Virus record (IMG/VR): IMGVR_UViG_3300007074_000097
Location: 1-25,827 of that record
Length of the DNA stretch: 25,827 bases
Reading direction: 5' to 3' (one strand)
DNA from: a virus
How positions within the stretch are numbered: position 1 is the stretch's first letter; every line of letters starts with the position of its first letter. Below, in pieces: positions 1 through 25,827 of this stretch. Under the pieces are notes generated by a model. The model was not told the DNA's origin. It worked only from the letters and a program-made list of their open reading frames with translations, and made no database searches. The position numbers were made by a program, and so were the translations under genes.

Positions 1-1
1 A

Positions 2-352
2 GTTGCCAAGCTATCAATCGCAACAACTGAGTCATACAAAGATAAAACATCAGGTGAACGTAAGACTATTACGCATTGGCATAAGGTCGTTTGTTTCAAT
101 CAACCGCTTGTAAAGATTATCGAGCAGTACGTTAAAAAAGGCTCAAAAGTCATGGTTCAAGGGCAAGTTGAAACACGCTCATGGGACAAGGACGGTCAAA
201 AACAATACATAACAGAAACAGTAATGCGCCCTTATTCAGGCCAGTTAATCATGCTTGATAGCCGTGGAGATAACCAGCAAGCAAGCAGTGCGCCAGTAAG
301 TCAAGCCGATAACGCGCCTGTTGATGAACTTGAGGACATTATCCCCTTTTAG
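2..352 (+). CDS. ssb: Single-stranded DNA-binding protein, 5' end cut by the window
   Basis: The reading frame is open from base 2 and gives 116 residues with no start codon in the expected place, so the N-terminal beta-strands lie outside the window. The visible part has the OB-fold pattern of bacterial and phage SSB: a THWHKVVCF strand, then KIIEQYVKKGSKV, then VQGQVETRSW and a YITETV strand. It ends with a disordered Ser/Ala/Gln-rich linker and the acidic tip DELEDIIPF, which in this family docks replication and repair proteins. SSB coats single-stranded DNA during phage replication and recombination. A start at the internal Met (152) would break the OB fold and is not credible. It is the first of the rightward genes and is followed 28 bases later by the HNH gene. 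Confidence 0.93.
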   Translation, partial: VAKLSIATTESYKDKTSGERKTITHWHKVVCFNQPLVKIIEQYVKKGSKVMVQGQVETRSWDKDGQKQYITETVMRPYSGQLIMLDSRGDNQQASSAPVSQADNAPVDELEDIIPF

Positions 353-380
353 AATGGATTAAAAACTTGACACTGAAATA

Positions 381-977
381 ATGAAAATATGTTTTAAATG
401 TCAAAATAGTAAATCTCTTAAATTTTTCTACAAACATGAAAAGATGAGGGATGGTCACTTAAATAAGTGTATAGAATGCACCAAAAAGGATGTTAATAAC
501 AATGATGCAATTTATGACAATACAGAAAAAGGTGTAATTAGGGTTATATACAAAACTCAAAAACGGCATAATAAACTAAGGGGTTTTGGTTGTATGCCTT
601 ACTCAAAGGACGAGTTGAGAAAATGGCTTTATGATAATGACTATAAAAGATTTTATAATAAATGGGTTAATAGCGGATATGAAAAAGACAAAAAACCTAG
701 TGTCGATAGGCTTGACACTTTTAAAGGGTACTCTTTTAAAAACATAAAATTAGATACTTGGCTATCAAACAAACAACACCAAACCTTAGACATATTAAAC
801 GGTGTTGGGACTGGTGATAAACGATGCAAGCCAACCTATAAAATAGACCATAATGGTGAATTAATTTCTAGCTATGTTTCTTATAGCGCGGCCAGAAGGG
901 ATATGGGATACAGCTTAGAATACAGTATTAAAAACAAAACAAAGTGTAGAAATGGATTCTATTGGAAATTTAGATAA
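381..977 (+). CDS. HNH/NUMOD homing-endonuclease-like protein with N-terminal zinc ribbon
   Basis: A 198-residue protein. The N-terminus carries two CxxC pairs (C4/C7 and C30/C33), the zinc-ribbon pattern often found at the front of phage HNH proteins. Residues 106-124 (PSVDRLD...GYSFKNIKL) match the conserved segment of phage HNH endonucleases that usually reads PSxDRIDNxxGYxxxNxx. Residues 152-197 (YKID..G...SYVSYSAARR...GFYWKF) look like a NUMOD1-type helix-turn-helix DNA-binding repeat. Such genes are usually free-standing selfish elements that nick DNA near their insertion site. The gene is richer in A/T and Lys/Asn than its neighbours and has no clear Shine-Dalgarno before its ATG, both in keeping with separate acquisition. 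Classic catalytic HNH histidines are not obvious, so activity is uncertain. Confidence 0.72.
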   Translation: MKICFKCQNSKSLKFFYKHEKMRDGHLNKCIECTKKDVNNNDAIYDNTEKGVIRVIYKTQKRHNKLRGFGCMPYSKDELRKWLYDNDYKRFYNKWVNSGYEKDKKPSVDRLDTFKGYSFKNIKLDTWLSNKQHQTLDILNGVGTGDKRCKPTYKIDHNGELISSYVSYSAARRDMGYSLEYSIKNKTKCRNGFYWKFR

Positions 978-994
978 CGCTACCGATTAAACTA

Positions 995-1066
995 TGGGGG
1001 TGTGCCTTAATGTTTCCCTTTACGGAGGGATAATGTCTAACAGTAATGCGGTATAGCTCACCCCCA
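995..1066 (+). other. Structured intergenic element with tRNA-like closing stem
   Basis: In the gap 978-1120, TGGGGGTG (995-1002) is exactly complementary to CACCCCCA (1059-1066), and the sequence continues CCA (1067-1069 is c-c-a). Inside it, TCCCT (1015-1019) pairs with AGGGA (1026-1030) around a 6-base loop. The end geometry (7-bp stem, A, CCA, about 74 bases) resembles a tRNA acceptor stem, but no TTC-containing T loop or GG-containing D loop is present. It is therefore not a canonical tRNA. The rest of the gap holds a weak GGC-TTCG-GCT mini-hairpin and the ribosome binding site GGGAG for the next gene. Function unknown. Confidence 0.4.
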
Positions 1067-1120
1067 CCAATTAAACACTAAGACAAGGCTTCGGCTGAAT
1101 ACATACTAGGGAGTTTTTAA

Positions 1121-1588
1121 ATGACGAGTGAGGCACAAAAAGCAAGAGACGTTGCGATAGAGTTTGAATGTAAGAAGGATGGACTAAAGCAGGTGCAGAG
1201 CGGTGATGTTAAACTAACCCTTACCGTTTCACCATTGGATATGCCTAACACTCTGTACAGCGACCCTATGGGGCAAAGATACATAGCTGTGATTGTGCCA
1301 TTGAATGATGATGAAACACCGAAAGAAACAGTTAAGCCTAAGTCGTTTGCAACATCAGCAAAGATGCTGGCTAAAGATGAGGCGTTTCATTCCTTCTGTA
1401 AGAGCGTTGACTATGACGCGTGGCTTTCTGCTTTTATTGATTGGAAAGATAGTGACGAGACTAAAGCAAATTGTTTCATCAGGTATAAATGCCAAGTTGA
1501 CTCATGCGCCGAACTAATCGAAGGCTCGGAAGCTGGAAAGAAGTTTAAGAAATTACAAGGCGATTACATGTTTTGGAAAGAGAATTAG
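1121..1588 (+). CDS. Phage protein of unknown function (155 aa)
   Basis: The 155-residue product is acidic, with no signal peptide or membrane segment. It starts at an ATG preceded by GGGAG at a suitable distance. The layout is an N-terminal helix (EAQKARDVAIEFECKKDG), a beta-rich middle with VKLTLTVSPLDMP and DPMGQRYIAVIVPL, and a C-terminal half with FIRYKCQVDSCAELIEGSEAGKKF and YMFWKEN. I have an impression of similar small proteins in other podovirus early regions but cannot attach a function. Structured intergenic DNA lies on both sides. The position between SSB and other early genes suggests a DNA-metabolism or host-takeover role; that is inference only. Another frame inside it (1305-1517) is a shadow. 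Confidence 0.8.
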   Translation: MTSEAQKARDVAIEFECKKDGLKQVQSGDVKLTLTVSPLDMPNTLYSDPMGQRYIAVIVPLNDDETPKETVKPKSFATSAKMLAKDEAFHSFCKSVDYDAWLSAFIDWKDSDETKANCFIRYKCQVDSCAELIEGSEAGKKFKKLQGDYMFWKEN

Positions 1589-1642
1589 AGTATCAATAAG
1601 TAGTAATTGTGCAGTCTGGCTAGCCCCTGCTCGATGTTGTTA

Positions 1643-1675
1643 GAAATAAGCCTGAACCCAGATAAGGCTTGTTTC
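1643..1675 (+). other. Strong RNA hairpin upstream of a small gene
   Basis: GAAATAAGCCT (1643-1653) pairs with AGGCTTGTTTC (1665-1675), giving an 11-bp stem with one G-U wobble and an 11-base loop. It lies 17 bases before the ATG at 1693. A second, weaker hairpin precedes it: GCAG 1611-1614 with CTGC 1627-1630, enclosing the palindrome GGCTAGCC. No proper U-run follows the stem, so it is not a convincing terminator. It may be an RNA-processing or stability element or a translation-control structure. Confidence 0.5.
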
Positions 1676-1692
1676 GATTTAAAGGAGTTAAC

Positions 1693-1842
1693 ATGTTGAA
1701 AACGATTAAGACAGGCATGGATTACATAACATTCATATACACAACGGATATTTGCCATTGCCTACCAGCAAACGATAACGCATTGAGTGCAGAGAAGTTT
1801 AACGAGATTAAAGCTGAGATAATGGAAAGCATACATGACTAA
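1693..1842 (+). CDS. Small protein of unknown function (49 aa)
   Basis: A 49-codon frame starting MLKTIKTGMDYITFIYTT and ending MESIHD. Its ATG is preceded by AAAGGAG (1681-1687) with a 5-base spacer, a near-ideal ribosome binding site, which is the main support for it. The stop overlaps the next gene by 8 bases (ATGACTAA), a translational-coupling arrangement seen elsewhere in this genome. It contains a CxC pair (DICHC) but no recognisable domain. The hairpin at 1643-1675 sits just before its ribosome binding site and could affect its translation. Confidence 0.65.
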   Translation: MLKTIKTGMDYITFIYTTDICHCLPANDNALSAEKFNEIKAEIMESIHD

Positions 1843-2038
1843 AGACGACCAAATAAAAGCGCGTGATGCTGTCATTGCGGAGTTGGTGAGCGTGTTAAAT
1901 GAATGTTCTGATTATTTTGATGATAGGTCAGACGCAGATTGTGATCAGGACGGTTATATTCCAAACGATGAAATGAAACTATCTCAATCAGTTGATGATG
2001 CCCTAACCTCTGCCAAGGCGTTAATGGAGGGTGAGTGA
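1835..2038 (+). CDS. Small acidic protein of unknown function (67 aa)
   Basis: A 67-residue, strongly acidic protein. Its N-terminal helix (DDQIKARDAVIAELVSVLNEC) has heptad-like hydrophobic spacing. It is followed by an acidic loop (DDRSDADCDQDGYIPNDE) and a second helix (SVDDALTSAKALMEG). The pattern of 'D..I.ARDAVIAELV..L' helices is common in small phage proteins of unknown role and may form a helical hairpin. The loop resembles a calcium-binding DxDxDG motif only loosely (DADCDQDGYI), so no binding claim is made. It overlaps the upstream frame by 8 bases and the downstream one as ATGA, so it belongs to one co-translated string. Confidence 0.7.
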   Translation: MTKDDQIKARDAVIAELVSVLNECSDYFDDRSDADCDQDGYIPNDEMKLSQSVDDALTSAKALMEGE

Positions 2039-2487
2039 TGGGTAAAAAATTGAAAATAGGAGGTAAAGTTTATCGTTACGTTTCTTCATTTCCCTCTGCT
2101 GTTTTTTGCTTTGAAATTATAGGAATAAGGCAATATCAGGACACTGAACAATACCATGTTAAATGTTTGTCTTGTAATAACCACCCACCTTGCGAAATGC
2201 TTATAGGTTTAGAAGGTAAAGAATTAAGATTTATTCAGTGCTTAAATAATCGTGGTGATGATTATGAAGAAGAACGCGATGAAAGATACTGGCATAATTT
2301 TGGTGAGTTGTTTTATATTTCAAAAGAAAAAGCAATATTTGAAAAACTTAATTCCTGCCGTTCTGACCATTTAAAAGAAATTAAAAAAGCAGAGAAGCAG
2401 TTAAAATACAGGGAAAACAACCTTATTAAATTAGACGCTGAAATTGACACCTATAATTTACTATTGAACAAGAAGGAAACGCCATGA
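2035..2487 (+). CDS. Protein of unknown function with C-terminal coiled coil (150 aa)
   Basis: A 150-residue protein that starts at the ATGA shared with the upstream stop. The first half looks like a small beta-rich domain (KLKIGGKVYRYVSSF, then a CLSCNNHPPC cysteine cluster) and may bind a metal through those cysteines (CLSC...C). The second half (EKAIFEKLNSCRSDHLKEIKKAEKQLKYRENNLIKLDAEIDTYN) is a clear amphipathic helix likely to form a coiled coil. I do not recognise the family. Its stop overlaps the pentapeptide-repeat gene as ATGA, so expression of the two should be linked. Confidence 0.72.
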   Translation: MMGKKLKIGGKVYRYVSSFPSAVFCFEIIGIRQYQDTEQYHVKCLSCNNHPPCEMLIGLEGKELRFIQCLNNRGDDYEEERDERYWHNFGELFYISKEKAIFEKLNSCRSDHLKEIKKAEKQLKYRENNLIKLDAEIDTYNLLLNKKETP

Positions 2488-3266
2488 GCGATGAACAACA
2501 AAAGGAGAATATTATGACTGATAAAAAACAAAACACTGGTCACAGCAACACTGGTGACTGGAACACTGGTCACAGCAACACTGGTCACAGGAACACTGGT
2601 GACTGGAACACTGGTGGCTGGAACACTGGTGACAACAACACTGGTGACAGCAACACTGGTGACTGGAACACTGGTGACTGGAACACTGGTCACAGCAACA
2701 CTGGTCACAGGAACACTAGTGACAGGAACACTGGTAACAAGAACACTAGTGACAGGAACACTGGTTACAAGAACACTGGTGACAGGAACACTGGTAGCTG
2801 GAACACTGGTGACAGGAACACTGGTGACTGCAACACTGGTGACTGGAACACTTGTGACAAAGAAACAGGTTATTTCAATACGGTAAATCCAACTCACATA
2901 AATGTATTTAATAAACCATGCCCTATAGTTATTTGGAATGAAGCAGACAAGCCATCTTTTCTATACTTTAAATTAACTGAATGGATTTTAAAGTCCAACA
3001 TGACGGATGAAGAAAAAACCGACAATGCGACATTTAAAACAACTGGCGGTTATTTAAAATCATACGGCTATCAAGAGGCTTTTCAAGCGTCATACGCAAA
3101 AGCTAGTGACGAGGATAAAGCGTTGTTGCTAAAATTACCTAACTTTGATGCGGAAGTATTTAAGGAAATATCGGGAATTGATGTGACGGTAAAAGCTACT
3201 ACTTGTGAAGGTAAGATTGTTGAAATTGAAGGTGTTAAATACCAACTAAAAGAGGTTAAGCCATGA
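2484..3266 (+). CDS. NTGxx pentapeptide-repeat phage protein
   Basis: A 260-residue protein. After a short hydrophilic N-terminus, 22 uninterrupted five-residue units of the form N-T-(G/S/C)-x-x run from residue 17 to 126, with x-x drawn mostly from DW, HS, HR, DR and DN. Two degenerate units follow (ETGYF, NTVNP). Pentapeptide repeats in general form right-handed quadrilateral beta-helices; this NTGxx type is related in periodicity to, but not identical with, the A(D/N)LxX class. The C-terminal 130 residues form a non-repetitive domain (NKPCPIVIWNEADKPSF, then helices with KLPNFDAEVFKEISGIDV). I recall similar repeat-plus-tail proteins in other phages, also of unknown function. Two starts are possible: 2484 (overlaps the upstream stop) and Met11 at 2514, which has the better ribosome binding site AAGGAG. 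Confidence 0.85.
   Translation: MSDEQQKENIMTDKKQNTGHSNTGDWNTGHSNTGHRNTGDWNTGGWNTGDNNTGDSNTGDWNTGDWNTGHSNTGHRNTSDRNTGNKNTSDRNTGYKNTGDRNTGSWNTGDRNTGDCNTGDWNTCDKETGYFNTVNPTHINVFNKPCPIVIWNEADKPSFLYFKLTEWILKSNMTDEEKTDNATFKTTGGYLKSYGYQEAFQASYAKASDEDKALLLKLPNFDAEVFKEISGIDVTVKATTCEGKIVEIEGVKYQLKEVKP
2532..2861 (+). repeat. 15-bp tandem repeat array, 22 units
   Basis: The array has 22 head-to-tail 15-base units of the form AACACTGGTGACwrs, in register with the codons of the repeat protein. The first half of each unit (AACACTGGT) is nearly invariant, and changes cluster in the last six bases. Because the unit is a multiple of three and lacks stops in other frames, it also opens long shadow frames on both strands (for example 2451-2897 minus). 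These encode only TSVPV-like and TLVTG-like repeats and are not taken as genes. Confidence 0.97.
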
Positions 3267-3415
3267 GCGATGATAAAACAGCTAATATCGAGGCGGTGGA
3301 TGCTTTCGAGAAGATATTGACACGATGCCCTCAATTTATGGGTACTGAAACGATGGACGTTCATATTCCATTAGTCCGTCAAGCCCTTGCAACCGCTAAG
3401 AAGTTGGGGGAGTAG
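3263..3415 (+). CDS. Small protein of unknown function (50 aa)
   Basis: A 50-codon frame whose ATG overlaps the stop of the repeat protein (ATGA) and whose TAG is directly followed by the ATG of the methyltransferase-like gene. The product begins MSDDKTANIEAVDAFEKIL and ends RQALATAKKLGE, probably two helices around a short loop. It fills an otherwise empty 150-base gap exactly at both ends, which is the main reason to accept it. No family recognised. Confidence 0.62.
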   Translation: MSDDKTANIEAVDAFEKILTRCPQFMGTETMDVHIPLVRQALATAKKLGE

Positions 3416-4036
3416 ATGGCTAGAAAGATCATACTGCACTTATGCGCCGATGTCGGAAGTGACACAAAACCATATCAAGATCATCCTGATTACGAGGTTA
3501 TTTTAATAGGCAAGAATATAGGTGTTGAAAATTATCACCCGCCTGAAAATGTTTATGGAATAATAGCAAACCCTGTATGCACTGAGTTTTCTATTGCCCA
3601 AGGATTTCACTTAACAAAAGATTACGCAGCGGGAATGTTTTTAGTTGATCATTGTATACGGATAATAAAAGAAGCTAATCCTACGTTTTGGGCTATAGAA
3701 AACCCTGCAAGCGGTAAGTTAAAAGATTTTTTAGGTAATCCAAAATTCACTTATCAGCCGTGGCAGTACGGAAGCCCTTGGACAAAGAAAACAGCGTTAT
3801 GGGGTGATTTCAAAATACCATTACCTAAATACACCAAATGGGAACAAGTCCCTAAGAATGATAAATTATATATCAGACCAACACGTAAAAAACCATCACT
3901 TGCATTTATGCACAAATCAGCAATCAATTTAATTCCTGAATTTTTCTGCTTTAAAGGTAAAATACATGACGACATGGGCTTTAGGTCTTTATGTAGTCAA
4001 GGTTTTGCTAATGAATTTTTTAACGCTAACAGATAA
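3416..4036 (+). CDS. Minimal C5 cytosine methyltransferase-like protein
   Basis: A 206-residue protein resembling small phage Dcm-type proteins. Visible motifs in order: an N-terminal strand-loop LHLCADVGSD (residues 7-16), which would bind S-adenosylmethionine; the segment GIIANPVCTEFS (48-59), where C55 would be the catalytic cysteine of motif IV, with PVC in place of the usual PPC; WAIENP (92-97), the ENV/ENP motif VI, whose Glu protonates cytosine; and YQPWQYGSPWTKKTALWG (113-130), the conserved block of this subfamily. Full C5 methyltransferases exceed 300 residues and have a target-recognition domain, for which there is no room here. Target choice may be relaxed, or the reaction may differ. 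Methylation of phage DNA against host restriction is a reasonable guess. No cognate nuclease lies nearby. Confidence 0.75.
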   Translation: MARKIILHLCADVGSDTKPYQDHPDYEVILIGKNIGVENYHPPENVYGIIANPVCTEFSIAQGFHLTKDYAAGMFLVDHCIRIIKEANPTFWAIENPASGKLKDFLGNPKFTYQPWQYGSPWTKKTALWGDFKIPLPKYTKWEQVPKNDKLYIRPTRKKPSLAFMHKSAINLIPEFFCFKGKIHDDMGFRSLCSQGFANEFFNANR

Positions 4037-4052
4037 ACTATAAGGCAACACT

Positions 4053-4208
4053 ATGAATATAATTATAAAATTAATAAAAAAGCACTTTCCTACTTGTTTG
4101 TTTAAAGGACACGATTGGGATAATAGATATGGATATGCACTATCCGACCCAACTTTGTGCGACTCTAAGTGCATCAGATGCGGTAAATGGACTAAGTATC
4201 ATAACTGA
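4053..4208 (+). CDS. Small zinc-ribbon-like protein (51 aa)
   Basis: A 51-codon frame 16 bases after the methyltransferase-like gene. The N-terminus is hydrophobic and basic (MNIIIKLIKKHF). It is followed by C15...GH(D)W around residues 19-22 and CxxxC..C near 36-43 (LCDSKCIRCGKW). The combination C...GHxW...C..CG is the pattern of small phage zinc-ribbon proteins such as the DUF1660 group, though membership is inferred by eye. AAGG lies 8 bases before the ATG. The role is unknown; proteins of this size often act as host-interaction factors. Confidence 0.6.
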   Translation: MNIIIKLIKKHFPTCLFKGHDWDNRYGYALSDPTLCDSKCIRCGKWTKYHN

Positions 4209-4227
4209 TTAAATTAAAGGAAATAAA

Positions 4228-4461
4228 ATGACCGATAGCGCGATAGATATAATTGAGAAGGCTTTGCAAACAGTTATTGATAATACTGACTTTGTATTTA
4301 TAGAGCATGAACACCAAGTAATTGATGCCCTGCAAGCCGTAGCAGAGATTAAAGCTGATAACCTAGTCAAAGAATTAACCCTGCATCGGAAATACCTAGA
4401 GCGCAAAGGCGCAACGGATAAATTCGAGCGATACAAGAAAGATATTAGTAATGAATCATAA
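4228..4461 (+). CDS. Small helical protein of unknown function (77 aa)
   Basis: A 77-residue, mostly helical protein (DSAIDIIEKALQTVIDN, then HQVIDALQAVAEIKADNLVKELTLHRKYLERKG). The ATG follows AAAGGAAAT (4216-4224), a good ribosome binding site. There are no signal, membrane or catalytic motifs. It overlaps the next small frame by 11 bases, so it forms the tail of the rightward gene string. An antisense open frame over it (4209-4481) is a shadow. Confidence 0.7.
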   Translation: MTDSAIDIIEKALQTVIDNTDFVFIEHEHQVIDALQAVAEIKADNLVKELTLHRKYLERKGATDKFERYKKDISNES

Positions 4462-4630
4462 GCAACCATTAAACATGCCATCAGGCAAGCAACAACGCAA
4501 GGAAGTCCTAAGCTGGATACTGACCCAAGCTAAGCGCCTATGCGGTAGAACTGGCTATTGTGAGATTAACAAGCATTACAAGATTGTAGATGTGAGAGTT
4601 TTTAAAGTGGAACAACGCCCTCTTGTATGA
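4451..4630 (+). CDS. Small basic protein of unknown function (59 aa), last rightward gene
   Basis: A 59-codon frame starting MNHKQPLNMPSGKQQRKEVL and ending KVEQRPLV. It overlaps the upstream gene by 11 bases and stops 27 bases before the end of the convergent lysis genes. The composition is basic, with a short helix (EVLSWILTQAKRL) and a CGRTGYC pair of cysteines. The tight fit and typical phage codon usage support it; no family recognised. No clear ribosome binding site is seen, so translation probably depends on the upstream gene. Confidence 0.5.
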   Translation: MNHKQPLNMPSGKQQRKEVLSWILTQAKRLCGRTGYCEINKHYKIVDVRVFKVEQRPLV

Positions 4631-4656
4631 CTGTGTCAAACGGTATTGTGTTTACA

Positions 4657-4827
4657 TTATTCATTTGATGCCTCAATGCTTTCATTTTGTGTAAGAATTT
4701 GCTCGGCAGTGCCTTTAGTAAGCCTGTCATCCTTAGATATGAATATAGGTTCACATAAGATGTTTACAGGGGGCTTGGCACACCCAGCGATAGCCAGACA
4801 TGATAATACTAACAGTCTCGACACCAT
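4657..4827 (-). CDS. Rz1-like outer-membrane lipoprotein spanin
   Basis: A 56-residue frame that begins inside the Rz-like gene and shares 19 bases with it in another frame. The N-terminus MVSRLLVLSCLAIAGC is a lipoprotein signal with lipobox I-A-G-C, so C16 should be lipidated and the protein anchored in the outer membrane. The mature part starts AKPPV, Pro-containing as usual in o-spanins. It contains one further Cys (residue 25) in NILCEP, then CEPIFISKDDRLTK, a segment I associate with phage Rz1-type proteins. It would bind the periplasmic domain of the inner-membrane partner and fuse the membranes as the last step of lysis. It is the last gene of the leftward block. Confidence 0.82.
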   Translation of the reverse strand: MVSRLLVLSCLAIAGCAKPPVNILCEPIFISKDDRLTKGTAEQILTQNESIEASNE

Positions 4828-5051
4828 TTTAGCTCCAACTCTTTTTGTATAGCCTCTTTAGGCATTCTCATTACTTTATACTTAATACGCGCTGTAGTTT
4901 TCTCTGCATCTATCCTACTTGCCGTTTCCTGCCCCACACGTGCGTCATAACCTTTTTTATACTGAATGTTACCATAGAAAAAAATAGCCCCTACAATAGC
5001 AAGTATAGCTAAAGCAGAGGCTATCAATCTAATGTGGGAGAGAGAGAACAT
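4809..5051 (-). CDS. Rz-like inner-membrane spanin
   Basis: An 80-residue protein with one N-terminal membrane segment (about residues 8-26, LIASALAILAIVGAIFFYG). The periplasmic part starts YKKGYDARVGQETA and continues with a charged helix. This is i-spanin topology, though shorter than lambda Rz (about 150 residues). Two cysteines near the C-terminus (WCRDC) could form disulfides between chains. The Rz1-like gene overlaps its 3' end in a different frame, a common spanin gene architecture. Its ATG overlaps the stop of the 40-residue membrane protein as TAATG. Confidence 0.8.
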   Translation of the reverse strand: MFSLSHIRLIASALAILAIVGAIFFYGNIQYKKGYDARVGQETASRIDAEKTTARIKYKVMRMPKEAIQKELELKWCRDC

Positions 5052-5173
5052 TAATTATTAACTGTAGGCACATAAACCTGCTCTGTAGCGAAGGCGTATA
5101 GCACAATAAAGAATACTATTACTATTACACCAATGGCGATTTTCTGCTCGTTATCTTTGATAAACTTTTTCAT
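5051..5173 (-). CDS. 40-residue single-TM protein in the lysis cassette
   Basis: A 40-codon frame too short for usual gene callers. It runs MKKFIKDNEQ, then a membrane helix (about residues 12-28, IAIGVIVIVFFIVLYAF), then TEQVYVPTVNN. The basic N-terminus suggests N-in topology. The ATG follows AGGAGTTAAT, a good ribosome binding site, and the stop overlaps the Rz-like ATG. In the lysis cassette it could be an accessory holin, an antiholin or a pinholin-like peptide. It has no distinguishing motif, so these are context guesses. Confidence 0.68.
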   Translation of the reverse strand: MKKFIKDNEQKIAIGVIVIVFFIVLYAFATEQVYVPTVNN

Positions 5174-5181
5174 ATTAACTC

Positions 5182-5544
5182 CTAAATTGTATGCGGTTTT
5201 ATGGCATCGTTTATTGTGGCACTATTGCCAGCACCTACTATACAGGCGATTAATTCAGCCTTACGCGGTGTAATTACTATGTCAGTATACGAGCCTTTTT
5301 GTGCGTTTACAAATATTTCTCGCATTGAGCGTCCTGTTTCATCTATACCTTGGAATAAAGAATGCTCACCATATTTTGTAGAGAGGTATTCAACCATTTT
5401 GCTATACATAAGGCAATTAGGCGGTAATCTTGGTTTCTGTATCGAGGGAGGTAACGGCTCTGGGGCTATGGGCGCACCTGATACTTTATCCTCTGCAAAT
5501 ACGCTTGTTGATAATAATGTTAGTCCAATGATTACCGTTTTCAT
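5182..5544 (-). CDS. Small secreted periplasmic protein in the lysis cassette
   Basis: A 120-residue protein with a clear cleavable signal peptide (MKTVIIGLTLLSTSVFA, then EDK). After a Pro-rich linker (APEPLPPSIQKPRLPPN) comes a compact domain. It contains NCLMYSKMVEYLSTKYGE, a GRSMREIFVN helix, a YTDIVITPR strand and ELIACIVGAG. C44 and C101 could form a disulfide in the periplasm. The YGE...E.(F/W)....G....V...C(I)...G pattern occurs in small secreted proteins of proteobacteria and their phages, without known function as far as I recall. It sits between the endolysin and the spanin genes, where a periplasmic regulator of lysis (as T4 RI is) would be plausible but unproven. Confidence 0.75.
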   Translation of the reverse strand: MKTVIIGLTLLSTSVFAEDKVSGAPIAPEPLPPSIQKPRLPPNCLMYSKMVEYLSTKYGEHSLFQGIDETGRSMREIFVNAQKGSYTDIVITPRKAELIACIVGAGNSATINDAIKPHTI

Positions 5545-5552
5545 GTTAGCTC

Positions 5553-6104
5553 CTATGCGTAGGTACGTTGATCTTCGTTCATTTCTACCATTAAGGCCAT
5601 AATAAATGCCTCAGTGCGTTTAGGCGTTTGACGCGCCCATTTGCTGTTTTTAACTGCTCTGATAACAGCTTTAAAATTACCGTTATTTAATTGCTTGTAG
5701 GTATTAGGCCATTTAGAAGGCCAGTTGTTACCAAGTTGGAAGTTTACACTAGTTAGAGCTAAAATGAAATCATATTCAAATTGCCCTATCTCTTGAGCCT
5801 GCGCCATCGCCGCTTTAATTGAACGTGATACATCGGATTTAAATAACAATTCAACACGTTCTTTTGATATTTTATTACCAACTCTAAGCTTGTCTTTAGG
5901 TAGTACAAGATGCCCTATACCTACGGTAGCCTTGCCAATAGAGTCTTTATATACGACCTGTCTGTAGCCTTCTTCTTTAACCATCTTCTTGCGTACATTC
6001 GTAAAGACCTTATCAAACATCTTCTGTTTCTGGGTCTTGGTTGCCACCACGATAGGTAGGCATTCTTTCTTAGGCTTATTCCAATTTCTAAGTGTTTTAA
6101 ACAT
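5553..6104 (-). CDS. Endolysin, GH24 lysozyme family
   Basis: The 183-residue product starts MFKTLRNWNK. The catalytic triad spacing is that of T4 lysozyme: in EEGYRQVVYKDSIGKATVGIGH the second Glu, the Asp nine residues later and the Thr six residues after that correspond to E11, D20 and T26, followed by the conserved GIGH. It would hydrolyse the MurNAc-GlcNAc bond of peptidoglycan. A basic stretch of about 35 residues precedes the domain; it is neither a signal peptide nor a SAR helix, so export should depend on a holin. I chose the ATG at 6104, preceded by AAGGAA, over in-frame ATG 6125 and TTG 6140. The start overlaps the stop of the two-TM gene by 8 bases. Confidence 0.88.
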   Translation of the reverse strand: MFKTLRNWNKPKKECLPIVVATKTQKQKMFDKVFTNVRKKMVKEEGYRQVVYKDSIGKATVGIGHLVLPKDKLRVGNKISKERVELLFKSDVSRSIKAAMAQAQEIGQFEYDFILALTSVNFQLGNNWPSKWPNTYKQLNNGNFKAVIRAVKNSKWARQTPKRTEAFIMALMVEMNEDQRTYA

Positions 6105-6330
6105 CTTTATCATTTCCTTTATCATTCCAAACTGCCCCAAATATATATGATCCTATCACAGCCGTAGATAAAGTAAAAGCACCGCCAACAATAGAAGCCC
6201 CAATTACCTCGCTATCATGCCCCTGCATGGTTATATAACCTATAACACCAGCACAGAAACTAAGTGTTATCACAACTAATCTGCGTCTGAATCCCCATGG
6301 TTTTTGTCCAGCGTTTCTACATTTAGTCAT
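6097..6330 (-). CDS. Two-TM membrane protein, holin candidate
   Basis: A 77-residue protein with a basic N-terminus (TKCRNAGQKPWGFRRRL), a first membrane helix (about residues 18-36, LVVITLSFCAGVIGYITM), a short polar turn (QGHDSE) and a second helix (about 43-66, IGASIVGGAFTLSTAVIGSYIFG). It ends in a charged tail. Size, two helices and position directly before the endolysin fit a class II holin. Related two-helix proteins with WG.RR and a GAYVFGA-like end occur in phages and are often left as hypothetical. It overlaps the PAS gene by 8 bases and the endolysin by 8 bases, so the three are likely translated together. Confidence 0.7.
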   Translation of the reverse strand: MTKCRNAGQKPWGFRRRLVVITLSFCAGVIGYITMQGHDSEVIGASIVGGAFTLSTAVIGSYIFGAVWNDKGNDKDV

Positions 6331-6883
6331 TTTTAAATAACCTTATGTTGAGAATGTCACTTAATGCGCCTACCACAACGGCGGACGCTATCGCTATCGG
6401 CTTCCAATACTTCATTAAGAAGTCCAGCACCCTCATTGTTAGTGACTGGGAGGATTGTTTCAATAAGGATGTTTCTTTCTTGTGCGCTGTCAGTAATGAA
6501 CCTTTGTTGTCTACCATGATCCTCGATACGAAGAACTCGAAGTCGCCCTGACCCGATAGAGGCGCTCGTGTTACTAATAATATTGCCTTTACTTTTCTTC
6601 CGTTTGAAAACTCGTATTTTTTTGGCAATAGATAGAAATCGACTAACCCAGATATGATTAAATTTGCGTTTTTTTCTTCCAGCTCCCTTATGTTTGGTGG
6701 CGTAATGTCTTGGAATTTTTTGCCAATCAAGTCCGCTGGCGTCACGCCTAGTAATTTGCAAAATTGAGGGTTGGCAGAACGAAAGGAAAAATCCTTGTTC
6801 ACTATAGCTATTCCCGAAAAGCTTGGGTCCCATATTGCTTTCCATGCTAGTACGCTTTCTTTATCATTAAGATTGTGTGGCAC
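6323..6883 (-). CDS. PAS-domain protein with C-terminal membrane anchor
   Basis: A 186-residue protein. Residues 18-125 have the PAS fold pattern: GIAIVNKDFSFRSANPQFCKLLGVTPADLIGKKFQDIT, then a helix, then beta-strands with KYEFSNGRKVKAILLVTRAPL and FEFFVSRIMVD. PAS domains sense small molecules, redox state or light through a bound cofactor; no cofactor residue can be assigned here. A linker (130-150) leads to one membrane helix (about 162-178, PIAIASAVVVGALSDIL) and a basic tail. No kinase, cyclase or HTH output domain is present. The ATG follows AAGGATAAA. Being first in the lysis cassette and overlapping the holin candidate, it may tune lysis timing; that is inference. Open frames at 6357-6845 minus and 6345-6551 plus are shadows. 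Confidence 0.8.
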   Translation of the reverse strand: MPHNLNDKESVLAWKAIWDPSFSGIAIVNKDFSFRSANPQFCKLLGVTPADLIGKKFQDITPPNIRELEEKNANLIISGLVDFYLLPKKYEFSNGRKVKAILLVTRAPLSGQGDFEFFVSRIMVDNKGSLLTAHKKETSLLKQSSQSLTMRVLDFLMKYWKPIAIASAVVVGALSDILNIRLFKND

Positions 6884-6938
6884 ATTTTATCCTTGGTATT
6901 CCTTTTTTGTCAATTATTACGACTAGTTAATTTTGTCC

Positions 6939-9311
6939 CTATAGAACCGTAATAGTCCCATAGTCACCGCCTGTGGTATTATCAGTAAATCCGCCTAGAT
7001 CATTAAATACACCGCCAGTTGCCTGACCCCGCGCCCAATATTCCCCATCAGCCGTACAATTTTTAGTCCACATCTTAGATGTTACTGTGCCTGTATAGCT
7101 TGAGGCAACTCCAATTTGGAAGCCTACCCTTGATTGTGCCGTCCCTGTATTTGAAGCCACACCAGTCGAACAATTAAGATTAACGGAGTATGCCCCTGAG
7201 GTATCCGCGAAGATTGGTGCTGTTGCTACACCATAACAGTTAAGCCTTAGTAAGTTTGCTTCGTTATGGGCCGTGAAAGAATTGTCATTAGTGGCTCCCG
7301 AATTACCACAACGCCTTGCAGAGCAGTTATCCTCTAAAACATTAGGCGTATAGCTTTGCGATGTTGTTGCGTGGTTAAATCCATCAGCGTTAACATGGTC
7401 ACTTGCATGGCAATTAATATAATAACTACTTTTAGTCCCAAGCGTACCAATCAAGTTGGTTGAAAAGTCACTATATCTAATACCACAATTCCTTGCACCC
7501 ATAATATTAGTATTTATTGCTGAGTGCTCGCATCTAACCGCCGCGCGTCCCCATAACTCTAATCCATCCCAGATAAATTTTTGATTAGTGCCATATACAA
7601 ACCACATAATACGTTGCTCGTTTAATACTTTCACGTCATTATCGTTTGGCTCTGACCCATCGCTTCTTTTAACTGATACGGAGCTACCATTCTCGTAAAA
7701 CGAGCCTGCATTAGCTGATACGTTTGCAATAGAAGTTTGCCTTAGCATGTTGATAGGCACTTCATCAATGCCGTTGGATAGGTATTCCCCTGTATGTGTA
7801 TTGCCTCTATCAACAACACACATAACACTGGCCGCAGTAGCCGTCCAAACTCCTGAATAGGTAGCATCTTCAACCCAAGTTAAACTACGGTATGACTGTG
7901 ATAAAATTACTGTCCCTGCGCCATCAACGGCCTCAAAACATACATCCTGACCATTTGGCGCTATATTATTCAACCCATCATCAAGGTCGTAAAACCCTGT
8001 GCTGATTTTAATTATATTAGCACCTACGTCATATGCTTTTTGAATTGATGCGTAGGCCGTTTCAAGTGTGTTACCGTTGGCGGTATTATCACCACCTTTT
8101 TTAACATACTTAATCGTGCCAGTTGGTTTTATAGTTTCAAAGTCAAAATCAGTGGTGAAGCTACCGTTTGCTTGCTCAAACAAAGTAAAGCTAGGTGTCC
8201 ATCTATCTCTGAATAAGCTAGGTAAATATTGTGTTCTTGGATAACTAACATCACCAGCTAATGCGCCTAGCCTATTTAAACTATCAGTATTGTAATGCAC
8301 CGTAGCAGGTGCTAGTGGGTCAGTCAGTGTCGCTGTTGTGCCGTTTGATGCTGTAATTCCTTCGCCAGCGGTATATTCTATTTGTGTTTCAGTCCATACT
8401 TTAGATTGGCCGTTATTGAAGAATGAAATTTTACCGCTTTCAGCGCTTGTATCTCCATCCAACGTAGTACCAATAGAAAAGTTTCCTGACCTTCCAGTAT
8501 AAGGCCATTCGTATTGTATGCCACTTTCAATATCAATTCCCAAATCACGCGAAGGGTCTATCATAAACGTGTTGCTTGGCAAGGTTAAATCATCACGCAT
8601 CGCCGTGCGAGTTTCAACCCATCTTGGATAGATAGAAATATTTTCAGGCGTAGCGCCAAGGTTAGGAATAATACATTTAGCATTAGGTATGTTTAAATCA
8701 CTACGTAGTAACGGTATGCCTAATTCATAACCAGACACAACCGCCGCCGCCGTACCTGCATGATCTACGGTAGCATCGCCACCAGCATCAGGGAGATAGA
8801 TTAAATCTATAGGTTCGCCAGTAGCATCCATTAACGTTTTGGCGCGGGTGATAACTTGACCATATCGTGTTGTCATGTCGAATGGGTCAGACGCATTACG
8901 TGATGTAAGCCATCCTGTGTTTGTGTTAATCGCAACTGGAATAGTTGATTTACAACCAGAAACAACGGCAATCTTTTTAGTGGGATTTAACGTACCTAAT
9001 TCAGTGATTAGGCTTTCAGTTATGCCGTAATACATATCCTCATTAATCAAGGTATAGGCGCTTGAACCTGTGTTATTAACAGGCGTTGCATAAACCATCA
9101 ATTCATTGGTAGCAGGATTTACTTTAAAGAACCGCTCACTATCAAACGTATTAATCTGATTGGTAAATATAGAACTATTATTATAAGCACTTGCCCCGAT
9201 ATTACTAGCGCCAAAAACAAGGACGTTTACGTATAATCTTGGGGCGCTTGGAATCGAACCCCCAGTTACCCCACCTGTTAATCCATTAGTTAATCCATTA
9301 GTTAAAGTCAT
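6939..9311 (-). CDS. Tailspike with SGNH-esterase-like and beta-helix regions
   Basis: A 790-residue virion protein. Residues 27-350 resemble an SGNH/sialate-O-acetylesterase domain: VLVFGASNIG (S36 as nucleophile candidate, like GQSN), VVSGCKSTIP (block II-like), YLPDAGGDAT (block III-like) and VHYNTDSLNRLG (H339 as block V His). A beta-rich stretch (about 265-335) is inserted before the last block. From about residue 398 (GTIKYVKKGGDNTANGN...AYASIQKAYDVGA) the sequence has the entry pattern of right-handed beta-helix tailspikes such as pectate-lyase-like depolymerases. The expected role is to bind and deacetylate or cleave host capsule or O-antigen. The N-terminus (LTNGLTNGLTGG) is repetitive and short, so it may attach through the upstream fibre. 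It begins 1 base after that gene. Confidence 0.8.
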   Translation of the reverse strand: MTLTNGLTNGLTGGVTGGSIPSAPRLYVNVLVFGASNIGASAYNNSSIFTNQINTFDSERFFKVNPATNELMVYATPVNNTGSSAYTLINEDMYYGITESLITELGTLNPTKKIAVVSGCKSTIPVAINTNTGWLTSRNASDPFDMTTRYGQVITRAKTLMDATGEPIDLIYLPDAGGDATVDHAGTAAAVVSGYELGIPLLRSDLNIPNAKCIIPNLGATPENISIYPRWVETRTAMRDDLTLPSNTFMIDPSRDLGIDIESGIQYEWPYTGRSGNFSIGTTLDGDTSAESGKISFFNNGQSKVWTETQIEYTAGEGITASNGTTATLTDPLAPATVHYNTDSLNRLGALAGDVSYPRTQYLPSLFRDRWTPSFTLFEQANGSFTTDFDFETIKPTGTIKYVKKGGDNTANGNTLETAYASIQKAYDVGANIIKISTGFYDLDDGLNNIAPNGQDVCFEAVDGAGTVILSQSYRSLTWVEDATYSGVWTATAASVMCVVDRGNTHTGEYLSNGIDEVPINMLRQTSIANVSANAGSFYENGSSVSVKRSDGSEPNDNDVKVLNEQRIMWFVYGTNQKFIWDGLELWGRAAVRCEHSAINTNIMGARNCGIRYSDFSTNLIGTLGTKSSYYINCHASDHVNADGFNHATTSQSYTPNVLEDNCSARRCGNSGATNDNSFTAHNEANLLRLNCYGVATAPIFADTSGAYSVNLNCSTGVASNTGTAQSRVGFQIGVASSYTGTVTSKMWTKNCTADGEYWARGQATGGVFNDLGGFTDNTTGGDYGTITVL
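9278..9305 (-). repeat. 12-bp direct repeat at the tailspike N-terminus
   Basis: On the plus strand TTAATCCATTAG occurs twice in tandem (9278-9289 and 9290-9301), followed by a partial TTAA. On the coding strand it specifies LTNGLTNGLT. It is probably slippage-derived, in the short linker before the esterase-like domain. Confidence 0.9.
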
Positions 9312-9312
9312 A

Positions 9313-10437
9313 CTACCACCCTGTTATTGGAATGCGTACAGAGAATCCTAATAACTGACCACTTGCGCCAACCACGTTGCCATCAGATACCACAAAGGCA
9401 GATGATGCCACACCACCCACGCCAAAATTCACAAAAGCATCACCACCAGTGGCCATTACGCCTAATGTGCTAGTTGTGTTAATATTATAGACGCCAGAAC
9501 CAACAAACATGACGCTTGGAACTTTGGTGCTATCTACTGTTAACCCTGTAGGTAATGTCATTTGTGCCTCCACCGCCGTGGGTGTTCCAACTTGAAATTT
9601 AAAATCAAGCTCAAGTGTATCACCAACCCTGCGCCATCTAGCAACAATATTGCTTGCCGTTCCAAACCCTGTGAAGGTTGGTGTATATATCTCCCAAGAG
9701 GTAATATATTGACGAAGAACATCAGCTTTAACCACCCTATTAACGGTGCTTGATACAATATGGGCGAGGGTTGCAAATACTCCACTATTAAACTTATCAA
9801 TTGAAATTTCGTTATTTAAAATCTTAGTCTGGGTAATTGCATTAGCGTCTATTTCTGAAGATCCTACAGTATCTAAAAAAGCTAACGCACCTAAACTATC
9901 ACCAGCAGAGTTTAATAACTCCCATCGGGTATTAGCTAAATTATAACGTAATACTAATTCATGACCAACACCCGCTATATCTCCTACTAGAAGAGCGCCA
10001 CCACCATCTTTAACGATAGTGCGCGCTGTTAGACCATTAGGCGAAAAACTTGGGGTTGTTGAGGTATTAGCACCTATTGCACGTATAAAGCATAACTGAC
10101 CGTCAACCAGAGCAGTTATCGGAATTGTATAATTAGCCGTAATAACGTTAACCGTTCCAGTGGCCACAACCCAGTTTGTAACGCCATCTTGTACCTGGTC
10201 ATATCGTGCATAATCTGTGCGATTAGTGGCTAGACCCACCCCTGTATGTTTATAAGTAGCCATGGGCAGTGTAGCGGTTACCGTTGTTTGCCCATCCTTT
10301 GTGATACAATTTGATAAGCCAGTAGCTATACCATTTTGCTCTGCGTCCATACGGTCTGCACGAATTTTAATACCGCCCGCCGCATCATTGACCCACGAAT
10401 AAATTCTCTGAAAAACGCCTGATCCATTAAATGGCAT
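9313..10437 (-). CDS. Tail fibre protein
   Basis: A 374-residue protein. The N-terminal segment FNGSGVFQRIYSWVNDAAGG.KIRADRMDAEQNGIATGLSNCI is the conserved tail-anchoring module found at the front of many phage fibres. It is followed by TKDGQTT and beta-rich, Thr/Gly/Val-rich sequence. A middle helix (SSEIDANAITQTKILNNEISIDKF) is typical of fibre shafts, and the C-terminal part (TFTGFGTASNIVARWRRVGDTLELDFKF...IPITGW) looks like a small beta-sandwich knob. It probably binds the receptor or carries the downstream tailspike. Its ATG overlaps the muramidase-ejection gene stop by one base. Confidence 0.82.
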   Translation of the reverse strand: MPFNGSGVFQRIYSWVNDAAGGIKIRADRMDAEQNGIATGLSNCITKDGQTTVTATLPMATYKHTGVGLATNRTDYARYDQVQDGVTNWVVATGTVNVITANYTIPITALVDGQLCFIRAIGANTSTTPSFSPNGLTARTIVKDGGGALLVGDIAGVGHELVLRYNLANTRWELLNSAGDSLGALAFLDTVGSSEIDANAITQTKILNNEISIDKFNSGVFATLAHIVSSTVNRVVKADVLRQYITSWEIYTPTFTGFGTASNIVARWRRVGDTLELDFKFQVGTPTAVEAQMTLPTGLTVDSTKVPSVMFVGSGVYNINTTSTLGVMATGGDAFVNFGVGGVASSAFVVSDGNVVGASGQLLGFSVRIPITGW

Positions 10438-12611
10438 TACCTTACTCCTACATTTTGATTAACTATATTCGTCATTGGGGGAGTTGAATTACTTTGTAAC
10501 CTCTTAGCTAAACCCTGCGCTTTTGTACTTTTAGCACCAGATTTTACGCCACCAGCTTCTAGGGCTTTTAGTAGCTTTTCAGCTTTACCACGCGCTAGAT
10601 ATTTCTGACCTGCCCTTGCCGCCGTTCCAACTAATGGTACAGCCAATGCAGGGGCTACAGAGGCACTGATTCCACCTACTGCCCCACCTGTTAACAAAGG
10701 GAGCGCAGTATTACCAGCAGAGCGACTTGAGCCAATATCGAAGCCAAACTTACCAGCCATTTTTAATATGCCCTCGCCAGTTGTCTGGTTACCTGCAAAT
10801 TTTAAAGCGTCTAACTCATCTTTAGACCAGCCTAATGTATTCTTTTTATTAGAGGCAAACCGCTCAATATCACGCTTCAGCTTGTTAGCATCACCACCAG
10901 CTTTACTAATTATATCTGATATAGCTTCAAACTTCTTAGACTGTGACCACTGTTTACGTGCCTTGGTAAGGCTTTCAATAGCGTCCAGGCTGTTTGATTG
11001 AATACTCTGAGGGGTTAACTGGTCAATAGAATCGTCTATAGCCCTGATAACACGACCCGCCATTTCAGCTTCCTGTGCTTTATTAGGGTTAGTAATGTCT
11101 TTTGCAATATTACCTAAAATCTGCCTATGAGCGTCAAGCGTCTCAAGTCCTATATTACCTACTGCCAAATCATCGTTTAACTGGTCAATAGCCTTTAATG
11201 TGCCTTTATATAGGTTTTTAGTAGCCTGTGTGTCAGAGTTTTTAACAATTCCTGATACAGCAGAAGAAATACCTTGTGAGGCACTTGGAGTTAGTACCGC
11301 ACCAGATTTATCAGATTTCTTATACAACCCTCTAGCAACGTCTTTCATTGAGCCTAATGTCTCGTCTAAAACTTCTGATGTCCTAGCACCTATACCTTTA
11401 GCAATGTTCTTACTGCCTTTGAAGCCAGCACCTAAAACAGCGCCTGCAACAGGGAGGGCAACGCTAGCACCAGCGCCCACCCCAAGACCTTTTTTGAACT
11501 CTTGCCCCATTTCCCCTTTATCTGCCTCGCCTGCGAAGTATGCCCCTGTAGCTGGAGCGGCCACAAGCGCACGTCCCATCGCCCTTGTTCCAAGATTTCC
11601 CGCTTTTGCGAGCTTACCTGCGCCTTGGAAAGGGCTATATGAACCCACTTTTCCTGCGAGCTGTGTTGCATAATTTGCACCTTTTCCTGTATTAGCTAAG
11701 GCATTTGAACCTTGCGGGGCTTTACTAAACGCCGCTGGCAAAGTTGTACCAACACCCATTAAATTACCTGCTAAAGTTGCCTTTGGGTTAGCTTCTTGAG
11801 TAGCTTTTGTATCCGCTAATGATTGATTGTAATAATCTTTAAACCCTAAATCAGCCTTACCACCCATTGCGTCAAAAGCCGTAGCAATACCTGCGCCAAT
11901 ACCAGACGTAATTTTGTTACCAAACGGAATCTGTCCACCTGATATACCAATACCTGCCGCCGCTAATGCGCCCATGTCATTACCTTGTGAAGCTTTCTCC
12001 TGTGGCGCTTGTGGCTGTGGCTGATATGTAGTGCGTAACTTGTCTTTTAGGGCAGTTAATTGCTCTGGTGTTTCGCTACCAGTTAAAGAGATAGAGCGCC
12101 CATCAGGTAATTTAATTCTACGGCCTATTGTATCTTGCCCTTGTCCACCACGCATACGGCCTATTGTATCTTGCCCTTGTCCACCACGCATACTGTCTAT
12201 TCTATTCTTCCAGCCATTTTGGAATTCAGCCTGTGAAGGGTCGTTTCGCACTACCTGCTTTACAAAAGTCTGCCTGTTGTCAAGAAATTCATTAGGGGTA
12301 GACGACTGGCTCAGAAGCTCCTTAGCTTTACCAATACCACTATTTACAGCCGTATCTGCATAAGCCATACGCATATCATCAGGGACTTGTTCAGCATTGG
12401 ACTTATCCCAAAACTCACGCTTGTAGAAATCACGTAAATAAGGCTCTGTGTCTTGACCTTGGGAGTGCATCTGCTTTAGCTTTTGTACGTCCTGAGCGAA
12501 GTATCTAGACGATACACCAGCGAAAGTCTCGCCACCACGGTCGTTAGGATTATTCGCATAACCACCCTCAACTTTTAAAACCTTATCAAAGAATTGGTTA
12601 AAATCAGTCAT
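10437..12611 (-). CDS. Internal virion/ejection protein with N-terminal GH108 muramidase domain
   Basis: A 724-residue protein. Residues 6-35 (FFDKVLKVEGGYANNPNDRGGETFAGVS) match the N-terminus of GH108 N-acetylmuramidases, with E15 of EGGY as catalytic acid. Residues 58-100 (YLRDFYKREFWDKS...ADTAVNSG) match the peptidoglycan-binding part of the same family. After a linker with a 12-residue duplication (141-152 and 153-164) and a small IKLPDGRSISLTG segment, about 500 residues of Ala/Gly/Lys-rich helical sequence follow. These include several hydrophobic stretches (for example VALPVAGAVLGAGF and ASVAPALAVPLVGTAA) that could insert into a membrane. This layout fits a virion protein ejected with the DNA that opens a hole in peptidoglycan, comparable in logic to T7 gp16. 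Confidence 0.82.
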   Translation of the reverse strand: MTDFNQFFDKVLKVEGGYANNPNDRGGETFAGVSSRYFAQDVQKLKQMHSQGQDTEPYLRDFYKREFWDKSNAEQVPDDMRMAYADTAVNSGIGKAKELLSQSSTPNEFLDNRQTFVKQVVRNDPSQAEFQNGWKNRIDSMRGGQGQDTIGRMRGGQGQDTIGRRIKLPDGRSISLTGSETPEQLTALKDKLRTTYQPQPQAPQEKASQGNDMGALAAAGIGISGGQIPFGNKITSGIGAGIATAFDAMGGKADLGFKDYYNQSLADTKATQEANPKATLAGNLMGVGTTLPAAFSKAPQGSNALANTGKGANYATQLAGKVGSYSPFQGAGKLAKAGNLGTRAMGRALVAAPATGAYFAGEADKGEMGQEFKKGLGVGAGASVALPVAGAVLGAGFKGSKNIAKGIGARTSEVLDETLGSMKDVARGLYKKSDKSGAVLTPSASQGISSAVSGIVKNSDTQATKNLYKGTLKAIDQLNDDLAVGNIGLETLDAHRQILGNIAKDITNPNKAQEAEMAGRVIRAIDDSIDQLTPQSIQSNSLDAIESLTKARKQWSQSKKFEAISDIISKAGGDANKLKRDIERFASNKKNTLGWSKDELDALKFAGNQTTGEGILKMAGKFGFDIGSSRSAGNTALPLLTGGAVGGISASVAPALAVPLVGTAARAGQKYLARGKAEKLLKALEAGGVKSGAKSTKAQGLAKRLQSNSTPPMTNIVNQNVGVR
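12121..12192 (-). repeat. Perfect 36-bp tandem duplication inside the ejection muramidase gene
   Basis: Bases 12121-12156 and 12157-12192 are identical. In frame they encode the same 12 residues, MRGGQGQDTIGR, twice in the linker between the muramidase domain and the long C-terminal part. Zero divergence suggests a recent duplication, or a misassembly. Confidence 0.97.
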
Positions 12612-13708
12612 TACAACCCTTCATTTAAGAAGTCGTCTAAAGATAAATCACCGCTTTGTTGGGGCGTTTGGCCAGTACGAAGCTGCATACTTTCAATTAT
12701 AGAGCGTTTATTGGCGATAAATGACCGTAAAACAGCCTTTTTCTCTTCAGGGGAAGCATTTGGATCACCTAAAGTGCCTTTTAGCTCTTCACCCTCTTTA
12801 ACTGTAAACGCCGCACCAAATGTCTGTTTTAACAGAGGTAGAATGACGTTACTAACTTTTGACATATACTCTTTTCTAGCAATACCATCTTTCCCAACAC
12901 TCATACCTAACTGTCTTTGAATCGCATCTTCAGCACGACCAGCTAACCCATAAGTTGCGGTCTGACTTAACGTTTCAAGATCTTGTACAACATTTTCAAG
13001 ATTAGGTAGGGATGCTTCCATATCAGCTAGTAAGCTAACAGCGTCACCTTGCGCAGTACCTACTTTATTAGCCGCACTAGTGGCCTCTGCTATACTTGGC
13101 TTGTAGGCTAAATCACTCTGATTTTTACCCGACTGTGTCTCAAAGTTTGCTTGACGGCCTTGCTCTATTTCAGCGCCTAAGCGCCCACTTGCACCCGCGC
13201 CACCTTTTAGAGCCATAAGCGCGTCCTGAAGCGTTTCAATCCCATTACCCTCTTCAGCTACTAATCTGTTCAATAACACACCTGTATCACCGCCCATGTC
13301 CTCACCACCATACTGTGATTTAAGACGCGCTTTTTCACCGCTCATCTTTAAATCCATAGCCATTTGAGGGTCTATCTGCATTAACTGAGCCATTTGAGGG
13401 TCAACTTGTTCACCGTTAGGCTGGCCACCAAGGATAAATTCTTGAATAGCTTTGTCCCTAGTCGCTTTTTGCTCAGCCTGTGCCGTATCAGCCTTAGCGC
13501 CATAATACGCACCCATACCGCCTTGTATGCCCTTAGCAAGCTGTTCTACGCCAGACTTCTTGACTAAATGCCCACCAATCATCTGGTGTGGCGTTTGCTT
13601 ACCAGCGTTAGTCATTTGCTCTGACATGCGTCTTAATCGTGCAACGTCATTCTTGCCTTTAACTTGAGGTTTTTCACCCTGCATAATTGCGTTATAATAT
13701 TTAGCCAC
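12611..13708 (-). CDS. Ejection/internal virion protein candidate (365 aa, GTG start)
   Basis: A 365-residue protein, hydrophilic and largely helical, rich in Gln, Ala, Gly and Met. A region with HLVKKSGVEQLAKGIQGGMGAYYGAKAD near the N-terminus is followed by helical DPQMAQLMQIDPQMAMDLK repeats. The C-terminal half contains LLKQTFGAAFTVKEGEELKGTLGDPNASPEEK, a segment I associate with podovirus DNA-ejection proteins. I chose the GTG at 13708 because GGAGGT lies 8 bases upstream and it overlaps the previous stop by 8 bases; extending to 13759 would add a hydrophobic stretch read from the other gene's coding region. It lies between two other virion proteins and probably forms part of the ejection apparatus. 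Confidence 0.72.
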   Translation of the reverse strand: MAKYYNAIMQGEKPQVKGKNDVARLRRMSEQMTNAGKQTPHQMIGGHLVKKSGVEQLAKGIQGGMGAYYGAKADTAQAEQKATRDKAIQEFILGGQPNGEQVDPQMAQLMQIDPQMAMDLKMSGEKARLKSQYGGEDMGGDTGVLLNRLVAEEGNGIETLQDALMALKGGAGASGRLGAEIEQGRQANFETQSGKNQSDLAYKPSIAEATSAANKVGTAQGDAVSLLADMEASLPNLENVVQDLETLSQTATYGLAGRAEDAIQRQLGMSVGKDGIARKEYMSKVSNVILPLLKQTFGAAFTVKEGEELKGTLGDPNASPEEKKAVLRSFIANKRSIIESMQLRTGQTPQQSGDLSLDDFLNEGL

Positions 13709-14885
13709 CGCCAACACCTCCAAATAAACTACCACCAATAGCCGCACCCGCTGGCCCACCTAAGAAGCCACCACCAATTGAGCCAGCTAGCCCTAAAGCA
13801 GACCCTAAAGCGTTACTTTGGCTAGCCTGATTTGAATTATACGCGCCTAATTGAGCCTGATAGTTACTATTCACTGCACCAGCATAATCAGGACTTTGCG
13901 CACCTGCATAATTATATTGTGAGAATTGAGGGTTTGTTAACTGTTGCTGTCCTGACATAGCTAGGTATTCATTTAATGGCTGTTGTCTAGTTTTATCCAG
14001 CTCACTAATGCCTTGCTGTCTTAAAGCCATAGATTGTTGTAAAGCTCTATCAGACTCAGCACCACCAGCTAATACAGCTTGCATACGCGCATCGTTTTTA
14101 GTCTCGCCAAAGCGTTCCATTTCACGGTTATAAGCTTCACTGTTTTGGCCAATACCCTGATTGATTAAGCGCGTTCTCATAGCTTCCTCATCACGGTCAA
14201 ATTGAGGGTTTAAACGGCTGTAAATAGCATCTTCAGTGGCTTTACGTGCAGCGTCTAAATCATCCTGCCCATAAACAGATTGAATATTATCATAGTTATA
14301 AGGGGTAGAATAAGCACTTTGCACTTGATTTAACGCATCCTCAGATAGCCCACCGATTTGCTCTTGCTGGCGCATCTGGCTGTCAAAGATACCCTGCATT
14401 TCAGGGGATAACTCAGTGGTAGATGTCCATTGTGGTGTTACACCCGCATTAGTTTGGAAGCTTTGTAAGTCTGGTGGGGCAATAGGTGATCCACTTACAT
14501 TACCTTGTGAATCCTGCCTACGGACAGTATTAGAAGGTCGTATACCGTAACCACCAATTACATAGTCATTCGATGGCTGTTGATATGCAGAGACACTAGA
14601 GGTATAGGCATCCATTGCCTTGTTATAAGCGTCATAATCATACTCTGGTGTTCCTTGGGTTAATTCAAAGGTCTGTGAGCCATAAGGAGTGAATTGGTTG
14701 ACGTTATTTAATGAGCTGTTCCATAGGGCGGTTTCTTTGTCATACTGAGATTGTGCCGCCGCTGTTTCATTAGGGTCTGGTGCTTCAGGTGCACTAGTAC
14801 CACCACCTTTAAAAAGGCGTTCATCATGTAGGTACTGCGCAGCAGGGTTAGCATCAGTTAGCGATTTAAGAAATTTTATAACCAT
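13701..14885 (-). CDS. Virion structural/DNA-ejection candidate (394 aa)
   Basis: A 394-residue protein, Gln/Asn/Ser/Tyr-rich. It contains GGGTSAPEAPDPNETAAAQ near the start, then DKETALWNSSLNNVNQFTPYG and a central helical region with repeated QQ-rich segments. A Gly/Ala-rich hydrophobic end (GSALGLAGSIGGGFLGGPAGAAIGG) could insert in a membrane. The 'APxxPDPxxTAxAQ' start is common in podovirus proteins encoded between the tail and ejection genes. I chose ATG 14885, which has AAAGGA upstream, over the TTG two codons earlier. It overlaps the GNAT gene by 10 bases and the next gene by 8. Confidence 0.72.
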   Translation of the reverse strand: MVIKFLKSLTDANPAAQYLHDERLFKGGGTSAPEAPDPNETAAAQSQYDKETALWNSSLNNVNQFTPYGSQTFELTQGTPEYDYDAYNKAMDAYTSSVSAYQQPSNDYVIGGYGIRPSNTVRRQDSQGNVSGSPIAPPDLQSFQTNAGVTPQWTSTTELSPEMQGIFDSQMRQQEQIGGLSEDALNQVQSAYSTPYNYDNIQSVYGQDDLDAARKATEDAIYSRLNPQFDRDEEAMRTRLINQGIGQNSEAYNREMERFGETKNDARMQAVLAGGAESDRALQQSMALRQQGISELDKTRQQPLNEYLAMSGQQQLTNPQFSQYNYAGAQSPDYAGAVNSNYQAQLGAYNSNQASQSNALGSALGLAGSIGGGFLGGPAGAAIGGSLFGGVGGG

Positions 14886-15298
14886 TTGCAATCATCCTTT
14901 AGCATGCCGAATGACAGAGAGTCATTACCAGTAGGAAAAGCTTGTTTATGCTTACCTTCTTCTTTAAACCCTAATCTTTTATTGAACATTACAGCGCCTT
15001 CATTGTCAGAGTCACATTGCGTCTCAACTCTTCTCAAACCTAGTTGAGTGAAGGGGTATCCGAATAACGCCCTTAGATTATGCCTTGTAGCCCATCTTTT
15101 GTCAATACTAGCTACTGTCATTTCTAAAGTGAAAGGAATTGATTTGTGTTTTCTTTGATTATTGTAAATAACACCAGCGATAATCTGGCCATCTGCAACT
15201 ATGCCAATAGCTTCGCAGGGGTCAAAATAATCATGTGCTTCACCAAATTTATCCGCTGCCCATGCCGCTATTTCTTCACTTGCGCCATACAGGATCAA
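14876..15298 (-). CDS. GNAT-family N-acetyltransferase
   Basis: A 140-residue protein with the size and order of a GNAT domain: N-terminal helix, beta-strand AIGIVADGQIIAGVIYNN, strand SIPFTLEMTVASIDKRW, helix NLRALFGYPFTQLGLRRV, then ETQCDSDNEGAVMFNKRLGFKEEGKHK. The last part is the typical N..A..FY..LGF motif B. The acetyl-CoA pyrophosphate loop (Q/RxxGxG/A) is degenerate (RWATRHN). Its substrate is unknown. It lies inside the tail-gene run, overlapping the nozzle gene as ATGA, so it is likely made late and may modify a virion protein or a host target. Acetyltransferases in this position occur in other podoviruses as I recall. Confidence 0.8.
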   Translation of the reverse strand: MILYGASEEIAAWAADKFGEAHDYFDPCEAIGIVADGQIIAGVIYNNQRKHKSIPFTLEMTVASIDKRWATRHNLRALFGYPFTQLGLRRVETQCDSDNEGAVMFNKRLGFKEEGKHKQAFPTGNDSLSFGMLKDDCKWL

Positions 15299-16848
15299 AG
15301 GATACCGCCTACCTCATAGACAAAATCTGTTGATTGCCAGTTACATCCGATACCATTGGCAGATACTTTCATACGGATACCCGCTGAATAGCCTAGCCCA
15401 TTGATACTGCGCCAATTACGTACGATAGCATCTCCACCACCCCAGCTTGAAGTGTCCCATGGGGCTACGTTCCATAATGAATCATCTGAGCTTATATATT
15501 GCGGGGTACTCGTAGCGGCTTCATTCTTAAAGTCTGTGTTCATCTTAATAGCTGGGGTTATTTCCCCCTCTGTGGAGAATATAGGACGTGCCATTAAAAA
15601 CCGTTTCTGCCTACCTTTAGTGCCAAAGTATGAAAAGGCTTGCTGGCAGTCTGCTACAATATCACTGCCGTTATCATTTTGACCAGTATCAGCCCTATAA
15701 ACAGTGCCGTTACCACCAAAATATAGATTATCTTCCAGTATTTCATAACAAAATGAATTCCACCCTGTAAATTTAGTCCATGCCCCTGTGATTAAATTCA
15801 TTACATACTGGTGTGAGATACTATCTTCCATACTAGGCACGTTTATTATCATTTTATTACCAATAGGATGGATGATAGGTTGCCAGCCATATGCTGATTT
15901 ATAGGATCTAGCGTCCTCTAAGAATAGCTGTGAGATTTTATCTGTAACGGCGCTATTAGATTGCCCTCTATCCGTAAGCAGAGACTTAGATAATGGTAAA
16001 GCTCCATCTTCAGTTAAGACAAGCACGTCAGCGCCACCTTTAATGGCACATTTCTTGCCTATAGGCTTGCCTATTCTAAACGTACCTACCAACGCCCATG
16101 TGTTAGCACTGGAGGGGTCAGTGCCTTTGTATAGGGCAACCTCACCCTCGCTTGTGATAAACGCCGCATAATCATCTATTCCTGCCGCATTATCAATAGT
16201 CCAGTTAGCCATTGTAACCAGTGTGCCCCCAAGCTTAAATAACCCTGACAGGTCTATCTTACTCGCCGCGCCACCAATAGATGAGACAGGCAGATACCAA
16301 GCATTTAACGTGTCTTTTTCAATCAACCAGATACGCTGTTTAAAGATATTAATGTTATCAATGTCCGCTGTATTCACGCCTGTGATTGCTGGGCTTGATC
16401 CTGCGTTAATTGCACTCCACGCTGTACCATCGTAATACTGTAAATCATCTTGGCCGTTCACCATCATTAGGAAGAAACCGCCCGCTGTACCAAAATTAAC
16501 ATATTGAAATTTAGAGTTTGCAAGCCCTGTGACTACCCCTGCGCCTACTGCGCCCGATGCGGTAATATCAAATATACTGCCCCCAGCTACGCCAAATAGC
16601 TCCTGTGATACACCATCGTTATAGTAGACCACTGTATGAACATTAGCGCCTAATCCTGTGGCATGTTCTGCATAGCCATTACGGACGTTAACACTCGTAG
16701 TTTCAGGAAAATAATTCTCCATAAACACAGCATCAGAGTCTTTCATACTCGCTAAGTTATCACGCGCATTTAAACCACCAATAGGGGCTGGTATTGAAGT
16801 TGTGCTTGCAACCTGTTTTTTAGGTACTTGATTGGTCTTAATTGCCAT
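15295..16848 (-). CDS. Tail nozzle/stabilisation-type protein (beta-propeller)
   Basis: A 517-residue beta-rich protein. The N-terminal segment SIPAPIGGLNARDNLASMKDSDAVFMENYFPETTSVNVRNGYAEHA is the hallmark of podovirus tail proteins of the P22 gp10 (stabilisation) or tubular-B type. Repeated blades follow, with FGVAGGSIFDI, FFLMMVNGQDDLQYYDG, YYLP-like and LYFGGNGTVYRAD segments suggesting a beta-propeller that closes the tail tube. I chose ATG 16848 over the GTG at 16860; neither has a strong ribosome binding site, and the overlap with the adaptor gene suggests coupled translation. Confidence 0.8.
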   Translation of the reverse strand: MAIKTNQVPKKQVASTTSIPAPIGGLNARDNLASMKDSDAVFMENYFPETTSVNVRNGYAEHATGLGANVHTVVYYNDGVSQELFGVAGGSIFDITASGAVGAGVVTGLANSKFQYVNFGTAGGFFLMMVNGQDDLQYYDGTAWSAINAGSSPAITGVNTADIDNINIFKQRIWLIEKDTLNAWYLPVSSIGGAASKIDLSGLFKLGGTLVTMANWTIDNAAGIDDYAAFITSEGEVALYKGTDPSSANTWALVGTFRIGKPIGKKCAIKGGADVLVLTEDGALPLSKSLLTDRGQSNSAVTDKISQLFLEDARSYKSAYGWQPIIHPIGNKMIINVPSMEDSISHQYVMNLITGAWTKFTGWNSFCYEILEDNLYFGGNGTVYRADTGQNDNGSDIVADCQQAFSYFGTKGRQKRFLMARPIFSTEGEITPAIKMNTDFKNEAATSTPQYISSDDSLWNVAPWDTSSWGGGDAIVRNWRSINGLGYSAGIRMKVSANGIGCNWQSTDFVYEVGGIL

Positions 16849-17761
16849 AACCTGTATCACTAACGTTATCTGAGTTAATCAACCTTGTATTTGTTGAGCG
16901 TGAATTTAAAGATAATACTCTTGAGCCACCATCACGAGACATAACACGCTGGCAATCATCCTGATAATCTTTATATTCTTGCATATAATCCATGCCTTTA
17001 GAGCGTAAGAAACGCCATTTTAACCCTAGGATAAAACAGTCATCATCCAGCCTGTAAGTATCAGTATCAGCGTTCCACTGGTCTGAATAAATACCACCTT
17101 CACTAGCTGACCAGTTCTTGGTATAAAAATCATAAGCGATAGTCTGACCACTCTCTGTAGGCATAGGCTCTAAGCATAGGCGGTTATTCTTAATGTAGAA
17201 TTTACGCCTTACGCCACTTGTGCCTATACCATATCTTAACACCTGCTTTTCTTGTGCTGTAATCCCACCGACTAATTCCCATTTAAAGGCATTATCGAAG
17301 AATGTACGGCTAATAAAATATGAAAATCCACCTGGCATAGGATAGGCAAATTGACCAAATATCATTGTGGTGGTTGACCCTGTGGCGGTAGCGGGGCGGT
17401 CTAACGTAACCTGTGTGGCATTATCAACACTCATAACCCTAGCCTGATAAGGCAGGCCGTTTCCTGACACCATGAAAGTACCCGCACTAATAGCGGAGGT
17501 GTCAGGAATATTGGTTATAATGTTAGAGCCTTCAGTTGTATCCCCTGTGGTGGTGGTTACGAAAGTCTGGAAGTTATGCTCTTCGTGTAAATCCTGCCAC
17601 CCACCTTTATTAGAGGACATTTCAGCAAACTGCTTACCTTCTCTATTAGCTAGAGAAATCATTAATCTTGCATCATCATCCACTGAGCCAAATACTTGCG
17701 AGGGCTGTGGTAAGCTTAATTCATTAGAGGCAAATTGAATTAACTCAAGGAAGCTTGACAT
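16838..17761 (-). CDS. Head-tail adaptor/connector protein
   Basis: A 307-residue protein. The start, FLELIQFASNELSLPQPSQVF followed by DDDARLMISLANREGKQFAEM and GGWQDLHEEHNF, is the pattern of podovirus adaptor proteins (P22 gp4 or tubular-A type) that form the ring under the portal. The middle carries an Ig-like, Thr-rich insertion (FVTTTTGDTTEGSNIITNIPD...RPATATGST). The C-terminal half, with GIGTSGVRRKFYIKNNRLCLEPMPTESGQTIAYDFYTKNW and DDCFILGLKWRFLRSKG, is conserved in that group. It lies directly upstream of the nozzle gene, as expected for building the tail in order. Confidence 0.78.
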   Translation of the reverse strand: MSSFLELIQFASNELSLPQPSQVFGSVDDDARLMISLANREGKQFAEMSSNKGGWQDLHEEHNFQTFVTTTTGDTTEGSNIITNIPDTSAISAGTFMVSGNGLPYQARVMSVDNATQVTLDRPATATGSTTTMIFGQFAYPMPGGFSYFISRTFFDNAFKWELVGGITAQEKQVLRYGIGTSGVRRKFYIKNNRLCLEPMPTESGQTIAYDFYTKNWSASEGGIYSDQWNADTDTYRLDDDCFILGLKWRFLRSKGMDYMQEYKDYQDDCQRVMSRDGGSRVLSLNSRSTNTRLINSDNVSDTGYGN

Positions 17762-17764
17762 AGA

Positions 17765-18343
17765 TTAGTCTTTCTGTTTAGTGGCCTTTATCTTGCCGAT
17801 TTCTTCAACTTGTTTCTGTAAAGTATCAATTCTGTTTTCAAGCTCTGATTTCTCCTTAGCCCATATAGTGGCGGCCTTACTGTCTTTTGCGCCCTCAATA
17901 TATGCTATAGCCTTCTTACGTATTTCCATGCCTTTGGGGACGTTACCAATCATATTATCACCAACCTCAGCTAGTTTTTCAACAGTATGGATATTCATGC
18001 CTTTAAGCTCCATTACCTGTGATTTAAGAAGGGGTGGCCATTCGTGTAGTGGAGTGCCGTCACCTACCTCTTGATTACCTTGACGCTCATAGGCTTCCCA
18101 TTGCTTAGCAAATCTATGTTTATCTTGGTCTTTTACCATTCTAATAATTTGTGTGGTTTTATCCCCTAATGGGATAATCTTTACTTTTACAATATCAAAG
18201 AAAATTGGTCTGCCTTGCTTATCGCTGGCTTCCATGTCTTGCTTTGTGTCTGCGAAAAATTCTACGAATAACCCTCTATCATCACCATGGGATACATCTA
18301 CGTGGTTGCCTCGTTGTGTGATTGTTGGTGTGTTTAAAGCCAT
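17765..18343 (-). CDS. Virion-module protein of unknown function (192 aa)
   Basis: A 192-residue protein. The N-terminal 75 residues are beta-rich (VEFFADTKQDM, FFDIVKVKIIPLGDKTTQIIRMV). Then comes a conserved-looking block GTPLHEWPPLLKSQVMELKGMNIHTVEKLAEVGD (96-129), whose MELKGMNIHTVEKLAEV helices resemble a helix-hairpin-helix. The C-terminus (162-186) is a coiled coil (KSELENRIDTLQKQVEEIG). Similar proteins follow the capsid gene in other podoviruses in my recollection, without assigned function. The ATG follows AGAAGG. It is the first gene after the terminator at 18361-18394, so its transcription must come from read-through or an unseen promoter. Confidence 0.7.
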   Translation of the reverse strand: MALNTPTITQRGNHVDVSHGDDRGLFVEFFADTKQDMEASDKQGRPIFFDIVKVKIIPLGDKTTQIIRMVKDQDKHRFAKQWEAYERQGNQEVGDGTPLHEWPPLLKSQVMELKGMNIHTVEKLAEVGDNMIGNVPKGMEIRKKAIAYIEGAKDSKAATIWAKEKSELENRIDTLQKQVEEIGKIKATKQKD

Positions 18344-18360
18344 GTTATTACCTTCTGTTG

Positions 18361-18394
18361 TTAAAAATAAGGGGGAAATTTCTAACCCCCTTAT
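18361..18394 (-). terminator. Intrinsic terminator between capsid and tail genes
   Basis: On the plus strand ATAAGGGGG (18367-18375) and CCCCCTTAT (18386-18394) form a perfect 9-bp stem with a 10-base loop. Read leftward, the stem is followed by TTTTT (stem end TTAT then TTTT), giving a GC-rich hairpin plus U-run. It lies in the only sizeable gap in this part of the late block, after the decoration-candidate gene. Confidence 0.85.
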
Positions 18395-18403
18395 AGTTAT
18401 ATA

Positions 18404-18697
18404 TTAAACGGAAGGTTTTGCAAACCATCCACGGTCGCCAGTTACCATTGCCGTAGCGGGTGAGTCATAAGCACCCCCTGTGGCGGTAACTAAGAAAGTG
18501 GTCGGGCTTACTGTACGTGAAGAACCAGAGGCCGTTATAGCGGCATTTGCTTGCGCGAATACATATAATTGCCCATCGTCACCCCATACTTGCTGTCCTA
18601 AAGCATGAGGGGCATTAACTGCACCACTTGCAATATCTACAGCAGTATAAACTTGGTCTAAATCAACCCCAAGGGTTGGTGTTACTGAATGTACCAT
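18404..18697 (-). CDS. Head decoration protein candidate (97 aa)
   Basis: A 97-residue, beta-rich, low-charge protein (VHSVTPTLGVDLDQVYTAVDI...LGQQVWGDDGQLYVFAQANAAITA...TGDRGWFAKPSV). It sits directly after the major capsid gene and before a terminator. The HALGQQVWGDDGQLYVFAQA segment and the DRGWFA end look like small capsid-associated proteins found beside podovirus capsid genes. I infer a decoration or cementing role from position, size and composition only. The ATG follows GGAGAAATAAATC. Placing the terminator right behind this gene would keep capsid and decoration messages together and abundant. Confidence 0.65.
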   Translation of the reverse strand: MVHSVTPTLGVDLDQVYTAVDIASGAVNAPHALGQQVWGDDGQLYVFAQANAAITASGSSRTVSPTTFLVTATGGAYDSPATAMVTGDRGWFAKPSV

Positions 18698-18709
18698 GAT
18701 TTATTTCTC

Positions 18710-19684
18710 CTATGATTCAGTTAGAACGCCTTGCAAAGAAGCATTTGATAAAGTCATGTTTCCAGCAAAGAGGTTAAGTTTAACGATAGCGTCTTGATTA
18801 ATCGCTTTGCGCTCATCTGATTCATACGTAAAGTTACGTGAAGGATGAGGACGGAAGTGGATATAATCAGTGTTCAAGAAGTACATCGTATTTGTAGGAC
18901 ACGCCCCACCTTTACCACCATCAAGCACAACATCTGCCGCTTTACCTGCACCGAAATATTTCAGTGAAGTGAAACCAGCGCCAGCCATATCTTCTGATTG
19001 AATACGTTGAATGTCCTGCAAGCTACTTAGATACAAATTGTAATAAGCATTATCTGCTACAATCATATCAGTACCATCAGTACCACGAACCAAGCTAGTG
19101 GCCATTGCGTTCATACGGTCTTTAATATTTGAAGATGTTGCGGCTGTACCTGATACGGTGGCCTCATTTCTCCAAAAATCATAAGTCGCACGGTCAATAC
19201 CACCAACAGTACCAGTAGTAGGATCATCAGCTACTAAAAGCTGTAAACCACCAATCTGCTTACCACCTTCGCCTGTACCATCAGAATAAACGCCTTCGCT
19301 GATTTTATTCATCATAGTACGCTCTGCATTTTTAATACGTGAGCCTAGCAAGTTGATAATGGCAGAAGCGCCACTGTTTTGTATTTCTTCAAGTCCTGAG
19401 ATAACAACTGCACAAGATGCCTGTTTCCAGTCAAATTCTGCGGCTGATAATACGTCACTTGGTGAAATATCAATAGTTTCATAACCAGAGTAATAGCCGA
19501 AAGTACCGTTTTCTGCATATTCTAGCTCTTGTACGATAGTACGACCACCATCGGCAGTCTTAATGTTACCACGTTTACGTAGGCGGGAAAGTAGCGCGTT
19601 ATTTTCACTAACGTTATCTGCTAATTGCCCTGTTCTGTTGCGAAGAGTCGTAGTGACTAACTCGCTTAGATTAGGTGAAGCCAT
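18710..19684 (-). CDS. Major capsid protein
   Basis: A 324-residue protein, the usual size for a podovirus major capsid protein. The N-terminus LSELVTTTLRNRTGQLADNVSENNALLSRLRKRGNI is a long helical arm. YSGYETIDISPSDVLSAAEFDWKQASCAVVISGLEEIQNSG is the region I recognise in phage capsid proteins with an HK97-type fold (E-loop and spine helix). The C-terminal half ends FRPHPSRNFTYESDERKAINQDAIVKLNLFAGNMTLSNASLQGVL, the typical capsid closing segment. It follows the scaffold gene, with AAAGGA before its ATG, and precedes the decoration candidate and terminator. The assignment rests on sequence pattern and gene order. Confidence 0.88.
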   Translation of the reverse strand: MASPNLSELVTTTLRNRTGQLADNVSENNALLSRLRKRGNIKTADGGRTIVQELEYAENGTFGYYSGYETIDISPSDVLSAAEFDWKQASCAVVISGLEEIQNSGASAIINLLGSRIKNAERTMMNKISEGVYSDGTGEGGKQIGGLQLLVADDPTTGTVGGIDRATYDFWRNEATVSGTAATSSNIKDRMNAMATSLVRGTDGTDMIVADNAYYNLYLSSLQDIQRIQSEDMAGAGFTSLKYFGAGKAADVVLDGGKGGACPTNTMYFLNTDYIHFRPHPSRNFTYESDERKAINQDAIVKLNLFAGNMTLSNASLQGVLTES

Positions 19685-19713
19685 GAGCTTTATCCTTTTA
19701 GGTTAAGTTTAAA

Positions 19714-20739
19714 TTAAACCCTATTGCCCGCTTCCAACTCTTTAAAAGCCGCTTCAACGGATGCCGTAGGGTCAACATATTTTCCAGTTTGTGCTTTGGG
19801 GCTGGCCGACTTATCGGGGCTTCCTGTGACTGAAGATGCTGCTCTCTTTTTGGCTTCCACTTGAGTTTTACGCTCTTCTTTTGCCTTTGCATTTTGCTTT
19901 GCAATGAGGCTAGAGCGGACTTGTGGGTGTGCCCAGATTGCCTGTTCGTAAGCGTCCTCTAAACTGACTGCTACATCGTTTTGCAATAATGCCGCCATCT
20001 GTAGCTTAACATCATTGTAATAGATATTTGCAGGGTCTGACTCAAACGCTGTAATTTCTGCCTGAATAGTATCACTTTCAGCCTGTTCTGACAACTGGTC
20101 TTTTTGCGCAAGCTGTATCTCTAAGGCTTGTAACTTTTGCATAATATGGTCATTAGGTTGACGTTGGTTAGGTTGCTGGCTAAGCACCTGATTAGGGTCA
20201 ATGCTAAACTGTTGCATAGCAGAGCGTATCATGTTGGCTTTCTGGTCTGGTGTGCCTTGGCGTAGGACATAAGACATTTGTAGATAATCTTTAATAGCGC
20301 CTTCAGGAGTACCACCCTCTGCCTCAATCATGGGCATATAAGGGGTGAATTGCTCCTTAATCGTCTTACCAAACACTCTGTCACCGTCATGGGCGGTAAT
20401 CTTTTGGTGTGCCTCAGCTTCACGTTGCTTGATATAATCACGCGCTTCTTTAGGTATATCTGACCATTTTTCCTTTTGTAACCCAGACCAGCTTTGTGGG
20501 GCATGGTCTATCTCACCCTCAACTTCTGGCTCTTTAACTTCTAGGGCTTCTACTTCTTCAGACTCTTCAACTTCAACAGTAGGTTTTTTCTCAGTGTCAA
20601 GCTCTGGCTCGACTTCTGGTGTTTCATCAACTTCCTCTGGTGCTTCAATCTCAGACTCATCTACAACCTCATCTGTGTTTTTGATTTCATTCAATGCGTC
20701 TTGGATGTCATCTTCAATAGTTCTATTTTTTTCGCTCAT
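19714..20739 (-). CDS. Capsid scaffold protein
   Basis: A 341-residue protein. The first 80 residues are extremely acidic and Pro/Val/Glu-rich (SEIEAPEEVDETPEVEPELD type). The middle has APQSWSGLQKEKWSDIPKEARDYIKQREAE, common in podovirus scaffolds, followed by helices with Gln-rich coiled coil (DHIMQKLQALEIQLAQKDQLSEQ). The C-terminus is basic (AKQNAKAKEERKTQVEAKKRAA...SVEAAFKELEAGNR) and would bind the capsid shell. Acidic head, helical middle and basic tail, directly before the capsid gene, fit an assembly scaffold. The ATG follows AGGAG at a 6-base spacing. A frame at 19698-19904 is a shadow. Confidence 0.84.
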   Translation of the reverse strand: MSEKNRTIEDDIQDALNEIKNTDEVVDESEIEAPEEVDETPEVEPELDTEKKPTVEVEESEEVEALEVKEPEVEGEIDHAPQSWSGLQKEKWSDIPKEARDYIKQREAEAHQKITAHDGDRVFGKTIKEQFTPYMPMIEAEGGTPEGAIKDYLQMSYVLRQGTPDQKANMIRSAMQQFSIDPNQVLSQQPNQRQPNDHIMQKLQALEIQLAQKDQLSEQAESDTIQAEITAFESDPANIYYNDVKLQMAALLQNDVAVSLEDAYEQAIWAHPQVRSSLIAKQNAKAKEERKTQVEAKKRAASSVTGSPDKSASPKAQTGKYVDPTASVEAAFKELEAGNRV

Positions 20740-20748
20740 AGTGGACTC

Positions 20749-21144
20749 CTAAAGCTTGTGGCCTAATTGTTTAGCTGTTGCATAAATATCTCGCTTTATC
20801 TGATCATCATTAAAGCTAAATTCTTTCTTGGGGGCTTGCTTCTCATTGCCCATAATTACACCGCCAGCTTCTTTAACTGCCTTGTAATAAGAAGACTTGC
20901 TATCATAGTGCTTACCATTCATAGGGTTTAAAGTCCTATCCATGTTGTCTGATATAATATTGTGTAATGGTTTAAGTTGCGATTTAAAGCCCTTGTTAGC
21001 CTCTCTAATTAACTCAATGCGTAAATCGTAAGATTGGATAGCTAGGGTGCGCTCATCACGCCCTAAATCGATAATAGGGGTAGTCAATAATGTGGATGCC
21101 ATTTCATCTAGACCAAGATCGATAAGTTTATTATATTGTGTCAT
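20749..21144 (-). CDS. Protein of unknown function between portal and scaffold (131 aa)
   Basis: A 131-residue mixed-charge helical protein (MTQYNKLIDLGLDEMASTLLTTPIIDLGRDERTLAIQSYDLRIELIREAN...NPMNGKHYDSKSSYYKAVKEAGGVIMGNE...KRDIYATAKQLGHKL). The segment NPMNGKHYDSKSSYYKAVKEAG, with later basic end, recalls small podovirus proteins next to the portal gene whose function is unknown. Its ribosome binding site is unusual: GGAGGAGG lies 19 bases before the ATG, with a hairpin in between (see separate entry). An AUU start nearer the Shine-Dalgarno is a less likely alternative. Confidence 0.72.
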   Translation of the reverse strand: MTQYNKLIDLGLDEMASTLLTTPIIDLGRDERTLAIQSYDLRIELIREANKGFKSQLKPLHNIISDNMDRTLNPMNGKHYDSKSSYYKAVKEAGGVIMGNEKQAPKKEFSFNDDQIKRDIYATAKQLGHKL

Positions 21145-21171
21145 TGTAATAGCAGAAATACTGCCTCCTCC
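21142..21171 (-). promoter_or_regulatory. Shine-Dalgarno separated from its ATG by a small hairpin
   Basis: Read on the minus strand: GGAGGAGG (21171-21164), then GCAG-TATTT-CTGC (21164-21152, a 4-bp stem with a 5-base loop), then TAT-TACA and the ATG at 21144. The linear spacing of about 19 bases is too long, but folding the hairpin leaves 7 bases, the normal distance. T4 gene 25 is a known case of such a folded spacer. Confidence 0.55.
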
Positions 21172-21174
21172 TCG

Positions 21175-23376
21175 TCAATTTGCTGAGTTACTTTGAACTA
21201 TTTGACCTAATGCTTCAATCATAGCTTTCTGACCGTGCATTAACTGAGTAATAGCTTGGTCATTCTGCTGTGTGTCTTTTACCTCACGCTGTACGGTATT
21301 TTCTTTTATGGAATCCATTTGTATAGCAGCCTCTAACTTCATACGCTCTATCTGTGCTTGTGAATCTAGCTCCATTTGCTTAATTTGTACGGCAGTCTGT
21401 GATTTCATCTGCTCAATCACCTGTTGCCCCTGTAACTTGGCAACATCGGATTGATGACCCGCAACTGTTTTTTGTTGCTCAGACTGTGCTTTTTGCTGTA
21501 ATTCCTGCGTTTTAATCTGTCCATTTTGTTGAAGCTTTTGGCCTTCAATTTGCATCTGTGCTTTGGCTTTCTCTGCCTCTGGGTTAGGTTGTTCTTGAGG
21601 TGGTTGCTCTGCTTTTTTCTTCATGCTCTCAAGTGATGCTTTCATAGTCTGCTCTAACTCACGACCAATCTTAAACCCACGTACACCAAACATTAGCATC
21701 TCACCAGCTAAGGGCTGTAATTCAGGTGGTAACATGACTGACTTCTCCATAAACGTGGATACAGCCGTAAGGAATTCAATCCTTGACTGCTTATCCGCCT
21801 CTTGATCCCCTTTAATTGTGCTGTCAGTCTCAATAGAGATACGGAAACTACGTGCCATATCATCATTAATAAGAGCAATAACATCTTCCCATGTAGGCTT
21901 TTCAAGTAACGTAACTTGATCCTCATCAGGCATTGGAGGGGGTGGCGCTCCTTCAGGTATTTGCTGTGCCATTTGCTGGGCTTGTTGCATTTGGCCTTGT
22001 AACATCTGCTTTTCTTGCTCTGATAACAGCTTAATGCCAGATAGTTTCTTGATTGTCTCTGGGCTAAAGTGTTCCGCTACTATCTCAGTGATTAATCTTA
22101 CTAAATCACGGCCGAAGCGTTGAACCTCTGCGCTCATTGCATCAAGTCTTAGTGAGGCAAATTGCCCTTTAATGCGCTGTGCTGTAGCTGTTTCGTTAGG
22201 CTTGGATGATCCACGTACAATATCGCTAATACCTGTAATCTCGTACAAGTCCTGTTTAACACGCTCTCTAGCATCGTATAATGATAGTAATGTCTGCACA
22301 ATTTCCTGCATGGGGATAAAGTCAATAGTACCCTTTAACCCACCCTTCTCAGCAAACATAGCCCAGCTTTCAACTGGTACAAGCTTATCATCGTAACCAC
22401 TAGTAAGGATACTCTCTAGCCCTTGGACAGAGCTATCAAACACACCAGCCACACGAATAGAGCCTGTAACGCCTTGAATACGCGCTGTTAACTCGTCTAA
22501 TTCCATAGCTTGGTCTTGATATTGAACATAAAATGGCGTGGGGATTAAACTATCATTACTCACTGTGCTATACAGAGGCTTAGGGCAGGGGAAAAACCCT
22601 GTTAGCCCTAATGGGTCGTCTAATTCATCTAATTCCTGTGGGCAGTCTCTACAGACCCAGCATACCTTAGCCGCTACTTTATCCCATACTTCATAGATAC
22701 AGGCTTTCTTACGTATAATCTCGTCACCGTCTTGAGTGATGAAATCTACCTTATCTGCGACTTCCTCACCAAATCTAGTCTTAACCTCAGCCTTAGCCAT
22801 ATGGACTTTACGCCATACCATGCGCGTTTCTTCCCACGTTCTAGCCCATGAGTGGCCAAAGTCTTTCCAGTGAACGTAATCAACTACTACGTCCTCATAC
22901 TCTAGCTCTTCATCTGCAATATCTTCGCTAACCTGTGCGCCTTCAATTTCCTCGCCAACATCTTCCTTGACTGTGTTAAAGGTTGGTAAATATCTAACCC
23001 ATGACTGGCCACGTCCTACAAGCAGGTAATCTAGCACTAGCTGTTTCATGGAGTAATCAAACTCATCACTATCAACGTAATAGCTTGTGCCACGTTCTAG
23101 CACTCGTGAGGCTATAATGCCTAGCTCATCATCATCTTGGAATCTACGCTCAATATTAGGCTTAGGGGCTTGTGAATATACAGCAGGGGCTAACGTCTGT
23201 GTGTTTGACCATAATATGTTGAATTGTGACTTGGTGGAGTGGTCGTCTCGCTCATCAGTGTAGCGTTTAACAATCTTATCAGCCCTGCCTGTCCATTTTT
23301 TAAACTTCTTCTCGTAGAAATCAATTTCTTTTAAGTAATACTCTACGTTCTTATTATATGATACATCTGGGGTCAT
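21175..23376 (-). CDS. Portal protein
   Basis: A 733-residue protein of podovirus portal size. The N-terminal portion (NVEYYLKEIDFYEKKFKKW, NILWSNTQTLAPAVYSQAPKPNIERRF, DYLLVGRGQSWVRYLP) is the clip/wing pattern of P22- and Bcep22-type portals. A middle segment PTPFYVQYQDQAMELDELTARI and DLYEITGISDIVRGSSKPNETATAQRIKGQFASLRL are strongly portal-like. The last 150 residues are a long Gln/Lys-rich coiled coil (KAQMQIEGQKLQQNGQIKTQELQQKAQSEQQK...), matching a portal barrel that reaches into the capsid. Twelve copies form the DNA gate that TerL docks on. Its ATG overlaps the TerL stop (ATGA). Confidence 0.9.
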   Translation of the reverse strand: MTPDVSYNKNVEYYLKEIDFYEKKFKKWTGRADKIVKRYTDERDDHSTKSQFNILWSNTQTLAPAVYSQAPKPNIERRFQDDDELGIIASRVLERGTSYYVDSDEFDYSMKQLVLDYLLVGRGQSWVRYLPTFNTVKEDVGEEIEGAQVSEDIADEELEYEDVVVDYVHWKDFGHSWARTWEETRMVWRKVHMAKAEVKTRFGEEVADKVDFITQDGDEIIRKKACIYEVWDKVAAKVCWVCRDCPQELDELDDPLGLTGFFPCPKPLYSTVSNDSLIPTPFYVQYQDQAMELDELTARIQGVTGSIRVAGVFDSSVQGLESILTSGYDDKLVPVESWAMFAEKGGLKGTIDFIPMQEIVQTLLSLYDARERVKQDLYEITGISDIVRGSSKPNETATAQRIKGQFASLRLDAMSAEVQRFGRDLVRLITEIVAEHFSPETIKKLSGIKLLSEQEKQMLQGQMQQAQQMAQQIPEGAPPPPMPDEDQVTLLEKPTWEDVIALINDDMARSFRISIETDSTIKGDQEADKQSRIEFLTAVSTFMEKSVMLPPELQPLAGEMLMFGVRGFKIGRELEQTMKASLESMKKKAEQPPQEQPNPEAEKAKAQMQIEGQKLQQNGQIKTQELQQKAQSEQQKTVAGHQSDVAKLQGQQVIEQMKSQTAVQIKQMELDSQAQIERMKLEAAIQMDSIKENTVQREVKDTQQNDQAITQLMHGQKAMIEALGQIVQSNSAN

Positions 23377-24797
23377 ATGCGTTTACTTCCTACACTCTTA
23401 GGCGCGCCCATAGTAAACACGTCTTTTGCCGTTAATTTTGGCACAACTATTATGTTTTTGTCAATAGGTTTGCGTACATCAGGTGTGCGCCATACCTGTG
23501 AAATTATTTCAAAGGCATCACAAGCATGAGAAAACCCACCAAAATCATGGTCTGGCTCTTTTGAATATGTGCCTTTATCATCGTTGTACTTAAACTGATA
23601 TTTCTTTAACGCTCTAATTCCTTCAGGGCATCGCTCACTATCAAAGTAACACTTGTCAATAACATTACGTGCACCTTGTATCTGGTTTTGTTGTGAGGTT
23701 GAATTAATGGCTTTCATCTTGATACCTAGTTCATACATCTGATCCACCATTGACCGCCCACCAGCCTGTAATAGCTTGTTCCTAGCGTCATGTGGCCCAA
23801 AATGATTGGAGTATTGGTATTGCTTTCTATGCTCACAGCCCTCTATAAACTCTCCTAGCTTAAACTTCTCTATCTTACCGTTTACACCGTAGATAATACT
23901 CTCATCAGGAATTAGTCTGCCATATATTTGCTCACAGTATGTTTTTATATTCTCCCTGTTATCCTCGAAGAAATCTATAATGCGGATTTCATTACCTGAT
24001 ATTTGCACCCACCATATAGCTGTATAATCTGAGTAACCTATATCCCATACGGTGAACACTGCCAATTCAGGCTCAAACAAGCCCTTGTCTACAATACGGC
24101 CTTCTTGACGTGCTTTTTCCATCCACTTGCCGTAGACTGCCGCGTCTGAGTTGGTGTTAAAGCTACCATTCCATATCCAGCCATACCTATCAGGGTTATT
24201 CTTCTTATCACGTAACCTGACCTTATTAAGGCTTTCAGGAAACCATGGATTATCATCGTAGTTAATCTTGACACAATTTGTCTCATCATCTGCGTTATCA
24301 ACAAACATCGTGTGTATAGGATCTTCTTCATCATCAGGATTCCATGTAGCCCACAGCTCACAGTCAGGGAAATCACGCATAACAGTAGGGATGAGGTATG
24401 TTAAGGAGTTCTGGCTCACCTTCTGGGCTTCCTCTAGCCATGTACGGCGGACGGCGTGTAAGCCCTTTACCTCTGCAATATTAGACTTTAATCCGTAGAA
24501 TAGAAACTCATTACCATTCTTACAGCGTATGTATTCCTTACCAACATCAAAAGCATCCTGTACGCCAAGCTTGATTATCTGCCCTGATATAACCTTGAAC
24601 ACGCTATCTTTTAATGATTTCTGCAACTCACGCCCACATAGGAATATCCAAGGCTCTTCTGCCAAGCGCATAATGTCTACAATAGCCATGTTTGCAAATG
24701 CTATTGTCTTAGCACCGCCTCGTCCGCCATATGCTCCCCTGTAATCGTAATCACCTTGGAATACTGGGGTTATCTTTTCAGGAAGTTCAACTCTCAT
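23373..24797 (-). CDS. terL: Terminase large subunit
   Basis: A 474-residue packaging motor. The Walker A-type loop GGRGGAKT lies at residues 24-31 and a Walker B-like WLEEAQ at 120-125, with E122/E123. A coupling-region motif WATWNPDDEEDP sits at 149-160. The nuclease half starts at about residue 245 with VWDIGYSDYTA (D252), then HFGPHDAR (D337) and DHDFGGFSHACDAF (D427), the acidic metal-binding residues of the RNase H-like fold. Residues about 292-325 form an extra segment not expected before the GPHD motif (see findings). The start overlaps TerS by 11 bases. Confidence 0.93.
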   Translation of the reverse strand: MRVELPEKITPVFQGDYDYRGAYGGRGGAKTIAFANMAIVDIMRLAEEPWIFLCGRELQKSLKDSVFKVISGQIIKLGVQDAFDVGKEYIRCKNGNEFLFYGLKSNIAEVKGLHAVRRTWLEEAQKVSQNSLTYLIPTVMRDFPDCELWATWNPDDEEDPIHTMFVDNADDETNCVKINYDDNPWFPESLNKVRLRDKKNNPDRYGWIWNGSFNTNSDAAVYGKWMEKARQEGRIVDKGLFEPELAVFTVWDIGYSDYTAIWWVQISGNEIRIIDFFEDNRENIKTYCEQIYGRLIPDESIIYGVNGKIEKFKLGEFIEGCEHRKQYQYSNHFGPHDARNKLLQAGGRSMVDQMYELGIKMKAINSTSQQNQIQGARNVIDKCYFDSERCPEGIRALKKYQFKYNDDKGTYSKEPDHDFGGFSHACDAFEIISQVWRTPDVRKPIDKNIIVVPKLTAKDVFTMGAPKSVGSKRI

Positions 24798-25212
24798 CTT
24801 TTTTGGCTGATACCGATACTAGCTCAATGCTTTTAGGGAATAACTGCTCACCACCACTTGTCACGTCTGTGTCTGTTTTGTCTGAGTATCCATGCTTGGT
24901 TAACAGTAGCTTTACAAGGCTTGCATTATATGTTCCATTAAGCCCCTTAGTCCATGCTACACGCTGTTGCGTAGATAGTATTTTCCCTAACATGCTGGAA
25001 AACTTAGCTTTTGTTTTGTCCTTACCCCATTCCTCTACAGTGGAAATGTTTATGTCTAATGCTAATGATAATCCTATTAGTGAGGGGAAGGCGTCACCAT
25101 GAGCTTCATAGTTCTCTATGTACTCTTTGGTCTTAGTTAATATCTCTGGATTGTACTTGGTAGGTCTACCACACTTACAGGGGTCATGTTTACAGTGTCC
25201 ACATTGTGCCAT
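24787..25212 (-). CDS. terS: Terminase small subunit
   Basis: A 141-residue protein directly before TerL. The core GRPTKYNPEILTKTKEYIENYEAHGDAFPSLIGLSLALDINISTVEEWGKD is a helix-turn-helix DNA-recognition domain of the terminase small subunit group that begins GRPTKY. A helical middle (FSSMLGKILSTQQRVAWTKGLNGTYNASLVKLLLTKHGY) should form the oligomerisation core. A polar C-terminus would contact TerL. The N-terminus has four closely spaced cysteines, C4, C7, C12 and C14 (AQCGHCKHDPCKCG), probably holding zinc, an addition not present in most relatives I recall. Its ATG follows AAAGGG. Confidence 0.86.
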   Translation of the reverse strand: MAQCGHCKHDPCKCGRPTKYNPEILTKTKEYIENYEAHGDAFPSLIGLSLALDINISTVEEWGKDKTKAKFSSMLGKILSTQQRVAWTKGLNGTYNASLVKLLLTKHGYSDKTDTDVTSGGEQLFPKSIELVSVSAKKDES

Positions 25213-25227
25213 GAGTAACCCTTTCTA

Positions 25228-25533
25228 TTAAACGTCAATTACAGCTATCTTTTGGCCAGCTATGATTTCTACTGTGAGTGGTCTATCTGCCGCCATCCAC
25301 ATTGTAGCGCTTGAGGCTGTGGGGTTAGTGCCTGTCTCTACGTAAACTGCTCCGCCTACTGATTCAATGATAGCAAACTTACTGTTTATGCCAAATGACG
25401 CTGATTGTTGAGACGTACCGCTTGTGGTTAATGCCGTTTGGATAGTCATGCCACCTACATCAGGGAGTGAAACAATGCTTGAACCTTGACTGTATGGTGC
25501 GTGTGTTAATTCGTGTATGCGGAAAGTAGCCAT
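25228..25533 (-). CDS. Small beta-rich virion-type protein (101 aa)
   Basis: A 101-residue, low-charge protein, rich in Ser, Thr, Ala and Val, with predicted beta-strands (SKFAIIESVGGAVYVETGTNPTASSATMWMAADRPLTVEIIAGQKIAVIDV). The 'GGAVYVETGTNPTAS...PLTVEIIAGQKIAVI' half is the pattern of small phage head or tail accessory proteins of a single beta-barrel or jelly-roll type. It is the first gene downstream of the promoter at 25563-25591, with AGGGG before its ATG, and lies just before TerS. Early position in the late message and composition suggest a virion component, but I cannot name its place in the particle. Confidence 0.7.
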   Translation of the reverse strand: MATFRIHELTHAPYSQGSSIVSLPDVGGMTIQTALTTSGTSQQSASFGINSKFAIIESVGGAVYVETGTNPTASSATMWMAADRPLTVEIIAGQKIAVIDV

Positions 25534-25562
25534 GAATAACCCCTATTTGATTAATTTAATTA

Positions 25563-25591
25563 AATATACGGTATCCATTAGGTATAGTCAA
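25563..25591 (-). promoter_or_regulatory. Sigma70-type promoter for the leftward late genes
   Basis: On the minus strand TTGACT (25591-25586), a 17-base spacer and TATATT (25568-25563) match five of six bases at each consensus box with ideal spacing. The start point would fall near 25556, giving a leader of about 23 bases before the ATG at 25533. An alternative TTGACA lies six bases further upstream. It is the only good promoter candidate for the late block in this window. Confidence 0.75.
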
Positions 25592-25593
25592 TG

Positions 25594-25767
25594 TCAAATC
25601 TCACTATAACAGAAATCTACGTAAACAACATTATCATACCCTACCTGTATCTTATGTATGTAAATGGCTCTCTCGTGGTCAATGTTGAAGTTATGCCGCC
25701 TGGCTATATCCCTTAGTAGGTTCTGCTCATGTAGTAGCATTAACGCTAATCCGTCCTCACTTGTCAC
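25594..25767 (-). CDS. Small protein of unknown function with GTG start (57 aa)
   Basis: A 57-codon frame beginning GTG, with GGAGGAG 6 bases upstream (25774-25780 on the plus strand as ctcctcc), one of the best ribosome binding sites in the window. The product is TSEDGLALMLLHEQNLLRDIARRHNFNIDHERAIYIHKIQVGYDN and ends VDFCYSEI. It has an N-terminal helix and short strands, no signal or membrane segment and no recognised family. It ends three bases before the -35 box of the late promoter, so it belongs to an upstream transcript. It may overlap the end of a preceding gene (25757). Confidence 0.6.
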   Translation of the reverse strand: MTSEDGLALMLLHEQNLLRDIARRHNFNIDHERAIYIHKIQVGYDNVVYVDFCYSEI

Positions 25768-25827
25768 TTAAAACTCCTCCTTGCTCGACTTCACTCATCT
25801 TTCTGTATTTTTTTAGAAAGCCCAAAG
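25757..25827 (-). CDS. C-terminal end of a gene running in from beyond the right edge
   Basis: A frame open at the window edge reads ...LGFLKKYRKMSEVEQGGVLSDK and stops at 25757-25759, overlapping the GTG of the 57-aa gene by 11 bases. Overlapping ends are normal in this genome, and the charged helical tail is protein-like. Only 22 residues are visible, so the call is tentative. An ATG at 25798 alone would give just a 13-codon peptide. Confidence 0.35.
   Translation of the reverse strand, partial: LGFLKKYRKMSEVEQGGVLSDK

Follow-up and report, generated by a model that had tools for sequence, protein, structure and literature searches.

Can a phage lysis cassette be headed by a sensor protein, and what would such a protein do there? 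The question is raised by a virus record of 25.8 kb (the window, meaning the whole stretch of 25,827 nucleotides analysed), in which the late genes are on the minus strand. The original prediction proposed that a small protein made of a PAS domain and one membrane helix is encoded at the head of the lysis genes and could act as a sensory antiholin or holin partner. The gene, its product (PAS-TM) and the other genes of the cassette are the following:

6323..6883, minus strand: PAS-TM gene, 186-aa PAS domain protein with a C-terminal membrane anchor (Pfam, AlphaFold2, Foldseek, conservation)
6509..6817, minus strand: PAS core, residues 23-125 (Pfam, AlphaFold2, Foldseek)
6455..6499, minus strand: J-alpha-like linker helix after the PAS core, residues 129-143 (AlphaFold2 secondary structure)
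6344..6400, minus strand: hydrophobic core of the C-terminal membrane helix, residues 162-180 (Kyte-Doolittle scan; model helix 148-181)
6097..6330, minus strand: two-TM holin-like protein, 77 aa (PHROG 14936, E=1.6e-15; PHROG 198, holin, E=3.6e-4)
5553..6140, minus strand: lysozyme (GH24) endolysin (Pfam Phage_lysozyme, E=5e-12; PHROG 7, endolysin, E=1.5e-14)
5182..5544, minus strand: 120-aa small protein with an apparent signal peptide, between endolysin and spanin (ORF list; PHROG 25396, of unknown function, E=1.3e-5)
4809..5051, minus strand: Rz-like inner-membrane spanin (PHROG 1026, E=2.6e-5)
4657..4827, minus strand: Rz1-like outer-membrane spanin lipoprotein with the lipobox IAGC (PHROG 1275, E=1.3e-8; lipobox scan)

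The PAS-TM ORF starts with a GTG codon (window positions 6881-6883), with AAGGA 6 nt upstream. In Pfam, its product matched PAS_4 (E=1.5e-7, 32.1 bits for a cut-off of 23.1) and PAS_9 (E=5.3e-7, 30.3 bits for a cut-off of 27), and all its matches were to PAS families and a sensor-domain family. An AlphaFold2 model built from a 60-row alignment of relatives had a mean pLDDT of 81, with block means of 83-96 over about residues 11-140 and values of about 90 in the core; the single-sequence model reached a pLDDT of 44.5 only. The model has the PAS topology, a five-stranded antiparallel sheet (strands 24-29, 33-37, 83-91, 97-108 and 115-124) with flanking helices, and continues beyond the core with helices 129-143 and 148-181. 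A Foldseek search with this model gave, at E<=0.001, 648 matches in the PDB, of which the 50 listed are PAS or LOV domains; TMt values for PDB PAS chains were about 0.8. The protein was also considered as a LOV photosensor, a candidate that was dropped, the flavin-adduct motif GxNCRFLQ being absent by eye.

Residues 162-180 have a mean Kyte-Doolittle value of 1.83 and are therefore taken as one membrane helix; the model is weak at this segment (pLDDT 44-48). Gly, Ala and Ser make up 37% of this anchor, which is followed by a 6-residue tail, RLFKND. The protein ends after the helix, and neither an output nor an enzymatic nor a kinase domain follows the PAS domain (no kinase family match in Pfam). 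The window protein had no PHROG match at E<=1, hence no holin-family match, did not match the Pfam profile of the releasins (DUF2730), and showed no similarity to structural-protein families in Pfam or PHROG. In conclusion, profile searches and structure prediction confirm that the gene product is a true PAS domain with one C-terminal membrane helix, in agreement with the predicted PAS domain (residues 18-125), single C-terminal helix (about 162-178) and lack of an enzymatic output domain.

The predicted position of the gene at the head of the lysis cassette also holds: the start codon of the holin-like gene lies inside the end of the PAS-TM gene, the overlap being exactly 8 nt, and the holin-like ORF (6097-6330) overlaps the lysozyme ORF (5553-6140). 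Relatives of the 77-aa two-TM protein are annotated as holins in phages AXL_1 and ZQG1. By eye, the translated lysozyme contains no membrane helix and is thus of the soluble type. On the opposite strand, beyond the cassette, a DNA methyltransferase-like gene is present (3416-4036, plus strand; PHROG 757, E=5e-24). Upstream of PAS-TM, a 790-aa tail protein (6939-9311, minus strand) matches hydrolase PHROG 16653 over residues 385-753 (E=4e-24), and its N-terminal part has, by eye, the look of an SGNH/GDSL-type hydrolase. Three further late proteins (10437-12611, 12611-13759 and 15295-16860, minus strand) match the endolysin- or amidase-annotated phrog_315, phrog_26675 and phrog_5107; they are probably virion-associated or structural.

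Relatives of PAS-TM were sought in IMG/VR with profiles of the PAS domains A1, A2, A3 and A7. These scans, which use short conserved motifs and therefore undercount, recovered L096, L097 (=L098), L099, L100, L102 (=L101), L103 and L199. The viral relatives are 168-200 aa long (L100 being read from a likely GTG start) and consist of a PAS domain and a C-terminal hydrophobic segment, weak in L102. The anchors of the window protein, L096, L097 and L103 contain 37-47% Gly/Ala/Ser; those of L099 and L102 are poor in small residues. Six of the eight PAS-TM genes (window, L096, L097, L099, L100, L199) apparently start with GTG or TTG, perhaps for low expression. The only other protein recovered from IMG/VR was L095, one long host-type sensor, and the best 80 bacterial or archaeal loci of the profile scan all lie in proteins of 413-1949 aa. 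A free-standing small PAS protein devoid of an anchor was found on a Deinococcus plasmid.

PAS-TM belongs to the same PAS subfamily as bacterial sensors such as the StyS kinase, diguanylate cyclases and PAS S-box proteins, with which it shares F-Q-D-I-T-x-P and N-x-x-x-C motifs; identity with the closest bacterial PAS stretches is about 24-39%. Nearly all of these sensors are long multidomain proteins with output domains, whereas PAS-TM is one PAS domain with one anchor. Viral proteins with a PAS domain are known from the histidine kinase of Agrobacterium phage Atu_ph07 and others (BFVD matches), but these are long kinases.

Other searches recovered no further relative. The single-protein scan and the endolysin scan of IMG/VR yielded nothing, and tblastn with the window, L100 and L103 PAS proteins found nothing at E<=1 in INPHARED phages. 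PAS (PF13426) was absent from 50 portal- or holin-related viral records, most of which are fragments perhaps devoid of the lysis region. No close copy was found in 369 genomes of one bacterial class, in a search run without a positive control. A near-identical contig (L004/G003, 99.96%) covers only a part of the window beyond the lysis genes, and a relative with a 65% identical portal (G004) ends before them. The window protein is 63% identical to that of contig G051 (L096) and 44% identical to that of G053 (L098). No other protein is shared between the window and these two contigs (BLASTP, 1e-4), and the gene therefore moves alone between phages.

The neighbourhoods of the relatives were compared. 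In G051, PAS-TM is joined by a TGATG junction to a lysozyme bearing an N-terminal SAR-type helix, followed by Rz with a lipoprotein embedded in a second frame. In G430 (L199), the order is a four-TM gene, PAS-TM, a SAR-type lysozyme and an Rz-like gene; L096 and L199 are the only members with a SAR-type lysozyme downstream. In G052/G053 (L097=L098), PAS-TM is followed by a receiver-like gene, a signal-peptide two-TM protein, a small protein and an amidase, and in G055 (L100) by a DUF5675 gene, a TM gene and an Rz-like gene. The L099 gene lies between TM/Rz-like genes, which no family model recognizes, and terminase. The two remaining members are not lysis-adjacent: the spanin-like pair of L103 is about 3 kb downstream, and the roughly 4 kb flanking L102 on each side show no lysis gene. 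The upstream multi-TM genes of L199 and L097 have no detectable homology to each other. The survey of relatives thus answers the question left by the original prediction: PAS-TM recurs with lysis genes in unrelated phages, though the lysis genes differ.

In L097, 2 nt separate PAS-TM from the receiver-like gene (6507-6869, plus strand), which encodes a 120-aa stand-alone protein with a Pfam Response_reg match below cut-off (E=0.011). Its best PDB matches are CheY (E=0.08-0.2), and by eye an acidic pair, a phospho-acceptor-like Asp, a Thr/Ser and a Lys stand at the expected places; a search of the contigs for receiver families returned no match at E<=0.01.

With one TM segment, small size and a place next to the endolysin, PAS-TM of L096 and L199 has the features by which holins are recognized. 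The endolysin gene directly follows PAS-TM in L096 and L199; in the window, the holin-like gene intervenes. The 50-kb G051 contig carries terminase-, portal- and capsid-like genes, and on its late strand no TM gene was found at the cassette besides PAS-TM, the SAR-type lysozyme and Rz, which leaves PAS-TM as the one candidate found there for a holin or releasin; the other small TM ORFs of the contig are scattered and mostly spurious-looking. This contig has no terminal repeat and is perhaps incomplete, so a holin may be encoded at a distance.

If each gene is assumed to have a 14% chance of lysis adjacency, adjacency in four of the seven lineages has p of about 0.009, and in five of the seven p of about 0.001, the lineages having been counted after being seen. 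In a comparison of the window, L096 and L199 genes, the PAS part shows purifying selection, with pN of 0.12-0.17 and pS of 0.72-0.75, and the linker-anchor part is less constrained, with pN of about 0.32-0.34; these ratios are rough because synonymous sites are near saturation. The PAS part is therefore functional, and purifying selection together with the conservation of the whole architecture in relatives from unrelated contigs indicates that PAS-TM is not a chance ORF.

A Foldseek search of viral models with PAS-TM also returned proteins of two cultured Cellulophaga phages, phi18:3 (172 aa) and phi19:1 (240 aa), assigned by protein length to gp090 and gp108. These two proteins are homologous, and gp090 is also homologous to genes of Ingeline and phi38:2-type phages. 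They form an unannotated family in which an N-terminal TM segment is combined with a PAS-like part. Its genes lie beside endolysins in cultured Cellulophaga phages of four lineages, at the following loci:

L200:38612-41452: phi18:3
L204:2952-5208: phi38:2
L203: Ingeline
L202/L205: phi19:1 and Nekkels

Each protein has one N-terminal membrane segment, and its gene has lysis genes in the vicinity. In phi38:2, gp11 overlaps the endolysin (peptidase) gene gp12; in phi18:3, gp090 precedes the endolysin by two genes; in phi19:1, a multi-TM gene and a lysozyme lie downstream of gp108; and in Ingeline, gp36 is near a spanin-like gene and, by eye, a DUF5675-like gene. A unimolecular spanin has been reported in Ingeline (PMC8776804). 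The partner multi-TM family (gp091/gp111, 34% identity) is likewise unannotated. DUF5675 is thus found by a PAS gene and a spanin in two unrelated phages (L100:6509-6955, by Pfam; L203:3689-4120, Ingeline gp38, by eye only), and its product is possibly an alternative muralytic or lysis enzyme. The likeness of gp090, gp11, gp36 and gp108 to PAS-TM lies in small size, one membrane segment, a PAS-like fold and a place beside endolysin or spanin genes; unlike PAS-TM, they have their membrane segment at the N-terminus and their PAS part probably outside the cytoplasm, and they are annotated as hypothetical. Pfam recognized nothing in them and they gave no sequence-profile match to the PAS-TM domains (hhalign probability about 0), so that they can be called PAS-like only at the level of the predicted fold, from Foldseek for gp090 and gp108.

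The recurrence of PAS-TM among lysis genes suggests that some phages may time lysis with a sensor. We consider it somewhat probable (about 0.55) that PAS-TM is a tail-anchored lysis-control protein whose cytosolic PAS domain acts on the neighbouring lysis effector. The protein would consist of a cytosolic PAS domain, a helical linker and one C-terminal membrane helix that leaves hardly any residues beyond the membrane, the N-in orientation being deduced from the lack of a signal sequence and the C-terminal anchor. It would be made from the late operon just before the membrane-disrupting and muralytic genes, probably with translational coupling, and its PAS domain would most likely be a dimerizing or ligand-gated switch that sets when the neighbouring effector fires. 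In the window phage, which has a separate two-TM holin, the controlled step would be holin triggering; in relatives with no obvious holin it would be membrane release of the SAR endolysin, and in some phages PAS-TM may be the effector rather than the regulator. Three steps are inferred: PAS-TM would touch the holin or the SAR endolysin, it would sense a cue, and it would either delay or trigger firing. Because the family is paired with SAR-type lysozymes, a soluble lysozyme and an amidase, PAS-TM is likelier to be a trigger or brake that acts generally at the membrane than a partner specific for lysozyme. Of the earlier proposal of a sensory lysis partner, the PAS fold and the lysis neighbourhood stand; the antiholin role is not the whole account, given the lack of a separate holin in the G051 late region, unless a holin is encoded elsewhere or was missed.

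By analogy, the simplest reading of PAS-TM is a PAS version of the control exerted by Mu gp25 or T4 RIII. Mu gp25 is a membrane-tethered cytoplasmic protein required for SAR-endolysin release (PMC9239132). Like PAS-TM, this DUF2730 releasin has practically no periplasmic part and has its gene close to that of the endolysin; phages with cytoplasmic endolysins also carry members of its family (PMC9239132). It differs by an N-terminal TM segment, N-out/C-in topology, a short acidic domain with no PAS fold described, and a gene located downstream of the endolysin. The T4 antiholins RI and RIII are, as proposed for PAS-TM, small accessory proteins of holin timing, and RIII binds the cytoplasmic part of holin T (PMC11413866). 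In T4, RI is periplasmic and RIII cytoplasmic, neither is described as a PAS protein in PMC11413866, and lysis inhibition answers superinfection.

Association with lysis genes is not function, and several observations count against lysis control: the positions of L102 and L103, the TM and Rz-like neighbours of L099 that match no family model, the lack of a profile match between the Cellulophaga proteins and PAS-TM, and the portal- and holin-related records searched, mostly fragments, in which no PAS gene was found. Cargo genes commonly occupy the slot that separates tail fibres from lysis genes, and the ends of late operons often carry them as well. PAS-TM could thus be a cargo gene with another job in a variable slot by the lysis genes. 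It might, for example, interfere with host signalling by forming dimers with the PAS kinases of the host, or serve superinfection exclusion. Its movement independently of the rest of the genome and the two distant members away from lysis genes would fit; we nevertheless hold this unlikely, as PAS-TM keeps the same position though the lysis genes beside it are different and unrelated, its junctions with them overlap or abut, and in G430 it sits between the four-TM gene and the endolysin. Much less probable still is a membrane protein that is a minor component of the virion or associated with the tail, its gene following those of the tail fibres. In the window, PAS-TM does directly follow a tail-fibre or spike gene, but it has a cytosolic signalling fold with no structural-family similarity, and contigs whose tail genes are different still have it in the lysis position. 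The phi18:3 and phi19:1 records mark virion proteins detected by MS/MS, and the PAS-like genes are not marked, evidence that is weak because these genes are fold-level analogues only.

Alternatively, the membrane effector could be PAS-TM, acting as a one-TM holin, a pinholin or a Mu-like releasin, with its oligomerization set by the cytosolic PAS dimer; in the window it would have been joined, or be in the course of replacement, by a canonical holin. The phages in which PAS-TM directly precedes a SAR-type lysozyme and Rz (G051, G430), the G051 cassette with its lack of another late-strand TM gene, the several Gly/Ala/Ser-rich anchors and the precedent of Mu gp25, which releases a SAR endolysin without a holin (PMC9239132), all speak for it. 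Against it, a good two-TM holin candidate is present in the window together with a lysozyme of the soluble type, possible holins are encoded in G430 (the four-TM gene just upstream) and L097 (the TM gene downstream), the C-terminal part is less conserved, and not all anchors are rich in small residues (L099, L102). On balance, this reading appears doubtful, and control of a neighbouring effector is preferred.

A bolder form of lysis control, which we put forward tentatively, is that these proteins are mobile, phage-specific, PAS-gated lysis triggers: the cytosolic PAS domain would read the redox, energy or metabolite state and directly decide the firing of the holin or SAR endolysin, in one lineage by way of the phage-encoded receiver-like partner (L097 6507-6869). 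The open-access papers searched contained neither a description of a PAS-based lysis module nor a link between PAS and phage lysis cassettes.

In the usual description, holin timing is a clock internal to the phage that runs on holin concentration, and outside signals are known mainly from superinfection (T4 RI). A sensor domain recurring in the lysis cassettes of phages that are unrelated makes it testable how lysis is adapted to host physiology; the TM plus PAS-like genes beside endolysins in Cellulophaga phages, fold-level analogues, would offer a route to real infections in cultured phages. PAS-TM would extend the accessory lysis regulators, and the case would be stronger if sensing were established. 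If the PAS-gated trigger were true, it would be, to our knowledge, the first known lysis clock built on a dedicated physiological sensor domain.
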